Shown here one piece after another: positions 1 through 64,000 of a stretch of DNA of 64,000 nucleotides. Each line of letters starts with the position of its first letter. Within the stretch, counting starts at the first letter, position 1. Source of the DNA: Prevotella sp. GTDB taxonomy: Bacteria; Bacteroidota; Bacteroidia; Bacteroidales; Bacteroidaceae. The stretch lies in contig JAFPZD010000095.1 of NCBI GenBank assembly GCA_017417465.1, positions 30,032 through 94,031 on the forward strand, read 5' to 3'. The notes under the pieces were generated by a model. It searched no databases and was not told where the DNA came from. It saw nothing but the letters and a program-made list of their open reading frames with translations. The position numbers and the translations under genes are program-made.

Positions 1-741
1 ATCCATCCTGACAACGACGGACACCTCGTCATGGCCTACCTCTTCCTGAAGGCACAAGGCATGGCCGGCAAGAAGGTGGCCGACGTCGAGGTGAACGCCA
101 AGAGCAAAAAGGTGGTGAAGAGCGAGAACTGCGAAATCACCAACGTCGAGAACCGCAGCGGTGTGCTGACCTTCGACTATCTGGCCCACTCGTTGCCCTT
201 CCCCCTCGACACCATTCCTCGCGGCTGGGAATACCGTCGCCAGCAGGCTGCTGCCCTGAAAGTCATTCCTCAGTTCATGGACGAGATGGACAACGAAGCC
301 TTCTGTGTCACTGGCCTGAAAGGACAGTACCAGTTGCTCATCGACGGACAGCTCATCGACACATTCACCGCCGACCAGCTCTCGGCAGGCATCAACCTGG
401 CCTGCTATCGACACACGCCACAGTATGTGCAGGCCAAGACCATCATGGAGCTTAACGAGAACCGTTGGGAGATTGAGCGCCAGTTCCGCGACTACGCCTG
501 GTTGCAGTACAACTTCTTCATGAAGAAAGGCATGCTCGACCAAAACGACGAGCAGGCAGCACGAACCTTCCGCGCCGGACAGGACGACGGTTGGGTGGCT
601 GCCAAGCGTGGCCTCTACGACAAGATGATTCACAAGGAGGTGCGTGACATGCACATCCGTCAGATGGACATGATTGTCGAGCGCATCTATCAGATTAACA
701 AGCCTCAGGTGCGCAAGATTACCCTCACGCCCGTAAAATAA
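1..741 (+). CDS. SGNH/GDSL-type hydrolase, C-terminal part (5' end outside window)
   Basis: Frame 1 is open from the first base, so the gene starts before the window and 246 residues are visible. The first visible residues contain HPDNDGH, which matches the block V Asp/His motif (DxxH) of SGNH esterases; the catalytic Ser block would lie upstream. About 220 residues follow the catalytic His, as in the longer Bacteroidota SGNH proteins acting on sugar esters. No internal ATG is needed as a start; the ATG at 31 is only an internal Met. The next gene is also an esterase, which fits a deacetylation or carbohydrate-ester role. That role is inferred; the substrate cannot be read from the sequence. 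Confidence 0.72.
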   Translation: MHPDNDGHLVMAYLFLKAQGMAGKKVADVEVNAKSKKVVKSENCEITNVENRSGVLTFDYLAHSLPFPLDTIPRGWEYRRQQAAALKVIPQFMDEMDNEAFCVTGLKGQYQLLIDGQLIDTFTADQLSAGINLACYRHTPQYVQAKTIMELNENRWEIERQFRDYAWLQYNFFMKKGMLDQNDEQAARTFRAGQDDGWVAAKRGLYDKMIHKEVRDMHIRQMDMIVERIYQINKPQVRKITLTPVK

Positions 742-748
742 AGGCCGC

Positions 749-838
749 GTTATCCCGTTTTAACGTTAATCCCGTTTTAACGTTATAACGATATAACGTA
801 ATAACGTTATAACGAAATAACGAAAATAACGAAACCGC
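749..838. repeat. Tandem TAACG-type repeat between SGNH hydrolase and esterase
   Basis: Directly after the stop codon lies a series of short units: two copies of CCCGTTTTAACGTTA, then several variants of AACGTTATAACG and AACGAAATAACG. Many units are self-complementary, so the stretch can form several alternative small hairpins. No gene or clear promoter is seen. It is one of many simple-repeat arrays in this window that start at or just after a stop codon. Confidence 0.7.
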
Positions 839-862
839 GAAACAACAAAAAACAGAAGAATT

Positions 863-1669
863 ATGGTAAGAAGATTGTTTCTCTTCCTCCTTGGCCTGAC
901 CGCCGTGATGGCGGCTCAGGCTGGGAGTGTGGTCGACGAGCGTGTCTATAGCAACGCTATGGGCCGCGACGTCGAGGTGACCGTCGTGCTGCCAACCGCC
1001 GCAGAGGGTCCTTTCCCCGTCGTCTACCTGCTGCACGGGGCTTACGGCCATGAGCGCTCATGGCTCGAGATAAGGCCCGACCTGCCTGAGGTCGCCGACC
1101 GCGAGGGACTCATCTTCGTTACCCCAAGGGCATACAACACATGGTACTTCGACAGTCCGCTGAACCCCAGCGTGCGCTACGAGACCTTCCTCGCCGACGA
1201 GCTCGTCAGCTTCATCGACAGCCACTATTCCACCATTGCCAGTCGTAACGGACGAGCCATCACGGGCCTGAGCATGGGTGGCCACGGCGCTATGCACACG
1301 GCCATGCGCCATCCCGACGTCTTCGGGGCCGTGGGAAGCACCAGCGGCGGAGTCGACTTCCGCCCGTTCCCGCAGAACTGGGACATCAAGGAGGTGCTCG
1401 GCGAAATGGCTGCCAATAAGCAGACGTGGGACGACCATGTCGTCGTCAACCTCATACAGAACATCGAGAACCGTCAACTCGCCATCATCTTCGACTGCGG
1501 CGAGAGCGACTTCTTCCTCGAAGTGAACAAAGAACTACACCAGCGGCTGCTTGGACGAGGTATCGAACACGACTTCATTCAGCGCCCCGGTGCCCACGAT
1601 AGCAACTACTGGGCGAACGCCATCGACTATCAGTTGCTGTTCTTTAAAAAATATTTCTCGAAACAATAA
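863..1669 (+). CDS. Secreted esterase, CE1/esterase-D-like alpha/beta-hydrolase
   Basis: 268 residues with a cleavable signal peptide (about 1-20, ending AAQA). The alpha/beta-hydrolase core shows LLHGAYG (oxyanion region, near 56-62), the nucleophile elbow GLSMGG with Ser137, a likely acid at Asp211 or Asp216 and the catalytic His245 in GAHDSNYW. This is the arrangement of the esterase-D / antigen-85 / feruloyl and acetyl-xylan esterase (CE1) group. The presumed role is removing ester side groups from plant polysaccharides in the periplasm or outside the cell. Its neighbours are another esterase and a DUF5005 lipoprotein. The substrate cannot be decided here. Confidence 0.82.
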   Translation: MVRRLFLFLLGLTAVMAAQAGSVVDERVYSNAMGRDVEVTVVLPTAAEGPFPVVYLLHGAYGHERSWLEIRPDLPEVADREGLIFVTPRAYNTWYFDSPLNPSVRYETFLADELVSFIDSHYSTIASRNGRAITGLSMGGHGAMHTAMRHPDVFGAVGSTSGGVDFRPFPQNWDIKEVLGEMAANKQTWDDHVVVNLIQNIENRQLAIIFDCGESDFFLEVNKELHQRLLGRGIEHDFIQRPGAHDSNYWANAIDYQLLFFKKYFSKQ

Positions 1670-1688
1670 AACAAAAAGAGAGCAGACT

Positions 1689-3785
1689 ATGATGCGTAAG
1701 GGTGTAATTGGTAGCGTGCTCGTCGCCGCTGCAGCCGTTGCATGGCTCTGTGTGTCGTGCTATAAGATTACGTTTATTAAGCAGGAGCACACGATCATCA
1801 AGGGCAATGTGTTCAACGGAAAGATGGTGGTGAAGTCCACCGGTAACACCGCCGGAGGCGTCTACCATGTCTATGGCCTCTTCGGCATCAGAGTACCAAT
1901 AGGGTGGGAGGTCGACGGCAAGATCGTGATGACGCAGGTGGCCAAGCCTACCACCGACACGGGCGACCCCGACTACAACCGTGACATCAAGCGGACGCTG
2001 GTGCCATGTCCCGAATACACTGACATGCTCAACCGCGACTATCCGCGCAAGGGCTACACATGGCTCGGCTATGTCACCGACAGCGATTTCAAGACGTTGC
2101 TCAGCGGCGAAGACCCTGACAAGCGTGTCGACAGCATCTACGTCTCCTACGACATCGCTACCAGCTACGACCATACGGGCATCTACTACCTCGACTATAT
2201 CGCTGGCCAGATCGACCACGACAAGCTCGACCAGGTGGCCACCGCCGATCGCGACTGGACGACACGCGTCGCTACGTTCTCGGGCGACCACATCAACAAC
2301 GTCTACTTCACTGATACGAGCATCAAGGTGACCAACACCGATGGCACGATGGACGAGTTGGGCGATGAGCTCTGGGCCATGCCCGAAGAGTGGGAGCTGG
2401 AAGCCATGCCCAGCTCAACCTACCAAGGGACGGCGCGTGCCTTCAAAGACCTTAAGTACAACAAGCTCTTCACCCGTTCGCGCGGCTGGAACGGTGGCGA
2501 TGGCGTGCTCACCGTAGGCCTGCCCAACGGCGATGTCTTTTGGACGTTCAACGATAGCTTCTATGGTGTGGTCAACCCAAGCAACCGCTCGCGTGGCAGC
2601 TGCAGCTTCCCACGCAACAGCATCATGGTGCAAAAGTGCCGCGACGGCGTGCTTGGCGAGACGCCCGAGGATTTGGTATGGCTCGCCGACTACGTCAACT
2701 GGACGCACGCTAGCGGCGACCGCTATTTCCATGCCCGTACGCACCTGCGCCACCCTGGTGGCGAGAAGACCGACGCTGAGATTGCAAAGGGCGATATCGA
2801 TCAGGGCAAGGTCTACTGGTCGGGCGACGGCACCGTCTACAACGGCAAGCTGCAGATGATTTGGGTGGGCGTACAGTCGTCTGAGTTGCTCAACCTCGAC
2901 GCAGCACTGTGTACCTACAGCCTCGAGGGCAACGAGCCTGAGGGCTACTACCTCAGCACCATTCCCGACTATCTGCCCCACGAAGGCGACTACCTCTACC
3001 GCGAAGACCACACCCCCAACAAGCAGATTGGCCCTTGTGCCTACGGCTCAACCCTCTTCGAGGCTGAGGACGGCCATACATACCTCTACGCCGTGGAGAA
3101 CTCGACCACCGTGGTGGCTCGCACTGCCACGCACGACCTCTACAGCCCGTGGCAATACTACGTCAAGGACGCCAGCGGCAATTGGACGTGGCAGGACAAC
3201 TATCCCACGGAGAACGAGCGTCGCCGCTCAAGCATCATGACGTCGAGCAGCTGGGGCATCATGCTGCCCTGGGTGTTCAAGCAGGGCGACTGGTACTTCA
3301 TGACCTCGCAGGCACCCATCTTCTCGCCCGAAGTCTACATTTATCGCTCGAAGTCGCCCTACGGTCCCTTTGACGACCGCAAGCTGTTGTTCCGCTTGCC
3401 CGACCATCTCGACAAGATGGGACCGCAGCAGTACCACTGGCTCTACATGGTCAACCTGCATCCCGCACTCTCGCGTCAGGGCGAACTGGTGTTCTCGACA
3501 AACAGCGATACCGAAGACTTCTGGGATAACTTCAATGCGCTGGGCTCAGCTGATTACTACCGGCCGTTCTTCTATCGCGTCTTCGACTGGCAGAAGGTCT
3601 ACGACGACCTTAACACCGAAGGCATCGATGCCCCTCGCAGTTTGCCTCGCCCTACAAGGGCCGCTGACAATGCCTACTACGACCTTCAGGGCCGCCGCAT
3701 GACGCATTCTCCATCCTCAATTCTCAATGCTCAATTAAAGAAAGGTGTCTACGTTCATGCCGGCAAGAAGGTCGTCGTGAAGTAG
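1689..3785 (+). CDS. DUF5005-like surface lipoprotein, beta-propeller type
   Basis: The frame is open from 1551, but the start is placed at the ATGATG at 1689 because a lipoprotein signal follows at once: a hydrophobic core and Cys24 in LCVSC. The protein has 698 residues. The middle carries NDSFYG and the segment around SRGSCSFPRN typical of the DUF5005/DUF4185 beta-propeller group linked to glycan loci; the exact reaction is unknown. The C-terminus has the Prevotella-style tail YYDLQGRRM, then KKGVYVHAGKKVVVK. Between these halves about ten residues (SPSSILNAQL) are encoded by a copy of the CAATTCTCAA repeat family, an apparent in-frame insertion. It follows the CE1-like esterase closely and may be cotranscribed with it. 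Confidence 0.7.
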   Translation: MMRKGVIGSVLVAAAAVAWLCVSCYKITFIKQEHTIIKGNVFNGKMVVKSTGNTAGGVYHVYGLFGIRVPIGWEVDGKIVMTQVAKPTTDTGDPDYNRDIKRTLVPCPEYTDMLNRDYPRKGYTWLGYVTDSDFKTLLSGEDPDKRVDSIYVSYDIATSYDHTGIYYLDYIAGQIDHDKLDQVATADRDWTTRVATFSGDHINNVYFTDTSIKVTNTDGTMDELGDELWAMPEEWELEAMPSSTYQGTARAFKDLKYNKLFTRSRGWNGGDGVLTVGLPNGDVFWTFNDSFYGVVNPSNRSRGSCSFPRNSIMVQKCRDGVLGETPEDLVWLADYVNWTHASGDRYFHARTHLRHPGGEKTDAEIAKGDIDQGKVYWSGDGTVYNGKLQMIWVGVQSSELLNLDAALCTYSLEGNEPEGYYLSTIPDYLPHEGDYLYREDHTPNKQIGPCAYGSTLFEAEDGHTYLYAVENSTTVVARTATHDLYSPWQYYVKDASGNWTWQDNYPTENERRRSSIMTSSSWGIMLPWVFKQGDWYFMTSQAPIFSPEVYIYRSKSPYGPFDDRKLLFRLPDHLDKMGPQQYHWLYMVNLHPALSRQGELVFSTNSDTEDFWDNFNALGSADYYRPFFYRVFDWQKVYDDLNTEGIDAPRSLPRPTRAADNAYYDLQGRRMTHSPSSILNAQLKKGVYVHAGKKVVVK

Positions 3786-3822
3786 TTGAAATGGTGTTGA
3801 AACTTTTTTTAAGGCTTATCGC

Positions 3823-3854
3823 TTGCGTAATCCATAAAGATTTCGTATTTTTGC
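3823..3854 (+). promoter_or_regulatory. Promoter of hflX
   Basis: TTGCG at 3823-3827 and TATTTTTGC at 3846-3854, 18 bp apart, match the Bacteroidota -33/-7 pattern. The predicted transcript starts near 3862, leaving a short leader before the ATG at 3885. Confidence 0.65.
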
Positions 3855-3884
3855 ACGCGATTATTCACCATTAACAACTACTGA

Positions 3885-5207
3885 ATGAAAGAATTTGTCA
3901 TCTCAGAGGCAAAGGCCGAGACGGCCGTGCTGGTGGGACTGATTACGAAAGAGCAAGACGAAGCCAAAACAAAAGAGTACCTGGACGAGCTGGAATTCCT
4001 CGCCGACACGGCGGGGGCACGCACCGTGAAGCGCTTTACGCAGAGGGTGGGTGGCCCCAGTCAGGTGACTTATGTCGGTAGCGGAAAGCTGCAAGAGATT
4101 AAGCAATACATCAAGGATTGTCAGGACGCTGCCGACGAGGCTGCCCATAACGCTGAATCCATTCTCAATTCTCAATTGTCAACTGACACGCGCGAGCTGC
4201 CCCAGCCCGTAGGCATGGTCATCTTCGACGATGAGCTGTCGGCCAAGCAGATTCGAAACATTGAGAAGGAGCTGCAGGTGAAAATTCTCGACCGCACGTC
4301 ACTTATCCTCGACATCTTTGCCATGCGTGCCCAGACGGCAGAAGCAAAGGCACAGGTGGAGCTGGCACAGCACCGCTACATGCTGCCCCGCCTGCAGCGG
4401 CTGTGGACGCATTTGGAACGCCAAGGCGGTGGTTCTGGTTCTGGCGGTGGAAAGGGCTCCGTAGGACTTCGTGGCCCTGGTGAGACGCAGCTGGAGATGG
4501 ACCGCCGTATCATCCTTCACCGTATCACCCTGCTGAAGCAGCGCTTGGCCGAGATCGACCAGCAGAAGACGACGCAACGCAAGAACCGCGGGCGCCTCAT
4601 TCGTGTGGCCCTTGTAGGCTACACCAACGTGGGCAAGTCGACGCTGATGAACCTGCTGTCGAAGAGCGACGTCTTTGCCGAGGATAAGCTGTTTGCCACA
4701 CTCGACACGACGGTGCGCAAGGTTACCATTGAGAACCTGCCCTTCCTGCTGGCCGACACTGTGGGCTTCATCCGTAAACTGCCCTCCGACCTGGTGGAGT
4801 CGTTCAAGAGCACCCTCGACGAGGTGCGCGAGGCCGACTTGCTGGTGCATGTGGTGGATATCTCGCACCCCGGCTTTGAGGAGCAGATACGCGTGGTGGA
4901 GCAGACACTGGCCGACCTTGGCTGTCAGGACACGCCGTCGATGATTGTGTTCAACAAGACCGATGCCTACACCTGGACACCGAAGGAGCCCGACGACCTG
5001 ACGCCATCTACCCGCGAGAATGTCTCGCTCGAAGAACTGAAGCGCACGTGGATGGCCAAAATGCACGACGACTGCATTTTTATTTCTGCCCGCCAGCGGG
5101 ACAATATCGATGAGCTTCGGACGTTATTATATAATAAGGTACGCGAACTCCATGTGCAAAAGTACCCGTATAACGACTTCCTCTATCCAGTAGTCGAAGC
5201 TGAGTAG
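3885..5207 (+). CDS. hflX: Ribosome-associated GTPase HflX
   Basis: 440 residues. An N-terminal HflX domain is followed by a glycine-rich linker (about 182-195) with the family signature GPGETQLEMDRR, then a TRAFAC-class G domain: G1 GYTNVGKS (245-252), G3 DTVGF (291-295), G4 NKTD (357-360). HflX binds ribosomes and helps split or rescue stalled ones. The N-terminal domain contains an extra segment AESILNSQLS, encoded at 4161-4183 by the CAATTCTCAA repeat that is found elsewhere in the window, so it is probably a repeat insertion into a surface loop. It has its own promoter. The stop codon is followed immediately by a purine-rich repeat array. Confidence 0.95.
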   Translation: MKEFVISEAKAETAVLVGLITKEQDEAKTKEYLDELEFLADTAGARTVKRFTQRVGGPSQVTYVGSGKLQEIKQYIKDCQDAADEAAHNAESILNSQLSTDTRELPQPVGMVIFDDELSAKQIRNIEKELQVKILDRTSLILDIFAMRAQTAEAKAQVELAQHRYMLPRLQRLWTHLERQGGGSGSGGGKGSVGLRGPGETQLEMDRRIILHRITLLKQRLAEIDQQKTTQRKNRGRLIRVALVGYTNVGKSTLMNLLSKSDVFAEDKLFATLDTTVRKVTIENLPFLLADTVGFIRKLPSDLVESFKSTLDEVREADLLVHVVDISHPGFEEQIRVVEQTLADLGCQDTPSMIVFNKTDAYTWTPKEPDDLTPSTRENVSLEELKRTWMAKMHDDCIFISARQRDNIDELRTLLYNKVRELHVQKYPYNDFLYPVVEAE

Positions 5208-5293
5208 AAGAGGAGTAATTGAGGAGTTAGGGGGAGTAAATTGAGGAGTTAGGGGGAGTTAAAGGGGAGTTAGGGGGAGTTAAAGGGACGGCA
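5208..5293 (+). repeat. Left arm of inverted array (GGAGTTAGGGG family) around S23-like gene 1
   Basis: From the base after the hflX stop codon the sequence is a tandem series of GGAGTTAGGGG and GGAGTTAAAGGG units ending in AGGGACGGCAG. It is the reverse complement, with few changes, of the array at 5735-5850. The innermost roughly 30 bp on each side match with one indel and about four substitutions. Related arrays occur at 50272-50425 and 52573-52740. Confidence 0.85.
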
Positions 5294-5322
5294 GTTTCAA
5301 AGAATATAAACGTAACGATAAT

Positions 5323-5700
5323 ATGGGAACATATAGCTTTGAGGACGTTTTAGCGTGGCAAAAAGCGCATGCTTTTGTGCTATATGTCTATGAGGTAACC
5401 CGCTCTTTTCCTGAGGATGAGCGTTTCGGACTGACGTCCCAGTTCCGCCGGGCGGCAGTTTCGATTGAGGCAAACATTGCTGAAGGCTATAAGAAATTAA
5501 GCAAACAGGACAAGTTGCGGTTCCTGAATATTGCCCAGGGAAGTCTGGAGGAATGTCGCGACTATCTCTTGCTTGCCCATGATTTGGGCTATTATGGAGC
5601 GGATGTGTTCGCACAACTGCACCAAAAAATTGAGAATGCGAGTATGTTTTTAAATTCATATTGCAAAGGAATCATCAATAACAGCGGTATCAAGGATTAG
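5323..5700 (+). CDS. Four-helix-bundle protein, 23S rRNA intervening-sequence (S23) family, copy 1
   Basis: 125 residues, all predicted helical, with the family signature FRRAAVSIEANIAEGY and RFLNIAQGSLEECRDY. This matches the S23 / four-helix-bundle family (PF05635, TIGR02436), whose founding members are encoded inside intervening sequences of 23S rRNA and whose relatives include Avd of diversity-generating retroelements. The molecular function is unknown. The ORF lies inside a large inverted repeat (5208-5293 and 5735-5850), so the transcript can fold into a long hairpin with the gene in the loop. No rRNA lies in this window. It sits in the gap between hflX and a DUF4954 gene on the same strand. 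Confidence 0.88.
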   Translation: MGTYSFEDVLAWQKAHAFVLYVYEVTRSFPEDERFGLTSQFRRAAVSIEANIAEGYKKLSKQDKLRFLNIAQGSLEECRDYLLLAHDLGYYGADVFAQLHQKIENASMFLNSYCKGIINNSGIKD

Positions 5701-5734
5701 AATACTTGAGGAATGCTTGTGGAAACGTATATTC

Positions 5735-5850
5735 TATCGTCCCCTAACTCCCCCTAACTCCCCTTAACTCCCCCAAACAACTCCCGAAAAAACTATCGTC
5801 CCCTAACTCCCCTTAACTCCTCCTAACTCCCCTTAACTCCCCCAAAAAAC
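5735..5850 (+). repeat. Right arm of inverted array around S23-like gene 1
   Basis: Two composite copies, each beginning TATCGTCCCCTAACTCC and continuing as CCCCTAACTCC / CCCTTAACTCC units, separated by AAACAACTCCCGAAAAAAC. It is complementary to the left arm at 5208-5293 and ends about 12 bp before the ATG of the next gene. On the coding strand the left arm is purine-rich and this arm pyrimidine-rich. Confidence 0.85.
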
Positions 5851-5862
5851 ACCCACACAATT

Positions 5863-7716
5863 ATGAGAGAATACAGACAACTGAGAGAAGATGAAATCCA
5901 GATCCTCGAGGCCAACGTATGCTGGGCCGAAGACTGGTCGCGCGTAAAAGTCGCCGAAACGTTCATACCCTATAACTTCCACCGCGTGATGTTCTATGGC
6001 GACATCCGCCTGGGATCGTTCGACAAACAGGTAGAGGTGGCCAAGGGCTTCGTGAAGCACTCGGGCATCAACGATGCCACGCTGCGCAATGTCTCCGTCG
6101 GCAACGACTGCCTCATCGAGAAGGTGGGCAACTTCATCAACAACTACACCATCGGCGACGACTGCTACATCTCGAACATCTCGACGATGGAGACCCTCGA
6201 GGGGGCCAGCTACGGTGCCGGTTCCACCATCTCCGTGCTCAACGAGATGGGCGATGGCAACGTCACCCTCTTCCGCGAGCTGAACTCGCAGCTGGCAGCC
6301 TTTATGGTGAAGTACAACCGCGACAAAGCTCTGACAGCACGCCTCCAGCAACTCATCGACGACGAGGTGCGCGTGTCGATGCCCGAGCGTGGCACCATCG
6401 GCAACCGTGTGAAGATTGTCAACACCAAGGACATCACCAACACCGTCATCAAGGGCGACTGCGAGATCAACGGCGCTGCCCGCCTGGCCGACTGCACCAT
6501 CCTGAGCTCTGAGGACGCCAGCGTCTACATCGGCACGGGCGTCATCTGCGAGAACTCGATCATCTGCGATGGCTGCTCCATCAACAACTCCGTGAAGATG
6601 CAGGACTGCTTCGTGGGCGAGGCCTGTCAGATTACCAATGGCTTCACGGCCGAGGCCAGCCTCTTCTTTGCCAACTCGTTCATGGCCAATGGCGAGGCCT
6701 GTGCCGCCTTCTGCGGCCCCTTCTCGGCCAGCCACCACAAGTCGAGCCTGCTCATCGGTGGGCAGTTCTCGTTCTACAATGCTGGCTCGAACACCAACTT
6801 CTCGAACCACGCCTACAAGATGGGACCGCTGCACTACGGCACCCTGGAGCGTGGCTCGAAGACGGCCTCGGGCAGCTACGTGCTCATGCCTGCCACCATC
6901 GGCGCCTTCTCCGTCTGTATGGGTAAGCTGATGCACCATCCCGACACCCGCAACCTGCCGTTCTCCTACCTCATAGCCTATGGCGACACGATGTACCTCG
7001 TGCCTGGTCGTAACATCACCACCGTCGGCCTCTACCGCGACATCAAGAAGTGGCCCAAGCGTGACAAGCGTTCGAAGCAGTCGAAGAAGTCGATTATCAA
7101 CTTCGACTGGCTGTCGCCCTTCACCGTAGGCGAGATTATCGAGGGCATCAAGGTGCTGAAGGACCTGCGCAACGCCTCCGGCGAGAATGTGACGACCTAC
7201 AACTTCCACGAGTATGTCATCAACAACTCATCGCTCGTCAAAGGCTTGAAGTACTACGACATCGCCCTGCGCATCTATATGGGCGCCGTGCTGAAGCGTG
7301 CCCAGAAGGAGGGCTTCTTCGGCGTGCCTGACTCCGAGGTGGGCAAAGGTCCCTGGTGCGACCTCTCCGGCCTCCTGCTCCCTGAGAGCGAGGAGCAGCG
7401 GCTGCTCAACGATATCAAGGACGGCACCATCGAGAACATCCAGCAGGTGCTGGCCCGCTTTGAGGAAATCAACGACTGCTACAGCGACTACCGCTGGGCA
7501 TGGTCCTACCAGCTCATCCTCGACTACTACCACCTCGATGAGCTCGACGAACAGGCCTGTGAGCGCATCCGCGAGGACTATGTCCGTGCCCGCCGTGCCT
7601 GGATTGCCGAGATCCGCAAGGACGCCGAGAAGGAGTTCCAGCAGGGCGACGTCGACCAGGAGACGCTCGACAGCTTCCTCGAGCAGCTCGACCACGAGGT
7701 AGACTACGAAAACTGA
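5863..7716 (+). CDS. DUF4954 family protein, left-handed beta-helix type
   Basis: 617 residues. It matches from memory the DUF4954 family, common in Bacteroides and Prevotella (opening YRQLREDEIQILEANVC). Residues of about 60-280 read as imperfect hexapeptide repeats (IGDDC, SIINNS-like turns), the pattern of left-handed beta-helix acyl- or nucleotidyl-transferases. The C-terminal third is helical and charged. No signal peptide is seen, so it should be cytoplasmic. The reaction is unknown; a sugar-nucleotide or acyl-transfer role is only suggested by the fold. It is flanked on both sides by S23-like genes within repeat arrays. Confidence 0.78.
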   Translation: MREYRQLREDEIQILEANVCWAEDWSRVKVAETFIPYNFHRVMFYGDIRLGSFDKQVEVAKGFVKHSGINDATLRNVSVGNDCLIEKVGNFINNYTIGDDCYISNISTMETLEGASYGAGSTISVLNEMGDGNVTLFRELNSQLAAFMVKYNRDKALTARLQQLIDDEVRVSMPERGTIGNRVKIVNTKDITNTVIKGDCEINGAARLADCTILSSEDASVYIGTGVICENSIICDGCSINNSVKMQDCFVGEACQITNGFTAEASLFFANSFMANGEACAAFCGPFSASHHKSSLLIGGQFSFYNAGSNTNFSNHAYKMGPLHYGTLERGSKTASGSYVLMPATIGAFSVCMGKLMHHPDTRNLPFSYLIAYGDTMYLVPGRNITTVGLYRDIKKWPKRDKRSKQSKKSIINFDWLSPFTVGEIIEGIKVLKDLRNASGENVTTYNFHEYVINNSSLVKGLKYYDIALRIYMGAVLKRAQKEGFFGVPDSEVGKGPWCDLSGLLLPESEEQRLLNDIKDGTIENIQQVLARFEEINDCYSDYRWAWSYQLILDYYHLDELDEQACERIREDYVRARRAWIAEIRKDAEKEFQQGDVDQETLDSFLEQLDHEVDYEN

Positions 7717-7720
7717 TTTA

Positions 7721-7803
7721 AAGGTAAAAAAGTAAAAAGGTAAAAAAGTAAAAAGGTAAAAAAGTAAAAAGGTAAAAAAGTAAAAAGGTAAAAAAGTAAA
7801 AAG
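7721..7803 (+). repeat. Left arm of inverted array (GGTAAAAAAGTAAAAA)n around S23-like gene 2
   Basis: Five near-identical 16-bp units GGTAAAAAAGTAAAAA start four bases after the stop codon of the DUF4954 gene. The reverse complement recurs at 8250-8287, on the far side of the small S23-like gene. Confidence 0.9.
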
Positions 7804-7858
7804 TGGATGAGTGAAAAGGTAAAAGAGCAGTAGATTAAAAAGGATATTGACAATTCTA

Positions 7859-8209
7859 ATGAGTGACAGTGTTATATATAAACTCAGTAAACTGTTTGCG
7901 TTGCGGATAATTAAACTGTATAATTACCTACGCGAAGAGCAACAGGAATATGTTATGTCGAAACAAATATACAGAAGTGGGACAAGCATCGGTGCCAATA
8001 TTGCTGAAAGTATATTTGCCCAAAGCGATGCCGACTACGTTAACAAGCTGAAAATATCCCTGAAAGAAGCCAGTGAAACCCGCTATTGGCTGGAGCTGCT
8101 TTTCGAAGCGGGTACTATTTCAGAGGAGGCATACGCCTCAATGCTCAATGATGTTAATACAATTATCGGTACAACAATAAACATTATAAACAAAAAGATG
8201 AATTCATGA
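7859..8209 (+). CDS. Four-helix-bundle protein, S23 family, copy 2
   Basis: 116 residues from the ATG at 7859; an earlier in-frame ATG at 7847 is possible. It carries the S23 signature YRSGTSIGANIAES followed by YVNKLKISLKEASETRYWL, and is diverged from copy 1 at 5323, so it is not a recent duplicate. The gene lies between two complementary arrays (7721-7803 and 8250-8287). Its stop codon overlaps the ATG of the M16 peptidase gene (ATGA), which suggests translational coupling. Function is unknown, as for the rest of the family. The coding sequence is visibly more AT-rich than the neighbouring housekeeping genes. Confidence 0.85.
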   Translation: MSDSVIYKLSKLFALRIIKLYNYLREEQQEYVMSKQIYRSGTSIGANIAESIFAQSDADYVNKLKISLKEASETRYWLELLFEAGTISEEAYASMLNDVNTIIGTTINIINKKMNS

Positions 8210-11175
8210 AACAGAAAGAGTTTAATGTGAAACGGGTAAGAAACAATTATTTTTTACTTTTTTACCTTTTTACTTTTTTACTTTTAGTTGCTTCCTGTGG
8301 CGGCAAGTACAAGTATGAAACCGTAAAGGGCGACCAGACGAAGACGCGTATCTACACGCTGAAGAACGGTCTGAAGGTCTACCTCAGTGTGAACAAGGAA
8401 GAGCCTCGCATCCAGACGTTTATTGCCGTGCGTACTGGCTCGAAGAACGACCCCGCCGAGACCACCGGTCTGGCCCACTACCTGGAGCACCTGATGTTCA
8501 AGGGCACCGACAAGTTCGGCGTCACTGATGCGGCTGCCGAGGCACCACTGCTCGACCAGATTGAGCAGCAGTACGAGCACTACCGCACCCTCACCGATCC
8601 CGCCGAGCGCCGTCAGGCCTACGCCGTCATCGACTCGCTGAGCCAGGAGGCTGCCAAGTACTTCATCCCCAACGAGTACGACAAGCTGATGTCGGTCATC
8701 GGTGCTGAGGGCACCAACGCCTACACCTCCGAGGACGTCACCTGCTACACCGAGGACATCCCTTCGAACGAGGTTGAGAACTGGGCGAAGATCCAGTCGG
8801 ACCGCTTCCAGAACATGGTCATCCGTGGCTTCCACACCGAGCTGGAGGCCGTCTACGAGGAGTACAACATCCACCTGACCAGCGACATCGACAAGGTGTT
8901 TGTTGCCCTCTCTGCCAAGCTGTTCCCCACGCACCCCTACGGCACGCAGACCACCATCGGTACCCAGGAGCACCTGAAGAACCCCTCGATCACCAACATC
9001 AAGAACTACTTCCGCAAGTGGTATGTGCCTAACAACGTGGCCATCTGCATGTCGGGCGACATGAACCCCGACGAGGTCATCGCCACCATCGACAAGTACT
9101 TCGGCGCTTGGCAGCCCGCCCTCGACGAGCAGGGCAACCAGCTGGCTTCCGTGCCACAGCCCACGTTCCCCGAGCAGCCTGAGATTACCGCGCCCATCGA
9201 CACCACCGTCGTTGGCCTCGAGGCTGAAAACCTGTGGATGGGCTGGCGCTTCGACAGCGGCAACTCCTTGCAGATCGACACCCTGCAGGTCATCGAGTCG
9301 ATGCTGAGCAACGGCACCGCCGGCCTGCTCGACCTCGACATCAACCAGCAGATGAAGATGCTGAGCTCCATGGGCGGCGTCATGCCCCAGATGGACTATT
9401 CGCTGTTCCTCATGTCGGGTACACCACGCGAGGGACAGAGCCTCGACGAGGTGCGCACGCTGCTGCTCGCCGAGCTCGACAAACTGAAGAATGGCGACTT
9501 CAGCGACGACCTGCTGCCATCGGTCATCAACAACATGAAGCTGCACTACTACAACCAGCTCGAGAGCAACGAGAGCCGCGCCAGCATGTTTGTCACCGCC
9601 TTCATCAACGACACACCCTGGCAGCAGGAGGTCACCGCACTCGACCGCATCGAGAAAATCACGAAGGACGAGATTGTGGCCTTTGCCAACCGCCACTTCA
9701 ACGACAACTACGTGACCGTCTTCAAGCGGCAGGGCGTCGACACCACGCAGAAGAAGATCGACAAGCCGCAGATTACGCCCATCCCCACCAACCGCGACCT
9801 TGTCAGCGACTTCGTCAAGGCTATTCAGGAGACCGAGGTGAAGCCTATCGAGCCGCGCTTCGTCGACTTCAAGAAGGACCTCGCCTTCGGCACCATCGGC
9901 GCCAATGCCCAGCTGCCCTACATCTACGTCAAGAACCAGGAGAACGGGCGCTTCCAGATGGCCCTGCGCTACGACTTCGGTGAGGAGAGCGACGTGCGCT
10001 ACACCTATGCCGCCGACTATCTCGACTACCTCGGCACCGACTCACTCACGCCCGAGCAGCTCAAGCAGCAGTTCTACAAGCTCGCCTGCTCCTACTCCGT
10101 CGTCGTCATGCCGCGCAGCATCTCAGTCACCCTCAATGGCCTGGGCGAGAACATGCCACAGGCACTCGCACTGCTCGACAACCTGCTGCAGAACGCTAAG
10201 GTCGACACCATGGCTTGGATGCAGTACTGCGCACTCACGGCCAAGCAGCGTGCCGACAGCAAGGCCGACCAGCGCACCAACTTCAACTACCTCTACAACT
10301 ACGGTCTCTACGGCCCTTACAATCCCTACCGCAACCAGCTGAGCGATGCTGAGCTCGCACAGACCAATCCCCAGGACCTGCTCGACCTGCTGAAAGGCCT
10401 TGCCCAGTATGAGCATACCATCCTCTATTACGGCCCGATGAGTGAGCGTGAGCTGGCCGACGCCATCACCAAGGCGCATAAGGTCGGCGCAGAGCTGCAG
10501 AAAGCACCCGAGGGACGCAACTACGTCCTGCAGGAAACGCCTGAGAACGAGGTGCTGCTGGCTCCCTTCGATGCCAAGAACATCTACATGCGCATGATCC
10601 ACAACGAGCAGCGCCCGTGGAATGCCGACGAGGCACCGCTCCACGCCCTCTTCAACGAGTACTTCGGTGGCGGCATGAACACCATCGTCTTCCAGGAGCT
10701 GCGCGAGGCCCGTGGCCTGGCCTACAACGCCTTTGCTGCCTACGTCGACCCGCAGTACAAGGACCAGCCCGAGTACTTCTTCACGCACATCATCACCCAG
10801 AACGACAAGATGATGGACTGCGTGCGCCAGTTCCACGTCATCCTCGACACCATCCCGCAGAGCGAGAACGCCTTCAACATTGCCAAGGAGGCACTCACCA
10901 AGCGCCTCGCAAGCCAGCGTAACACCAAGTTCGGGCTTATCAACTCCTGGCTCGTCGCTCAGCAGCGTGGCATCGACTACGACATCAACGAGCGCATCTA
11001 CAACGCGTTGCCGCACCTTACGCTCAAGGACATCGTCGACTTCGAGCAGCAGCTCATGGCGCACAAGGCCTATCGCTACGTCATCCTCGGCGACGAGCGC
11101 GACCTCGACCTGGCCGCCCTCCAGCAGTACGGCCCCATCAAGCGTCTCTCCACGCAGGAGATATTTGGCTATTGA
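8206..11175 (+). CDS. M16 family zinc metallopeptidase, lipoprotein
   Basis: 989 residues. Lipoprotein signal with Cys31 (LVASC). The N-terminal M16 domain has the inverted zinc motif HYLEH (91-95) and the distal glutamate segment ELEAVYEEY (212-220). Two M16 halves are present, and the C-terminal half lacks HxxEH, as is usual for the single-chain form. The predicted role is peptide degradation in the periplasm or at the outer membrane. The ATG at 8206 overlaps the stop of the preceding gene. The hydrophobic core of the signal peptide (LLFYLFTFLLL) is encoded by 8250-8287, a copy of the TTTTTTACCTTTTTAC repeat that also forms the right arm of the inverted array. GTG at 8227 is an alternative start. 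Confidence 0.93.
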   Translation: MKQKEFNVKRVRNNYFLLFYLFTFLLLVASCGGKYKYETVKGDQTKTRIYTLKNGLKVYLSVNKEEPRIQTFIAVRTGSKNDPAETTGLAHYLEHLMFKGTDKFGVTDAAAEAPLLDQIEQQYEHYRTLTDPAERRQAYAVIDSLSQEAAKYFIPNEYDKLMSVIGAEGTNAYTSEDVTCYTEDIPSNEVENWAKIQSDRFQNMVIRGFHTELEAVYEEYNIHLTSDIDKVFVALSAKLFPTHPYGTQTTIGTQEHLKNPSITNIKNYFRKWYVPNNVAICMSGDMNPDEVIATIDKYFGAWQPALDEQGNQLASVPQPTFPEQPEITAPIDTTVVGLEAENLWMGWRFDSGNSLQIDTLQVIESMLSNGTAGLLDLDINQQMKMLSSMGGVMPQMDYSLFLMSGTPREGQSLDEVRTLLLAELDKLKNGDFSDDLLPSVINNMKLHYYNQLESNESRASMFVTAFINDTPWQQEVTALDRIEKITKDEIVAFANRHFNDNYVTVFKRQGVDTTQKKIDKPQITPIPTNRDLVSDFVKAIQETEVKPIEPRFVDFKKDLAFGTIGANAQLPYIYVKNQENGRFQMALRYDFGEESDVRYTYAADYLDYLGTDSLTPEQLKQQFYKLACSYSVVVMPRSISVTLNGLGENMPQALALLDNLLQNAKVDTMAWMQYCALTAKQRADSKADQRTNFNYLYNYGLYGPYNPYRNQLSDAELAQTNPQDLLDLLKGLAQYEHTILYYGPMSERELADAITKAHKVGAELQKAPEGRNYVLQETPENEVLLAPFDAKNIYMRMIHNEQRPWNADEAPLHALFNEYFGGGMNTIVFQELREARGLAYNAFAAYVDPQYKDQPEYFFTHIITQNDKMMDCVRQFHVILDTIPQSENAFNIAKEALTKRLASQRNTKFGLINSWLVAQQRGIDYDINERIYNALPHLTLKDIVDFEQQLMAHKAYRYVILGDERDLDLAALQQYGPIKRLSTQEIFGY
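8250..8287 (+). repeat. Right arm of inverted array, inside the M16 signal-peptide codons
   Basis: TTTTTACTTTTTTACC followed by TTTTTACTTTTTTACTTTT, the exact reverse complement of the 16-bp unit at 7721-7803. It is translated as part of the M16 lipoprotein signal peptide. Confidence 0.9.
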
Positions 11176-11207
11176 GGTAGAAGTTAAAAATACCTTGGTA
11201 TTGTTTT

Positions 11208-11311
11208 GAAAGAAATCAGCAACAATTAGAAAGAATAATATCCAACAATGAGAAATAATATTTCTTCTAATTTCTGGATGTAATTCTTTCTAATTGTTGC
11301 CTATTTCTTTC
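11208..11311. repeat. 104-bp near-perfect palindrome after the M16 gene
   Basis: The left half opens GAAAGAAATCAGCAACAATT. The right half is its reverse complement with roughly ten differences over about 50 bp and almost no loop. It could serve as a transcription end for the M16 gene or be a small non-autonomous mobile element. No ORF is present. Confidence 0.75.
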
Positions 11312-11367
11312 ATTGAACATCGCACCAAGTTATTTTTTAAGTAGATGAACACAATTTTTTTATAAAA

Positions 11368-11437
11368 AACAACGAATTAAACGAATTAAACGAATTACAA
11401 TGCGCAACAATTCGTTTAATTCGTCAAATTCGTTGTT
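11368..11437. repeat. Hairpin repeat built of ACGAATTAA units, copy 1
   Basis: 29-nt arms (11368-11396 and 11409-11437) made of AACGAATTAAACGAATT units with two mismatches, around a 12-nt loop ACAATGCGCAAC. A second copy in the opposite orientation, with a matching loop, is at 61366-61429. The rest of the 330-bp gap between the M16 and GH31 genes holds only the palindrome at 11208 and AT-rich sequence. Confidence 0.85.
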
Positions 11438-11505
11438 GGAAAAAGGATAATTTGTATAAACTAAATTTGAATAGTTACTTATCATAACTGAATCCACTAA
11501 CCTGT

Positions 11506-14409
11506 ATGAAACACTCCTTCTTCCTACTCCTGGCAGCGAGTTTGCTTGCAGCTTGCACCTCAGCTCCCGTAGAGCGTACGGACCGCGGCGTCATCGTGCG
11601 CCTCGCTCCTGAGTCCACGAACCAGACGCGCCAGGTGCGTGTCGAGGTGCTCGGCGAGAAACTCATCCACGTCTCTGCCACGCCCGAGAAAAGCTTCTCC
11701 TCGAAGCAGAGCCTCGTCGTGCTGCCCGTCAGCGCGACGACAGCCTTCACCGTTGACGAGCGCGACGACTCGGTGCTGGTGCGTACCGCAAAGGTGACGG
11801 CGGCTGTGAGCCGTCAGACCGGCGAGGTGCGGTTCCACGATGCCGCCGGCCAGCTCATCCTCGCTGAGGACAGCGCCGGACGCTCGTTCGCTCCCATCGA
11901 GGTGGAGGGCACCCGTGCCTACAGCGTGCGCCAGGTGTTCCAGTCGGCTGCCGATGACGAGGGCTACTATGGCCTGGGTCAGCATCAGGCCGACGAGTTC
12001 AACTACAAGGGCAAGAACGAGGAGCTGTTTCAGTACAACACGAAGGTGTCCGTGCCGTTCATCGTCTCGACACGGGGCTATGGCATCCTGTGGGACAGCT
12101 ATTCCCTGTGCCGTTTCGGCCATCCCGACGCCTACGTTCAGTTAGGCGACGTGTTCCGTCTCTACGACAAAGAGGGTAGGGAAGGGGCCCTGACGGGTAC
12201 CTACCAGCCCGCCGACAACACGAAGGAGCCGCTGGTGCGGCGCGAGGACTCGCTCTACTTCGAGCACTACGACCGTGCCACCAACTTCGCAACCGTCGTC
12301 AACCTGCCCGACTTCCCCTTTGCGGGGAGCCACGTCAGCTACGAGGGCGCCATCGAGCCGAAGCAGGACGGACAGTACCACTTCATACTCTACTATGCTG
12401 GCTACATGAAGGTGTGGCTCGGCGGACAACTGGTGGTGCCCGAGCGCTGGCGTGCCGCATGGAACCCCAACAGCTATAAGTTCACGGCCGACCTGAAGGC
12501 TGGCGAGCGCGTGCCCCTGAAGATCGAGTGGCTGCCCGATGGCGGCACCTCGTTCTGTGGGCTGCGCGTGCTCACGCCAAGGTCTGCAGATGAGTGTCGG
12601 AAGATGTCGTGGTGGAGCGAGATGCAGCCGCAGCTGGACTACTACTTCGTCGCTGGCGACTCGATGGACGAGGTTGTCAGTGGCTACCGCACGCTCACGG
12701 GCAAGGCACCCATCATGCCGAAGTGGGCCATGGGCTTCTGGCAGAGCCGCGAGCGCTACAAGACGCAGGACGAGCTGCTGGCTACGCTCGGCGAGTTCCG
12801 CCAGCGCAACATCCCCATCGACAACATCGTGCTCGACTGGTTCTATTGGCCTGAGACACAGTGGGGAAGCCATGAGTTCGACGCTGACCGCTTCCCCAGC
12901 CCCAAGGCGATGGTCGACAGCGTCCACAAGCTGAATGCGCACCTGATGATTTCCGTGTGGCCGAAGTTCTATGCCGCCACCGAGCACTTCAAGGAGTTCG
13001 ATGCAAAGGGATGGATGTACCGCCAGGCCGTCGTCGACAGCATCCGCGACTGGGTGGGACCGGGCTACGTCGGCTCGTTCTACGATGCCTATAGTGCCGA
13101 CGCCCGCCAGCTCTTCTGGAACCAGATTGCCGAGCACCTCTACCCGCTGGGCATCGATGCCTGGTGGATGGACGCCAGCGAGCCTAACGTGAAGGACTGC
13201 ACCGACCTGGAGTACCGCAAGATGCTGTGTGGACCGACGGCGCTCGGACCGTCAACGCAGTATTTCAACACTTACGCCCTGATGAACGCTCAGGCCATCT
13301 ACGAGGGGCAGCGCACTACGCAACCTGAAGGTGAGGCGCGCGTGTTCCTGCTGACGCGCTCGGGCTTCGCTGGCCTGCAGCGCTATTCCACGGCAACATG
13401 GAGTGGCGACATAGGCACCCGCTGGGAGGATATGAAGGCGCAGATCTCGGCCGGCCTGAACTTCGCCGTCAGCGGCATTCCCTACTGGACGATGGACATT
13501 GGCGGCTTCTCGGTCGAGGGGCGCTACTATGGTGCGCAGGAGGCCTACAACCGCACGGGGCAGGAGAATGCCGACCTGCGGGAGTGGCGCGAGCTGCAGG
13601 CACGCTGGTATCAGTTTGGAGCCTTCTGCCCGCTCTACCGTGCCCACGGTCAGTATCCCTTCCGCGAAGTCTTTAACATCGCGCCTGAGCAGCATCCCGC
13701 CTACCAGTCGATTGTCTACTACACCAAGCTGCGCTACCGCCTGATGCCTTACATCTACTCGCTGGCTGGCATGACATGGACCGACGACTACACCATCATG
13801 CGACCGCTGGTGATGGACTTCACCGCCGACCATCAGGTCTACGACATCGGCGACCAGTTCATGTTCGGACCCGCGCTGATGGTGTCGCCCGTCTATGTCT
13901 ACGGTGCGCGCAACCGTGAGGTCTATTTCCCTGCCGACAGCGGCTGGTACGACTTCTACACGGGCCGTTATGTTCCCGGAGGCCAGCGCCTCTCCGTCGC
14001 TGCTCCCTACGAGCGCCTACCGCTCTATGTGCGCGAGGGAAGCATCCTCCCCGTAGGCCCCGACATGCAGTACAGCAACGAGAAGCCGGCGTCAGAGCTG
14101 ACCCTTTATGTCTACACGGGTCGCAACGCTCACTTCACGCTCTACGAGGACGAGGGCACCAACTACAATTACGAGCGCGGCCAGTATGCCACCATCCCCA
14201 TGACCTACGACGAGCAGCAGGGCACCCTCACCATCGGCGCTCGCAACGGCTCCTTCCCCGGCATGCTGCAAACACGCACCTTCAACGTCATCTTCGTCGG
14301 TAAGCGCAACCCCGTCCCCTTCGCTTCGGACGCCGCCGCCACTGGTGCCGCCTCGTCTACCGTTGTCACCTACGACGGCAGCCCCCTCACCGTTTCGGCA
14401 AAAGAGTAG
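11506..14409 (+). CDS. GH31 family glycosidase with PA14 insert, likely alpha-xylosidase
   Basis: 967 residues, lipoprotein signal with Cys16 or Cys17 region (LLAACTS). The N-terminal beta-sandwich is interrupted by a PA14-like module (about 255-360), then the (beta/alpha)8 catalytic domain. The nucleophile is Asp556 in WWMDASEPN and the probable acid/base Asp635 is in SGDIGTRWE. A C-terminal beta-sandwich follows. A PA14 insert at this position is typical of Bacteroidota and Cellvibrio alpha-xylosidases that trim xyloglucan oligosaccharides. That substrate is inferred from architecture; alpha-glucosidase activity is the alternative. No SusC/SusD genes adjoin it. Confidence 0.88.
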   Translation: MKHSFFLLLAASLLAACTSAPVERTDRGVIVRLAPESTNQTRQVRVEVLGEKLIHVSATPEKSFSSKQSLVVLPVSATTAFTVDERDDSVLVRTAKVTAAVSRQTGEVRFHDAAGQLILAEDSAGRSFAPIEVEGTRAYSVRQVFQSAADDEGYYGLGQHQADEFNYKGKNEELFQYNTKVSVPFIVSTRGYGILWDSYSLCRFGHPDAYVQLGDVFRLYDKEGREGALTGTYQPADNTKEPLVRREDSLYFEHYDRATNFATVVNLPDFPFAGSHVSYEGAIEPKQDGQYHFILYYAGYMKVWLGGQLVVPERWRAAWNPNSYKFTADLKAGERVPLKIEWLPDGGTSFCGLRVLTPRSADECRKMSWWSEMQPQLDYYFVAGDSMDEVVSGYRTLTGKAPIMPKWAMGFWQSRERYKTQDELLATLGEFRQRNIPIDNIVLDWFYWPETQWGSHEFDADRFPSPKAMVDSVHKLNAHLMISVWPKFYAATEHFKEFDAKGWMYRQAVVDSIRDWVGPGYVGSFYDAYSADARQLFWNQIAEHLYPLGIDAWWMDASEPNVKDCTDLEYRKMLCGPTALGPSTQYFNTYALMNAQAIYEGQRTTQPEGEARVFLLTRSGFAGLQRYSTATWSGDIGTRWEDMKAQISAGLNFAVSGIPYWTMDIGGFSVEGRYYGAQEAYNRTGQENADLREWRELQARWYQFGAFCPLYRAHGQYPFREVFNIAPEQHPAYQSIVYYTKLRYRLMPYIYSLAGMTWTDDYTIMRPLVMDFTADHQVYDIGDQFMFGPALMVSPVYVYGARNREVYFPADSGWYDFYTGRYVPGGQRLSVAAPYERLPLYVREGSILPVGPDMQYSNEKPASELTLYVYTGRNAHFTLYEDEGTNYNYERGQYATIPMTYDEQQGTLTIGARNGSFPGMLQTRTFNVIFVGKRNPVPFASDAAATGAASSTVVTYDGSPLTVSAKE

Positions 14410-14445
14410 ACACTGGGGGCCACACTGCCCCGAATGTCCATAAAA

Positions 14446-14577
14446 GACCTCCCCTAACCCCTCCTGTAGGAGGGGGATAAGTTACCATATCCGCCGCAGG
14501 TCTACCTTCTCCGCCGCAGGTCTAACCAACACCCCCTCCCTTGGGGAGGGGGTTGGGGGGTGGGTTTTGGTAGGGGG
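14446..14577. repeat. CCCCTCC/GGAGGGG palindromic repeats between convergent genes
   Basis: Contains CCTCCCCTAACCCCTCC with a short palindrome (CCTCCTGTAGGAGG-like), two direct copies of CCGCCGCAGGTCTA, and ACCCCCTCCCTTGGGGAGGG running into GGTTGGGGGGTGGG. This is a copy cluster of the repeat family that recurs at 28019, 34009, 35786, 42888, 46767 and 58975-59160. It separates two convergent genes and may act as a two-way transcription end. Confidence 0.75.
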
Positions 14578-14585
14578 CTGGCTTT

Positions 14586-15944
14586 TCAATCCACCTCCTC
14601 GTCGGCCTCGTACCCTCCCATCTCTCTGATGGCGTTCTTCAGCATCGTGTACTGCTGGTACAGGTTGTTCACCGGCTCCTCGCCCTGCACATAGTCGTGC
14701 ATGGGCGACTTCAGGAAGAACGACAGGAACCGCTGCGTGCCCCATCGTCCTGCGCGTGCGGCAAGGTCGCTCAGCAGGCACAGGTCGAGGCACAGCGGAG
14801 CAGCGAGGATGCTGTCGCGGCAGAGGAAGTTGATCTTGATCTGCATCGGATAGCCCATCCATCCGAAGATATCGATGTTGTCCCAGCCCTCCTTGTTGTC
14901 GTTGCGCGGCGGGTAGTAGTTGATGCGCACCTTATGGTAGTACTGCGTGTCCTCGTCGTTGCCGTGGCCGTAGAGGTCGGGTTGCACCTCGGGCTTCAGG
15001 ATGGTCTCAAGCGTCGACAGCTTCGACACCTCCTTCGTGCGGAAGTTAGCCGGCTCGTCGAGCACCATGCCGTCGCGGTTGCCCAGGATGTTCGTCGAGA
15101 ACCAGCCGCTCAGACCCAGGCAGCGCACGCCGATGATGGGTGCGAAGCCCGACTTCACCAGCGTCTGACCCGTTTTGAAGTCCTTGCCCGCGATGGGCAT
15201 CTGCGTCTTCTCGGCCAGCTCCCACATGGCGGGGATGTCGACCGTCGTGTTCGGCGCACCCATGATGAACGGCGCACCCTCCTGAAGCGCCGCGTAGGCG
15301 TAGCACATCGACGGCGCGATGTGCTCACGGTCGTCAGCCTTCAACGCCTGCTCCAGAGCCGCCAGCGTGTAGTGCACCTGCTTGTCCACGGGCACATAGA
15401 TCTCGGTCGATGCCGCCCACAGCACCACGATGCGGCTGCAGCCGTGGGCCTGCTTGAACTGGCGGATGTCCTCGCGCAGCATCTCGACCATCTCCCACCG
15501 CGTGGGCAGCGCGCATTGCCCGTCGACCACCGTGCACTTCACGTTGTCACCATCCAGGCGCTTGGCATAGTTCTTATCGAAGGCGGCCTTCATCGGCACA
15601 ATCTTCTCCAGCTCATCGCGCACGGGCTCGATGTCCTTCTCCTTCAGCACCTCGGCATACATCGCAGCCTGATAGGCGTTCTGGGGGTACACGTCCCAGC
15701 AGCCGAAGACAATGTCGTTCAGGTCGGCAAGGGGCACGATGTCCTTGTACGCCAGGTACTGCTTGTCAGCGCCCTTCCCGATGCGGATCTTGTCGTACTG
15801 CGTCATCGACCCCACGGGCTTGGCCAGCCCCTTGCGCGTCATCAGCACGCCAGTCATAAAGGTTGTTGCCACGGCGCCGTTGCCGACGACGAGGATTCCC
15901 AGCTTGCCCTCTGCGGGCTTGACGATGTTCTTTTTCTGTTCCAT
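14586..15944 (-). CDS. ino1: Myo-inositol-1-phosphate synthase
   Basis: 452 residues, cytoplasmic. It converts glucose-6-phosphate to inositol-1-phosphate using bound NAD. The N-terminal Rossmann motif is VVGNGAVATTF (about 19-29). Conserved INO1 segments are KDFKTGQTLVKS, LGLSGWFSTNILGNRDG and GWMGYPMQIKINFLCRDS. In gut Bacteroidota the enzyme feeds synthesis of inositol phospholipids and inositol sphingolipids; that use is taken from family knowledge. No lipid gene lies nearby, and the gene appears to be transcribed alone from a promoter at 16007-16037. Confidence 0.95.
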   Translation of the reverse strand: MEQKKNIVKPAEGKLGILVVGNGAVATTFMTGVLMTRKGLAKPVGSMTQYDKIRIGKGADKQYLAYKDIVPLADLNDIVFGCWDVYPQNAYQAAMYAEVLKEKDIEPVRDELEKIVPMKAAFDKNYAKRLDGDNVKCTVVDGQCALPTRWEMVEMLREDIRQFKQAHGCSRIVVLWAASTEIYVPVDKQVHYTLAALEQALKADDREHIAPSMCYAYAALQEGAPFIMGAPNTTVDIPAMWELAEKTQMPIAGKDFKTGQTLVKSGFAPIIGVRCLGLSGWFSTNILGNRDGMVLDEPANFRTKEVSKLSTLETILKPEVQPDLYGHGNDEDTQYYHKVRINYYPPRNDNKEGWDNIDIFGWMGYPMQIKINFLCRDSILAAPLCLDLCLLSDLAARAGRWGTQRFLSFFLKSPMHDYVQGEEPVNNLYQQYTMLKNAIREMGGYEADEEVD

Positions 15945-16006
15945 GTTTTGCTGTCGTTTAGTTTATGATAAGTTGTGACTATGTCCATCCCTCTCGGAAT
16001 CGGCGA

Positions 16007-16038
16007 CAAAGTTACTCATTTTCGTGGAACTAACGAAA
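16007..16038 (-). promoter_or_regulatory. Promoter of ino1
   Basis: Read on the minus strand: TAACTTTG (16007-16014) as the -7 box with a TTTCG-type -33 element about 20 bp upstream. It gives a leader of about 55 nt before the ATG at 15944. Confidence 0.55.
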
Positions 16039-16062
16039 GCTTTTCCATTTTTTAACCTCTCC

Positions 16063-16174
16063 ACTCGCTCCGCCTCGCCCTGCGCTTGCCTCTCCTCTCC
16101 CTGCGCTTGCCCCGCCTCGCCCTGCGCTTGCCTCTCCTCGCCCTCCACTTGCCTCTCCTCCCCCTCCACTTGCG
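16063..16174. repeat. Tandem CTGCGCTTGCC-type repeat
   Basis: Five to six units of about 21 bp alternating CTCGCCCTGCGCTTGCC and CTCCTCCACTTGCC-like sequences. On the minus strand it reads as a run of Glu-Gly-Glu/Gln repeats, but no believable gene surrounds it. Between here and 16329 nothing else is recognised. Confidence 0.75.
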
Positions 16175-16328
16175 GTATGCACTTGTATCGTTCTGTATGC
16201 CGCGTTGTTAACGCGGCCCCGCCTCCTTCCCCATCCCTATTTGTCCCTGTAGTCTTTACTCCCCACAAAAAAGGGGACGTGTATCTCACACATCCCCTTT
16301 CTCACGCGGCACCAAAATCCTCACGTTT

Positions 16329-16480
16329 CACCGTGTTCAACCGTGTAGAACCGTGGCTCATCTTTCATCTTTCATTTTTCATCTTTAATCTTAATTAAGA
16401 CCGTGTTCAACCGTGTAGAACCGTGGCTCATCTTTCATCTTAATTAAGACCGTGTTCAAACCGTGTAGAACCGTGGCTTC
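16329..16480. repeat. Three tandem copies of an ACCGTGTTCAACCGTGTAG unit
   Basis: Copies begin near 16331, 16400 and 16449. Each holds three ACCGTG boxes, and the first two end in CTCATCTTTCATC and TTAATTAAG. The array ends a few bases past the stop codon of the HU-like gene. The ACCGTGTNNAAACC core resembles the unit repeated three times inside trpE. Confidence 0.85.
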
Positions 16481-16486
16481 ACCCCC

Positions 16487-16963
16487 TTAAGGCTCCTCGT
16501 CCTCCTCCTCGTCCTGGGGCAGGTAGTCGTTGGGATCCAGCTTCTGGAAGCTCATCTTCGCCATGATCTTACGCGAAGTGATCTCCTCCTCCTTCACGTT
16601 CTCGGGATACAGTCTGAGGTGTACACCCTTGAGGTTCGTGCTGATGTCGAAGTCCTCTTCCGAGGCGGCAGGTTCGCACTCGAACGTCGGACGGAACGTC
16701 CCCAGTCCGTCGAGCTTCACGGCCACGCCCGTCGAGATGATCTCAATCAGGCAGTCCACGATCTCCTGCACCACGGCCGCATACACAGCCTTGCCGAACG
16801 AGCCATTGTGCTCGAAGATGTGCTTCACCAGACCCTTCGTCGACAGCGTCTGCGTGCAGTGAGGCACTGCCACAAACTTACCCACCACGCCGGGAATCGG
16901 AAAACGCTCGTTACCCTTGATCTCACGGATGCGATACTGCATCGCAATCTTGTTTCTTGCCAT
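16487..16963 (-). CDS. HU-family histone-like DNA-binding protein
   Basis: 158 residues, longer than classic HU (about 90) because of an N-terminal extension and a C-terminal tail rich in Asp and Glu. The HU core is visible from KGLVKHIFEHNG to GLGTFRPTF. It fits the Bacteroidota HU-like group that is often found beside VirE_N/DUF3987 genes, and such genes do lie 4-7 kb away here. It binds DNA as a dimer, probably without strict sequence specificity. The acidic tail (DEEEDEEP) could moderate binding. It is transcribed alone from the promoter at 17134-17165 with a leader of about 160 nt. Confidence 0.88.
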   Translation of the reverse strand: MARNKIAMQYRIREIKGNERFPIPGVVGKFVAVPHCTQTLSTKGLVKHIFEHNGSFGKAVYAAVVQEIVDCLIEIISTGVAVKLDGLGTFRPTFECEPAASEEDFDISTNLKGVHLRLYPENVKEEEITSRKIMAKMSFQKLDPNDYLPQDEEEDEEP

Positions 16964-17133
16964 AATGTAAAAATAAATGGTATTAGATTATTAACTCTGC
17001 GGCCAGCTACATCGGGTGAACCGCTCCCGCTGTTAGCCCTCTCGAAAACCCTTTCCTTTCAGCATTCATCGGGCTCTTTCCGGGGCTTGGAAGTCTGAAC
17101 AGGCGCCTTTGTCCGTCCCTCCATTTCTGCCTA

Positions 17134-17165
17134 CAAAGGTACAATATTTTTCTCAAACCACCAAA
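17134..17165 (-). promoter_or_regulatory. Promoter of the HU-like gene
   Basis: Minus strand: TTTG at 17162-17165, 20 bp, TACCTTTG at 17134-17141. The 5' leader spans roughly 16964-17127, and no small ORF or riboswitch is recognised in it. The whole 326-bp gap to the next gene holds this promoter and the divergent one at 17228. Confidence 0.75.
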
Positions 17166-17227
17166 CCTTTCCGCCCTTTTCTCGTGTTAAAAAACGTTAT
17201 CCTTTCCACGATTTCCTTTCCCCATTC

Positions 17228-17259
17228 TTTGGCGTTTCGATAATTTTGTACTACCTTTG
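17228..17259 (+). promoter_or_regulatory. Promoter of the RHH/YafQ toxin-antitoxin pair
   Basis: TTTG at 17228-17231, about 20 bp, TACCTTTG at 17252-17259. The transcript should start near 17266, which places the first upstream ORF codon before the start site and supports the ATG at 17290. Confidence 0.8.
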
Positions 17260-17289
17260 CAACCAATTGTATTACAAACCACTACAGCA

Positions 17290-17559
17290 ATGGAAACGCC
17301 CATCGTCCGCCGTCCCACCTCTTTCCGCCTGCGTACCGACCTCTTAGACGTCCTCAAGCGTAACGCAGCCCGCCAGAACCGCACCCTCAACAACTACGTC
17401 GAGAGCGTCCTCCTCGACATTGTCTACAACGAGCCCAACGACCTTACGAAGGCCGCCATCCACGAGGCCATGAACCGCAAGGACTATCCCGAGGACGAGC
17501 TCTACACGAATGCCGACGACATGTTCAACGCCATTTTTGAAGAAGACGACAAAGCATGA
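17290..17559 (+). CDS. Ribbon-helix-helix antitoxin
   Basis: 89 residues from ATG 17290, chosen because the promoter's -7 box overlaps the upstream part of the open frame. The N-terminus PTSFRLRTDLLDVLKRNAAR reads as a ribbon-helix-helix DNA-binding domain. The C-terminal half is acidic (ending FEEDDKA), as expected for the part that wraps a basic toxin. Its last bases overlap the next gene's start (ATGA). The predicted role is neutralising the YafQ-type toxin and repressing the pair's own promoter. Confidence 0.85.
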   Translation: METPIVRRPTSFRLRTDLLDVLKRNAARQNRTLNNYVESVLLDIVYNEPNDLTKAAIHEAMNRKDYPEDELYTNADDMFNAIFEEDDKA

Positions 17560-17840
17560 AGAGGCTATTCCCCTCGGGGCAATATAAAAAAGACTTGAAG
17601 CGCTATCGTCACCAGCCTAAAAAACTGAAAGCGCTTGGAGAAGTTCTCGACATGCTCGTCAAAGAGCAGCCAATCCCGCCCGAATACTTTCCACACATGC
17701 TGCAGGGCGACTTCAAGGGCTGCATGGAGTGCCACATTCAGGGCGACTTCCTGCTGGTTTGGTTCGACCCCTCTACCGACATCATCGAGCTCGTCCGCCT
17801 CGGTTCCCATGCCGAACTCTTCGGGAAGCAGCAGCGATGA
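17556..17840 (+). CDS. YafQ-family mRNA interferase toxin
   Basis: 94 residues, RelE/ParE superfamily, YafQ type. His60, Asp64, His85 and Phe89 (in ECHIQGDFLLVW and RLGSHAELF) align with the catalytic positions of E. coli YafQ. It should cut mRNA in the ribosomal A site when free of antitoxin. The start overlaps the antitoxin stop. The antitoxin is ribbon-helix-helix as in dinJ-yafQ, but I cannot say it is a true DinJ. Confidence 0.88.
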   Translation: MKRLFPSGQYKKDLKRYRHQPKKLKALGEVLDMLVKEQPIPPEYFPHMLQGDFKGCMECHIQGDFLLVWFDPSTDIIELVRLGSHAELFGKQQR

Positions 17841-17863
17841 GTCCACAACTTTTCACCCAATAA

Positions 17864-17894
17864 TTTGGCGTTTACGAAAAAACAATTACCTTTG
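17864..17894 (+). promoter_or_regulatory. Promoter of the DUF3791-like cassette
   Basis: TTTG at 17864-17867, 19 bp, TACCTTTG at 17887-17894. The -33 region TTTGGCGTTT is identical to that of the toxin-antitoxin promoter at 17228. Confidence 0.78.
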
Positions 17895-17931
17895 CCAGCG
17901 AAATTGGAAACTTCATCCACAAGCTGAGAAT

Positions 17932-18171
17932 ATGACAACTACCACAGTTCAACAAACTCAATTTGTCACGTTAGCCATCGGGGCCACGGCACAGCGCATG
18001 GGCATCACAACCACCGAGCTGTTCAACCGCCTGAAGCACCACGGGCTGGTACGCCGACTGCTCTTCGACTGCTACGACACGTTGCACACCGAGAGCATTG
18101 ACGGCGTGGCATGGAACGTGCAAGAGGCCCTGAAGAACTGGGACGCCAAAGAGAAAGGAGGCCAGCGATGA
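17932..18171 (+). CDS. DUF3791-like small protein
   Basis: 79 residues starting 38 nt after the -7 box. The segment ATAQRMGITTTELFNRLKHHG to DCYDTLHTES matches the pattern of DUF3791 proteins: helical, with a conserved Y-D-xLHT motif. In Bacteroidota and Firmicutes such proteins sit in small gene cassettes that behave like toxin-antitoxin or immunity modules. Its stop overlaps the next ATG (ATGA). Function is unknown, and the family call rests on motif memory only. Confidence 0.65.
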   Translation: MTTTTVQQTQFVTLAIGATAQRMGITTTELFNRLKHHGLVRRLLFDCYDTLHTESIDGVAWNVQEALKNWDAKEKGGQR

Positions 18172-18368
18172 GAGATCAAGTGCTTTGGCGAAAAGTGGGA
18201 CGAATAGCCGCCCTGCTGGCAGAACGCCTCGATATTGATGCGGAACGCGCCCTCGACATCCTCTACAACTCGCGCACATATTCCTTGCTCACCAATCCTG
18301 ACAGTGGTCTGCAGCTACAGAGCGACGCCTACATTCTCGCCGACCTCCTGCGCGAGCTGGATGCATAG
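18168..18368 (+). CDS. Small helical protein of the DUF3791-type cassette
   Basis: 66 residues beginning at the ATG that overlaps the previous stop. The pattern ALDILYNSRTYSLLTNPDSG, then LQSDAYILADLLREL, resembles the small helical partner proteins of DUF3791 cassettes. No catalytic motif is seen. It is probably translated with its upstream neighbour and may form a complex with it. Confidence 0.6.
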   Translation: MRDQVLWRKVGRIAALLAERLDIDAERALDILYNSRTYSLLTNPDSGLQLQSDAYILADLLRELDA

Positions 18369-18510
18369 TCACACTTTTGGCAACCGGCGAAAGCTAAAAG
18401 CAGTAAAGCAGGCGATAACACAGCTCCTTGCCGAATACTTCAAGACGCAGCCCGTCCTGGAGGCATGGCAACGCCCTGCTATCACCCCACTCATGGTGCC
18501 AGGAGGGTAG
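18361..18510 (+). CDS. Possible third ORF of the cassette, short or truncated
   Basis: 49 residues (ATG 18361) overlapping the previous stop by 8 bp. Basic and helical at the start (NRRKLKAVKQAITQLLAEYF), it then runs out just before a tandem repeat. In related cassettes the third gene can be a longer toxin-like protein, so this may be a remnant cut off by the repeat array. It is too short to assign. Confidence 0.35.
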   Translation: MHSHTFGNRRKLKAVKQAITQLLAEYFKTQPVLEAWQRPAITPLMVPGG

Positions 18511-18530
18511 GAGTTACCTCCATCTTGATT

Positions 18531-18662
18531 CCTCTCCGAGCAGTCCGCCACACATCTCCGAGCAGTCCGCCACACTTCTCCGAGTAGTCCGCCACACATC
18601 TCCGAGAGGACTGCCACTCCACTCCGAGCAGTCCCCCACACTTCTCCGAGCAGTCCCCCATT
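18531..18662. repeat. Six tandem copies of a CTCCGAGCAGTCCGCC unit
   Basis: Units of about 22-24 bp, CTCCGAGCAGTCCGCCACAC with small changes (AGTAGTCC, AGAGGACTGCC, AGTCCCCC), head to tail; a seventh partial copy lies near 18689. The units have no spacers, so this is not a CRISPR array. No coding sense is apparent on either strand. Confidence 0.85.
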
Positions 18663-18728
18663 TCCCTCCTGCGAATGTGCTGGATTCCTCCGAGCGGCCT
18701 GCCGTTATTTGGGGGTCATGGATGGGGT

Positions 18729-18909
18729 CATATTGCAATATTGAGTATTGCATGCACGCTACTGAGTATGAGGAAAAGGATAGATAGTAGTAATTATTAA
18801 GTAATATATTAATAATCAATCATTTATATTACATTATTAATCCTTATTAACTGTCTCCTTTCTTCGAAGTCGGAAAAAACGAATGCAATATTCAATATTG
18901 CAATATAGC
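18729..18909. other. Candidate replication origin or recombination region: two inverted dyads around AT-rich DNA
   Basis: A 19-bp dyad TGCAATATTGAATATTGCA (9-bp arms around one base) lies within 18883-18909, and a copy with one change lies within 18729-18756 in the opposite orientation. Between them 18780-18855 is very AT-rich (runs such as TAATATATTAATAATCAA). The 27 bases at 18883-18909 recur exactly, inverted, at 24017-24043. Iteron-like dyads plus an AT-rich stretch beside primase-like and helicase-like genes suggest an origin. Att-site or repressor-operator roles remain possible. Confidence 0.5.
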
Positions 18910-18951
18910 TCGGGGTATTGGGGGGAGGCAGAAAAAAAACATTCTCAACTG

Positions 18952-18982
18952 TTTGTGGTTTCAGAAAAAAATTGTAACTTTG
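18952..18982 (+). promoter_or_regulatory. Promoter of the first island transcript
   Basis: TTTG at 18952-18955, 19 bp, TAACTTTG at 18975-18982, about 43 bp inside the inverted repeat at 18883-18909. It should drive the small ORF at 19061 and the two unknown genes after it. Confidence 0.72.
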
Positions 18983-19060
18983 CCGACGATAAACATAAAA
19001 GCGGCAAGTGGGGGGTAATGATACACCGCACGGGACCCGAATAATAATAATACATGGTAT

Positions 19061-19192
19061 ATGCTTCGATTGAGTTTTGCGCAGGTGCAGGGGCGGGCAG
19101 GCTCAGAAGACTCAGCGGAGATGCAGAACATTCTTATAGACGGAAAACGGCTGAAGGACATCAGCGACCTGCCGCTGGACCAGGCTGTGTAA
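19061..19192 (+). CDS. Small ORF, unknown function
   Basis: 43 residues (ATG 19061, stop 19190-19192), containing MQNILIDGKRLKDISDLPLD. The stop is followed with no gap by an in-frame-shifted ATG of the next reading frame at 19193, an operon-like junction. An overlapping alternative frame from 19055 is less protein-like. There is no known family; it could be a leader peptide or a small DNA-binding accessory. Confidence 0.4.
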   Translation: MLRLSFAQVQGRAGSEDSAEMQNILIDGKRLKDISDLPLDQAV

Positions 19193-19219
19193 ATGCTTAA
19201 TAAAAACAGTGAAAAAAGT

Positions 19220-19903
19220 ATGGAAACGCAATTAGTAAGGCTGGACGCGCCGTATAACCTCATTTGTGACAGTTTGGGTAACTTTGCCCTGCACATAGCC
19301 ACGCTGATAGTTGTCGAGAAACAGCCGCTCGTGAATTCCGCTGGCGTGGACCTGGGCGAGAGGACTGTTGCACGGAGCTATCCGGTCGTAAACAAGGGTG
19401 GCAGTCTTGACGGCCAGGTGTGGATGAATACGGAGCTAAAGGACTGCATGGCCGTGGCGCGTGAAAACCAAAATGTGTCGCTCTTTACCTTGAAGCAGGT
19501 AATGGAATTCTGCTATCAAAATGCCCCCAGGTACCGTTTCGAGTTTTTACCCCATTTGTTGGCTGTTGAAGCTTCGCGCTACGGCATCAAATTCATGCTG
19601 CCTACTGACAAAGTGGGCCGTGCGGTTGCCGACTATATGGTGCGCCTCGTGTTCGACGAAGGCGGCAACGATGGGGTATGCATGGTTTACTCGTCAAGGG
19701 ACAGCGACTTCTATTTTTTCGGAGGCTTTAGAACGGCTGACCCCTCTGATGAAGACGAGTGCATCAGTAGCCTGGCTGCACTGCGCGACAGCTATCTGAT
19801 GTCATTAAGGAGTGCGGGTCTCCGCAGTATACGCTTTACCACCGAGGACAAGGCGTACCAGAACTTTGTCGACAAACTGAACCGCTACGGGGTTGATGAA
19901 TGA
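19220..19903 (+). CDS. Unknown island protein A
   Basis: 227 residues from ATG 19220 (METQLVRLD); an in-frame ATG at 19193 would add nine residues and is also possible. Not recognised. No signal peptide or membrane segment is visible. It looks like a mixed alpha/beta soluble protein with a conserved-looking centre (FEFLPHLLAVEASRYGIKF). The stop overlaps the next start by 8 bp, so the two products are probably made together. The position between a candidate origin and replication-type genes suggests a replication, partition or control role, but nothing in the sequence proves it. Confidence 0.65.
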   Translation: METQLVRLDAPYNLICDSLGNFALHIATLIVVEKQPLVNSAGVDLGERTVARSYPVVNKGGSLDGQVWMNTELKDCMAVARENQNVSLFTLKQVMEFCYQNAPRYRFEFLPHLLAVEASRYGIKFMLPTDKVGRAVADYMVRLVFDEGGNDGVCMVYSSRDSDFYFFGGFRTADPSDEDECISSLAALRDSYLMSLRSAGLRSIRFTTEDKAYQNFVDKLNRYGVDE

Positions 19904-20561
19904 GGCTTACACACCCGTAACCCGCTCTGAAGCCCGGCATTTCGCAAAGATAGCCGAGGGGCTGCCCCGTGAAAACGTGACTCTGCTGCAGGGCATCCTT
20001 TACCGACGCATCTCGGAAGCAGGGTGCGAATCGGACGAAGTGCTGGGGATTGTCGACGGCATGACGGAACGCTTTGTCGAGGAAGACCGCGAGATGCGCC
20101 GCCAGCTGATGCTGGGGGAGCTCAGACTGCAGGGCACGCTGGAGCAAGAGCGGATTGAGGCTGACGACGACCAGATTATAACGGCCATCAAACGGACGCT
20201 CCCCAAGTTCAAGAGCACCCGCGACTGGGGCGGCATCTACCGCATCCTGGTTGACTTCTGCGACTTTCCCAGCGTCAAGACCGATTTCACGCAACGGTTC
20301 TGGAGGATGGGCATCTACGCCACGGACAGCCCTGCCTGCCTTGAAGGGTTCACCCGGGACGCGCCACCGGCCATCTACAAGGAAGAGTATGGCGACCATC
20401 CGTTCGGATATCAAGTCATGCAAAGGGGGTGCCCGGCCAACTGGCCCGCCACCTACTACGAATGGCAGAAGAGGGATTTGCCAAATCGCGACTTTGAGGA
20501 CAGGAAGCTGATTGCCCGTCTCTTCCTGGAAAACCTGCGCAAGGCTGTCTATGGGCGTTAA
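19896..20561 (+). CDS. Unknown island protein B
   Basis: 221 residues from ATG 19896, which overlaps the end of protein A; a TTG at 19893 is less likely. Not recognised. The N-terminal half is helical and acidic (TERFVEEDREMRRQLMLGEL). The C-terminal half has several aromatic and Cys positions (GYQVMQRGCPANWPATYYEW). No signal peptide or membrane segment is seen. The unit ends at a terminator at 20636. Confidence 0.65.
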   Translation: MNEAYTPVTRSEARHFAKIAEGLPRENVTLLQGILYRRISEAGCESDEVLGIVDGMTERFVEEDREMRRQLMLGELRLQGTLEQERIEADDDQIITAIKRTLPKFKSTRDWGGIYRILVDFCDFPSVKTDFTQRFWRMGIYATDSPACLEGFTRDAPPAIYKEEYGDHPFGYQVMQRGCPANWPATYYEWQKRDLPNRDFEDRKLIARLFLENLRKAVYGR

Positions 20562-20632
20562 ACTCGACGATAGTGTATTATCGTAATCACTTTCGTCCCC
20601 TCTGCTGATTATTACTCGACGATAATCCATTA
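20562..20632. repeat. Two 19-bp direct repeats ACTCGACGATA(A/G)TnnATTA
   Basis: Copies at 20562-20580 and 20614-20632 differ at three bases and are 52 bp apart start to start, about five helical turns. They lie just upstream of the terminator and of the promoter for the primase-helicase unit. That position suits a regulator binding site. Confidence 0.6.
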
Positions 20633-20635
20633 AAT

Positions 20636-20665
20636 ACGTAGTCATCGCGACTACGTGTTTTTTTT
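20636..20665 (+). terminator. Intrinsic terminator after unknown genes A and B
   Basis: Stem ACGTAGTC / GACTACGT around a 5-nt loop, followed by G and eight T. This is a clear rho-independent form. Confidence 0.85.
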
Positions 20666-20670
20666 ATTTG

Positions 20671-20678
20671 TACCTTTG
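20671..20678 (+). promoter_or_regulatory. Promoter of the primase-helicase unit
   Basis: The -7 box TACCTTTG at 20671-20678 comes directly after the T-run of the terminator. The -33 element is poor. Transcription should start near 20685, so the ATG at 20709 or 20718 is used rather than the start of the longer open frame. Confidence 0.65.
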
Positions 20679-20717
20679 TGCATAGATTTATTTTTAACCG
20701 TAAAAGATATGCATAAA

Positions 20718-21233
20718 ATGGAACAGAACACAACGTACGTCTCGCGCCCAAAAGGGAAGCCGGACGAGAGCCTGAAAGGCAAACTGAACAAGTGGGACAA
20801 TGGTTACGCGGAATTCATTCCGCAGGGCACACGCGAGAACCAGCGACAGATGCTGCGCCAGCTTGGCGACTCGTCGTTCTACAAGACCGAGGGGCGGAAG
20901 GAGTCGAGCTACTCGCTGCACCTGAACGTTGACGCCAAGGACTGCGCCGACCCTGTGGCCGAGCTGTTCGCACAGTTCCTCCACCTGACCGAGGGTGAGC
21001 GCAAGCAGGTGCCGCGCATGCCTGAGGGCAGCGAGGGGCGCATGCTGCTGGACAACGGCCAGGGCCTGCAGGTGTGGCTCGACACGTCGCGCGGCGAACT
21101 GAACATCCTGACACGCCTGGCGTGCTCGGCTGACATTGAGCGCCAGCTGCTGCAGGCCCAGGCCCAGATGAACGTCTGCGTAGGCCGCTGCCGGAGGGAA
21201 ATCGTTGACATTGGTATAATAAATAAGGTGTAA
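20718..21233 (+). CDS. Unknown island protein C
   Basis: 171 residues from ATG 20718 (MEQNTTY); ATG 20709 would add three. Not recognised. The N-terminus is basic and probably flexible (SRPKGKPDESLKGKLNKW). The C-terminal half is helical with hydrophobic positions (LNILTRLACSADIERQLLQA). No membrane segment is seen. It is the first gene of the unit with the primase-like and helicase-like genes, only 2 bp before the next ATG, so it may be a partner or DNA-binding accessory of those proteins. Confidence 0.65.
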   Translation: MEQNTTYVSRPKGKPDESLKGKLNKWDNGYAEFIPQGTRENQRQMLRQLGDSSFYKTEGRKESSYSLHLNVDAKDCADPVAELFAQFLHLTEGERKQVPRMPEGSEGRMLLDNGQGLQVWLDTSRGELNILTRLACSADIERQLLQAQAQMNVCVGRCRREIVDIGIINKV

Positions 21234-21235
21234 GC

Positions 21236-22006
21236 ATGGAAACGAATTGGCGATTTGTCTATCAGCAGAACATGTACTGGGGCTCGTGCGAGCCTTGTAC
21301 GGCATCGGTGTTCGCAACCCTTGTCCGCGACGGGGTCGTAAACTGGAAGATCAGCATGCGTCAGGCCGTGCGGCGTGCAGTGAGCGAGGGACAGCCACTT
21401 GACAGGTTTGCCGCCGACGGCGACTTCCAGCGCTGGTGCTTCAAGAAGCAGGCCCGTCCGCGTGCGGGCGAGGAGTTTGCCCAGCTGGCCACGGCAGCGA
21501 AACTGCTGCAGTGGGGCGAGGAACTGAAGTGGAGCCTCCCTGACTTCGTGTTTGCCGTCAGCGAGTTTGGGCTGGTGCCACGACTCGACAGGAGTGGCAA
21601 CCCGCTTCTCGACGACGAGGGCAACCCCAAGATGTACCGCCGCCGCCAGCAGTCGAACATACGCCACCTGAGCGGGCTGTTCATGAGCGACTACGACCAC
21701 CTGCCTTTCCCGCCTCAGGAGCTCTACGAAATGACGCTCCGTCAAGGGTTCCCGTGGAAGGTGTGCCTGGCCCACATCACATCGTCGGGCGAGGGGCTCC
21801 GTTTGGTCTGCGAGTGTCTGCCCGGTGCGGGCAACATTGCCGACCAGCAGTACCTGCAGGCACAGGAGCTCGGCATGCTCGACGTGAGGGGCGTGACGGG
21901 CAAGCCTGTCACCGACAACTCGTGCATCAATGCCGACAAGCTGTCGTTCTGCCCGCGGCTGCAGGACATATTATTTATCGACGAAGATTTATTGTTTCAT
22001 TTTTAA
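21236..22006 (+). CDS. VirE_N / BT4734-like (primase-fold) protein
   Basis: 256 residues. The ordered motifs SGLFMSDYDHL (Asp152, Asp154), ITSSGEGLRL (184-188) and DNSCINADKLSFCP (from 227) match the VirE_N / BT4734-like domain, which is related to archaeo-eukaryotic primases. The acidic pair would be the metal-binding site and SGxGL the nucleotide-binding turn. In most Bacteroidota this domain is fused to a DUF3987 helicase-like domain. Here the DUF3987 part is a separate ORF starting 12 bp downstream. The predicted role is priming or initiating replication of the element, by inference from the fold. Confidence 0.78.
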   Translation: METNWRFVYQQNMYWGSCEPCTASVFATLVRDGVVNWKISMRQAVRRAVSEGQPLDRFAADGDFQRWCFKKQARPRAGEEFAQLATAAKLLQWGEELKWSLPDFVFAVSEFGLVPRLDRSGNPLLDDEGNPKMYRRRQQSNIRHLSGLFMSDYDHLPFPPQELYEMTLRQGFPWKVCLAHITSSGEGLRLVCECLPGAGNIADQQYLQAQELGMLDVRGVTGKPVTDNSCINADKLSFCPRLQDILFIDEDLLFHF

Positions 22007-22018
22007 CATGTAAGTTTT

Positions 22019-24007
22019 ATGGAAGAACAAAACATTTTCCAGAACGAGTTCGACCGTCAGTACGTCGACTCGTATCGTAACGAGAACAGTAAGGCCACCA
22101 ACCCCGACCACGTGCTGCCAGGCAACACGGCGGACGGGGCGAAGGGTGGCGAGTCAACAACCCCCTTGAAGGCTGACGGCGACGCTGCCAGGCAGCTGGC
22201 CAGCCAGGTGGCGGCGAAGCCCGACGACGCAGCACAGCTGTTCGGACACTCCGTCATCGACTATGTCAACGCCATGTACCCCGACGGCCCCAGCGTGCGC
22301 CACACCGCCGCACTGAAGCTGATGTACGACCTGCTGGTGCTCTTCGACGCCGACCGTGAGCTTTCGAGCCGCACGCTGAAGTCAATCCCGTGGGTGAACG
22401 ACATCGTCAACGAGCGTGGCATGGCCGAGATTGACCGCATCGGAGAGGCAGCGGCAAAGCGCCTGCACAAGCGTGAGAGCGACTACCTGAGTGACCCGCA
22501 GCCCTCGAAGGAGATGCGCCGCGCCATCAAGGCCGTGACAGGATGCGACTACACCGCGCTGGTGCGTCAGGGACGTGCGCAGTCCATGGGACGTGCGGCT
22601 GCCATGCAGACTGACATCATGCAGGTGCTGGTGCGCTTCGGTCGCGAGATAGAGAAATTCTTCAAGGACTATCCGCTGATGCGACTGCTCTGCTTCCGAC
22701 TGAAGCACAAGTACTATGCGGCGGCCTTCTTCGTCGGCGGAGCCTTTGCCACGACGCTCCTCACAAGGTGCTACTACAGCTTCTGGCCGAAGCCCGGCAA
22801 GCGCTGCCGCCTGAACAGCCTGGTGCTGCTCATAGGACGCATGGGCGGAGGCAAGCAGATAGCCGTCGACCTCTACAGAATCATGATGGAGCCAGTCAGA
22901 AAGGCCGACCAGGCACAGATAGCCGCCCTGAACGCCTTCAACGCTGAGCGCGAGCAGAACAACGGGGGTGCCAGGAACAAGAAGCCCCGCCCTAAGGGCA
23001 TCTATCGTGCACTGCCCGCCGAAACCTCAACCGCAGCACTGCGCGAGGCCGAAGCCAATGCCCACGAGACCATCGACGGCGAGGAATACTACCTGCACGT
23101 CAGCGTCTTCGACAGCGAGCTGCAGAACACCCTCTCGCAGGCAAAAAAATCGTACATGGACGCCCTGCAGACCTACTGGCTGAAAAGCTACCACAACGAG
23201 CCACACGGGGCCTATCTGAAGACCTCCAGCGCACCGGTCGGTGAGACGGACGTACACTTCTCAGCCGTCTACACTGGCACCGACGACTCGCTCAGAAAAC
23301 TTAACACTGAAAGCAACTTTGTCAACGGTCTGGACTCACGCCTCACAGTAGTACCCAACGCCGACTCGAATTTCGAGATGATGGATGCCCAAGACTACGA
23401 CGACGCGGCACGCCAGCGCGATGCCGACCTGCTGGAATGGGCTTACAAGCTCGACACAACGAAGGGCGACATACCGTGCAAAGCCGTCAGCGATGCACTC
23501 AAGAACTGGACAGCACGCCGAATGGCTGACGCCAAGGAAAACGACGACCTGGCCGAGGAAGACCTGGTGAAGCGACCCTGCTGGCACGCCATCAATTATG
23601 CACTCCCCTTCATCCTAAGCCGCCACTGGAACAAGATGGTGAAGGACACCGACGGACGCTGGAAGTGCGGGCCGGACTTCGCCGTCGACAAGACCGACGT
23701 GCGCCTGGCGATTCTTATAGCCAACGCCCAGCTGGCATTCCAGGAGTACTACTTCAAGACGGTCGGCGAAAAGCACTACGACAACCTCGCCGTCGAGCGC
23801 GCCTCCAACGTGCGCCATCAGCAGCGCACACTGCTGGCCTACCACCGGCTGCCCAACCCCTTTACAAGCGACGACGTCAAGCGCGAATACGGCTACGACA
23901 GCGTAGGCTCCGTCTGCAGCCGCCTGAAGCACCTCTGCGACGACGGGCTGGCAAAGAAGATACGGCGAGGCCCCGACAAGGGAAAATACGCCAAGCTGAC
24001 CGAGTGA
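22019..24007 (+). CDS. DUF3987-like P-loop protein, replication helicase type
   Basis: 662 residues. The first 70 are probably disordered. The centre has a P-loop-like stretch LVLLIGRMGGGKQ (to 280) in which the Ser/Thr after the Lys is Gln, as in the variant P-loops of DUF3987 proteins. A long insert follows (SDELQ-like segment SVFDSELQNTLSQAKK). The C-terminus (about 615-655) has a winged-helix pattern FTSDDVKREYGYDSVGSVCS. It sits 12 bp after the primase-like gene, and the pair is a split version of the usual VirE_N-DUF3987 protein. Its stop is 10 bp before the inverted repeat at 24017. Confidence 0.75.
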   Translation: MEEQNIFQNEFDRQYVDSYRNENSKATNPDHVLPGNTADGAKGGESTTPLKADGDAARQLASQVAAKPDDAAQLFGHSVIDYVNAMYPDGPSVRHTAALKLMYDLLVLFDADRELSSRTLKSIPWVNDIVNERGMAEIDRIGEAAAKRLHKRESDYLSDPQPSKEMRRAIKAVTGCDYTALVRQGRAQSMGRAAAMQTDIMQVLVRFGREIEKFFKDYPLMRLLCFRLKHKYYAAAFFVGGAFATTLLTRCYYSFWPKPGKRCRLNSLVLLIGRMGGGKQIAVDLYRIMMEPVRKADQAQIAALNAFNAEREQNNGGARNKKPRPKGIYRALPAETSTAALREAEANAHETIDGEEYYLHVSVFDSELQNTLSQAKKSYMDALQTYWLKSYHNEPHGAYLKTSSAPVGETDVHFSAVYTGTDDSLRKLNTESNFVNGLDSRLTVVPNADSNFEMMDAQDYDDAARQRDADLLEWAYKLDTTKGDIPCKAVSDALKNWTARRMADAKENDDLAEEDLVKRPCWHAINYALPFILSRHWNKMVKDTDGRWKCGPDFAVDKTDVRLAILIANAQLAFQEYYFKTVGEKHYDNLAVERASNVRHQQRTLLAYHRLPNPFTSDDVKREYGYDSVGSVCSRLKHLCDDGLAKKIRRGPDKGKYAKLTE

Positions 24008-24016
24008 AACCCTCGC

Positions 24017-24043
24017 GCTATATTGCAATATTGAATATTGCAT
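24017..24043. repeat. 27-bp inverted repeat, right copy, marking the island edge
   Basis: An exact reverse complement of 18883-18909, containing the dyad TGCAATATTGAATATTGCA. The same orientation as the copy at 18729-18756, which has one change over 28 bp. It lies 10 bp after the helicase-like gene. Confidence 0.9.
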
Positions 24044-24141
24044 GCATGAAAGGTAAACATGAAAAGTGTCCCGCTGCTCGCAGAATGAGTGGCGGGACGC
24101 TGTTGTTATTGCTGTTGCTGTTTTATTGTCGCCGATATGAA

Positions 24142-24486
24142 CTACACCGCCGCTTCTGACTCTACTTTCTCTTCCAGCGCTTGCTTGATGTATGCGTTTA
24201 GCGTCACGCCGGCCTGACGGGCAAGGATAGCAATCTGGCGATGGGTGGTCGGTGTCAGCCTCACGTTCAGCACGCCGCTGTAGCTCTTGGCGGGCTCTAT
24301 GCCCTCGTCCTCACAATAAGCCAGGTAGTCGTCGACAGCCTCATGGAAAGCATCGGTCAGCTCCTTCACACTCTCGCCCTCGAAGTTCACCAAGCCGTTG
24401 ATGCCCTCAATCTTTCCGAAAAACACGTTGTCTTTCTCGCTGAAGGCTACCGACCCCAGATAACCTTTGTAAGTCATTGTATTCAT
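24142..24486 (-). CDS. hicB: HicB-family antitoxin
   Basis: 114 residues. The N-terminal HicB fold is YKGYLGSVAFSEKDNVFFGKI, then FEGESVKELTDAFHEAVDDYL. The C-terminus is a ribbon-helix-helix/Arc-like DNA-binding part (LNVRLTPTTHRQIAILARQAG, then LNAYIKQAL). It neutralises HicA and probably represses their shared promoter. It lies downstream of hicA on the same strand, the usual order, with a 49-bp gap. Confidence 0.9.
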   Translation of the reverse strand: MNTMTYKGYLGSVAFSEKDNVFFGKIEGINGLVNFEGESVKELTDAFHEAVDDYLAYCEDEGIEPAKSYSGVLNVRLTPTTHRQIAILARQAGVTLNAYIKQALEEKVESEAAV

Positions 24487-24535
24487 ATCGCTCGTTCTTT
24501 CCTTATTTTATAAAACCTGCTTCTTTCAAATCTTC

Positions 24536-24760
24536 TTAAACCTGCTTCATTGCATAGCCCTTCACGATGTTGCCAGGATGTGGCTTGTGCAGCATGATAG
24601 GACGCTTGCTGCCATTTTTGAAGATGACACGCGAACCTGACGTCCTTCCTTTGTCGCCTTTTTCATAGCCAAAGCTTTCGAGCAATCGTTGCATCTCGTC
24701 GAACGTAAAGTCCGATGGCATCCGCATGAAACGTTCCCGTAGTTTATCCTTTGTTCCCAT
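24536..24760 (-). CDS. hicA: HicA-family mRNA interferase toxin
   Basis: 74 residues. A dsRNA-binding-like fold is suggested by FDEMQRLLESFGYEKGDKG, GSRVIFKNG, and MLHKPHPGNIVKGYAMKQV, which together match HicA; the catalytic His is probably one of those in LHKPH. It cleaves mRNA when not bound by HicB. It is the first gene of the pair, with its own promoter upstream. Confidence 0.9.
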   Translation of the reverse strand: MGTKDKLRERFMRMPSDFTFDEMQRLLESFGYEKGDKGRTSGSRVIFKNGSKRPIMLHKPHPGNIVKGYAMKQV

Positions 24761-24782
24761 TCAGTAGTTCATAATCATGCTG

Positions 24783-24814
24783 CAAAAGTAACTATTATTT
24801 AGTTGCAAACCAAA
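24783..24814 (-). promoter_or_regulatory. Promoter of hicAB
   Basis: Minus strand: TTTG at 24811-24814, 20 bp, TACTTTTG at 24783-24790. The predicted leader is about 15 nt. Confidence 0.72.
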
Positions 24815-24820
24815 TTATTC

Positions 24821-27040
24821 TTATTCTTTTTCTGCTTTTTCAATCATTTTTAGCGTTTGATAAGGTGGGGCACTAACAATGGTGAGCGTTTTTCCTTGTG
24901 CCAGGTCGTCGTGGCGGACGAACCAGCCTTTGAGGGGTTTGTTGCCGATGAGGATTTGCTTGATTTTGGTGCCGCTGCCCTGACGGATGATGGTGAAGGT
25001 GTTGCCCGTGGTGGCGAGGGTGAAGTCGATGCGGTCGAAGAGGGGTACGGTGACGATGTACTCGGGGTCGGCTGGCGAGTAGGTGTAGATGCCGATGGCG
25101 TTGAGGACGTACCATGACGACATCTCGCCCGCATCGTCCATGCCGGCGTAGGCCAGATGCTCCTCGCCCATGCCGTAGTAGTCGTTGAGCAGGGTGTTGA
25201 GCACCTGTTGGGACTTCTCCTGGCGGTCGATGAAGTAGTAGGCGAAAGGGAGGCTGTGGCCGGGCTGGTTGCCGTGGCAGTAGAGGCCGAGGTAGCCCGT
25301 CAGGTTCCATGCCTCGTAGCCGCCGTTGGGTTGGGTGAAGAGTGAGTCGAGCTTGTGCTCCACGGCTTCGTTCGAGGGGTAGAGGCTGACGGCTCCGTAG
25401 GGGTCGTGGGGTGCGAAGAGCATGGAGTTCCACGCGTCGGCCTCGCGGTACATGTAGCGGTAGTAGGGGTAGTCGGTGCGGAAGTCCTTGATCCACGAGC
25501 CGTCGGCCAGTCGTCCGCGCCAGAAGCCTGTCGTGGGGTCGAAGAGGTTGCGGTAGTTCTGGGCGTGCTGTAGCAGCAGCTTCTCGTTCTTCTTGTCCTT
25601 CAGCTCGCGTGCCACGAGCGCTGTGGCGTAGTCGTCGTAGGCATACTCGACGGTCTTGGTGACCGATGCCTTTGTGCCATCCTCGTTCCATGTGGGCACG
25701 TCGAAGGTGTCCTTCTCGGCTATCCAGCCCTGGCGTAGGTACTCGTCGAGGAACTCACGTCCGCCGCGTCCTGGCACGGTGGCGTTCTTCAGCATCAGCT
25801 TGTAGGCGCGCTGCAGGTCGAAGTTGCGGATGCCGCGCAGCCATGAGCCTGCCACGAAGGCTGCGGCGTGGTCGCCGTGGAAGAACGAGGGCATGTAGCC
25901 GCCCTGCTTCTCACCGCGGTCGATGCACGACTTGATGATGTCGGCGGCCACGTCGGGCGTGATCATTCCCAGGAGGATGAGCTTGTTGCGGTAGGTGTCC
26001 CAGAACGATGGGTTGTTGTAGAAGCGGAAGTCGGCCTTGGTCACTTGTCCGCGGTCGTCGCGGTACTCGCCGTTGACGTCGCTGCGCAGGTTGGGGAAGA
26101 GGAAGGCCTTGTAGAGCGTGGAGTAGAGCATGGCCTGCTGCTCGGTGGTGCCACCGCTGACGCGGATGTGGCTTAACAGCTGTTCCCATGTCTGGTCGGC
26201 GTCGGCCCTGACCTGTTCGAAGTGCTTGTTGTCGTTGAGGAGCTCGGCCTCGAGGTTCTGCCTGGCATTCTCGATGCTGACGAATGAGAAGCCGATGCGC
26301 ACTTCAAGTGGCTGGGCATCACGGCTGTTGCGGAACGACACGATGCCCACGGCCTCGCGGAACTCGCGCCGTGTGTCGACGCGCTCGATGTCGTAGTTGG
26401 TGACGGCATAGAAGTAGGCGCGGCCCTCGCCGTCCTGAAAGCCCTCGAAGGCGCGCTGTCCGGCCTGTCGCACCTCGTAGCGGCGCGGTCGTGCGTTGGA
26501 GTGGCTGATGTCGACCAGCAGCTTCTTGTCGTCGCCGGCACGGAAGGTGTAGCGATGGTAGGCACAGCGCAGGGTGGTGGTCAGCTCGGCATTGACGTTG
26601 TAGCGCTCCAGGTAGACCTGGTAGTAGCCCGGATGGGCCGACTCACGCTGGTGGCTGAACCACGAACAGTAGTTGTCGGGGCGCCACTTGCCCTCGGTGG
26701 TCACAGGCAGCAGGGGCACGTGCAACAGGTTCCAGTGGCCCTTGCAGGTGTGGGCGAAGCCATAGATCTGGTGGTCCTCATACTGGTAGCCGGAGCCCGT
26801 GTGATACTTCGTGACGGGCGTACACTGCACCATGGCGTTGGGCAGGGCGGCACCGGGGAACGCCTCGGCGCCCCATGCGCGCTTCTCCTCCGTGCGGGTG
26901 TAGCCCAGGTCCTGCGGCGTCCACAGGGTGGTGGTGCCCACGAAGGGGTTCACTTTGTCGGTCACTTCGCCTGCCGTGGCTGACAGGGCGGCGCATAGCA
27001 GTAGAGCCGTGATGAGGAATGCTTTGCTTCTTAGTTTCAT
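24821..27040 (-). CDS. GH92 family alpha-mannosidase, secreted
   Basis: 739 residues from the ATG at 27040; the open frame extends to 27328, but the signal peptide (KAFLITALLLCAALSATAG) begins here. VNPFVGTTTLWTP near the N-terminus, WFSHQRESAHPGYYQV, MPSFFHGDHAAAFVAGSW, GREFLDEYLRQGW and MDDAGEMSSWYVLNAIG are recurrent GH92 segments. GH92 enzymes are calcium-dependent exo-alpha-mannosidases acting on N-glycans or yeast mannan. Neither SusC/SusD nor other mannan genes adjoin it, so the linkage specificity is open. It is transcribed alone from 27117. Confidence 0.92.
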   Translation of the reverse strand: MKLRSKAFLITALLLCAALSATAGEVTDKVNPFVGTTTLWTPQDLGYTRTEEKRAWGAEAFPGAALPNAMVQCTPVTKYHTGSGYQYEDHQIYGFAHTCKGHWNLLHVPLLPVTTEGKWRPDNYCSWFSHQRESAHPGYYQVYLERYNVNAELTTTLRCAYHRYTFRAGDDKKLLVDISHSNARPRRYEVRQAGQRAFEGFQDGEGRAYFYAVTNYDIERVDTRREFREAVGIVSFRNSRDAQPLEVRIGFSFVSIENARQNLEAELLNDNKHFEQVRADADQTWEQLLSHIRVSGGTTEQQAMLYSTLYKAFLFPNLRSDVNGEYRDDRGQVTKADFRFYNNPSFWDTYRNKLILLGMITPDVAADIIKSCIDRGEKQGGYMPSFFHGDHAAAFVAGSWLRGIRNFDLQRAYKLMLKNATVPGRGGREFLDEYLRQGWIAEKDTFDVPTWNEDGTKASVTKTVEYAYDDYATALVARELKDKKNEKLLLQHAQNYRNLFDPTTGFWRGRLADGSWIKDFRTDYPYYRYMYREADAWNSMLFAPHDPYGAVSLYPSNEAVEHKLDSLFTQPNGGYEAWNLTGYLGLYCHGNQPGHSLPFAYYFIDRQEKSQQVLNTLLNDYYGMGEEHLAYAGMDDAGEMSSWYVLNAIGIYTYSPADPEYIVTVPLFDRIDFTLATTGNTFTIIRQGSGTKIKQILIGNKPLKGWFVRHDDLAQGKTLTIVSAPPYQTLKMIEKAEKE

Positions 27041-27116
27041 GCTTTTTTGTGTTGTGATGCGTAAGGATGTTCCATATTGACCCTTTAGACGAGGGCTTCG
27101 TTTTGCAATTCGGCGA

Positions 27117-27124
27117 CAAAGGTA
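27117..27124 (-). promoter_or_regulatory. Promoter of the GH92 gene
   Basis: Minus strand TACCTTTG at 27117-27124; no good -33 TTTG is seen. The leader is about 70 nt. The 292-bp gap to rplU also holds the divergent rplU promoter. Confidence 0.55.
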
Positions 27125-27231
27125 CGAAAAAAATGGGAAAGAGAAGCCATGGACGGGCAGGATGCTGTTAAACTTTATTAAATGATGGTGGGAAAGTAGG
27201 ACGTGAGGCCTCCTATGTGATAAAAAAGTTG

Positions 27232-27240
27232 TACCTTTGC
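27232..27240 (+). promoter_or_regulatory. Promoter of rplU-rpmA
   Basis: TACCTTTGC at 27232-27240, with transcription starting near 27247. This places the gene start at ATG 27333 rather than at the earlier codons of the open frame, and leaves a leader of about 85 nt that could bind a ribosomal protein; no clear structure was seen. Confidence 0.7.
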
Positions 27241-27332
27241 AGCCCGAAATGAGTCCGTGGAGGCTTGGTGAAGTGTGCGCGACCGCGTACCGCCTTACGG
27301 AAAAACCCCTAAAATACAAGTTAAACAAAGCA

Positions 27333-27650
27333 ATGTACGCAATTGTAGAAATCCAGGGTCAGCAGTTCAAGGTCGAGGAGGGCAAGAAGCTCTTCGTTCA
27401 CCACATCAAGGATGTGGAGGCCGGTAAGACTGTTGAGTTTGACAAGGTGCTGCTGGTTGATGCCGACGGCGCTGTCAAGGTAGGCGCACCCACCGTAGAC
27501 GGTGCAAAAGTTGTAGTTGAAGTAGTGAACCCGCTGGTTAAGGGCGACAAGGTGATTGTCTTCAAGATGAAGCGTCGCAAGGACTCCCGCAAGCGCAACG
27601 GCCATCGTGAGCAGTTCACTCAGGTAGAAGTTAAACAAGTAATCGCTTAA
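27333..27650 (+). CDS. rplU: 50S ribosomal protein L21
   Basis: 105 residues from ATG 27333 ([19 protein letters not shown]). It matches L21 throughout, including the basic [17 protein letters not shown] segment that contacts 23S rRNA. Normal length. It forms the usual pair with rpmA, 14 bp downstream. Confidence 0.98.
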
Positions 27651-27664
27651 GGAGGAACAGAATT

Positions 27665-27928
27665 ATGGCACATAAAAAAGGTGTAGGTAGTTCTAAGAAC
27701 GGTCGCGAGAGCGCTGCTCAGCGACTTGGCGTTAAGATCTGGGGCGGCCAGAAAGTTACTGCGGGCAACATCATCGTCCGTCAGCGTGGCACCCATCACA
27801 ATCCCGGCAACGGTGTGGCTATCGGTAAGGACGACACGCTCTATGCACTGATCGACGGCACGGTGAACTTCCACCGCGGCTATCGCAACAAGAGCGTCGT
27901 CTCGGTCATTCCTAACCCTGAGGCATAA
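27665..27928 (+). CDS. rpmA: 50S ribosomal protein L27
   Basis: 87 residues, [16 protein letters not shown], then [21 protein letters not shown]. It matches L27 over its whole length; its N-terminus reaches the peptidyl-transferase centre. It lacks the N-terminal cleaved extension found in some Firmicutes. Cotranscribed with rplU. Confidence 0.98.
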
Positions 27929-27978
27929 AGGATCGCCAAGAGACATTAACAAACACTTATTCCAAACAAACAACAGCT

Positions 27979-28006
27979 CCCCCGGTGACCAGACGGTCGC
28001 CGGGGG
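27979..28006 (+). terminator. Strong hairpin after rpmA
   Basis: CCCCCGGTGACC pairs with GGTCGCCGGGGG around AGAC, a 12-bp stem with one G-T pair. There is no T-run, so it may act as an RNA end stabiliser or a Bacteroidota-type terminator. Confidence 0.75.
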
Positions 28007-28018
28007 TGTCTGCGTATA

Positions 28019-28112
28019 GGCCCCTCCCGGCCTCCCCGAAGGGGGAGGAGATGCCTCACGGAGTCCCCGAAGGGTTAGATCTCCTCCCCTTTCGGGGAGG
28101 TCGGGAGGGGCC
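28019..28112. repeat. 33-bp inverted repeat, GGCCCCTCCCGGCCTCCCCG type
   Basis: Arms at 28019-28051 and 28080-28112 match at 31 of 33 positions. Each arm itself contains a small palindrome (CTCCCCGAAGGGGGAG). It belongs to the same GC-rich palindromic family as at 14446 and 59055. From here to 28205 only AT-rich sequence and the next promoter are seen. Confidence 0.85.
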
Positions 28113-28210
28113 ACCACATATTTATATTAGTATTGCACGTGCGCGCGTAAATACTCGTTAATAAATAATAAAAGGTGGGGCGTGATGACTTAAATTCCGT
28201 AAAAAAGGCG

Positions 28211-28219
28211 TAACTTTGC
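28211..28219 (+). promoter_or_regulatory. Promoter of the polysaccharide-utilisation locus
   Basis: TAACTTTGC at 28211-28219, with a weak -33 element. It lies 36 bp before the ATG at 28255 and would drive the fasciclin-SusC-SusD series. Confidence 0.6.
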
Positions 28220-28254
28220 ACTGACTATAAGGAACTAATGACTAAAATGTGTAT

Positions 28255-30675
28255 ATGAAAAGACTAACAACGTGCGCGAAAGCAGTGGTATGGCTGTTGC
28301 TTTCCGTGTTGCTGTTGCCGTCGTGCTCCGACATGGACGAGTACTTCGAGACCCCTTCGTGGATACAGGGCTCGATCTACGAAAAGCTTGAGGCACAGGG
28401 CAACTACTCGCTGTTCCTGCGTGGTGCTGAGCGGGCTGGCTATGCGCCCATTCTTAACGGCAAGGCTATTCTTACCGTGATGGCACCCGACGACAACGCG
28501 ATGGCCGATTACCTGCAGAAGACCTACGGCCATGCCGACATCGACCAGCTGTCGGTTGGCGAGGTATCGAAGCTGATTGGCTTCCACATCCTGTACTACA
28601 GTTACGACAGTGACAAGCTCACCAACTTCCGTCCGTCGGAGGGCGATGGCGCGAGCGACGAGGAACGCCTTCAGAAGGCAGGCCTCTACTACAAGTTCCG
28701 CACGCGTTCGCAAGACCCTGTGGTGCTTGAGGCCGATACTGCCTACGTCTATCATTACGACCGTTTCCTGCCGGTGTTCTCCTACATGATGTTCCGCACC
28801 AAGGGCATCGACGCCGCTCGCAACTACAGCTACTTCTTCCCCGAGACGGGGTGGACGGCCGACGGCAGCTTCCAGGTGGGCAATGCCAACGTGCTGGCCC
28901 CTGACGACAAGGCCAACACGGCCAAGAACGGCTACATCTATAGGATCGACCGCGTGCTGCGCCCTATGGAGACCATCTATACGGAGCTGAAGAACTCGGG
29001 CAAGTACCAGAAGTTCCTCTCGTTCTACGACCAATATAAGAGCTACCAGAAGTCGACAGACCTGACGCGTGACTTTGCGACCACGGCCGACCAGAAGGAG
29101 AAGGGACTCTACACCATCAGCTTCGGTCAGCTGCCCGCCATTGCCAACGAGTGGCCTGTGGAAGACTACCGCCAGTTCACGTCGCTGTCGCACCGTGCCT
29201 ATAGCATCTTTGCACCCACCGACCAGGCCATGGACAACTTCTTCCAGGACTACTGGCACGTGGGTGGCTACGAGTCTATCGACGATGTGCCTACGAGTCA
29301 GATGACCACACTGCTGCTGCACAGCATCTTCTCGGAGCCGAGCGCCCAGAAAGACCAGAGCATGATCTTCCCACAGGAGATTGAAGAGGGCAAGATCAAG
29401 GACTCGGAAGGTAACGTCATTCGCTTCAACACCGACGACGTGCCCCAGCAGGACCGCATCATCTGCTCGAACGGCGTGCTCTATGGCTGTGCCGTGCTGA
29501 CGCCTCCCGCCATGTTCAACAGCGTCACCGGCCCTGCCTACCAGTACAAGAAATACAGCACCTTCGGCACCATGCTGTCATCGACGGCCGCCAATGGCTC
29601 CGGTCTCGACAAGACCTTCTCGGCCGAAGGCATCAGCTACATCATGCTCTATCCTGACAACGAGCAACTTGCTGAGAGCGACGCTCAGATCACCGTTGCC
29701 AGCGGCACGCCTGCCACCATCATGACGCAACCCATCACTGCCGACGAGCCCGTCGCCCTGTCGTCGGGCGTGGTCACCAGCTATGTCAATGCCCATGCCG
29801 TGATGGCCATCGACGGCAACACGGTGCTGCCTACGGGCAACACGCAGCCCGCCGTCTTCGCCACGATGCAGACGTCGCCGATGAAAGTCTATTGGTATGT
29901 CAAGAACGGTAAGATTACCAACAGCATACAGTACAACCGGACGCTGCGCTATGCCGCCAACCCGTGGACCGATGACGACATCTGGGCCACTTTCGAGCCG
30001 CTGGACTACCGTGGCGACATCAACGGATGGACCAATGGCCACGCCTACAGTTACGACCACCTGCTGCTGCGCGGCAACTACGAGTCGAACGAGAGCTTCT
30101 ATGCCCTGCTCGGCGACCAGAACCGCGATACGCAGACCGAGTTCTACGGCTGGTATGCGCTGCTGCAGGCTGGTGGCTTCCTGTCGGCCGGCAAGGTGTC
30201 GTTCATGAACGAGAACTGCATGATGTTCGTGCCCACCACGAATGCGCTGACACGTGCCCTCAATGCGGGTCGCATCCCCGGCGTTGAGCTCACGGCAGGT
30301 GGCGAAGGCGACCCCCTGTCGCACCTGAACGTCACCGACAAGCAGGCCCTGCAGAACTACCTCGTGCGCTACTTCGTGCCCCTGTCGACGGCTGTCATCA
30401 CCAACTATCCCTACCTGGGATGGGGTGAGACCACCACGCAGCTGGAGTTCGGCGGGCTGCAGACGATCCAAGTGATGGACGACAGCGGCGATTCGCCCGT
30501 CGTTGGCAAGAGCTACGTGCTCAACGTCTTCGACAATGGCTCGGCGCTGAGCGTGCAGACACGCGACCTGCAGACCGGCGAGCAGAGCCCGCAGGTGAAC
30601 GTCATCGGCGACTACGACTACTTGCCGTTTATCTTCAACGACGGCGTGGTGTACTTCCTGGAAGAGGCGCTTTAA
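28255..30675 (+). CDS. Fasciclin (FAS1) repeat lipoprotein 1
   Basis: 806 residues from ATG 28255. A lipoprotein signal (VVWLLLSVLLLPSC) is followed by FAS1-type domains. The pattern of N-terminal SLFLRGAERAGYAPIL, ILTVMAPDDNAMADYL and a later YSIFAPTDQAMDNFF is typical, and a further copy is likely near the C-terminus (MMFVPTTNALTRAL). In Bacteroidota such proteins accompany SusC/SusD pairs as surface glycan-binding or adhesion partners; that role is inferred. It is the first gene of the locus. A GTG at 28249 is a less likely start. Its stop overlaps a purine-rich GTGAAAAGTGAAG array. Confidence 0.82.
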   Translation: MKRLTTCAKAVVWLLLSVLLLPSCSDMDEYFETPSWIQGSIYEKLEAQGNYSLFLRGAERAGYAPILNGKAILTVMAPDDNAMADYLQKTYGHADIDQLSVGEVSKLIGFHILYYSYDSDKLTNFRPSEGDGASDEERLQKAGLYYKFRTRSQDPVVLEADTAYVYHYDRFLPVFSYMMFRTKGIDAARNYSYFFPETGWTADGSFQVGNANVLAPDDKANTAKNGYIYRIDRVLRPMETIYTELKNSGKYQKFLSFYDQYKSYQKSTDLTRDFATTADQKEKGLYTISFGQLPAIANEWPVEDYRQFTSLSHRAYSIFAPTDQAMDNFFQDYWHVGGYESIDDVPTSQMTTLLLHSIFSEPSAQKDQSMIFPQEIEEGKIKDSEGNVIRFNTDDVPQQDRIICSNGVLYGCAVLTPPAMFNSVTGPAYQYKKYSTFGTMLSSTAANGSGLDKTFSAEGISYIMLYPDNEQLAESDAQITVASGTPATIMTQPITADEPVALSSGVVTSYVNAHAVMAIDGNTVLPTGNTQPAVFATMQTSPMKVYWYVKNGKITNSIQYNRTLRYAANPWTDDDIWATFEPLDYRGDINGWTNGHAYSYDHLLLRGNYESNESFYALLGDQNRDTQTEFYGWYALLQAGGFLSAGKVSFMNENCMMFVPTTNALTRALNAGRIPGVELTAGGEGDPLSHLNVTDKQALQNYLVRYFVPLSTAVITNYPYLGWGETTTQLEFGGLQTIQVMDDSGDSPVVGKSYVLNVFDNGSALSVQTRDLQTGEQSPQVNVIGDYDYLPFIFNDGVVYFLEEAL

Positions 30676-30711
30676 AGTGAAGCGTGAAAAGTGAAGAGTG
30701 AAAAGTGAAGA
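30673..30711 (+). repeat. GTGAA(A/G)AGTGAAG array at a stop codon
   Basis: From the stop codon of the fasciclin gene, units of GTGAAGC, GTGAAAA, GTGAAGA run up to the ATG of the SusC gene and fill the whole 36-bp gap. Purine-rich, like the other arrays that follow stop codons here. Confidence 0.75.
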
Positions 30712-33700
30712 ATGAAAACTAAAAGTATGAAACACAAGATATTACTGACACTACTGTTCTGCCTTTGTGCCATCGGCATGCAGGCTCAGGACGTCGTGAC
30801 AGGTAACGTCACTGAGATGTTCGGCAACTCGAAGGAGGCGTGCATCGGCGTGAACGTCACGTTCCAGAACAGTCAGAACCGTATCGTCACTGGTACGGTC
30901 ACCGACTTCAACGGTAACTACTCGCTGAAAGTGCCTGCCGAGAAGGGCCTGACGCTCGTCTTCTCGTACATCGGCATGAAGACGCAGCGCTTCAAGTACA
31001 CTGGCCAGAAGACGCTCGACGTCACCATGGAGAGCGACGCCCACCAGATTAAAGAGGTGGAGGTGAAAGGCACGCGTGGCGGCACCCGCAACGACATGGG
31101 ACTGACGCAGCGCCAGCAGTCGTTCGCCACACAGAAGATCGACATGGGCGAAATCATGGCTGTCTCGCCCGTCACCAGCATCGAGGAGGCCCTGCAGGGT
31201 CAGCTCGGTGGTGTGGATATCCTGGCCGCCGGCGACCCCGGTGCCAAGAGCACCATCCGCATCCGTGGTACGGCGACGCTGAACTCGAGTGCCGACCCGC
31301 TTATCGTTATCAACGGTGTACCCTATAACACCTCGATTGACGACAGCTTCGACTTCAATACCGCCTCGCAGGAAGACTTTGCACAGATGCTCTCGCTGAA
31401 CCCCAACGACATCGAGAACATCGAGGTGCTGAAGGATGCTGCCTCGACTGCTGTCTACGGTACCGCAGGTGCTAACGGCGTGCTGCTCATCACGACGAAG
31501 AAAGGTGCCATGGGCAAGACCAACTTTACGTTCTCGACGAAGAACTCCGTGAAGTTCGAGCCCAAGTCGATGCCCATGCTCGGTGGCAACGAGTACGTGG
31601 CCTACATGCAGGACGCCCTCTGGAACACCGCCAACGCCCAGGGACTGAACGGCAACGGACTGCTGGAGGACCTGTTCGACCGCTATGAGATTGGCTATAA
31701 CCAGTCGTGGCGCTACTTCGACGAGTACAATCAGGACGTCGACTGGCTGTCGTACCTCACGAAGAATGCCTTCACCACCGACAACTCGTTCTCGATGTCG
31801 GGTGGTGGCGAGCGTGCCACCTACCGCTATTCGCTGAGCTACCTTAACGAGGGTGGTACCACAAAGGGCACGGGGCTGGACCGTCTGACCACCTCGCTCG
31901 ATATCGGTTACAAGTTCTCGGAGAAGCTGCGCGTCAATGCCGAGTACACCTATTCCGATACCAAGAAGGACAACCCCTGGACGGACAATGCCCGCGCCGA
32001 GGCCCTGCGTAAGATGCCCAACAAGAGCCCCTACTACATCGACGACGCCACGGGTCAGATGACCGACATTTACTTCACCCGCCAGAACGCCGAGGAGTTC
32101 CAGGGTGCCTTCTCGAGCAACAGCAACTTGGGCGGCGGCAGCTCGAAGAACTTCCACCCCATCATCATGGTGGAGGACAGCTATCGCAAGCTCGTCACCA
32201 AGGAGCAGAAGATGACCGTCCGCGCCAACTACTACGCCACGCCTTGGCTGCGCTACACCGGCTACGTCTCGATGAAGTACAACACACAGAAGACGGAGTC
32301 GTTCCTGCCGCAGTCGGCCACGGGCGTCACCACTAACTCGCAGTTTGCCAACCTCGCCGGCGACAGCTACTCGAACAACTTCTCGCTGCAGACGGAGAAC
32401 AAACTGATGTTCAACAAGGACTGGAAGGACAAGCTCCACCAGCTCGTCATCACCGCCCTCTGGCGAACGGCGCAGAGCCGCTCGTCGACCAATGCTGCCA
32501 TGCGCTACAACGTGGCGTCGGCAGCCATTGCCGACCCGGGCTCTGGTGGTGGTGTGCTCATCAAGCAAGGCTCTGGCGAGAGCGAGGTGACCACCCTTTC
32601 GGGCATTGGCTCCGTGGTCTACACCTTGTTGGATCGCTATACCGTCAACGGCACCCTGAACTACGAAGGTAAGTCGTCGCTCGGTAAGGACAACCGCTGG
32701 GGTCTGTTCCCAAGCGTGGGTGTCAGCTGGCAGCTGGCCGACGAGAAGTTCATGTCGTGGAGCGACGAGTGGCTCACGGAGTGGAAGCTGCGTGCCAGCC
32801 TTGGTACCAGTGGTAATGCCCCTGGCGGCACGTCGCCCTACGTGGGCACCTACTCGGCCATCGGTAGCTATATGGATGCCAGCGCCATCTCGTCGAGCAC
32901 CATGCAGCTGAACAAGCTGAAGTGGGAGACGTCGACAGAGTTTGACCTTGGTACGGACCTGACACTCTTCGACGGACGCCTCACCGCCTCGTTCGACTGG
33001 TACCGCAAGAAGACGCGCGACCTGCTGCAGCGGAATGTTACCGTGCCCGAATACATGGGTTACCCCTCGGCCACCATCAGCTACTGGAACTCAGGTAAGC
33101 TGAAGAACGAGGGTTGGGAGTTCCGCATCGACTACGAGGTGTTCAAACTGAAGGACTGGCAGTTGAAGGTAAACTGGAACATCAACCGCAACATCAACAC
33201 CATCGTCGAGCTGCCTGAGAACATGAGCTCAGACGACCCGCAGGTGGCCAACGGCGTCTACAACACGAAGATTCTCAGCGGCACCGCCGTCGGCTCTTTC
33301 TTCGGCTTCCGCTCGCTCGGCGTCTATCATAACCAGGAGGACACCTACGCCCGCGACAAGGAGGGCAACGTGATGTACGACATGCAGGGACAGCCCATCA
33401 TCATGTACAACGGCCAGTATCGTTGCTATCCTGGCGATGCCAAGTATGAGGATATCAATTTCGACGGCCGTATCGACAAAAACGACATTGTCTACATCGG
33501 CAACTATAACCCCGTGGTCAGTGGTGGCGGCGGCTTCAACCTGAAGTACAAGAGCTTCGGATTGACTGTCTTCATGCACTACCGACTGGGACAGAAGATT
33601 ATCAACCAGGCACGTATGAACGCCGAGGCCATGTATAACCGCGACAACCAGTCGACGGCCGTGCTGCGCCGCTGGCGTACGGAGGCCGATGTCGACACAG

Positions 33701-34008
33701 ACATCCCACGCGCCCTCTACAACTACGGCCTGAACTACATGGGTAGCGACCGCTTTGTCGAGGATTGCTCATTCCTGCGCCTGAAGACTCTCTCACTGAA
33801 CTACAACTTCCCCAAGACATTCTGCAAGAGTCTTGGCGTGAACACGCTCAGCGTCTTCGTCACTGGCTACGACCTCTTCACCATTACCGAATACACGGGT
33901 CAGGACCCAGAGGTGACGCTGCCAACGAAGGTCACCGACGTGGCTTACGACAAGTCGCAGACACCGCGCTCGAAGCGCGTGTCGATGGGTATTACGGTGA
34001 ACTTCTAA
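30712..34008 (+). CDS. SusC/RagA-type TonB-dependent outer-membrane transporter 1
   Basis: 1098 residues. Signal peptide to about 26 (GMQAQ). A carboxypeptidase-regulatory-like domain (about 30-110) is followed by the plug (LQGQLGGVDILAAGDPGAKS, then IRGTATLNSSADPLIVINGVPY) and a 22-strand-type barrel ending KRVSMGITVNF. It imports oligosaccharides across the outer membrane with TonB energy, with the SusD partner acting as a lid. It is followed by its SusD gene at 34139. The start may be Met6 (ATG 30727), giving a normal signal peptide without the leading MKTKS. Confidence 0.95.
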   Translation: MKTKSMKHKILLTLLFCLCAIGMQAQDVVTGNVTEMFGNSKEACIGVNVTFQNSQNRIVTGTVTDFNGNYSLKVPAEKGLTLVFSYIGMKTQRFKYTGQKTLDVTMESDAHQIKEVEVKGTRGGTRNDMGLTQRQQSFATQKIDMGEIMAVSPVTSIEEALQGQLGGVDILAAGDPGAKSTIRIRGTATLNSSADPLIVINGVPYNTSIDDSFDFNTASQEDFAQMLSLNPNDIENIEVLKDAASTAVYGTAGANGVLLITTKKGAMGKTNFTFSTKNSVKFEPKSMPMLGGNEYVAYMQDALWNTANAQGLNGNGLLEDLFDRYEIGYNQSWRYFDEYNQDVDWLSYLTKNAFTTDNSFSMSGGGERATYRYSLSYLNEGGTTKGTGLDRLTTSLDIGYKFSEKLRVNAEYTYSDTKKDNPWTDNARAEALRKMPNKSPYYIDDATGQMTDIYFTRQNAEEFQGAFSSNSNLGGGSSKNFHPIIMVEDSYRKLVTKEQKMTVRANYYATPWLRYTGYVSMKYNTQKTESFLPQSATGVTTNSQFANLAGDSYSNNFSLQTENKLMFNKDWKDKLHQLVITALWRTAQSRSSTNAAMRYNVASAAIADPGSGGGVLIKQGSGESEVTTLSGIGSVVYTLLDRYTVNGTLNYEGKSSLGKDNRWGLFPSVGVSWQLADEKFMSWSDEWLTEWKLRASLGTSGNAPGGTSPYVGTYSAIGSYMDASAISSSTMQLNKLKWETSTEFDLGTDLTLFDGRLTASFDWYRKKTRDLLQRNVTVPEYMGYPSATISYWNSGKLKNEGWEFRIDYEVFKLKDWQLKVNWNINRNINTIVELPENMSSDDPQVANGVYNTKILSGTAVGSFFGFRSLGVYHNQEDTYARDKEGNVMYDMQGQPIIMYNGQYRCYPGDAKYEDINFDGRIDKNDIVYIGNYNPVVSGGGGFNLKYKSFGLTVFMHYRLGQKIINQARMNAEAMYNRDNQSTAVLRRWRTEADVDTDIPRALYNYGLNYMGSDRFVEDCSFLRLKTLSLNYNFPKTFCKSLGVNTLSVFVTGYDLFTITEYTGQDPEVTLPTKVTDVAYDKSQTPRSKRVSMGITVNF

Positions 34009-34077
34009 GCCCCCTGCCCCTTCACAAGGGAGGGGAAATAGCCAAAAAGCCCACCCAAGCCCTCCCAAAGGGAGGGA
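34009..34077. repeat. GC-rich palindromic repeat between SusC 1 and SusD 1
   Basis: CCCCCTGCCCCTTCACAAGG into GAGGGGAAATAG, then CCCACCCAAGCCCTCCCAAA into GGGAGGG. Two tandem copies of the CCCCTCC/GGAGGGG family. Related copies at 35786-35820 and 42888-42920 also precede lipoprotein genes of this locus. Confidence 0.75.
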
Positions 34078-34138
34078 TGTGAGATAGTTTAAGCTTTGAT
34101 TTGCAACAGAATAAAGTCGAAACGAAATAACAGTAGAT

Positions 34139-35782
34139 ATGAATACTAAATCAATGAAACGAAAGATACAGACGTGCCTACTCCATGCTCTATTAACATT
34201 CCTCCCCTTGGGAGGGCTCGGATGGGCTTTGACATCCTGTAACGACTATCTGGAGATCTATCCTGAGAACGTGCAGCCCACCGACGAGTACTGGAGCTCG
34301 AAGGAGGAAGTCGATGCGACGCTCACTGCTGGCTATTTCTACCTCCGCGATGCCGTGCAGACCTACCTCATCCCTTGGGGCGAACTGCGTGCGGGTTGCG
34401 TGTCGTCGCGTGGCAATAACGTGCTGCAGCGCTTTGAGATCAAGCCTACGGAGAAGACGCTTAACAAGTGGGCCCCCATGTACAAGGTCATCAATGCCGC
34501 CAACCTCGTGCTGAAGAACGCGGGGAAGGCGCTCGATGCCGACGACACCTACTCGCCCGAGGCAATGAACTCGCACCACTGCGAGGCCTACTGGCTGCGT
34601 GCCATAGCCTACTTCTACATCGTGCGCAACTGGCGCGATGCCCCCCTTATCACGGAGCCGTTCGAGACCGACGAGCTGACGTTCAACGTGCCTAAGTCAG
34701 GTGAGGCCGAGATCATCGCCCAGATCAAGAGCGACCTCAACGCCGCCATCCAGCTCAACGCTGCGAAGGAGAAGTTCAACACCACGTGGGAGACCAAGGG
34801 ACGTGCCACCAAATGGGCCGTCTATGCACTGATGGCCGACGTGTGTCTCTGGAACAAGGACTTCGACGAAGCCATCAACTACGCCAACGCCATCCTTAAC
34901 AGCACGTCGCCCACCGCTCCGCGCTTTATGGCCACCCCCACCCACAGCAGCTGGTTCTCGATGTTCAACCCTGGCAATGCCAACGAGAGCATCTACGAGG
35001 TGCAGTGGAGCTACGACAAGAAGAGCCTCGGCGTGCCGCAAACCAACGACCTGACCAACTATTTCGACCCCTCGCTGACGGGTTACAAGTATCTGTACTC
35101 ATCGCAGATGCTCGACGACATGCGCGACGAATACCGTTCGCTGCGTGAGAAGTATATTGGCTCGCAGTTTGACTACGAGCTTGCCGGACGCACCATGTAT
35201 GGCAGCTTTGTCACTGAGCAGGCCAATGCCGAGAACTACGAGAACGCCTCGCAGGCCTTCGTCTGGAAATACTACGGTGGCACGAGCTACAACACCAAGC
35301 GCCTGTCGATTCAGGACTACGACTGCAACTACATCCTGTACCGTGTGGCCGACGTCATGCTGATAAAGGCCGAGGCCCTCGTCATGCGGCAGGCTGGCAA
35401 GAGCGAGGCCGACAATCAGGAGGCTATCGACATCATCAACCAGATACGCCGTCGTACCAACCTCGATGAGACCATCGACGTGAACAGCCACTCGAGCCTT
35501 ACCGAGCTTATGCAGAAGGGTATCCTCCACGAGCGCCTTATGGAGCTGGCTGGCGAGGGCAAGGCTTGGTACGACATGCTTCGCATGGCTCGCTATACCG
35601 ACCCGTCGGGCGAGACGAACTTCAAGGAACTGTTCATCCAGAACGTCACCACCTACAACAAGGCTGCCAACGAGTCGTGGATTCGCTCAGTGCTCAGCAA
35701 CGAGAACGCCTGGTACCTGCCTGTCAATGCCAGTGAGATCAGTGCCAACGAGCTGTTGGAGCAGAACCCGTACTACCTGTAA
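34139..35782 (+). CDS. SusD/RagB-type glycan-binding lipoprotein 1
   Basis: 547 residues, lipoprotein Cys34 in ALTSC. The N-terminal SusD domain starts NDYLEIYPENVQPTDEYW with the TPR-like helices (YWLRAIAYFYIVRNW). The C-terminal SusD domain carries YNTKRLSIQDYDCNYILYRVADVMLIKAE and LNEQI-like LMELAGEGKAWYDMLR. It binds the target glycan at the outer membrane with SusC 1. The hydrophobic core of its signal peptide (FLPLGGLGWA) is encoded by the GC-rich palindromic repeat at 34201-34230. The real start may be Met6. Confidence 0.95.
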   Translation: MNTKSMKRKIQTCLLHALLTFLPLGGLGWALTSCNDYLEIYPENVQPTDEYWSSKEEVDATLTAGYFYLRDAVQTYLIPWGELRAGCVSSRGNNVLQRFEIKPTEKTLNKWAPMYKVINAANLVLKNAGKALDADDTYSPEAMNSHHCEAYWLRAIAYFYIVRNWRDAPLITEPFETDELTFNVPKSGEAEIIAQIKSDLNAAIQLNAAKEKFNTTWETKGRATKWAVYALMADVCLWNKDFDEAINYANAILNSTSPTAPRFMATPTHSSWFSMFNPGNANESIYEVQWSYDKKSLGVPQTNDLTNYFDPSLTGYKYLYSSQMLDDMRDEYRSLREKYIGSQFDYELAGRTMYGSFVTEQANAENYENASQAFVWKYYGGTSYNTKRLSIQDYDCNYILYRVADVMLIKAEALVMRQAGKSEADNQEAIDIINQIRRRTNLDETIDVNSHSSLTELMQKGILHERLMELAGEGKAWYDMLRMARYTDPSGETNFKELFIQNVTTYNKAANESWIRSVLSNENAWYLPVNASEISANELLEQNPYYL

Positions 35783-35866
35783 CACCCACCCCCTGCCCCT
35801 CACCAAGGGAGGGGAGATTGGTTAGACTTGCAGCAGAATTAAGCAGAAACGAAATAACATATAGAT

Positions 35867-37702
35867 ATGAACACTAAATTAATGAAACGAAAGATGCAGA
35901 CGTGGCTCCTCCAGGCTTGTGCTCTATCAACATTCCTCCCCTTGGGAGGGCTTGGGTGGGCTCTGACTTCCTGCTCTGACCCCAACGAGGGAAGCCTCTT
36001 CCTCACGCCCACCACAGAGGAGGCGGAGATGGCTGCCGTTGACATCCTTGAGCGCGATGCCGACCAGTTCTCGCTTTGGATAGAGCTGCTGAAATACGCC
36101 AACTACTACAACGCCCTGAAGGACGGCTCTGCCCGCGCCACCGTCTTCTGTCCCGACAATGCCGCTATGCAGCGGTTCCTGCAGCAGCAGGGGGTGACAC
36201 AGGTGACCGACCTGCCCGAGGCGTATGCGAAGAACGTCGCGCGCGTACATATAATTAATAATCAGGAGTACTCCGACACCCAGCTCGACAACTATGCCGA
36301 GCAAGGGCGCAAGTATGTGGAGCGTGGCTTCGAGCTGCCCGACACGACGCTGCTGGGTACCAACCTCACTGTGCGCTATGGCTACATCAAGACCGACGTC
36401 GACGATGCCAACCGCCACGATGACGTGGTTTATGGAGCCGATTCCATCTTCATCAACAACCAAGCTCGTTTGGGCAAGTTCACTGCTGTCACCTGTGCCA
36501 ACGCCGTGCTCTTTACCCTCGATGACGTCATTCACCCGTTGGTAGAAAGCATCATGGACAAGCTCGATGCCGAGCCCGATGTCTACTCCATCTTCGCCAG
36601 TGCCGTGCGCGAGTGTGGCTACGACAGCATCGCCTCGCTCATCAGCCGCGTTGACTACACGCTCAGTGGCACTGTCGTCACCACCTACAACTTCACGTGC
36701 CTTGCCGTTCCTAACAACGTCTATCAAGCAGCAGGCATCAACGATGTGGCAGCGCTGCGCTCCTACCTCAGCAGCCATTGCGAGGGTCAGGATGCCGACT
36801 TGTCAAACTATATCAAGTACCACTTCCTGCCTCGTGCCTATACCAAGGACGAACTGTTGGCTTACGAGAGCGACGACCCTGAGGCCGATGCCGAGACACG
36901 CATCTATGACACGCAGTTCTCTGGACAAGCTATTACCGTCAGCCGGAAGGGTGGGCGCGATCTCCTCAACAACGAGATACCCCTCGTGCGCAGCAATATC
37001 AAGGCGCGCAATGGTATCATCCACCGCGTGGGAGCCGTCATGCCCGTGTTCCATCCCGCCCCTGTGCGTGTCGTCTGGGACTTCTTGAACTCGCCCGACA
37101 TCATTGCCTTTGTCAATGGCTTCGGAGCAGCCAACAACCTGGGTAACCTCTTCTCGACGCCCATCGACGCCACCATGCGCGACGTTGACCTCTCTGACGA
37201 CCACTTTGATGGCAACTACGGCACTATCACCTCGTTCACCTATCAAGCCAACGAGTCGAAGGCCCGCACCAACACCTACCGCCGCGTGGGTTATAAGAAA
37301 GACGCCACCACGGGCAATGGCCCCCAGTATGGTGCCTATATGGACAACTTCCTCGTCCTTAACCTCGGTTTTGCCGGCTGGATACAGTTCACCACGCCCA
37401 CCATTATCGCAGGGCGCTACAAGGTGGTGCTTCACTACTGCAAGGACATCAACCACAATAACTTCATCAATGGCGGCTCACTGACGCGCTTCGACCTTGA
37501 CGACCGCTCCTCGATGGTCTACCTCTACAAGGGCATGACGCGCCTGCCACGCTATCAGCTTGGTGAATCCACCGTGTTTGGCGCCGTCGACTTCGAGGGC
37601 TCTTGTAGCCACACGTTCAAGATCACCATGATGGACGTCGAGGCCAAGAACAACTCCAACTACCACCAGTCACTCGACTATCTGGAGTTTGTGCCAATTT
37701 AG
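35867..37702 (+). CDS. Fasciclin-type lipoprotein 2
   Basis: 611 residues, Cys36 (ALTSC). FAS1-like domains: WIELLKYANYYNALKDGSARATVFCPDNAAM near 70-105 and YSIFASAVRECGYDSI near 245-260 with ending of the domain IIHRVGAVMPVF. The C-terminal part is beta-rich and may bind glycan. It lies downstream of SusD 1 in the same direction, after an 84-bp gap with a repeat. Its first 36 codons and upstream about 60 bp closely resemble those of the SusD 1 gene, including the repeat-encoded FLPLGGLGWALTSC. Confidence 0.78.
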   Translation: MNTKLMKRKMQTWLLQACALSTFLPLGGLGWALTSCSDPNEGSLFLTPTTEEAEMAAVDILERDADQFSLWIELLKYANYYNALKDGSARATVFCPDNAAMQRFLQQQGVTQVTDLPEAYAKNVARVHIINNQEYSDTQLDNYAEQGRKYVERGFELPDTTLLGTNLTVRYGYIKTDVDDANRHDDVVYGADSIFINNQARLGKFTAVTCANAVLFTLDDVIHPLVESIMDKLDAEPDVYSIFASAVRECGYDSIASLISRVDYTLSGTVVTTYNFTCLAVPNNVYQAAGINDVAALRSYLSSHCEGQDADLSNYIKYHFLPRAYTKDELLAYESDDPEADAETRIYDTQFSGQAITVSRKGGRDLLNNEIPLVRSNIKARNGIIHRVGAVMPVFHPAPVRVVWDFLNSPDIIAFVNGFGAANNLGNLFSTPIDATMRDVDLSDDHFDGNYGTITSFTYQANESKARTNTYRRVGYKKDATTGNGPQYGAYMDNFLVLNLGFAGWIQFTTPTIIAGRYKVVLHYCKDINHNNFINGGSLTRFDLDDRSSMVYLYKGMTRLPRYQLGESTVFGAVDFEGSCSHTFKITMMDVEAKNNSNYHQSLDYLEFVPI

Positions 37703-37810
37703 GCCCTTCCACTGCTCCCATTTCTCAACGAGGCACGCCTACCAGTAGCCTTACTCAAGGGAGCGCAGATTGGTTACACTTGCAATAGAAACAAAATAAA
37801 GAAACAAGAT

Positions 37811-39652
37811 ATGAACAGTAAAGTGATGAAAAGAAAGATACAGACGAGACTCTTTCGGGCTTGTGCTATTTTAGCCCCCCTGCTTTGGGTTGGGGTAGGG
37901 GAAGCCCTTGTCTCCTGCTCCGACTGGAACGACCATTACGACGAGGCAGGTGTCTCCACGGAGGCCATTGAGGTCTATCAGGGCGACATCGTGTCTTACA
38001 TGCGTTCGGCCAGCGACCTGTCGCAGATTTCACAGCTCTTCGAGCAGGCAGGTGCCTACAGCTCCACCACAAGTGATAAGCAGTACACCTTCGTCGTCTG
38101 CGACAACAGCACCTTCCAGCAGGGCAGCAGTGAGATTGCCGACCGCAAGCTCTTTGCCAACTACTGCATCTCTGATGCGGCAGTCACACCTCTGGAGTTG
38201 GTCGTCGGTTTCGGCATCAACAACCGTGCAGGTAAGACCATCTGGGTCTACGGCTCAGGCAATAGCGTCAGCATTGACAATTTCGGCATCAAGAAGATTG
38301 TCAAGACCCAAAATGGCTATGTCTACGTGATCAATGGCGTGCTGCCTGTTCGCATGTCGGTTTACGAATACCTGCAATCTCTGGGCGACGACTATTCGAC
38401 CTTCAAGCACCTCGTCACTGCCTACGAGCAGCGCGTCTTTGACCGTGAGCACAGTGCCGTCACAGGCATCAACCAGGCAGGTGAAACCGTCTACGACACC
38501 ATCTGGGTGACACGTAACACGCTCATGGATCGCTATACTGACACCGGCATCGACTATTGGAACATGCGCGACGAGCAGTTCGTTACCACCATGTTTATTC
38601 CTAACAACAAGCAGATTGACGATGCCCTCCGCAGTGCCCTTGACAGCATCCCCGTTTGGCTCAACCGCCCTGCCACCGATGCCGACCGTGCCAAGTTTGA
38701 GGAGTGGATCGTTCGTGCCTGCTTCTCCGACAAGCGCCTGGAGCCCTCACAGGTCAGTGCTTCGGCTCCCGACCTGAGCAGTGTCGAAGGCTATCGCATG
38801 ATTGTCGACGAGCGTGCCGACGAAACCACCTACAAGGCAGCCGATGCCGCCTATTGGCGTCCCAGCGTGCAAACCGTCGACACGAACCGTCGTGTGAACC
38901 TGAGCAATGGCTATGCCTACTACTGCACCAACCTGAAGATTCCCAACCACGTCATCATCTACCGTGTGAAGACGCGCTTCTACCAGATATGGGATGCCAA
39001 CAACATGCGCGACGAAGCCACCATGCGCCAATACTTCGACTGGCGTAACCTCGACGGCTTCTCAACGTCCATCAGCACCCTCAACTCCTACACGGCATTG
39101 GAGCAGTACGGATGGCCCGCTATCGACTACAACCTGCTGTCGGCATGTCCCACCGAGGAGGCCGTCAGCGACTCGCTCGTCTGTGGTGTCGAGTATATGG
39201 GCCTCATCTACGACGAAGCCAACAACGAGGCACTCGAGTGCCGTCTGCCTGCCGGTGAATACTACCTGCGCATGGGTTTCGACCGTAACTCCATCTACCT
39301 GCTCGACATCTACTTCAACGATTCCCTCGTTACGGAGTCGCTCAAGTCGGGCAACCTCAATGCCGACCGTATTGCCAACGATATTCCCGTCTACGGCATT
39401 CAGGCCCCTGGCTATCCCGAGGGTTACAACCCAGAGGATTGGCGCGAGTACGACGAGAACGTGGCTGCTTACGACACTGACGGCTACACCATTGGCCTTG
39501 TCAATCAGAAGCATAATGGCATCTTCCGCATCCGCGTGGAGTCGCGCGACATGGGTTACCGCTACAAGCGCACCGATGTCGGCGATGCCAGCAACTACGG
39601 TCAGATGCTGATGTATCACTGGTGCCTGCGTCCCACCCGGAACAACTATTGA
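37811..39652 (+). CDS. Fasciclin-type lipoprotein 3
   Basis: 613 residues, Cys36 (EALVSC). N-terminal FAS1-like pattern: SDLSQISQLFEQAGAYSS, then YTFVVCDNSTFQQGS. A second one (EYLQSLGDDYSTFKHLV) follows, and the C-terminal half is beta-rich with DSLVCGVEYMGLIYDEANNE. No catalytic motif was recognised. The signal-peptide core APLLWVGVGEA comes from a diverged GC-rich repeat at 37873-37912. It is followed by the GAATTGAGA array that starts on its stop codon. Confidence 0.7.
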   Translation: MNSKVMKRKIQTRLFRACAILAPLLWVGVGEALVSCSDWNDHYDEAGVSTEAIEVYQGDIVSYMRSASDLSQISQLFEQAGAYSSTTSDKQYTFVVCDNSTFQQGSSEIADRKLFANYCISDAAVTPLELVVGFGINNRAGKTIWVYGSGNSVSIDNFGIKKIVKTQNGYVYVINGVLPVRMSVYEYLQSLGDDYSTFKHLVTAYEQRVFDREHSAVTGINQAGETVYDTIWVTRNTLMDRYTDTGIDYWNMRDEQFVTTMFIPNNKQIDDALRSALDSIPVWLNRPATDADRAKFEEWIVRACFSDKRLEPSQVSASAPDLSSVEGYRMIVDERADETTYKAADAAYWRPSVQTVDTNRRVNLSNGYAYYCTNLKIPNHVIIYRVKTRFYQIWDANNMRDEATMRQYFDWRNLDGFSTSISTLNSYTALEQYGWPAIDYNLLSACPTEEAVSDSLVCGVEYMGLIYDEANNEALECRLPAGEYYLRMGFDRNSIYLLDIYFNDSLVTESLKSGNLNADRIANDIPVYGIQAPGYPEGYNPEDWREYDENVAAYDTDGYTIGLVNQKHNGIFRIRVESRDMGYRYKRTDVGDASNYGQMLMYHWCLRPTRNNY

Positions 39653-39705
39653 GAGTTGAGAATTGAGAATTGAGATTTTAGAATTGAGATTTGAGATTGA
39701 GAATT
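39650..39705 (+). repeat. TTGAGAATTGAGA array at a stop codon
   Basis: Starting in the stop codon: TGAGAGTTGAGAATTGAGAA and more TTGAGATTTGAGA units up to the next ATG at 39706. The same motif in either strand lies inside three coding regions (3706-3739, 4161-4183, 48290-48322). Confidence 0.85.
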
Positions 39706-42700
39706 ATGATTAGCAAGATAGACAGACGACAGCTGATAGGTTTATCATTTATCATTTGTCAGTTAGCATTTGGCAGCGTAGCTGCGCAAACCACCATCAA
39801 GTCGCAAGTGAAGGGCCTCAACGGACAACCCGTCACAGGTGCTATCGTCACCATCGTCGGCGAGAAAAACTCAGTGCTTACCGACGAGGGCGGAGGCTTT
39901 ACCCTTGCCACCGACGATGCCGAGGCACTCGTCAGCATTAAGGCTGAGGGCTTCTACGAGCGCACCCTGCCCCTGCGGCTGTTGCAAAGGAAGAACGGCA
40001 ACGACCAGTTCCACGTGACGCTCACCCCGCTACAGGAAGCCCTCTACGACGGTAAGGCAGAAACCAGCTACGGCACGCTGTCGCGTGACGTCCGCTCCGC
40101 CCTCATCTCAGGCGTCGAGAACAAGGACTTCAGCCAGAAGCTCTCCATTGCTGCTGCTACCCGCGACGCTGCTGCCGGCCTTCAGATCATCGAGAAGAGC
40201 GGCATGCCTGGCGAGGGCGCTTACATGAACATTCGCGGCATCCACTCCTTTGTGGCCGACAATGCCCCCCTCATCGTCATCAATGGCATTCCTTACATGG
40301 GTCAGCGCGAGGTGTCGGGCATCATCAATGCCTATTCGCGCGACATGCTCTTCGGCTACTCGCCCAAGGACATTCGCTCGGTCACCGTGCTGAAGGGTGC
40401 CGATGCCGCCATGTACGGCTCGTTAGGCTCAAATGGTGTGATCATGATCGAGACGCAGCAAGCCACCAGCGACAACCTTGAGACGCGCATCTCGTTCAGC
40501 GGACAGTACGGCATGAACCTCAAGAACACGTCGCTGCCCATGATGAACGCCACGCAGTATCGCAGCTACCTCTCGGCCATTGGCGTGACGGCTTATCCCT
40601 CGCTGACGGCTCTCACCGCCGACTACCCCTTCCTTGAGAATACACCGAACCTGAATTCCTACCTCTTCAACGAGGACACCGACTGGATGAAGGAGATTCA
40701 GCGGACAGGGTTCCTCACGGAGAACATCTTCCGTGTGGAGGGAGGCGACGAGATTGCCAAGTACAACATCTCGTTTGGCTACACTGGCAATCAGGGCACG
40801 CTCCGCAACACCAACAGCAACCGCTATCATACGCTCATCTCAAGCGACGTGATGGTCAGCCGCAAGGTCGACATCACCGCCAACGTCGGACTTGCCTACA
40901 TCAACAGTGACCTCCACAACCAGGGCATGCGCCCAGAGGTTAACCCCCTGTTGGCGGCTTATCGCTCGATGCCTCAGGTGGGCGCTTATGCCAAGCAAAC
41001 CGATGGCTCTGTGCTGTCAACCTATGCCAAGTACGATGCCTGGCAGGTCAGCTCCATCCCCTACACGGCATACAACAACGTCAGCAACCCGCTGGCACTC
41101 GTCAATACGACCGAGGGCACCGACAAGATCTACGACGCCAACGCCCAGCTCGGCCTTCACTACAAGGCCAGCGACTACCTGCGGCTGTCTGCCCTCGTCG
41201 GCATCTACTACAACTACACTGAGGAAACCATGTTCATACCTGGCGTCAGCAATCAAGCCATCATTCCTCAGATTTACGGCATGGGGCGCAATCAGGTGTC
41301 GGCAGGCGTCATCCGCCAGATGCTGAACACCTACCAGTTGCAAGCCAACTACAATCGCACGTTCAACAAGATTCACGAGGTCACAGCGCAGGCAACTGCA
41401 CGCCTGATGCGCCGTAACGTCGAGTACGACTGGTCGACTGGCTACAACACCGCCAACGACTACAACAAGACACTCGACGTCACCAACGACGAGAAGACCT
41501 CGACGGGCGACAATCTCGAGTGGAACTACATGGGTTACAACCTCCATGCCGACTATACATGGAATCGCCTCGTGCGCGGACAGCTTGGTTTGGCCATCGA
41601 CGGCACCAGCGTCTCAGGCGACGATGCCACGCGCTTTGGCTTCTTCCCTTCCGCAGGCGTCACCTTCATGCTCGCCAACACGGGCAAGCTGCCATCGTCA
41701 GTCAATCGCCTGAATGTCAGCGTCGAAGCCAGCCTTTCTGGTAACAGCCGTTTCTCCAGCAACTACGGCAAGAACTACTATGTCAGCGGTGTCTTTTCAG
41801 AGTATGGCATCGGCACCATCACCCGTGCCAACATGCCCAACACCAAGCTCACGTGGGAGAAGAAGCGCCAGCTCGACCTCGGATTCGACGCCTCGCTCTT
41901 CCGCGGACGTCTCGACATCGGGTTGGGCGCCTATCTCAACGAACACTACGACCTGCTGCTCAACAGTGGCGTGTCGGCCGTCTACGGCTCTACCGACTAC
42001 TACGAGAACCGTGGCAAGATTGGTGGCCACGGCTTGGAGGTGAGCCTCCGTGTGGCACCCATTCAGACGCGCGACTTCGACCTCGTCGTAGCTGCCAACC
42101 TCACCACACTGAAGAGCACCGTCAAGTCGCTTGGCGATCAGACGTCCAACCTCCTCATCAAGTACACCGGCTACAATGGCGACGACGCACAGATGCTCAT
42201 GGCTGTCGACGAAAAGCCCTATCAGTTCTATGGCTACAAGACGGCGGGCATCTACACCACCATGGCCGAGGCAGAGGCAGCACACCTGGTTAACAGCAGC
42301 GGCAAGTACTACCAAGCAGGTGACGTGCGCTTCGTCGACCAAAACGGCGACGGCATCATCAATGCCATCGACAAGGTGGCGCTAGGCAGCACAATGCCCA
42401 CCATGTTCGGAGGCCTGAACATCATGCTGCGCTACCGTCAGCTGACCCTCGACGCCAATTTCGGCTATACACTTGGCGGCAAGCTCTACAACGCCACGCG
42501 CCGCGACGCAGAGTCGATGCAGACATTCTATAACCAGACGACGGCTGCTCTCGACCGCTGGCAGGTGGATGGCCAGCAAACCACTGTGCCACGTGCCGAC
42601 TACGGCGACGCCATTGGCAACAACCTCTTCTCTGACCGCTGGATCGAGAGTGGCGACTATCTGAAGCTGCGCTCCCTGCGCCTCAGCTACGGCTTCCAGA

Positions 42701-42885
42701 AGCTCTTCTCGTTCGTTCGCTCGGGTGATGTCTACGTCGCCGCCGAGAACCTCTTCACGCTCACGAAGTATCTGGGCAGTGACCCTGAGTTCGCCTACTC
42801 CTACGATGAGCAGCTCCGCGGCTTCGACTATGCCAAGGTTGCCATCCCCGTCACCCTCAAGGTCGGGTTTAACCTGAACTTCTAA
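39706..42885 (+). CDS. SusC/RagA-type TonB-dependent outer-membrane transporter 2
   Basis: 1059 residues from ATG 39706 (MISKIDRRQL), chosen because the open frame upstream lies in the repeat array. The signal peptide ends near GSVAAQ. A CarboxypepD_reg-like domain (QTTIKSQVKGLNGQPVTGAI) is followed by the plug with MNIRGIHSFVADNAPLIVING and LKGADAAMYGSLGSNGVIMIET, and a barrel ending VTLKVGFNLNF. The fold and role are as for SusC 1, but the two are clearly different proteins, so two glycan types or two size classes may be imported. Paired with SusD 2 at 42972. Confidence 0.95.
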   Translation: MISKIDRRQLIGLSFIICQLAFGSVAAQTTIKSQVKGLNGQPVTGAIVTIVGEKNSVLTDEGGGFTLATDDAEALVSIKAEGFYERTLPLRLLQRKNGNDQFHVTLTPLQEALYDGKAETSYGTLSRDVRSALISGVENKDFSQKLSIAAATRDAAAGLQIIEKSGMPGEGAYMNIRGIHSFVADNAPLIVINGIPYMGQREVSGIINAYSRDMLFGYSPKDIRSVTVLKGADAAMYGSLGSNGVIMIETQQATSDNLETRISFSGQYGMNLKNTSLPMMNATQYRSYLSAIGVTAYPSLTALTADYPFLENTPNLNSYLFNEDTDWMKEIQRTGFLTENIFRVEGGDEIAKYNISFGYTGNQGTLRNTNSNRYHTLISSDVMVSRKVDITANVGLAYINSDLHNQGMRPEVNPLLAAYRSMPQVGAYAKQTDGSVLSTYAKYDAWQVSSIPYTAYNNVSNPLALVNTTEGTDKIYDANAQLGLHYKASDYLRLSALVGIYYNYTEETMFIPGVSNQAIIPQIYGMGRNQVSAGVIRQMLNTYQLQANYNRTFNKIHEVTAQATARLMRRNVEYDWSTGYNTANDYNKTLDVTNDEKTSTGDNLEWNYMGYNLHADYTWNRLVRGQLGLAIDGTSVSGDDATRFGFFPSAGVTFMLANTGKLPSSVNRLNVSVEASLSGNSRFSSNYGKNYYVSGVFSEYGIGTITRANMPNTKLTWEKKRQLDLGFDASLFRGRLDIGLGAYLNEHYDLLLNSGVSAVYGSTDYYENRGKIGGHGLEVSLRVAPIQTRDFDLVVAANLTTLKSTVKSLGDQTSNLLIKYTGYNGDDAQMLMAVDEKPYQFYGYKTAGIYTTMAEAEAAHLVNSSGKYYQAGDVRFVDQNGDGIINAIDKVALGSTMPTMFGGLNIMLRYRQLTLDANFGYTLGGKLYNATRRDAESMQTFYNQTTAALDRWQVDGQQTTVPRADYGDAIGNNLFSDRWIESGDYLKLRSLRLSYGFQKLFSFVRSGDVYVAAENLFTLTKYLGSDPEFAYSYDEQLRGFDYAKVAIPVTLKVGFNLNF

Positions 42886-42971
42886 ACCCACCCCCTGCCC
42901 CTCCCCAAGGGAGGGGAGATTGGTTAGACTTGCAGTAGAATTAAGCAGAAACGAAATAAACAAAACAAGAT

Positions 42972-44954
42972 ATGAATACTAAAGTGATGAAAAGAAAGAT
43001 ACAGACGTGGTTCCTTGGGGCATGTGCTATCTTAGCTCCCCTCCCTTGGGGAGGGGTAGGGGGTGGGCTTTCAGTTGTTGGGCTTGTCTCCTGTACCGAC
43101 TACTTCGACACCAACCCTAACGACATTATCAACGAGGAAGATTACATCGACCGCGAGGACGAGATCTACAAGGGCATGCTTGGCATCCTCGGCAAGGTGC
43201 AGGAGGCTGGCGACCACGCCATCTGGCTTACCGACACGCGTGCCAACATCCTTGAGACGACCGACAATGCCCCCGACGACCTCAAGAGCATCTACAACTA
43301 CGAACCAACCGACGGCAACCCCTACGCCGATCCCACTTGTTATTATGCCATCGTCATCGCCTGCAACGACTACATTGCGAAGATGGCACAGTTCCACCGC
43401 GAGCGCCATGGCAACATCAGCGAGGAAGCCGAGAGCCATATCGCACCCATGCTCAGCTGCACCCTGCGCATCAAGGCGTGGGCCTACCTCATGCTTGGCC
43501 GCATCTATGGCACGGCCTACTGGTTCGACGACCCGCTCACCGAGAAGAAGTCGCTCACCGACACCAGCGTCTTCACCCGCTGCGACATGAAGACGCTGGC
43601 CGAGAAAGCCATCCTCCTGCTCACCAACGGCATCGACGTCGATGGCATGCACGTCGCCCCAGACCTCGACATGTATTGGTACAGGTGGCTCGACCCTGAG
43701 AATCAGGAGCTCACGCCCTACATCACGTGGCAGTACCTTACGCCGCCCGCCATGATCCTCAAGGTGGAGTTCATGTCGTGGCTCTGCAACTACCTCACCG
43801 AGGACGCTGCACGCCCCTACTGGACAGAGATTCGCAACACCATCGTCGACTATCTCTACGCCCTCCACATGTTCCCCTTCGGTGGCGAGGAAACCAACTA
43901 TCCTAACTTCCCCCTGCCAGGATTCAACCTCATTGGCGAGAATGGCCGCAGCATTGACGACTACCGCTACTTCCTGCCCAACGTCTATCAGCTTACCGTC
44001 GACCTCTCAGCAGGCATACGTCAGCAGTGGATGCCCTACCTCGATATGTTCCCCACCGAGGGCATCGGCCTTAAGACGCAAGCTATCAGCGGCATCATGT
44101 ACAACTACGAGCAGCACCAGCGCAACCGCATCGTGCAGTACCTCTGCCCTGAATACCCCAGCGACGACGCCTTCTACCTGCGCCCGTCCGACTACGGCAA
44201 GCATCTTTATAACGATTACGACATCCGCTCTATCGAGCAGAAGATTGTGATGACCAACCTCGGCGGTCAGGATTGCGTGTCGAAGTACTACTACAAGCGC
44301 TACCACACCAACACGCAGGGTGCCGTCAGTGGTTACCAGAATGGCACGTGGGGTTACATCGGCGATGGCTCGAACATCTTCAAGATTGAGCCCACCATAC
44401 CCACCTTCCGTGGCCATGACTACCACTTCCTGCTGGCTGAGGCAGAGACGCACCTCGGGCACTTTGACGTGGCGCGTACCATCCTCAACGATGGCTTCGT
44501 CACACGCTTCCCTGACAAGCAGATGCCCGACGATCCTGACTACTGGTACCCCAACTACCGCTCGTGGCTGGGTGGCGACACGCCCTCGTCGTCGACGCCT
44601 TCCACCAACCCGCGTGGCAGTGGCAATCTCGGCATTGCAGGCGCTGCACGTGCCACACTCCACGCGTTGCCTCTGCCCGGCGAAACCGCCCTCAGCGAGT
44701 TGCAGCTCAAGCAACTCTACGACTGGGCCATCGCCGACGAATACCTGAAGGAGTACCTCGCAGAGGGCAAGGCCTACAGCTATCTCTGCAAGATGGCCGA
44801 TCGCTGGAGCAATGGCGGCCGAGGTGACCGCGCCGCTGCTTGCGACAGTGTCGTTGCCCGCATCGCCCCCAAGTACCCCGCCGGCATTCAGGGGCGTGTG
44901 CGCAGCAGCATCCAGACGAATGGTTACTTCATCCAATGGGATCTGAAGGATTAA
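42972..44954 (+). CDS. SusD/RagB-type glycan-binding lipoprotein 2
   Basis: 660 residues, long for SusD. The lipoprotein Cys is at 41 (LVSC), and the hydrophobic core is encoded by the GC-rich repeat at 43037-43071 (APLPWGGVGGGLS). N-terminal YFDTNPNDIINEEDYI, TPR-type helices (LRIKAWAYLMLGRIYGTAYWF) and late segment HDYHFLLAEAETHLGHFD are SusD-like. The C-terminus has an unusual Ser/Pro/Thr-rich insert (GGDTPSSSTPSTNPRG) before the last helices. It partners SusC 2. The ATG at 42972 or Met6 may be the start. The transcript ends at 44972-45008. Confidence 0.92.
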   Translation: MNTKVMKRKIQTWFLGACAILAPLPWGGVGGGLSVVGLVSCTDYFDTNPNDIINEEDYIDREDEIYKGMLGILGKVQEAGDHAIWLTDTRANILETTDNAPDDLKSIYNYEPTDGNPYADPTCYYAIVIACNDYIAKMAQFHRERHGNISEEAESHIAPMLSCTLRIKAWAYLMLGRIYGTAYWFDDPLTEKKSLTDTSVFTRCDMKTLAEKAILLLTNGIDVDGMHVAPDLDMYWYRWLDPENQELTPYITWQYLTPPAMILKVEFMSWLCNYLTEDAARPYWTEIRNTIVDYLYALHMFPFGGEETNYPNFPLPGFNLIGENGRSIDDYRYFLPNVYQLTVDLSAGIRQQWMPYLDMFPTEGIGLKTQAISGIMYNYEQHQRNRIVQYLCPEYPSDDAFYLRPSDYGKHLYNDYDIRSIEQKIVMTNLGGQDCVSKYYYKRYHTNTQGAVSGYQNGTWGYIGDGSNIFKIEPTIPTFRGHDYHFLLAEAETHLGHFDVARTILNDGFVTRFPDKQMPDDPDYWYPNYRSWLGGDTPSSSTPSTNPRGSGNLGIAGAARATLHALPLPGETALSELQLKQLYDWAIADEYLKEYLAEGKAYSYLCKMADRWSNGGRGDRAAACDSVVARIAPKYPAGIQGRVRSSIQTNGYFIQWDLKD

Positions 44955-44971
44955 CCACCCCCTACGAACTT

Positions 44972-45008
44972 CCCCCTAAGGCCTCAACCCTTTAGGGGGC
45001 ATTTTTTT
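44972..45008 (+). terminator. Intrinsic terminator after SusD 2
   Basis: CCCCCTAAGG pairs with CCCTTTAGGGGG around a short loop and is followed by CATTTTTTT. A standard rho-independent form ending the SusC/SusD series. Confidence 0.85.
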
Positions 45009-45039
45009 CCTATTGCCTAACGACTAAAGCTAAACATCA

Positions 45040-46668
45040 ATGAAACGACTGGGATTACTACTTGCTTGCTGTGTGGCACTGGCAGTTGCTGCACAGAATC
45101 AACGACAAATAACGGTGACCGAGAATATTGCCTACCGCACCGATGTGGGGCCTAACACGGTGCTCGACCTTGCACAGCCGCTGTTCGGGCCTCAAGAGAA
45201 TCGCCCCGCTATCCTCATCATTCACGGTGGCGGTTGGAGCGCTGGCTCGAAGAACGATATGGTTTATCGTACGCTGATGATCGACTATGCCTTAAAGGGC
45301 TACGTCGTCTGTAACATGAACTACCGGCTGGTGCAGGAGGCAGCGATGCCCGCTTGCATCGAGGATGTGCAAGCTGCCGTACGCTGGATGAAGCGTAACG
45401 CCAAGGAGCTGGGCATCGATCCACAGCGTATCGGCACCTACGGCCACTCGGCGGGCGGCCACCTGTCGCTGATGGCAGGTTTGACGGCTGAGGTGGCTTG
45501 CGCGGCAGGCGGCGCACCTCCCACAGAGATCGGACGTGCCGGCGAGTGGGACGATCACAAAGAGTGGTGGCCCATCGGCTATATCGGCAAGTGTACGACG
45601 CCGTTCCTTGTACTGCAGGGTGGAGAAGACCCACTGGTAAAGCCCAACCTGACCGAGGATTGGGTCGTGAAGATGCAGCGTGCCGGCTCGTCGGTCGACT
45701 ACGTGAAGGTGCACGGCAACCACGGCGTGGCCTTCGACCAGCAATTAGAGTTCACGCGTCCGGCAATGGACGCCTTCTATGCCCGTCACCTGAAGCACGA
45801 CGACCCAACAGTGTCGTTCGAACAGCTGAAGGTGCCCGACTACGGTGGCAGCGGCCCTCACAAGGCTGTGGCTGTGCGCGAGCGGTCATTGGCCGACTTC
45901 GTTGTCTATCGTCCAGTGAACATGGATGCCGCTATGACTGTCGGACGACCTGCCATGTGGGCAACAGGCCCTGTGAAGAAGGAGAAACTGCCCGTCCTCG
46001 TCTTCTGTAATGGTGGGTGCATGGACACCAGTATCGGCTATGAGAACATGCTTGCCGACATCGCTTCCTACGGCTACGTGGTGGTGGCTATCGGCGAGTT
46101 GCAGATGTTTGCACAACATGAGAACGACAAGCACACCCCGTCGACGATGGTCGTGAAGGCACTCGACTGGATCACTCAGCAAGCCGCCGACCCTGCATCA
46201 CCTTATTATCAGAAGATAGACGCCGACCGCATTGCTGCCGCTGGTCATTCGTGTGGCGGTGCGCAGGTGCTGGCCAATGCCGCCGACGCGCGACTGAAGA
46301 CCTACCTCATCCTCAATGCCGGCATGGGCAAGATGACGATGGCCGATGCCAGTGCCAAGTCGCTCAAGAACCTGCATGCCCCTATCCTTTACCTCGTGGG
46401 CGGAACCTCGGACGTGGCGTGGCAGAACGCCCAGATGGATTACAAGGCCATCAAGCGGGTGCCCGTCGTACTGGCTGACAACACACTGAGTGGGCATGGT
46501 GGCACCTACGAGCAGCCAAACGGTGGCGCCAACGCCCGCATGGTGCGTGCCTGGCTCGACTGGCAGTTGAAAGGTAACGCTGAGCATGAGAAACTCTTCA
46601 TCAGGGGCGACCTTACTGGCTACGATGCCTTCACCATTATGAGCAAAAACTTTGAGAAATCTAAGTAG
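45040..46668 (+). CDS. Secreted double alpha/beta-hydrolase, probable carbohydrate esterase
   Basis: 542 residues with a signal peptide (LLLACCVALAVAAQ). Two hydrolase domains are fused. The N-terminal one is BD-FAE/acetyl-esterase-like: LIIHGGGWSAGSKNDMVYR and GHSAGGH with Ser137. The C-terminal one is dienelactone-hydrolase or PET-hydrolase-like: VFCNGGCMDTS and AAGHSCGGAQ with Ser404, then LILNAGMGKM. Both carry a serine nucleophile, so each may be active. The likely job is removing two ester types from the polysaccharide imported by the upstream SusC/SusD pairs; this is inferred from position. Confidence 0.85.
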   Translation: MKRLGLLLACCVALAVAAQNQRQITVTENIAYRTDVGPNTVLDLAQPLFGPQENRPAILIIHGGGWSAGSKNDMVYRTLMIDYALKGYVVCNMNYRLVQEAAMPACIEDVQAAVRWMKRNAKELGIDPQRIGTYGHSAGGHLSLMAGLTAEVACAAGGAPPTEIGRAGEWDDHKEWWPIGYIGKCTTPFLVLQGGEDPLVKPNLTEDWVVKMQRAGSSVDYVKVHGNHGVAFDQQLEFTRPAMDAFYARHLKHDDPTVSFEQLKVPDYGGSGPHKAVAVRERSLADFVVYRPVNMDAAMTVGRPAMWATGPVKKEKLPVLVFCNGGCMDTSIGYENMLADIASYGYVVVAIGELQMFAQHENDKHTPSTMVVKALDWITQQAADPASPYYQKIDADRIAAAGHSCGGAQVLANAADARLKTYLILNAGMGKMTMADASAKSLKNLHAPILYLVGGTSDVAWQNAQMDYKAIKRVPVVLADNTLSGHGGTYEQPNGGANARMVRAWLDWQLKGNAEHEKLFIRGDLTGYDAFTIMSKNFEKSK

Positions 46669-46766
46669 GCTGGTGGATCGATTTCACTATTTCACTATTT
46701 CACAATTTGACTATTTGGCTGCGCCGTCCCTGCCATATAGGTCCCTGCTGACCTGCTGATATAGAA

Positions 46767-46836
46767 ACCTCCCCTAACCCCTCCTACAGAAGGGATTCTT
46801 CGCAGAGCGAAGCGGCAAAGCTGAGCGAGGGGAGGT
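46767..46836. repeat. Inverted ACCTCCCCT / AGGGGAGGT with AGAGCGAA element
   Basis: Arms at 46767-46775 and 46828-46836. Between them CTTCTTCGCAGAGCGAAGCGG forms a small palindrome, followed by CAAAGCTGAGCGAGG. Boxes CAGAGCGAA, GCTG, AGCG and AGGTCTC occur in the same order in the 63-bp insert inside trpA. It separates convergent genes and may end transcription. Before it, 46681-46720 has ATTTCACTATTTCAC tandem units. Confidence 0.65.
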
Positions 46837-46897
46837 CTCTTGTGCTAACGACCGATTCGGGATTATCGAATGTTGGAGTGTCAAAATCGATTTCACA

Positions 46898-47749
46898 CTA
46901 CGAACGAAGGGCATCGAATAATTGGTCGAGGGCAGCGTCGGCGTTGCCATTGTTCTCGTTGAGCAGTGTGACAAACTTCGAGCCGATGATGGCACCAGCG
47001 GCATTGTCTTGGGCAGCTTTTAGCGTTTGTGCGTTGCTGATGCCGAAGCCGATCATGCGCGGGTTGCGCAGGTTCATGGCGTTGATACGTCGGAAGTAGG
47101 CTTGCTTCTGCTCGTCGAAACTTTTCTGGGTGCCAGTGATTGCCGCCGAGCTGACCATGTAGATGAAGCCATCGGTGTTGTCGTCGATGAATCGGATGCG
47201 CTCCTCGCTGGTTTCGGGCGTGATGAGCATGGTGATGCGCAGGTCGTAGCGGTCGGCCACCGGCTTGACGATGTTCAGGTAGTCGTCGAAGGGTAGGTCG
47301 GGGATGATGGCTCCGCTGACGCCAGCGTCGACGCACGACTGACAAAAGGCCTCGATAGAGCGAGGCCAGAGCGAACTTGTTTGCGCTGGTGAGCGTGAAA
47401 GGTCTCGCCCTTTGGGCAAGGCCTCGATGCCATAATGGAGGATGGGGTTCAGGTAGCCCATCAGCACGAGCGGGATCTTCACCTCGTCCTTGATGGCCGC
47501 CAGTTGTGCGAAGAGCTTCCTGAGCGTCATGCCGTTCTTCAGGGCTTTTGTGGCGGCTCCCTGGATGACAGGGCCATCGGCCAGCGGATCGCTGAAGGGA
47601 ATGCCCACTTCGATCATGGCGATGCCTCTGCGCTGCATTGCGAGGATGACGTCGGCAGTGCCATCGAGGGTGGGACAGCCAGCACAAAAATAGAGCGAGA
47701 GGAGTTTCGAATCCTTGTTATTGGCGAAGAGTTTGTTGATTTTATTCAT
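46898..47749 (-). CDS. trpA: Tryptophan synthase alpha chain
   Basis: 283 residues, about 24 more than usual. It cleaves indole-3-glycerol phosphate to indole. Present: IEVGIPFSDPLADGPVIQGA (catalytic Glu and Asp region), VLMGYLNP and AGVSGAIIPDLPFDD. Between GIE and AFCQ the normal helix is interrupted by ALPKGRDLSRSPAQTSSLWP and RSIE, encoded by a 63-bp insert flanked by two copies of ATCGAGGCC (47348-47356 and 47420-47428), which duplicate the target. The frame is kept. The start overlaps the end of trpF. Last gene of the operon. Confidence 0.95.
   Translation of the reverse strand: MNKINKLFANNKDSKLLSLYFCAGCPTLDGTADVILAMQRRGIAMIEVGIPFSDPLADGPVIQGAATKALKNGMTLRKLFAQLAAIKDEVKIPLVLMGYLNPILHYGIEALPKGRDLSRSPAQTSSLWPRSIEAFCQSCVDAGVSGAIIPDLPFDDYLNIVKPVADRYDLRITMLITPETSEERIRFIDDNTDGFIYMVSSAAITGTQKSFDEQKQAYFRRINAMNLRNPRMIGFGISNAQTLKAAQDNAAGAIIGSKFVTLLNENNGNADAALDQLFDALRS
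47357..47419 (-). mobile_element. 63-bp insert in trpA flanked by 9-bp target duplication
   Basis: Minus strand insert starting TTGCCCAAAGGGCGAGACC and ending TGGCCTCGCTCT, bounded by ATCGAGGCC on both sides. It contains a small palindrome (GCCCAAAGGGC). Its CAGAGCGAA and AGGTCTC boxes match the repeat just downstream of trpA. The 9-bp duplication is what a transposition event leaves; slipped duplication is the alternative. Confidence 0.65.
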
Positions 47750-48404
47750 AACTTTTGTGCGTTAGTTTTGTGATAAAATGACGGAGTGCGATTGCATCTT
47801 TGACCCCTGGCGCCAGTTCGAATCGCGAGTTGAGGTCGATACCGACACACTTGGGGTGATGGAAGGCGCTGACGCGCTCTGCATCGTCAGGTCCTATGCC
47901 TCCGCTGAGCAGGAAGGGTGTTTTGCCAGCATACTCATTCAGCACACTCCAGTCGAACTTCTGTCCATTGCCACCCACATGCTTGCCCTTTGTGTCGAAA
48001 AGAAAATAGTCGACATGCCCTTCGTACGACTTGGTTTGCATGAGGTCGTCGGGTGTGGCCATACAGAATGCTTTGATGATGGAGTATCCATTGAGCTGAT
48101 CGCAGTAATCAGTTGATTCAGAACCGTGTAGTTGGATATAGTCAAGCTTGAATTCATTGGCAATGAGCTTCACCTGCTCGATATCCTCGTCGACGAAAAC
48201 GCCCACGCGCTTGCATACGGTAGGTAAATATTCTGGACGCTTGCTAACGTAGCGGCTAGATTTTGGCCAGAAGATGAAACCCAGCCAGGGATTTGAGATT
48301 TGAGAATTGAGATTTGAGAATTCTTTCCCCAATTGCTCAATCTCGCGGATGTTGTTCTCATCCCTCATGCCACAAACTTTAATGATGCTTAATTCGTTGT
48401 GCAT
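47742..48404 (-). CDS. trpF: Phosphoribosylanthranilate isomerase
   Basis: 220 residues from the ATG at 48404; the open frame extends upstream into a repeat. Start motif LSIIKVCGMRDENNIREI with the catalytic Cys; later YIQLHGSE, LFDTKGKHVGGNGQKFDW, FLLSGGIGPDDA and GIDLNSRFE. The segment KEFSNLNSQISNPWLGFIF contains residues encoded by 48290-48322, a TTGAGATTTGAGAATTGAGA repeat copy in reverse, an in-frame insertion before beta-strand 2. It overlaps trpA by 8 bp. Confidence 0.95.
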   Translation of the reverse strand: MHNELSIIKVCGMRDENNIREIEQLGKEFSNLNSQISNPWLGFIFWPKSSRYVSKRPEYLPTVCKRVGVFVDEDIEQVKLIANEFKLDYIQLHGSESTDYCDQLNGYSIIKAFCMATPDDLMQTKSYEGHVDYFLFDTKGKHVGGNGQKFDWSVLNEYAGKTPFLLSGGIGPDDAERVSAFHHPKCVGIDLNSRFELAPGVKDAIALRHFITKLTHKSYE

Positions 48405-48445
48405 GTTTCTTTTGTGGAGTTGTGGAGTTGTGGAGTTGAGTAGCT
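48405..48445. repeat. GTTGTGGAG tandem units between trpC and trpF
   Basis: Read on the plus strand: GTGGAGTTGTGGAGTTGTGG then AGTTGAGTAGCTGAG, filling the gap of about 50 bp. This is another variant of the GAGTT-type arrays in this operon. Confidence 0.6.
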
Positions 48446-48457
48446 GAGCAGTTGTGT

Positions 48458-49249
48458 CTATTGAGTGGTACACTTGGTGATGAAGTCGCTCAGCGCTTTC
48501 CCTGGGTCGGGCTTCTTCATGAAATGCTCGCCGATGAGGAAACCGCGGAAGCCAGCTTCACGGAGGGCACGGACGACGTCAGGGCTCGAGATGCCACTTT
48601 CGCTGACCTTCACCGCTTGCTCGGGCAGCCGCTCAGCGAGTCGGAAGCTGTTTTCGACGTTGGTGACGAACGAGCCGAGGTTGCGATTGTTGATGCCGCA
48701 GAGGTCGGGTTCGAGCTCGGCATACGCCAACTCTGACTCGGAATGCATCTCAAGCAGTACTTCAAGGCCGAGTGCGTGTGTCTTTTCAATCAGCGATTTA
48801 CACTTTGCTTTCGATAGGCATGAGGCGATGAGCAGTACGGCCGATGCACCACAAAGTGCAGCCGCGTAGAGCTGTGCCTCGTCGACGACGAAGTTCTTGT
48901 AGAGGATTGGCAGCGAGACGCCACTTTGTCTAGCTTGGCGGATAAAGTCGTCGGAGCCACCGAAGTAGTGCTCGTCGGTCAGTATCGAGATGGCCGCGGC
49001 TCCATTGTGCTCGTAGGCGAGAGGGATGCTGTCGGCACGCCCTTGCTCGTTTATCCATCCTTTTGAGGGTGACCGCCGCTTAAACTCCGCGATGATGCCC
49101 GTCTCGCTTTGTAGCAGTGCCTGCCGCAGTGAGGGCTTTGGGGCGTAAAGCCGTTCCATCTCTTCGTGCTTATGGGCTATGATTTCCTTCAGGATGTCTG
49201 CCCCAATAGCAGCTCCCCGAGGGGAGACGTGATTTGAATCGTTTGTCAT
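48458..49249 (-). CDS. trpC: Indole-3-glycerol-phosphate synthase
   Basis: 263 residues. Converts CdRP to indole-3-glycerol phosphate. The TIM-barrel shows IIAEFKRRSPSKGWI (substrate-binding Lys), AAAISILTDEHYFGGS, LPILYKNFVVDEAQLY, GLEVLLEMHSESEL, CGINNRNLGSF and VSESGISSPDVVRAL. Normal length and no visible repeat insert. It starts 8 bp after trpD. It is monofunctional here, not fused to trpF. Confidence 0.97.
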   Translation of the reverse strand: MTNDSNHVSPRGAAIGADILKEIIAHKHEEMERLYAPKPSLRQALLQSETGIIAEFKRRSPSKGWINEQGRADSIPLAYEHNGAAAISILTDEHYFGGSDDFIRQARQSGVSLPILYKNFVVDEAQLYAAALCGASAVLLIASCLSKAKCKSLIEKTHALGLEVLLEMHSESELAYAELEPDLCGINNRNLGSFVTNVENSFRLAERLPEQAVKVSESGISSPDVVRALREAGFRGFLIGEHFMKKPDPGKALSDFITKCTTQ

Positions 49250-49257
49250 TATTTTTA

Positions 49258-50268
49258 CTATGAATTCAACTCTACAAACTTATTGAATGTCTTGAGGGCA
49301 CTGCCGCTGTCGATGCTCTCGCGGGCAATCTCGATGCACTCCTCGATACTCTTCTGTCCCTTCTCAAGCACCTGAATACCAAAGCCGGCATTGGCCAGCA
49401 CAATGTTCTTTTGGGCGGGCAGCGCGCGGTTTTCAAGCACGGCGTCGAAGATCTGGGCGGCTTCCTCCTCGGAGGCGCCACCCACCAGCTCCTCCGGCTT
49501 GGCAATGTCGAATCCCAGGTCTTTCGGTGCGAAGATGCGCTCATAGTCTTTCGTCGTCACCTTGAAGTCGCCCGTCAGCGATATCTCGTCGTAACCATCG
49601 ATGCTGTTCACGATGCCGTAGTCGATGCCCAGCTTCTGGTAGACGCTGTTGTAGAGGCGCATCTGGTCGAGGTTGGCGACGCCGAGCAGCTGGCATTGGG
49701 GGCGTGAGGGATTGACGATGGGCCCTAGGAGGTTGAAAATGGTGGGGAAGGGGAGGGCTTTGCGGATGGGGCCCACGAACTTCATGGCCTTTGCAAAGAG
49801 CTGGGCGTGCAGGTATACGATGCCTGCTTCGTTGAGCGAGCGGTTCAGCTTGTCGATGTCGTCGGTAAACTTAATGCCGTGATGGGCGATGACGTTCGAA
49901 GCACCGCTGACGCTCGTGGCAGCGTAGTTGCCATGCTTTGCCACCTTGTAGCCGGCGCCTGCAATGACGAAGCACGATGTGGTTGAGATGTTGAAGGTGT
50001 TCTTGCGGTCGCCACCAGTGCCCACAACGTCGATGTATCGGTCGGCCTCCAAGATGGCGGGGACGCCCGTTTCGAGGATGCCGTCGCGGAAGCCGAGCAG
50101 TTCGTCGACAGTGACGCCGCGCATTTGCAGACAGGTGAGCAGTGCCGTGATCTGTTCGTTGGGGTACTCGCTGTGGGTGATGCCCACCAGGATGGTTTTC
50201 ATCTCCTCGCGGGAGAGCTCTTCGTGGTTCAGTAGGCGGAAGAGGTAGCCTTTCATTGTTTGTTCCAT
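49258..50268 (-). CDS. trpD: Anthranilate phosphoribosyltransferase
   Basis: 336 residues. Adds phosphoribose to anthranilate. GTGGDRKNTFNISTTSCFV (PRPP-binding, 83 on), KHGNYAATSVSGASNVIAHHG and the conserved HPAM-like segment FVGPIRKALPFPTIFNLLGP. Normal length. The 156-bp gap upstream to trpG is filled by a GGAGTTAGGGG array, yet direction and order keep it in the operon. Not fused to trpG. Confidence 0.97.
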   Translation of the reverse strand: MEQTMKGYLFRLLNHEELSREEMKTILVGITHSEYPNEQITALLTCLQMRGVTVDELLGFRDGILETGVPAILEADRYIDVVGTGGDRKNTFNISTTSCFVIAGAGYKVAKHGNYAATSVSGASNVIAHHGIKFTDDIDKLNRSLNEAGIVYLHAQLFAKAMKFVGPIRKALPFPTIFNLLGPIVNPSRPQCQLLGVANLDQMRLYNSVYQKLGIDYGIVNSIDGYDEISLTGDFKVTTKDYERIFAPKDLGFDIAKPEELVGGASEEEAAQIFDAVLENRALPAQKNIVLANAGFGIQVLEKGQKSIEECIEIARESIDSGSALKTFNKFVELNS

Positions 50269-50271
50269 GCT

Positions 50272-50425
50272 AAAGGAGTTAAGGGGAGTTTTTTTGAGGA
50301 GTTAGGAGGAGTTAGGGGGAGTTAAGGGAAGTTAAGGGACGATAGTTGGGAGTTAGGGGGAGTTAAAGGGGAGTTAGGGGGAGTTAAGGGACGATAGTTG
50401 GGAGTTAAGAGGGAGATTTGGGAGT
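50272..50425. repeat. GGAGTTAGGGG-family array between trpG and trpD
   Basis: Plus-strand units GGAGTTAGGGG, GGAGTTAAGGG and two copies of AGTTAAGGGACGATAGTTGG. The composite unit is the one that forms the arms around the S23-like gene at 5323 and that recurs at 52573-52740. The trp mRNA would carry the pyrimidine-rich complement. Confidence 0.88.
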
Positions 50426-50988
50426 TACAAAAACATCCAATTCTGCAGCATTTTCTTGCCATCGGGTGTGAGCACACTCTCTGGGTGAAACTGTATGCCG
50501 CGCACGTTGAGTTTCCTGTGTCGAAGCGCCATGATTTGTCCCTCGTCAGAGACGGCCGTGACTTCGATGCAGTCGGGCAGGTGCTCGTTGGCGACCACCC
50601 ACGAGTGGTAACGCCCTATGGTGATGTCGCGGTCGATGCCGCTGAAGAGAGGGTCGTCGGCGACGATGTGGCAGGGGGTGGCCACGCCATGAAAGACGTC
50701 AGAGAGATTCTCTAGCTTTCCGCCGAAGACCTCGCCGATGGCTTGGTGGCCAAGACAGACACCCAGAATAGGCTTTCGGCCGGCATACCTCTGGATGACG
50801 TCGAGCAGCAATCCTGCCTCTGAGGGGATGCCAGGGCCAGGCGAGAGGATGATCTTGCTGTAGTGCTCGAGGTCGTCGAGTGCGAACTGGTCGTTGCGCA
50901 CGACGGTGACCTCGGCGCCGAGCTCCTTCACTAAATGACTCAGATTGTAAGTGAACGAGTCGTAATTATCGATGATGACAATCTTCAT
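50425..50988 (-). CDS. trpG: Anthranilate synthase glutamine amidotransferase subunit
   Basis: 187 residues. Class I glutamine amidotransferase: LSPGPGIPSEAG, GVCLGHQ with nucleophile Cys78, and RGIQFHPESVLT with His168 and Glu170, the full catalytic triad. Supplies ammonia to TrpE for anthranilate synthesis. It follows trpE after 27 bp. Confidence 0.97.
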   Translation of the reverse strand: MKIVIIDNYDSFTYNLSHLVKELGAEVTVVRNDQFALDDLEHYSKIILSPGPGIPSEAGLLLDVIQRYAGRKPILGVCLGHQAIGEVFGGKLENLSDVFHGVATPCHIVADDPLFSGIDRDITIGRYHSWVVANEHLPDCIEVTAVSDEGQIMALRHRKLNVRGIQFHPESVLTPDGKKMLQNWMFL

Positions 50989-51015
50989 AAGTTAGGTTGT
51001 CTGTATAAATATAAT

Positions 51016-52572
51016 TCATAACTTTTCAGCCATCTCGATGGCCTTGTGCAGCGCCCCCAGTTTGTTGTTGACCTCCTGCAGTTCATACTCCACATCACTC
51101 TTTGCCACAATGCCGCCGCCTGCCTGAAACCAGAGTTCGCCGTTGCGTGAGACGAATGTGCGGATGGTGATGGCTTGGTTGAGCGAGCCGTCGACACCGA
51201 TGATGCCGATGCAGCCACCATAGGCACCGCGATTGTGTGGCTCGTATTCAGAGATGAGCTGCATGGCGCGCACCTTGGGTGCCCCTGAGAGCGTGCCGGC
51301 AGGAAACGTGTCGATGAAGGCCTTGATGGGGTCGGCGCCCTCGTCGAGCTCGCCACTGACGCGCGACACCAGGTGGATGACGTGCGAGTAGTACTGCAGG
51401 TCCTTGTAGAAGTCGACCTTCACGCGGTGGCAGTTGCGACTCAGGTCGTTGCGCGCAAGGTCGACCAGCATCACGTGTTCGGCATTTTCCTTGGGGTCGT
51501 TGCGCAGGTATTCGGCACCTCGCCTGTCGGCTTCTGCGTCGCCCGTACGCTTGGTAGTGCCTGCAATGGGGTCGATGTAGGCAATGAATTTTTTGTTTAT
51601 TGTTTCATTGTTATCGTTCTGGGTTCCAATCCGTTGAATACGGCAGTGCGTCTCAGGTGAAGAGCCGAATATGCGGAAGCCGCCGAAGTCAAAGTAGAAG
51701 AGGTAGGGCGAGGGATTGATGCTGCGCAGGGCACGATAGAGCTTGAAGTCGTCGCCCTCGTACTTCTGTACGAACCTGCGGCTGAGCACGATCTGAAACA
51801 CGTCGCCACGCAGGCAGTGCTGTATGCCACGACGGATGTTTGCCCTGTGCTCGTCGTCGGTCAGCGTCGAGCACACGTCGCCAACGGGATGGAAATCGTA
51901 TGCCTGCACGTTCGACTTGTTCATCGCCTTGAGGATGGCGTCAATGCGCTTTTCGCCTTCCTCTATGTCCTCTCCTTCTTCTACCAAGCTCACCACTGTC
52001 AGCATGTTGTCGTGGTGGTCGAAGACGATCACCGCTTTGTAAAGGATGTAGAGCATGTCAGGCGCGTCGTTCTTCTGCTGTGTCTCGTCCTTCACGGCGA
52101 TGTCCTCGAAATAGCGCACGGCGTTGAACGAAGTGTAACCGAAGAGGGCCACGGTTTCACACGGCTTTAAGCGTGAGGTGGGGGCATCGGTTTCACACGG
52201 TTTTACGCGGGAGGTGGGGGCATCGGTTTCACACGGTGTTGCGCGGGAGGTGGGGGCATCCTCGCCCTTCACCTCGATGCGGTCGATGAGTTCGTGGATG
52301 GCGGTGTCAGTGCGATAGTCCTTGTTTACCTCTTTTTGGATGGTTGTTTTGTCGGGAAAATTGACAGTTGCTATGCCGTGCCCAATAGCCACACTGGCGA
52401 TGGGATTGATGCCGATGAACGAGCGTGAATTGTTCGCATCGTGATAGTCGGAGCTCTCCATCAGTGCACTCTGCGGATAGAGGTCGCGCAGCCGCATATA
52501 GACGCCCACTGGCGTGTAGAGGTCGGCCAAAATGGTCTTGCTGCAGGTTGTATATCGAAAGGTTTTCATCAT
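51016..52572 (-). CDS. trpE: Anthranilate synthase component I with internal repeats
   Basis: 518 residues, roughly 40-50 more than expected. Makes anthranilate from chorismate with TrpG. The chorismate-binding domain shows QIVLSRRF, INPSPYLFYFDFGGFRIFGSSPE, AGTTKRTGDAEADRRGAEYL, LVDLARNDLSRNCH, GAPKVRAMQLISEYE and GGGIVAKSDVEYE. Residues 105-140 are three tandem copies of a 12-residue unit DAPTSRVKPCET (variants RATPCET, RLKPCET), encoded by three 36-bp repeats at 52153-52260. They sit before VALFGYTSFNAVRYFE, in the N-terminal tryptophan-sensing domain, and look like a recent in-frame expansion. Confidence 0.96.
   Translation of the reverse strand: MMKTFRYTTCSKTILADLYTPVGVYMRLRDLYPQSALMESSDYHDANNSRSFIGINPIASVAIGHGIATVNFPDKTTIQKEVNKDYRTDTAIHELIDRIEVKGEDAPTSRATPCETDAPTSRVKPCETDAPTSRLKPCETVALFGYTSFNAVRYFEDIAVKDETQQKNDAPDMLYILYKAVIVFDHHDNMLTVVSLVEEGEDIEEGEKRIDAILKAMNKSNVQAYDFHPVGDVCSTLTDDEHRANIRRGIQHCLRGDVFQIVLSRRFVQKYEGDDFKLYRALRSINPSPYLFYFDFGGFRIFGSSPETHCRIQRIGTQNDNNETINKKFIAYIDPIAGTTKRTGDAEADRRGAEYLRNDPKENAEHVMLVDLARNDLSRNCHRVKVDFYKDLQYYSHVIHLVSRVSGELDEGADPIKAFIDTFPAGTLSGAPKVRAMQLISEYEPHNRGAYGGCIGIIGVDGSLNQAITIRTFVSRNGELWFQAGGGIVAKSDVEYELQEVNNKLGALHKAIEMAEKL
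52153..52260 (-). repeat. Three 36-bp tandem repeats inside trpE
   Basis: Units at 52153-52188, 52189-52224 and 52225-52260, plus strand GGTTTCACACGGTTTTACGC plus GGGAGGTGGGGGCATC, differing only at a few bases near the middle. The ACCGTGTGAAACC core (minus strand) resembles the ACCGTGTAGAACC units at 16329-16480. Confidence 0.95.
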
Positions 52573-52740
52573 TTTTTTGGAGTTTTTTGGGGAGTTTTTT
52601 GGGGAGTTTTTTGGGGAGTTTTTTGGGGAGTTAAGGGGAGTTAGGGGGAGTTAAAGGGGAGTTAAAGGGACGATAGTTGGGAGTTTTGGGGGGAGTTAAG
52701 GGGAGTTAAAGGGACGATAGTTAGGAGCTTTGGGGGGATT
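52573..52740. repeat. GGAGTTTTTTGGGGAG / GGAGTTAAAGGG array between trpB and trpE
   Basis: Five units of GGGGAGTTTTTT come first, then GGAGTTAAGGG and GGAGTTAAAGGG units with two ACGATAGTT boxes. It is the same family and orientation as 50272-50425, so the two are direct repeats flanking trpG-trpE. The rest of the gap to trpB is pyrimidine-rich (TACTCCTATACTCC). Confidence 0.85.
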
Positions 52741-52791
52741 TGGATGCGTTAGGGGTATTCTACTTTACTCCTATACTCCTTTACTCCTTAA

Positions 52792-53997
52792 TTAGAATTT
52801 TCCGTATTCTTTTGCCATTTCTTTGTTCTTCAGATAGGTTTCCACATCCTTGTCGCCACGTCCGCTGACGGTGAGCACCACCACGTCCGATGGCTTGAAC
52901 GAGAGTTTCTTCAGGGCGGCAATGGCGTGTGCACTCTCGATGGCAGGGATGATGCCCTCCATCCTTGTCAGTTCATAGCCGCCATAGATGGCTTCGTCGT
53001 CGTTGATGCTCAATACCTGCGTTCGCCCTTGCTTCGCCATGTTGCAGTGCATAGGGCCGACACCAGGATAGTCGAGGCCTGCCGAGATGGTAAACGCCTC
53101 CTGAATCTGTCCGTCGTCATCCTGCATCACCAGCATTTTTGCACCGTGGAGGATGCCCGTTGTGCCACGATGAATCGTTGCTGCCGTGTGGTCGGTGTCC
53201 CATCCGTGACCGCCAGCTTCGGCGAGCACGATTTTCACACGCTCATCGTCCATGTAGTGATAGATGGTGCCGGCGGCATTGCTGCCACCGCCGATGCAGG
53301 CGATGAGGTAGTCGGGGTAGTCGCGCCCTGTCTTCTGCTCCAGTTGCCACTTGATTTCCTCACTGATGACGCTCTGCATGCGCGCCACAAGGTCAGGGTA
53401 GGGGTGAGGCCCCATGGTCGACCCCACGATGTAGAACGTGTCTGACGGATGGCAGCACCAGTCGCGTATGGCTTCACTGCAGGCGTCGCTCAGCGTCATG
53501 TTGCCGGTGCGGACGGGATGTACCTCGGCGCCCAGCATCTTCATGCGCTCGACGTTTGTGTGCTGTCGCTCTACGTCGGTGGCTCCCATAAACACTTCGC
53601 ACTTCATGTTCATCAGGGCGCACACCGTAGCCGTTGCCACGCCGTGTTGCCCTGCGCCTGTCTCAGCGATGATGCGCGTCTTGCCCATCCTTTTTGCGAG
53701 CAGTATTTGGCCGATGGTGTTGTTGATCTTGTGGGCACCCGTGTGGTTCAGATCCTCACGTTTCAGGTACAGCTGACAGCCGTAGCGCTCGCTCATCCTT
53801 TGCGCAAAGTAGAGTGGCGACGGGCGCCCCACGTAATCCCTCAACAGGGCATGATACGCTGCTTTGAACGTCTCGTCCTCGATAATCGGCAGATAGGCTT
53901 CTTGCAGGTCGTGCACGCACTTGTAGAGTATCTCTGGCACGTAAGCGCCGCCGAACTCGCCGTAGAAACCCTTTTCGTTGACTTGATAATTGCTCAT
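52792..53997 (-). CDS. trpB: Tryptophan synthase beta chain
   Basis: 401 residues. PLP enzyme joining indole and serine. KREDLNHTGAHKINNT with PLP Lys90; ETGAGQHGVATATVCALM with the catalytic Glu; CIGGGSNAAGTIYHY phosphate loop; GLDYPGVGPMHC. Normal length, no insert. It is the first structural gene, preceded by a leader peptide and hairpin. The placement of trpB first and trpA last is the usual Bacteroidota order. Confidence 0.97.
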   Translation of the reverse strand: MSNYQVNEKGFYGEFGGAYVPEILYKCVHDLQEAYLPIIEDETFKAAYHALLRDYVGRPSPLYFAQRMSERYGCQLYLKREDLNHTGAHKINNTIGQILLAKRMGKTRIIAETGAGQHGVATATVCALMNMKCEVFMGATDVERQHTNVERMKMLGAEVHPVRTGNMTLSDACSEAIRDWCCHPSDTFYIVGSTMGPHPYPDLVARMQSVISEEIKWQLEQKTGRDYPDYLIACIGGGSNAAGTIYHYMDDERVKIVLAEAGGHGWDTDHTAATIHRGTTGILHGAKMLVMQDDDGQIQEAFTISAGLDYPGVGPMHCNMAKQGRTQVLSINDDEAIYGGYELTRMEGIIPAIESAHAIAALKKLSFKPSDVVVLTVSGRGDKDVETYLKNKEMAKEYGKF

Positions 53998-54043
53998 ATA
54001 ATTGCTGTTTTGTGTTGTTGTGATTCCACGCCTTCATAACTTT

Positions 54044-54075
54044 GAGAGGCCCATCGTAAGAACGACAGGCCTCTC
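54044..54075 (-). promoter_or_regulatory. Attenuator-like hairpin upstream of trpB
   Basis: Minus strand GAGAGGCC and GGCCTCTC (8-bp stem) with an inner TCGT/ACGA stem around a tetraloop. It lies 40 nt after the leader-peptide stop and 46 nt before trpB. No T-run follows. An earlier alternative pairing GTAC/GTAC around CCAAGTTT exists at 54081-54104. The layout fits transcription attenuation; an RNA-folding calculation was not possible. Confidence 0.65.
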
Positions 54076-54115
54076 AGTATCTACTTCGTACAAACTTGGG
54101 TACGCGGCTATCTTC

Positions 54116-54172
54116 TCACGATCTTTTGAACCTTGAGCTGCGCCACCACCAATAGAATGTATTATTATTCAT
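54116..54172 (-). CDS. trpL: trp leader peptide
   Basis: An 18-residue ORF, MNNNTFYWWWRSSRFKRS, with three consecutive Trp codons (TGG). It lies 119 nt upstream of trpB and about 45 nt downstream of the promoter at 54222. When charged tRNA-Trp is scarce a ribosome should stall at these codons and let the downstream RNA adopt the pairing that avoids the hairpin at 54044. It is too short for standard gene callers. Confidence 0.85.
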   Translation of the reverse strand: MNNNTFYWWWRSSRFKRS

Positions 54173-54221
54173 CGCCTAATTTAGTTTGCTATCTTGAACG
54201 ACTTTTCTGTCTTTTCGGGTG

Positions 54222-54253
54222 CAAAAGTAAGAAGAAACTTTCTTTCTGCCAAA
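54222..54253 (-). promoter_or_regulatory. Promoter of the trp operon
   Basis: Minus strand: TTTG at 54250-54253, 20 bp, TACTTTTG at 54222-54229; transcription starts near 54217, giving a leader of about 220 nt before trpB. The 459-bp gap between trpB and the next gene holds the attenuator, leader peptide and this promoter plus one divergent promoter. Confidence 0.75.
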
Positions 54254-54356
54254 TTTTTCGGCGATTTTTTGTCGTCAAAGAGGCATTTTTTTGCTTGGCT
54301 GTATATCTATACGGGTTATTCGGCACATATTCGTTATCTAAAAAGATGTGAAAAGC

Positions 54357-54388
54357 TTTCGTAATTCAAATAAAAAGTGTACCTTTGC
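54357..54388 (+). promoter_or_regulatory. Promoter of the beta-helix protein gene
   Basis: TTTCG at 54357-54361, 18 bp, TACCTTTGC at 54380-54388. The leader to the ATG at 54457 is about 65 nt. Confidence 0.7.
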
Positions 54389-54456
54389 ACCGAAATTGCA
54401 AACTACGGTAGAAAGGTAACAAACATCTTTTAATATTAACTAAACAATTACACTGT

Positions 54457-56718
54457 ATGAAAAAACTATTTACCCTGCTTTGTGCTGTTGCCTTGACGGC
54501 TTCAGTAAGTGCTCAGAAGATCACTTCCGTGACGGTCACGACGAAGTCAGAGCTGACCACTGCCATTAACGACGCTGCTACGCTCTCGCCTGGCGATTTT
54601 GCCTACATCTACATTCAGGGCGACATCAACCTGGGTAGCTTCACCTTCCCTGGCACCACGCGCAACATTCACTTCGTGGGTATCGACGGCGAGGAAGGTC
54701 AGTCGACCCTGCGCGCCGAGTTTGAGTTCCCCACCAACGAGTCGGAGAACGACGGCTTTGGCGCCACTTTCGAGAACCTGCACCTGATGGACAACAACGG
54801 TGAGTGGGGCAACTCGAAGCACTTCATGAACTTCAAGGATGCCAACAAGCACTTTGTCGACACGCTGCGCTTCACCAATTGTGAGATTTCGAACATCTGC
54901 CGCTCATTCGTGCGCTGCCAGATCAACGATGCTCCCACCGACGGCAGCTACACGGGTGCTGGTACCTTCAAGCACTTCGAGATGACCAACTGCGTGTTCC
55001 ACAACGCTTCACGTCAGTCGAACGCCATGCCCCTGATCTACATGGCTCAGCCGACCAACACGATGGTGTTCCGCAACAACACCTTCTACGACCTGACTTA
55101 CCTCAACGCCCTCGTCACCTATAACTACATGACCGACGAGACAGGTCGCCAGGCACTGAAGTTCACCTTCGAGAACAACACCCTCGTGGCTTATGCCAAG
55201 AGCACCCTGTTCAACTTTGGCTCTTACGTTAACAACGAGTCAGAGTTCCACATCAAGAACAACTTCTTCCTCTTCCCCAACTGGATCGACGAGTGCAACA
55301 ACCGTGTCGGCGACACCAACAGCAGCCACGACATGACCGAGGAGGCAACCACCCGCGACGGTGAGACGACCACCTTTGGCTACATGACTGAGGACGAGGT
55401 GCAGGCACGCGTTGAGAAGGGCACCGTGCTAACCAACATCGAGGGCGGCCTTGTGCAGCTCGAGAAGAACGTGCTCCTTGGCTACAAGCACCAGAACATG
55501 GCTGATGCCATCGAAGCCGGCGACATCATCAACCTCGGCGACACTGAAGAGGAAGAGGACGAGATCTCGTTCTACACCATGGAGGACGTCAACTTCGCTT
55601 GGACCGACTTCACCGATCCCAAGATGGACATGTTCCAGATTAACATCGCTCACCCCGTCTACACCGCAGGTGTGAAGGGCGCCCCCATCGGCGACGAGCG
55701 TAACTACACCGACAAGGTCATCAAGGTTGTCTACCTCAACGCCCACGTCGAGGGCTCGAAGAGCGCCAGCATCACCGTCTCTCCGCAGAAGGACGCTTAC
55801 ATGTCGGGCGACGTTGTCACCCTCACCGCCAATGTCAATGGTTCGCTGAACACCTTCAAGGGTTGGAGCAATGGCATGACGGAGCCCGTCATCGAAGTGA
55901 CACTTGACGACGACCTCGACATCGCTGCCAACTTCGAGGAGCTCAACTACGTGGCCGTGTGGAACCTCGACGATCTGACCACCAACAACGTCAAGAAGCT
56001 GTCGCCCGTCACTCCTAACTATGGCGACGAGAGCCTTGCACTGAACTACATGCGCTACCTCCCCGACGGCTATGTCGTCTGGAATGCTGACAACAGCGCC
56101 TTCGTCAACGACATCGAGGATGCCGACGAGAAGAAGGCTGCCGGCAACGTCTTCATGACCCGTAACAACAAGGTGGCTGGCGACATCCGCAACTGCTACC
56201 TCATCACCACATCGGCTGCTGAGTTCGCACTTGGTGCCGACGGTCATGCCGACTACCTCTTCATCGAAGCTGCCGAGACGCTGCAACCCACCAAGATCCA
56301 GTTCTTCGCCGCTACCGACAACGTGCCTTACAAGCAGTACGCCATCAGCACCTCTGCCGACGGTGAGGCTTGGACGGTCGCAAGCACCTTCGAGATGTCG
56401 AACAACGGCCAGTGGAACCTCGTTGAAGCCGAGCTTCCCGCTGCTAAGTTCATCCGCATCAAGGGTGTCGAGAGCGAGGGTATGTTCATCAGCGCCGACT
56501 TCCAGGAGCTGATCGACGCTGGCACCAACAGCGTGGCTTCCGAGTACCTCTTCGTGGCTGAGCTCATCCTCATGCCGAGCGACGGTCAGGGCATCGTCAG
56601 CGTCAGCAACAACGGCGCCGAGCAGCAGTCGCCCGTCTACAACCTCATGGGTATTCGCGTCAATGGTCAAGCCAAGGGCTTGCTTATCCAGAATGGTAAG
56701 AAGCACATCGTGAAGTAA
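54457..56718 (+). CDS. Secreted beta-helix protein, DUF4957/DUF5123-like
   Basis: 753 residues with signal peptide (MKKLFTLLCAVALTASVSAQ). Residues of about 20-330 form a parallel beta-helix pattern like the DUF4957/DUF5123 pectin-locus proteins (NIHFVGIDGEEGQSTL, NCVFHNASRQSN, VFRNNTFYDLTYLNA). Near 430-500 a divergent InlB B-repeat type module occurs (SITVSPQKDAYMSGDVVTL, FKGWSNGMTEP). The C-terminal domain looks like a carbohydrate-binding sandwich, and the last 26 residues are the tail YNLMGIRVNGQAKGLLIQNG, then KKHIVK. It likely binds or degrades pectic glycan. Its neighbour is a pectate lyase. Confidence 0.75.
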   Translation: MKKLFTLLCAVALTASVSAQKITSVTVTTKSELTTAINDAATLSPGDFAYIYIQGDINLGSFTFPGTTRNIHFVGIDGEEGQSTLRAEFEFPTNESENDGFGATFENLHLMDNNGEWGNSKHFMNFKDANKHFVDTLRFTNCEISNICRSFVRCQINDAPTDGSYTGAGTFKHFEMTNCVFHNASRQSNAMPLIYMAQPTNTMVFRNNTFYDLTYLNALVTYNYMTDETGRQALKFTFENNTLVAYAKSTLFNFGSYVNNESEFHIKNNFFLFPNWIDECNNRVGDTNSSHDMTEEATTRDGETTTFGYMTEDEVQARVEKGTVLTNIEGGLVQLEKNVLLGYKHQNMADAIEAGDIINLGDTEEEEDEISFYTMEDVNFAWTDFTDPKMDMFQINIAHPVYTAGVKGAPIGDERNYTDKVIKVVYLNAHVEGSKSASITVSPQKDAYMSGDVVTLTANVNGSLNTFKGWSNGMTEPVIEVTLDDDLDIAANFEELNYVAVWNLDDLTTNNVKKLSPVTPNYGDESLALNYMRYLPDGYVVWNADNSAFVNDIEDADEKKAAGNVFMTRNNKVAGDIRNCYLITTSAAEFALGADGHADYLFIEAAETLQPTKIQFFAATDNVPYKQYAISTSADGEAWTVASTFEMSNNGQWNLVEAELPAAKFIRIKGVESEGMFISADFQELIDAGTNSVASEYLFVAELILMPSDGQGIVSVSNNGAEQQSPVYNLMGIRVNGQAKGLLIQNGKKHIVK

Positions 56719-56756
56719 GCTCACTTCGGCGTGCTCGCACAACAAAAACTGACAGT

Positions 56757-56787
56757 CCTCGGCGGCTTTTAGCCGTCGGGGATTTTT
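56757..56787 (+). terminator. Intrinsic terminator after the beta-helix gene
   Basis: CCTCGGCGGC pairs with GCCGTCGGGG (two G-T pairs) around TTTTA and is followed by ATTTTT. It ends the beta-helix transcript 20 bp before the pectate lyase gene. Confidence 0.82.
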
Positions 56788-56806
56788 AATTTAAACCACA
56801 CACACG

Positions 56807-58951
56807 ATGAAACAACGACTCATCCTCTCACTCACATTCGCCCTGCTCGCCCTTGTCGCCACGGCGCAAGACATGCAGCAGCTGGCATTCCCCACTGCCG
56901 AGGGTTACGGACGCTTTGCCACGGGCGGACGCGGCGGACAAACCTACGTCGTCACATCGCTCGACGACTGTGCAGAGAACGACCTGAAACGAGGCACCTT
57001 CAGATGGGCCGTCAAGCAGCCGGGACGTAAGATTGTCACCTTTGCCGTCAGCGGTACCATTTACCTCACGTCGGCGCTCAACCTCGACTGCGGCGACCTT
57101 ACCATCCTCGGACAGACGGCTCCTGGTGACGGCATCTGCCTGGCCGACTATCCCGTCACCATCTCCTGCGAGAATGCCATCATCCGTTACATGCGCTTCC
57201 GCCTCGGACAGCGGCAGGTGGCTTTCCACGAGGGCGACGGCTTTGGCTTCAACAATGCCAACAACGTCATCATGGATCACTGCTCCGTCTCGTGGAGCAT
57301 CGACGAGTGTCTCAGCATCTCGGCAGCCACCAACCTCACCATTCAGTGGTGCATGGTCGAGCAGGCACTCAACGATGCCGGTCACACCAAGGGTGCCCAC
57401 GGCTATGGCGGCAACTGGGGCGGCACCAACGTGTCGTTCCACCACAACCTCATTGCACAGTGCACCAGCCGCGTGCCACGCCTGGGAGGCGACACCAACC
57501 CTGCCACCAACGACTACTGCGACCTGCGCAACAACGTCTTCTACAACTGGGGCGGCAATGGCTGCTATGGCGCTGAGGCCATCGACGTCAACTTCGTCGG
57601 CAACTACTACAAGCCAGGGCCTTCCACCGACAAGCGCAGCAGTAACATCCAGAAGCGCATCTGTGCACCTAACATTCGCACCAGTAGCTACATCAAGACC
57701 TATCCCGCCTTCGCACACGACCTGCACAAGTGGGGACACTTCTATGTCGATGGCAACTACAATCCTGATCACGACGACATGAATCGGGACAACTGGACAG
57801 TGGGCATCGTCAACCAGGTGGATGCTGGCGGACAAGACGGCACGTGGACAAGTGTCACCCGCGACACCATTCACCTGTCGTCGCCGCGTGAGTTTACCCA
57901 CGTCACCACGCACAGCGCCCAGGAGGCCTATGAGCAGGTGCTGCTTTTCGCCGGTGCATCTTTCCATCGCGATTGTGTCGACGAGATGATCGTCAATCAA
58001 GTGCAAGAGCGCTGGGGCGCTGCCGGCTCTGGCAGCAACGGTGCCACCTACGGACAAATCGACAAGCAAACCGACAACGTCAGCAACGGACAGCTCTCAC
58101 CCGACCAGGTTGAGAATGGTGCATGGCCCATCCTGCTCTTGGGCGACAAACCACGCCCCGACACCGACGGCGACGGTGTGCCCGACTTCTACGAGTCGGC
58201 ATGGGAGCTCGACGATAGCAACCCCAACGACGGTGCGGGCATCTTGCAGACAGGCACCTACAAGGGTTACTCCTACGTTGAGGCTTATGTCGACGGCCTT
58301 TACAAAGAGCTGCGCGAATGGAACGCTGCAGGGCTTGATGGCGGCACACTGATGGGCGTTGAGGAGCCCACCGTCGTGTGCCTGCGTCGCATGCCGTGGG
58401 AGCACGAGATCTCACAACTCACGTTTAAGGGCTTCGACGCAAAGCAGAAACGCCAGCTTTATGCCGACGACCTCTCAATGGACGCCACGGGTACCATCAC
58501 CGGCGCCACGGGCGAGGAACAGACGCTGAAGCTGCGTGGGCAGAAATACACCATCCACGTGCCCTCGACGATGACTGTTCAAAGCGTGCGCATCTATGGC
58601 TATGCCAACTACTCTGACGACGTCCGCGTGACGGAGCTTGGCGGGCAGAAGTTCGCCTCTAACGAGTATGTTATTAAAGGCGCGGGTAAAGTCAAGCAGA
58701 CGCTTATCATACCGCTTCAGACACCCGTTTCTGGTGCCGACCTGACCATCACGCTCGCCGGCGAAAAGCAACCCTGCCTGAAGTTCTACTTGCAGGAGGA
58801 CGACGGCGGTCAAGCTTCCATCGACCCGCTGCCGTATTCTCAGCGCCCTTCGCTCTTTCCGCAGCAGTGCTATAACCTGCAGGGACAACCCGCAAGTGGC
58901 ACGTCAAAGGGCATCTATGTGATTAATGGTAAGAAGGTTGTGGTGAGGTAA
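56807..58951 (+). CDS. Secreted PL1-like pectate lyase
   Basis: 714 residues with signal peptide (LSLTFALLALVATAQ). The N-terminal half matches PL1 pectate lyases: LAFPTAEGYGRFATGGRGG, LTILGQTAPGDGI, NNVIMDHCSVSWSIDECLSI and TSRVPRLGG. A calcium-type segment DTDGDGVPDFYE (thrombospondin type 3-like) follows near 455. The C-terminal domain is beta-rich and ends in the tail YNLQGQPASGTSKGIYVING, then KKVVVR, shared with other secreted proteins here. It cleaves polygalacturonate by beta-elimination, most probably outside the cell. This supports pectin as the substrate of the locus. Confidence 0.9.
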   Translation: MKQRLILSLTFALLALVATAQDMQQLAFPTAEGYGRFATGGRGGQTYVVTSLDDCAENDLKRGTFRWAVKQPGRKIVTFAVSGTIYLTSALNLDCGDLTILGQTAPGDGICLADYPVTISCENAIIRYMRFRLGQRQVAFHEGDGFGFNNANNVIMDHCSVSWSIDECLSISAATNLTIQWCMVEQALNDAGHTKGAHGYGGNWGGTNVSFHHNLIAQCTSRVPRLGGDTNPATNDYCDLRNNVFYNWGGNGCYGAEAIDVNFVGNYYKPGPSTDKRSSNIQKRICAPNIRTSSYIKTYPAFAHDLHKWGHFYVDGNYNPDHDDMNRDNWTVGIVNQVDAGGQDGTWTSVTRDTIHLSSPREFTHVTTHSAQEAYEQVLLFAGASFHRDCVDEMIVNQVQERWGAAGSGSNGATYGQIDKQTDNVSNGQLSPDQVENGAWPILLLGDKPRPDTDGDGVPDFYESAWELDDSNPNDGAGILQTGTYKGYSYVEAYVDGLYKELREWNAAGLDGGTLMGVEEPTVVCLRRMPWEHEISQLTFKGFDAKQKRQLYADDLSMDATGTITGATGEEQTLKLRGQKYTIHVPSTMTVQSVRIYGYANYSDDVRVTELGGQKFASNEYVIKGAGKVKQTLIIPLQTPVSGADLTITLAGEKQPCLKFYLQEDDGGQASIDPLPYSQRPSLFPQQCYNLQGQPASGTSKGIYVINGKKVVVR

Positions 58952-59054
58952 AGAAAAAAAGAGGCCCACCCAGAAGACCCAGGAGGCCCACCCCAAACCC
59001 CTCCCGAAGGGAGGGGCTTTTAGTTAGATATTCTGCGAAAGTAAAGTCCCCCTG

Positions 59055-59158
59055 CAACCCACCCCTAACCCCTCCCCAAGGGAGGGGAATTTGGTTACCT
59101 TTTCCGCAGAAAAACTATATAAATCCCCCTCCCTTGGGGAGGGGTTAGGGGTGGGTTG
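59055..59158. repeat. Perfect 33-bp inverted repeat between convergent genes
   Basis: CAACCCACCCCTAACCCC at 59055 continuing to GGAGGGG at 59087; the exact reverse complement is at 59126-59158, with a 38-bp loop. A single further copy of the core lies at 58995-59019 (CCCACCCCAAACCCCTCCCG). It can fold into one long hairpin and probably ends transcription from both sides. Confidence 0.92.
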
Positions 59159-59187
59159 TAGGGTGGCAGGGGGGGAGTGGGTGTTTT

Positions 59188-59658
59188 TTATTCATGATGA
59201 TACGGTTCGCCGCGAATGATGGTGCAGGCGCGGTAGAGCTGTTCGGTGAAGACGAGGCGCACCATCTGGTGTGAGAAGGTCAGCCGCGAGAGCGACAGCT
59301 GGGCATTGGCACGGCTGTAGACGGCTTGCGAGAAACCGTAAGGGCCGCCGATGACGAAGAGCAGACGGCGTGCGGTGGCACACTTCTGCTCCAACCATCG
59401 TGCAAGTTCAACGCTGCGCATCTCAATGCCGTGCTCGTCGAGGAGCACAACCGTGTCGGTCGGTTGCACCTGCTTCAGTATGAGTTCACCTTCCTGTGTC
59501 TTCTGCTGCTCCTCGGTGAGGTTGCGCGTGTTCTTCAACTCCGGTATGACGGTGATGCAGAAGGGCATGTAGTGTGCGATACGCCCGGCATAGTCGCTAA
59601 TGCCTGCTGCAAAGTGCTTGTCGGTGGTCTTTCCCACCAGTATCAGTTCTGTCTTCAT
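59188..59658 (-). CDS. rlmH: 23S rRNA (pseudouridine1915-N3)-methyltransferase
   Basis: 156 residues. SPOUT-class trefoil-knot methyltransferase: VVLLDEHGIEMRS, FVIGGPYGFS and LSLSRLTFSHQMVRLVFTEQLYRA with RGEPYHHE at the end, the conserved RlmH C-terminus. Methylates the pseudouridine in helix 69 of 23S rRNA. Normal length. Confidence 0.97.
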   Translation of the reverse strand: MKTELILVGKTTDKHFAAGISDYAGRIAHYMPFCITVIPELKNTRNLTEEQQKTQEGELILKQVQPTDTVVLLDEHGIEMRSVELARWLEQKCATARRLLFVIGGPYGFSQAVYSRANAQLSLSRLTFSHQMVRLVFTEQLYRACTIIRGEPYHHE

Positions 59659-59664
59659 CGCGTG

Positions 59665-59815
59665 TTGTGCTACTTTAGAATTAGTTAGAGGTAGTTAGAA
59701 GTGTGAAGTCGATTTTGACTAATGACTAATGACTAAATGACTGCTTTACTCCTTCTAACTCCTTCTAACTCCTTCTAACTCCTTCCGTCGACTTCTTACT
59801 CCTTCTTACTACTTC
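59665..59815. repeat. ACTCCTTCTA tandem array and TAATGACTA units
   Basis: Four copies of CTCCTTCTAA run between 59748 and 59790, preceded by ACTAATGACTAATGACTA and GAAGTCGATTTTGAC. GAAGTCGA and TCGACTTC bracket the middle as an inverted pair. The array runs into the 3' end of the next gene (CTTCTTACTACTTCTTAACG), whose last codons RSSKKE are repeat-like. Confidence 0.7.
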
Positions 59816-61319
59816 TTAACGAGTTAACATACCTCACGGTGTTGCCATCGGTTTTGAGGACGTCGGCAAACTGCTGTGGCGTAATGGTGACAGGGCCTCG
59901 CATGAACTCCGGTATGTTGTAGCTCTTGAGGAACTGCCGGTGGTAGTCAGGGTCGGCACAAGGCAGCTCGAAAGGCTTGGCACCGCGACCGCTGGCATCG
60001 ATGTGTGCGATAAAGGGGCGTGTGTAGCCACCATCGTCGCGACGGCTGCTAAAGACGACCCATCGGCCGTTTGACGACCACGCGTGGTAGCTCTCGGTGT
60101 TTGGTGAGTTAATCTCGCTCATCTGCCGCGTGTCGCCCGTGGTGAGATCCATCAGCCAGAGGTCGGCATCGCGGTGCCAGATGTGGAAGCACCCCCATCC
60201 GCCAAGTGTGAACATCAGGTAGCGGCCGTCGGGCGAGATGCGTGGCAGTGTGGCGCTCATGTCCATTGCGGCGGCGTCGAACACCATCTCGCGTTGTCCG
60301 AAAGTGCGGCTGTCGGGGTCGAACGCCTTCTTGTAAATGCTGTATTTCACCTCCTTTGCGCGGTTGATGGTTTCCACTTCGTGGCTCACGGTGTCGCGGA
60401 ACTCGAAGTGTGCACTGCAGTAGTAGAGCGTGCGGCCGTCGGGTGCCCAGCAGGGGAACACCTCGAACTCGGTGGTGTCGTTTTCGATGTTTGTCACCTC
60501 GTTGCGCTCCACGTCGTAGGCGATGAGGTCGCTGGCGGCGTCGAACACCTCAATCTTGTTCAGGTCACGCGTGTGAAACGTTTGACTCGTCTTGTTCGTC
60601 GAGTAGACAATGAGCTTCAGCCGGGGGTGCCATGTAGGGTAGACGCCTGCCGAGAGGATGGAGTCGTTGCGCATGTTGATTTTCTGCACCTTGCCGTCGT
60701 AGGCGACGACGGTGCCGCCACGATACTGTCGGGCATGGAACTGCATGCGCTCAGGGTTGTACTGCTGGTAGTTGTGGCAGTTGATGCACTGGCCGTCCTT
60801 TTCGGTGCCGCAGAGCATGTTGTCGTAGACGACGCGCTCGTCGTAGTTCTCCAGGCAACGCTGGTTGATGGTCAGCTCCTCGTAGGTGACGTAGCTGGGC
60901 GAGATGAGGCGGTAGCTTATCCACGGGTCGATGCTGTCAGCCGACACGGTGATGCTGAAAGGCTTGTGGTGCACCCACTGCTTGCCCTGCTGGGTGTAGA
61001 CGTCGACCGTCAGCGACTTGCCGGCGGCTGCTTCCATGAGTTCGCGCCAGTCGTCGGCGTCAGGTTGAATCTTTATGCCTTCGCAGAGCAGTTCCTGGCC
61101 GTCGGTGGCGAAGCGTGCGACGATGTTGTCGGCCACTTCCTGGCTGTTCATTTCGAACGTCAGCGGTGCGATGTTCACGGGTACGGTCACGTCGCGATAG
61201 TCAGGGTAGATGTCCGGCTGGCTTGCGCTCTCGCTGAAAGCCGTTGGCAGCGTCACCTGATGGCAGGCGGTCAGCAACATGAGCAGTGCCGACAAGCCTA
61301 ACGCTTTAAGTCTTTTCAT
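59796..61319 (-). CDS. TolB-like beta-propeller lipoprotein with a CxxCH motif
   Basis: 507 residues, lipoprotein Cys19 (LLTACH). After a beta-rich N-terminal domain a CINCH motif (Cys178-Cys181-His182, in DGQCINCHNYQQYNP) could bind covalent heme c. The second half has WD40/TolB-like repeats (FPCWAPDGRTLYY, PRISPDGRYLMFTLGG, YHAWSSNGRWVVFSSR). In Bacteroidota this architecture is often annotated as cytochrome-c-biogenesis-like, without known function. Whether heme is attached depends on Ccm proteins that are not visible here. It lies upstream of rlmH on the same strand. Confidence 0.75.
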   Translation of the reverse strand: MKRLKALGLSALLMLLTACHQVTLPTAFSESASQPDIYPDYRDVTVPVNIAPLTFEMNSQEVADNIVARFATDGQELLCEGIKIQPDADDWRELMEAAAGKSLTVDVYTQQGKQWVHHKPFSITVSADSIDPWISYRLISPSYVTYEELTINQRCLENYDERVVYDNMLCGTEKDGQCINCHNYQQYNPERMQFHARQYRGGTVVAYDGKVQKINMRNDSILSAGVYPTWHPRLKLIVYSTNKTSQTFHTRDLNKIEVFDAASDLIAYDVERNEVTNIENDTTEFEVFPCWAPDGRTLYYCSAHFEFRDTVSHEVETINRAKEVKYSIYKKAFDPDSRTFGQREMVFDAAAMDMSATLPRISPDGRYLMFTLGGWGCFHIWHRDADLWLMDLTTGDTRQMSEINSPNTESYHAWSSNGRWVVFSSRRDDGGYTRPFIAHIDASGRGAKPFELPCADPDYHRQFLKSYNIPEFMRGPVTITPQQFADVLKTDGNTVRYVNSLRSSKKE

Positions 61320-61365
61320 AAGTAACGATTCAAATTTAGTTTATTCAAATAATCCCTTTTCCAGC

Positions 61366-61429
61366 AACGAATTAAACGAATCAAACGAATTGCTGCGCGT
61401 TGTAATTCGTTTAATTCATTAAATTCGTT
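61366..61429. repeat. Hairpin repeat built of ACGAATTAA units, copy 2 (inverted)
   Basis: 26-nt arms at 61366-61391 and 61404-61429 around loop GCTGCGCGTTGT. The loop's reverse complement matches the loop of copy 1 (11397-11408) at 10 of 12 bases, so this copy lies in the opposite orientation. Confidence 0.85.
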
Positions 61430-61459
61430 TTTTAGAATATAATGGTGTTCATCTACTTA

Positions 61460-63349
61460 TCAGTACAGTTTCTGGTTACGGATGAGGAAATACTCATAAT
61501 AGAAAGTATGGCCGAAGCGGGGGTAGAAGATGGGTCGCATCTGCTCCTCGGTCATGCCTTGGCAGCGCTGTGCGAGCGCCATGAAGGCGTCGTAGCTCTC
61601 GACGACATCCTTGTCGAAGGGCATGTGGCTGATGTCCACCTGATGCTCCAGGTGTCCGTAGAGACAGGCGGCCTCCTGGTAGTGCTTGGGCATGCGTGTC
61701 TGGGTGTGCAGCCGTGCGTAGTGGAAGAATCGTGGCCAGAAGGAGGCGATGTCCTTTTGCCATAGTGCCGCGAGCAGCGTCTGCTCCTGCAGCACGGGGT
61801 CGTCGCTTTCGATACCCATGTACTGGTTCATCAGGTAGTACTCCAGCATCGACTGGTCGCTCATCAGCTTGTTATCGTAGTTCATCAGATGGAAGATCTG
61901 GTTGTAGTCGGCATGTTCGCGCAGTGCCTTTTCGTTGCCGACGAATTGCTCCTGCTGCTGTGCCCACTGCCGGTGGTAGCGTGTGTGCTTCAGCAGGTTG
62001 ATGTATTTGCGAGCCACCTGCCACTCGCCGTTGAGCAGTGCACATCGCGTCAGGTACTTCAGATATTCGGCGCGCCATCCGTACTCCACGCCGTCCTCCA
62101 GGCACCAGCGGTAGCAGAAGTTCAGTTGGCCGTAGTTGTAGTAGATGCTTCGCCCGATGACCTGTATCATGTTGACGTGGATGGGCGTGCCGCATGCCTT
62201 TGCCCCCGTCAGGTAGTGGTACATCTCGTCGCCCTGCCGCCCTTGGCGAAACAATGCCAGGTTTTTCATCATGACGATGGCGCGTGTGGGTTCCTCCTGC
62301 TGGTTGGCGGCTTCTTGCAGCAGGGTGTCCCAGTCGCACCGCTCCATGCACTGCATCATGCGCAGCTCCTTGTGGAAGTTGTAGTCGCGATACCAGTAGT
62401 GGTTGACGCCCCACACCAGCGCTGCCACGAGCACCACGTGAGCCGTGAGCCAGAAGGCGGTGTGGCGTGCTGCTGGTGCAAGCTTCACGTTGTAGGTGGC
62501 GGCCATGATGGCGAAGCATGCTGCCAGGAGCCAGTATGGCCAATAGTAAGCTTTGTAGACATCGACAAGCTGGAAGAGGGGCAGTGCTACGCAGTAGATG
62601 TCGTCCACGTTCGTCTGGTAGTAGACGTAGCGGTAGTAGAGTAGGGGCACGATGAATATCGCTGCTACGGCGACGGCACTGACCACCAGCCGATGAGGCA
62701 CCGCCGACGGCTGCAGTCGCCACGTAACGATGGCCATCAGTGCGCTTGCGAGAAGCCCATAGCACCCCAACAGCGGATAGAGTAAAGCTGTAGCAACGAC
62801 GATGTAAGCCACTCGTAGCCAAAGCTTTGAAGGCAACGTGCGATAGAGCCACACAGCGGCCGTGGCAACGGTCAACCCGATGGTGGCCACGAAGAAGTAG
62901 CCGCGCAGCTTCAGGTAGTAGATCCAGTACCCCAGGTCGAAGTCGCTGATGAAGAGCAGCGCCACCGGCACCAGCAGCACCACCGCCCATCGCGCCGACA
63001 CATGGAAGGCGCGCGCGGCGACCCCCATGAGCAGCGCCCACCATCCGACGAGCATGGCCATGCCCAGCCAGGGGTGGTAGAAGAACTGTGTGAAGTAGGT
63101 ACCCACGTAGGTCAGCATGCCGCCTGCCACCACCATCTGCTGGCGGAAGTACAGCGGCGTGTCGAGGAATAGGTTCAGCTCCTGCACCTTCCAGAGGTAC
63201 TCGCTTTCGCGTTGTAGCACGGTCACGTAGAGTATCGCCAGTGCGACGGCTGCGACGGCTACCGACAGGGTGGCGGCGACCTTTGGCGGCAGCTGCGCGA
63301 CCTTGCGTTGCTTCTTAGGTTTTGTCGTCTTTTGTTTGTCTTGCTTCAT
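61460..63349 (-). CDS. DUF6057-like multi-pass membrane protein
   Basis: 629 residues from the ATG at 63349; the open frame goes on to 63430, but this Met starts a basic stretch (MKQDKQKTTKPKKQRK) that precedes the first membrane segment. About 9-10 hydrophobic segments lie in the first 330 residues (for example VAATLSVAVAAVALAILYV and LLYPLLGCYGLLASALMAIV). The C-terminal 280 residues are soluble and helical, possibly TPR-like (CALLNGEWQVARKYINLLK). It resembles the Bacteroidota DUF6057 family of unknown function. It probably forms a transcription unit with the TolB-like gene downstream. Confidence 0.72.
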   Translation of the reverse strand: MKQDKQKTTKPKKQRKVAQLPPKVAATLSVAVAAVALAILYVTVLQRESEYLWKVQELNLFLDTPLYFRQQMVVAGGMLTYVGTYFTQFFYHPWLGMAMLVGWWALLMGVAARAFHVSARWAVVLLVPVALLFISDFDLGYWIYYLKLRGYFFVATIGLTVATAAVWLYRTLPSKLWLRVAYIVVATALLYPLLGCYGLLASALMAIVTWRLQPSAVPHRLVVSAVAVAAIFIVPLLYYRYVYYQTNVDDIYCVALPLFQLVDVYKAYYWPYWLLAACFAIMAATYNVKLAPAARHTAFWLTAHVVLVAALVWGVNHYWYRDYNFHKELRMMQCMERCDWDTLLQEAANQQEEPTRAIVMMKNLALFRQGRQGDEMYHYLTGAKACGTPIHVNMIQVIGRSIYYNYGQLNFCYRWCLEDGVEYGWRAEYLKYLTRCALLNGEWQVARKYINLLKHTRYHRQWAQQQEQFVGNEKALREHADYNQIFHLMNYDNKLMSDQSMLEYYLMNQYMGIESDDPVLQEQTLLAALWQKDIASFWPRFFHYARLHTQTRMPKHYQEAACLYGHLEHQVDISHMPFDKDVVESYDAFMALAQRCQGMTEEQMRPIFYPRFGHTFYYEYFLIRNQKLY

Positions 63350-63493
63350 GTGTTGTGGTAAGGGCCCTCGGTGTGGCGCTTGTCTCAATGTGAAAAATGA
63401 AAAAGGTGGAGCCCTGTAAGCGAACTCCACCTTTCTTGTCTGTACGCATGCGAGAGGAGGTCTCGCGCTTGTGTGTGTGAGTGACTGTGAGGA

Positions 63494-64000
63494 TTAATCC
63501 TCGTCCTTCATCTCCTCCTCGTGCTGCTTGATGAGTGCCTGCTGGATGTCGTTCGGCACAAGCTCGTAGCTCGAGAACTTCGTCTGGAACGATGCGCGGC
63601 CGCCCGTCAGCGAGCTCAGTGCGATTGAGTAGCTGGCCAGCTCCTTCAGAGGAATCTTGGCGCTGAGCTTCTGGTAGCCGGCTTCGCTGTCCATACCCAT
63701 GATGATGGCGCGGCGGCCCTGCAGGTCGCTCATCACGTCGCCCATGTAGTCGGCGGGCACCAGTACCTCGAGGTCGTAGATGGGCTCGAGCACCTTCGGT
63801 CCTGCCTCACGGAAGGCAGCCGAGAAGGCGTTACGTGCGGCGAGCATGAACGACAACTCGTTGGAATCCACGGGGTGCATCTTACCGTCGTAGACGATGA
63901 CGCGCACGTCGCGGGCATACGAACCGGTGAGGGGTCCCTGCTCCATGCGCTGCATGATACCCTTGAGGATGGCGGGCATGAAGCGCAGGTCGATGGCACC
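63494..64000 (-). CDS. Elongation factor G type protein, C-terminal part (5' end outside window)
   Basis: 168 residues are visible, and the frame is open to the end of the window. They cover EF-G domain IV (GKMHPVDSNELSFMLAARNAF) and V (LEPIYDLEVLVPADYMGDVM, GRRAIIMGMDS, LSSLTGGRASFQTKF). Domain V ends with an extended acidic tail (HEEEMKDED). The GMDSEAGYQKLSAKIP segment differs from the classic fusA version, so it may be the second EF-G paralogue (EF-G2 type) of Bacteroidota. The G domain lies outside the window, so this cannot be settled. Confidence 0.85.
   Translation of the reverse strand, partial: GAIDLRFMPAILKGIMQRMEQGPLTGSYARDVRVIVYDGKMHPVDSNELSFMLAARNAFSAAFREAGPKVLEPIYDLEVLVPADYMGDVMSDLQGRRAIIMGMDSEAGYQKLSAKIPLKELASYSIALSSLTGGRASFQTKFSSYELVPNDIQQALIKQHEEEMKDED

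Follow-up and report, generated by a model that had tools for sequence, protein, structure and literature searches.

The window, by which we mean the whole stretch of 64,000 nucleotides from a Prevotella sp. contig, probably holds two copies of a foldback-type mobile element, here termed the "S23 array element," which would spread by S23-promoted copying of its hairpin. The element consists of inverted arms made of tandem arrays, inner ends and one gene encoding an S23/IVP four-helix-bundle protein. This layout recurs across phyla with class-specific repeat units, and both empty sites and insertions with loss of target DNA are seen; arms and gene are inherited jointly, the arms of a locus change jointly, and derivatives lacking S23 occur in the same genomes. 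From these observations we infer that S23 itself drives the movement and the spread of the repeats.

Two S23 Genes Within Inverted Tandem Arrays

The initial annotation described two S23 genes, each framed by inverted tandem arrays, and this is borne out by PF05635 matches of both proteins and by inverted arms at both loci:

5208..5293, + strand: left arm of element 1, a GGAGTTAGGG-type array with GGGACGGCAGTTT at its end
5323..5700, + strand: S23/IVP gene of element 1, class I, 125 aa (PF05635, E 1.1e-36)
5735..5850, + strand: right arm of element 1, a CCCCTAACTC-type array complementary to the left arm
7719..7803, + strand: left arm of element 2, a GGTAAAAAAGTAAAAA array
7859..8209, + strand: S23/IVP gene of element 2, class II, 116 aa (PF05635, E 3.5e-27)
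8250..8287, + strand: right arm of element 2, within the signal-peptide region of the next ORF (M16 peptidase, 8206-11175)

The inverted match of element 1 pairs positions 5210-5290 with 5738-5822, with further array up to 5850, and that of element 2 pairs 7719-7754 (the array continues to 7803) with 8251-8286. The left arm is purine-rich in both elements, as had been noted, and purines make up over half of it in 125 of the 156 elements that have arms. A fold with the ORF in the loop, also proposed initially, is predicted for both RNAs, the arms pairing around the ORF with z-scores of -10.4 (20 shuffles) for element 1 and -5.2 (100 shuffles) for element 2. The right arm of element 2 codes for the hydrophobic stretch LFYLFTFLLL in the likely lipoprotein signal peptide of ORF 8206-11175, an overlap that was absent from the initial annotation.

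Both copies sit among an hflX-like gene, a DUF4954 gene and an M16 peptidase gene (profile matches), and no rRNA match was found in 4800-9000, so that they lie between protein genes, as first described, and not inside a 23S rRNA gene. The Rfam search at the locus returned one sub-threshold match, which was rejected: the model of Plasmodium RNase P scored 27.5 bits, its cut-off being 100. S23 is the sole plausible gene between the arms; the other ORF listed there (5297-5659, minus strand) is an antisense overlap with the S23 gene of element 1. Profile searches with the window S23 proteins gave just PF05635 and, for the first protein, a weak bAvd match under its cut-off, and found neither a transposase domain nor an HUH/Y1 domain. 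The flanking genes are not reverse transcriptases (RTs), and none lies beside the window copies. According to the title under which it is cited, the PDB homologue XCC0516 is an assembly of five four-helix bundles.

Inverted Arms Accompany S23 Genes Across Phyla

S23 genes are present in 157 of 198 genomes sampled from the phylum of the window, and a single genome can hold as many as 16 matches. In the window's own genome, inverted arms (local score 37-103) with differing repeat units flank all 11 stand-alone S23 matches; two of the genes carry an in-frame stop, and one of these two is truncated. The four long S23-like ORFs of this genome score 16-18 in the first measure, and two of these rise to 46 and 32 if scoring starts at the ends of the ORF. 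Among long S23-like ORFs (239-328 aa), three of seven score at least 28, with arrays of partly palindromic units.

The comparison of S23 genes with other genes at the same loci, which had been named in advance, did not refute the link: inverted arrays flank S23 in 67 of 79 cases against 19 of 224 other genes in relatives, and in 71 of 79 against 11 of 130 in a multi-phylum scan. In relatives, the loci examined were those that the search returned and 40 further regions chosen from the list of matches, rather than all matches; their number went from 81 to 79 once L084, which duplicates L023, and a copy at a contig edge in L070 were removed. The multi-phylum scan took the best 80 matches of a longer list, with a search motif that favours class II, and omits L114 (49-bp flank). 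One locus, L098, lies on the same contig as L063, is counted in both sets and was dropped from the pool.

When loci from several phyla were pooled, arms scoring at least 28, a threshold picked after the data were seen, were present in 155 of 176 and arms scoring at least 35 in 140. The pool took 10 of 13 viral loci, leaving out the duplicate L213 and the armless L211 and L215, and the fair count with these two armless loci added is 155 of 178. It also took 9 of 17 plasmid loci. These 17 are non-independent (one insertion is common to three loci, one site is represented by two alleles, and two loci are orthologous) and were scored over slightly wider stretches than the remaining loci; the direct match exceeds the inverted match in five, and one (L091) drops to 25 in a uniform measure. 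An independent sample of loci from the phylum of the window gave 18 of 30 at 28 or above, 10 of them at 35 or above, and 12 under 28, as compared with 25 of 870 mismatched flanks. Overall, other genes have arms in 8% and mismatched flanks in 3-11% of cases, and these controls together with the direct-orientation control rule out chance pairing of the arms.

Coupling of the Arms to the Protein

The units of class II are mostly heptamers with one consensus, A-A/G-T-T/G-N-A/G-N, across 82 loci from several phyla. Unit period tracks the protein tree, with 10 changes against a mean of 21.4 and a minimum of 16 in 300 shuffles, and the share of pairs with similar arms at unrelated sites climbs from 0% to roughly half as the proteins become more alike. 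Of all pairs with both flanks in common and arms in each member, 47 were scored; the arms are more alike within a locus than between species in 39, against 8; with S23 identity of at least 50% the count is 29 against 8. An earlier, hand-picked version of this test (41 of 58 pairs chosen, 37 scored) likewise gave 29 against 8. The two arms of one locus thus change jointly, and the arms travel with the gene. Judged from coding sequences, the S23 protein is under purifying selection (median dN/dS 0.06; 19 pairs were chosen, of which 8 could be scored), and it has near-invariant Q, R, N and E residues.

Empty Sites and Derivatives Lacking S23

The search for empty sites that was proposed initially did uncover them in relatives, in the form of orthologous gaps that lack the block. 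Insertion polymorphism is resolved at two sites on Nostoc plasmids, both with loss of target DNA: between shared markers, the block replaced 332 bp of a methyltransferase gene at one and 197 bp of target at the other. Recombination or later deletion could have acted at both. Close to the left junction, both insertions carry the sequence AATT (within CAATTCG at the methyltransferase site), which could be chance. A further candidate, L321 as the empty site of the L234/L235 element, was left out of the count because, judged by eye, part of the S23 5' end persists there.

Arrays outside complete elements are also present in the window:

39648..39705, + strand: solitary heptamer array (ATTGAGA) followed by ATTATGATTAG
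50262..50427, + strand: solitary array cognate to element 1, repeated GGGACGATAGTT, no inverted partner
52572..52727, + strand: second solitary array cognate to element 1, no inverted partner

Related arrays without an ORF had been reported near 50272 and 52573; they are indeed there, yet both are solitary direct arrays, with no inverted partner found within 300 bp. ATTATGATTAG also adjoins the arrays of an S23-less hairpin in the same genome (L269:10110-10320). More generally, S23-less array hairpins and solitary arrays of the same sequence are found in genomes carrying S23 elements, and such hairpins have their inner ends in common with the S23 elements of the same genome. Together with the empty sites, these hairpins and the solitary cognate arrays support the earlier picture of an autonomous element with non-autonomous copies. 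Of 33 elements, just 13 had a cognate sequence at another position within the part of their genome that was sampled. Short arrays number 5-37 per 100 kb in seven S23 genomes and 0-6.7 in five without S23; the ranges overlap, the S23-free G010 (6.7) exceeding the S23 genome G009 (5.0), and the S23-free G003 carries an array in the hflX gap.

Proposed Mechanism and Alternative Explanations

We propose that S23 binds its cognate array when this is single-stranded and folded back. By hairpin-primed template switching, for which replication forks or gaps are the probable places, it would then help the hairpin to be copied to new positions. Selection would afterwards leave mainly intercistronic copies that are co-directional with their neighbours. 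Hairpin-primed template switching would explain array growth, the matching arms, the loss of target DNA and the lack of a visible target duplication. Against S23-driven mobility stands that movement was not observed and that S23 has no known activity.

An unlikely alternative is an RNA element like the 23S rRNA intervening sequence (IVS), in which the arms are an RNase III substrate within a polycistronic message, S23 binds or protects the processed RNA and DNA movement is incidental. The IVS of Coxiella burnetii and Leptospira resembles the present elements in the S23 family name, the ORF in a long terminal hairpin loop and a patchy spread, and the Coxiella IVS is described as having the same layout, RNA that is cut by RNase III in vitro, and a length of 428 nt, compared with 431-470 bp between flank markers at the Nostoc sites (PMC4990558). 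The strong predicted RNA stems fit this explanation, as do the orientation of the genes (the upstream neighbour runs in the same direction in 132 of 147 cases and the downstream neighbour in 115 of 135, as compared with 287 of 429 control pairs, neighbours being the longest ORFs rather than curated genes) and the outer left arm, which begins a median of 2 nt past the upstream stop codon. However, selection likewise predicts the orientation bias, and solitary arrays without partner, denser arrays in S23 genomes and arms that follow the gene are left unexplained. The blocks studied here also differ from the IVS in lying between or inside protein genes, in having tandem-array arms with class-specific units and S23-less relatives, and in an S23 gene under purifying selection, whereas the Coxiella S23p was suggested not to be made in vivo (PMC4990558).

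Less probable still, the arrays might arise by ordinary slippage in intergenic DNA, with S23 landing in them and the arms kept alike by quasipalindrome correction at replication alone. The concerted change of arms in place is indeed the outcome of template switching in inverted repeats, but insertion into a pre-existing array is disfavoured because the flanks would be direct, not inverted. Moreover, a heptamer consensus across phyla and a unit period tied to the protein tree need a specific link, and genomes without S23 contain few such arrays. That S23 uses an RT in trans, as Avd does in diversity-generating retroelements, with the hairpin RNA being retrotransposed, is very improbable: PF05635 resembles Avd (weak bAvd match; PMC10053308), yet four S23-rich draft genomes (G004, G007, G008 and G019, with 6, 5, 11 and 6 S23 matches) gave no RVT_1 match, which disfavours an RT of this type, and the sole scorable RT-linked Avd-like gene from five regions fetched is without arms (score 22).

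Relation to Known Repeat Systems and Significance

The Foldback (FB) transposons of Drosophila have long inverted ends of short tandem repeats that differ between copies. The S23 array elements likewise have inverted ends built from tandem repeats, but are bacterial, smaller than 1 kb and lack a recognised transposase. In REP/REPIN and RAYT systems, one protein gene is accompanied by many short dispersed repeats of matching sequence. The initial annotation drew this comparison, which holds as an analogy for the layout of one gene and many repeats; it does not extend to the protein, as no transposase domain was found in S23, nor to the repeats, which are tandem arrays here. Cyanobacteria contain short tandemly repeated repetitive sequences, which are intergenic heptamer arrays. 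TAACTGA repeats of Beggiatoaceae, Cyanobacteria and Bacteroidetes, for which horizontal transmission was suggested with no evident mechanism, are also intergenic heptamer arrays in partly the same phyla as the S23 elements; the likeness lies in the array type, and the accessible part of that report does not mention S23 (PMC4679880). Avd belongs to a related four-helix-bundle family but acts with an RT (PMC10053308).

Among the hits listed from the open-access literature searched, none describes a link between S23/IVP genes and tandem arrays. A mobility role of the S23 ORF of the rRNA IVS was proposed in the early 1990s and is described as still unclear (PMC4990558). The S23 family, known mainly from rRNA insertions, seems to provide the gene of a so far unrecognised mobile element, one that seeds repeats in many bacterial genomes. 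More tentatively, S23/IVP may constitute a new class of mobility proteins without known nuclease, transposase or reverse transcriptase domain, whose subfamilies recognise cognate repeats and copy their own folded-back arrays; it might then be the so far missing agent behind the orphan intergenic heptamer arrays of Bacteroidota, Cyanobacteria and other groups, with the rRNA IVS as one branch. If this holds, a common gene would supply the protein of a mobile element that needs none of the known mobility enzymes. The finding may thereby connect the question of the S23 ORF in the rRNA IVS with the heptamer arrays of Cyanobacteria, Bacteroidetes and Beggiatoaceae, and makes both testable.

The Two Elements of the Window

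The initial annotation had placed the two S23 genes of the window inside inverted repeats built of tandem arrays. Both their membership of PF05635 and the complementary arrays (hereafter the arms) were verified, and the blocks lie as follows:

5208-5850, element 1 (class I), preceded by an hflX-like gene (3885-5207) and followed by a DUF4954 gene (5863-7716)
7719-8287, element 2 (class II), its right arm entering the part of an M16 peptidase ORF (8206-11175) that encodes the signal peptide

The suggestion that the RNA can fold with the ORF in the loop was borne out as well, since the predicted folds pair the arms around both ORFs, with z values of -10.4 for element 1 and -5.2 for element 2. 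The hydrophobic core of the M16 signal peptide is encoded by the right arm, in element 2 (ORF 8206-11175) as in the related locus L190 (3341-3900). In both the window and L190, this right arm is a repeat converted into coding sequence. The source genome of the window is a bin with an estimated contamination of 5.5%, such that single copies could be foreign, but the cross-genome results are independent of this.

Generality of the Arms

Fifteen PF05635 matches were found in the genome of the window, of which 11 stand alone (two of them interrupted by an in-frame stop, and one of these two also truncated). When the 350 bp to the left were aligned with the reverse complement of the 350 bp to the right, all 11 stand-alone loci reached local alignment scores of 37-103 and the four long S23-like ORFs 16-18; measured from the ORF ends, two of the latter score 46 and 32. 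The repeat unit is not constant, but varies among the 11 stand-alone loci. With a threshold of 28, which was fixed only after the first score distribution had been seen, arms surround most related S23 genes and do not surround random genes equally, so that the proposed link between arrays and S23 genes held. In relatives, scores reach 28 or more in 67/79 S23 genes and 35 or more in 58/79, compared with 74/1954 mismatched flank pairs and 19/224 other genes at the lower threshold. In a scan of species genomes, limited to the best 80 matches of a longer list and using a search motif biased to class II, the corresponding numbers are 71/79 and 66/79, with 223/1954 mismatched pairs and 11/130 other genes at 28 or more. 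The labels of the scan records comprise Bacteroidota groups, Clostridia, Acidobacteria, Alcanivorax, Fibrobacter, Sulfurovum, Nitratifractor, Neisseriaceae and Lentisphaeria; some records come from named strains, e.g. Bacteroides xylanisolvens XB1A.

Arms are also found on plasmids (Cyanobacteria, Treponema, Bernardetia and one Chloroflexota species): of the 25 records found, 17 provided one locus each, with scores of 35-84 over slightly wider stretches than in the other sets; one of them (L091) falls to 25 under the uniform measure, and in five (L088, L089, L092, L241, L315) the direct match exceeds the inverted one. Viral contigs carry arms at 11 of 13 loci. An independent sample of 30 genomes from the phylum of the window, represented by the best S23 match of each, gave 18/30 at 28 or more and 10/30 at 35 or more (mismatched pairs, 25/870). 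In the pooled set, arms are present at 155/176 loci (140 with a score of at least 35), or at 155/178 if two previously omitted armless viral loci are counted.

Specificity of the Arms for the Enclosed Protein

Class II proteins (RSGTSIGAN type) have arms in 109/119 cases, 82 of these with a 7-bp period. The register-aligned unit reads A (0.87), A/G (0.76/0.19), T (0.77), T/G (0.68/0.28), any, A/G (0.60/0.22), any. Class I proteins have arms in 25/27 cases, with units of 7 (two), 8 (seven) or 10 (three) and no clear period in 13, while 22 of the 31 proteins fitting neither pattern have arms. On the protein tree (119 rows), the 7-bp unit and other units switch 10 times, compared with a mean of 21.4 and a minimum of 16 in 300 shuffles. 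Thus, the arms are specific to the S23 protein they enclose. By eye, several GGAGTTA-type arms of relatives have an inner end similar to GACAATAGT. Three of seven long S23-like ORFs (239-328 aa; L014, L015, L042) are bordered by arrays with units that are partly palindromic (CGTTATAACG, CCGG...), and similar arrays occur in the window at 748-834, 11371-11397 and 61366-61430; these perhaps constitute a third element class.

Among arm-bearing element pairs that share no flanking ORF, similar left arms (score of at least 28) become more frequent with increasing protein identity, from 0% of 931 pairs at 20-29% through 1% of 1119, 3% of 1945, 5% of 3993 and 14% of 808 to 49% of 55 pairs at 70-79%, 3/5 pairs at 80-89% and 1/1 above. 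This rise at sites without shared flanks indicates that the arms travel with the gene. The arms on a Dolichospermum plasmid and on a viral contig are identical, with no flanking ORF in common. The two arms of a locus also change together: one plasmid with an insertion in a methyltransferase gene has one heptamer fewer in each arm, and in two Nostoc elements whose left flanks look homologous by eye, both arms alike have AAGTCGC in one element and AAGTCGG in the other. Both flanks are shared in 58 pairs, 47 of which represent two different loci with arms in both; these are not mutually independent and the within-locus scores are maximised by alignment, but the within-locus arm match is better than the same-arm match between species in 39 and worse in eight (29 and eight at an S23 identity of at least 50%).

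Insertion Polymorphism and Derivatives

The S23 block appears to be mobile. A genus-wide DUF4954 search matched 38/40 genomes and yielded 30 fetched loci, 28 of them relatives in which both hflX and DUF4954 could be read. The gap between these genes, which is the site of element 1, spans 8-140 bp in 25 relatives and about 1.0-1.2 kb in three, and a profile search found no S23 gene in it in any of the 28; one of the long gaps (L196) contains an IS200/RAYT-like ORF (by eye). The picture is patchier at the DUF4954-M16 site, where genome G044 (L190) carries an S23 gene 73% identical to that of the window; its arms belong to the same type (score 59) and the right arm again falls within the M16 signal-peptide region, whereas no S23 gene was found in the other loci with both genes, including closer relatives such as G023. 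Nostoc plasmids resolve the insertions more finely: a block lies inside a DNA cytosine methyltransferase gene in three, while the gene is intact in three others. Between common flank markers, the intact site measures 332 bp and the occupied sites 470, 470 and 456 bp; a second site measures 197 bp in five plasmids versus 431 bp in one that is occupied. These lengths indicate that target DNA was lost at both sites, with no duplication visible.

Some same-flank gaps hold different S23 subfamilies in different species (L046 with L061, L039 and L067; L031 with L022, L025 and L050), with little or no similarity between the S23 occupants, as if some gaps had been hit more than once. One Nostoc and one Anabaena plasmid carry an S23 block in the gap from cas2 to cas1, and a Pseudanabaena plasmid has one adjoining cas1 (L313 1393-3149; L315 1303-3394; L088); further blocks separate a helicase gene from a methylase or MmeI-type gene (L086, L091, L092).

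Seven S23 genomes, sampled over 644 kb in total, contain 12 S23-less inverted array pairs with loops of 14-261 bp and three with loops of 0.9-1.2 kb, while loops near 450 bp belong to the two window elements; S23-free G010 has one short-loop pair. One S23-less pair and one S23 element of G004 share GACAAATGCTTT, and in the genome of the window GAGGAGGTAAAGTAGGATA is common to an S23-less pair and the S23 element L002. A search with the innermost 22 bases of 33 elements located 39 further places in the sampled parts of their own genomes (8.5 per Mb; at least one for 13/33 elements), compared with 34 in other genomes (2.0 per Mb). The density of short-unit arrays is 29.3, 28.3, 20.0, 36.7, 11.7, 5.0 and 27.5 per 100 kb in the seven S23 genomes and 0.8, 6.7, 0, 0 and 2.5 in five S23-free genomes (one-sided rank test, p 0.005; 40-304 kb per genome, kinship ignored). 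Counter-examples are an array in the hflX gap of S23-free G003 and the 12 arrays of G010, mostly in one 20-kb stretch (L224, G010:C3:1600001-1620000) with GAGAGTT/CTCTCAA and CTAGTATTC-like arrays in several places. At L004 (180-930), an S23 gene lies between two direct copies of a small S23-less array hairpin.

Known Context and Possible Mechanism

According to PMC4990558, the 23S rRNA intervening sequence (IVS) of Coxiella is a selfish element of 428 nt whose terminal stem measures 28 bp; what such elements do and where they come from is termed unclear there, with earlier proposals of transposition remnants or of a mobile element needing its ORF for mobility. TAACTGA heptamer arrays were considered possibly horizontally transmitted by no evident mechanism, and S23 is absent from the retrieved text of that study and of one on G-rich heptamers (PMC4679880; PMC4692102). 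Retrieved parts of three further papers mention the S23 protein with no arrays around it (PMC10910872; PMC8700078; PMC5524665), and the likeness of PF05635 to Avd of diversity-generating retroelements was already known (extract of PMC10053308). No reverse transcriptase match was found in four S23-rich draft genomes.

The S23 protein has a median dN/dS of 0.06 (eight scorable of 19 chosen close pairs). Across 171 sequences, one stretch conserves Q (0.99), R (0.95), S (0.92), N (0.88) and E (0.97), followed by a later E (0.99). Judged by their spacing, these residues would fall on one helix face, presumably as a buried polar network; that they act as an active or binding site is conjecture. Structures have been solved for the relatives 2rld and 2gsc. 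Taking the longest ORFs as neighbours, elements with arms are co-directional with the upstream ORF in 132/147 and with the downstream ORF in 115/135 cases (neighbouring control pairs, 287/429); the median distance is 2 nt from the upstream stop codon to the start of the outer left arm, and 8 nt from the end of the right arm to the next start. This placement is consistent with hairpins being tolerated between the genes of an operon, or acting in the message.

Beside the observed architecture, specificity, insertion polymorphism and derivatives of S23 elements, the mechanism we favour as most likely is that S23 would assist hairpin-primed copying of folded-back array DNA, a copying step that we infer; in parallel, the message may undergo RNase III-type processing. 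Foldback elements, RAYTs (REP-associated transposases) and cyanobacterial STRR sequences are the systems for comparison. Since every known kind tested fails a defining feature, the S23 array element would be new in kind, or the IVS may instead be taken as its parent kind.
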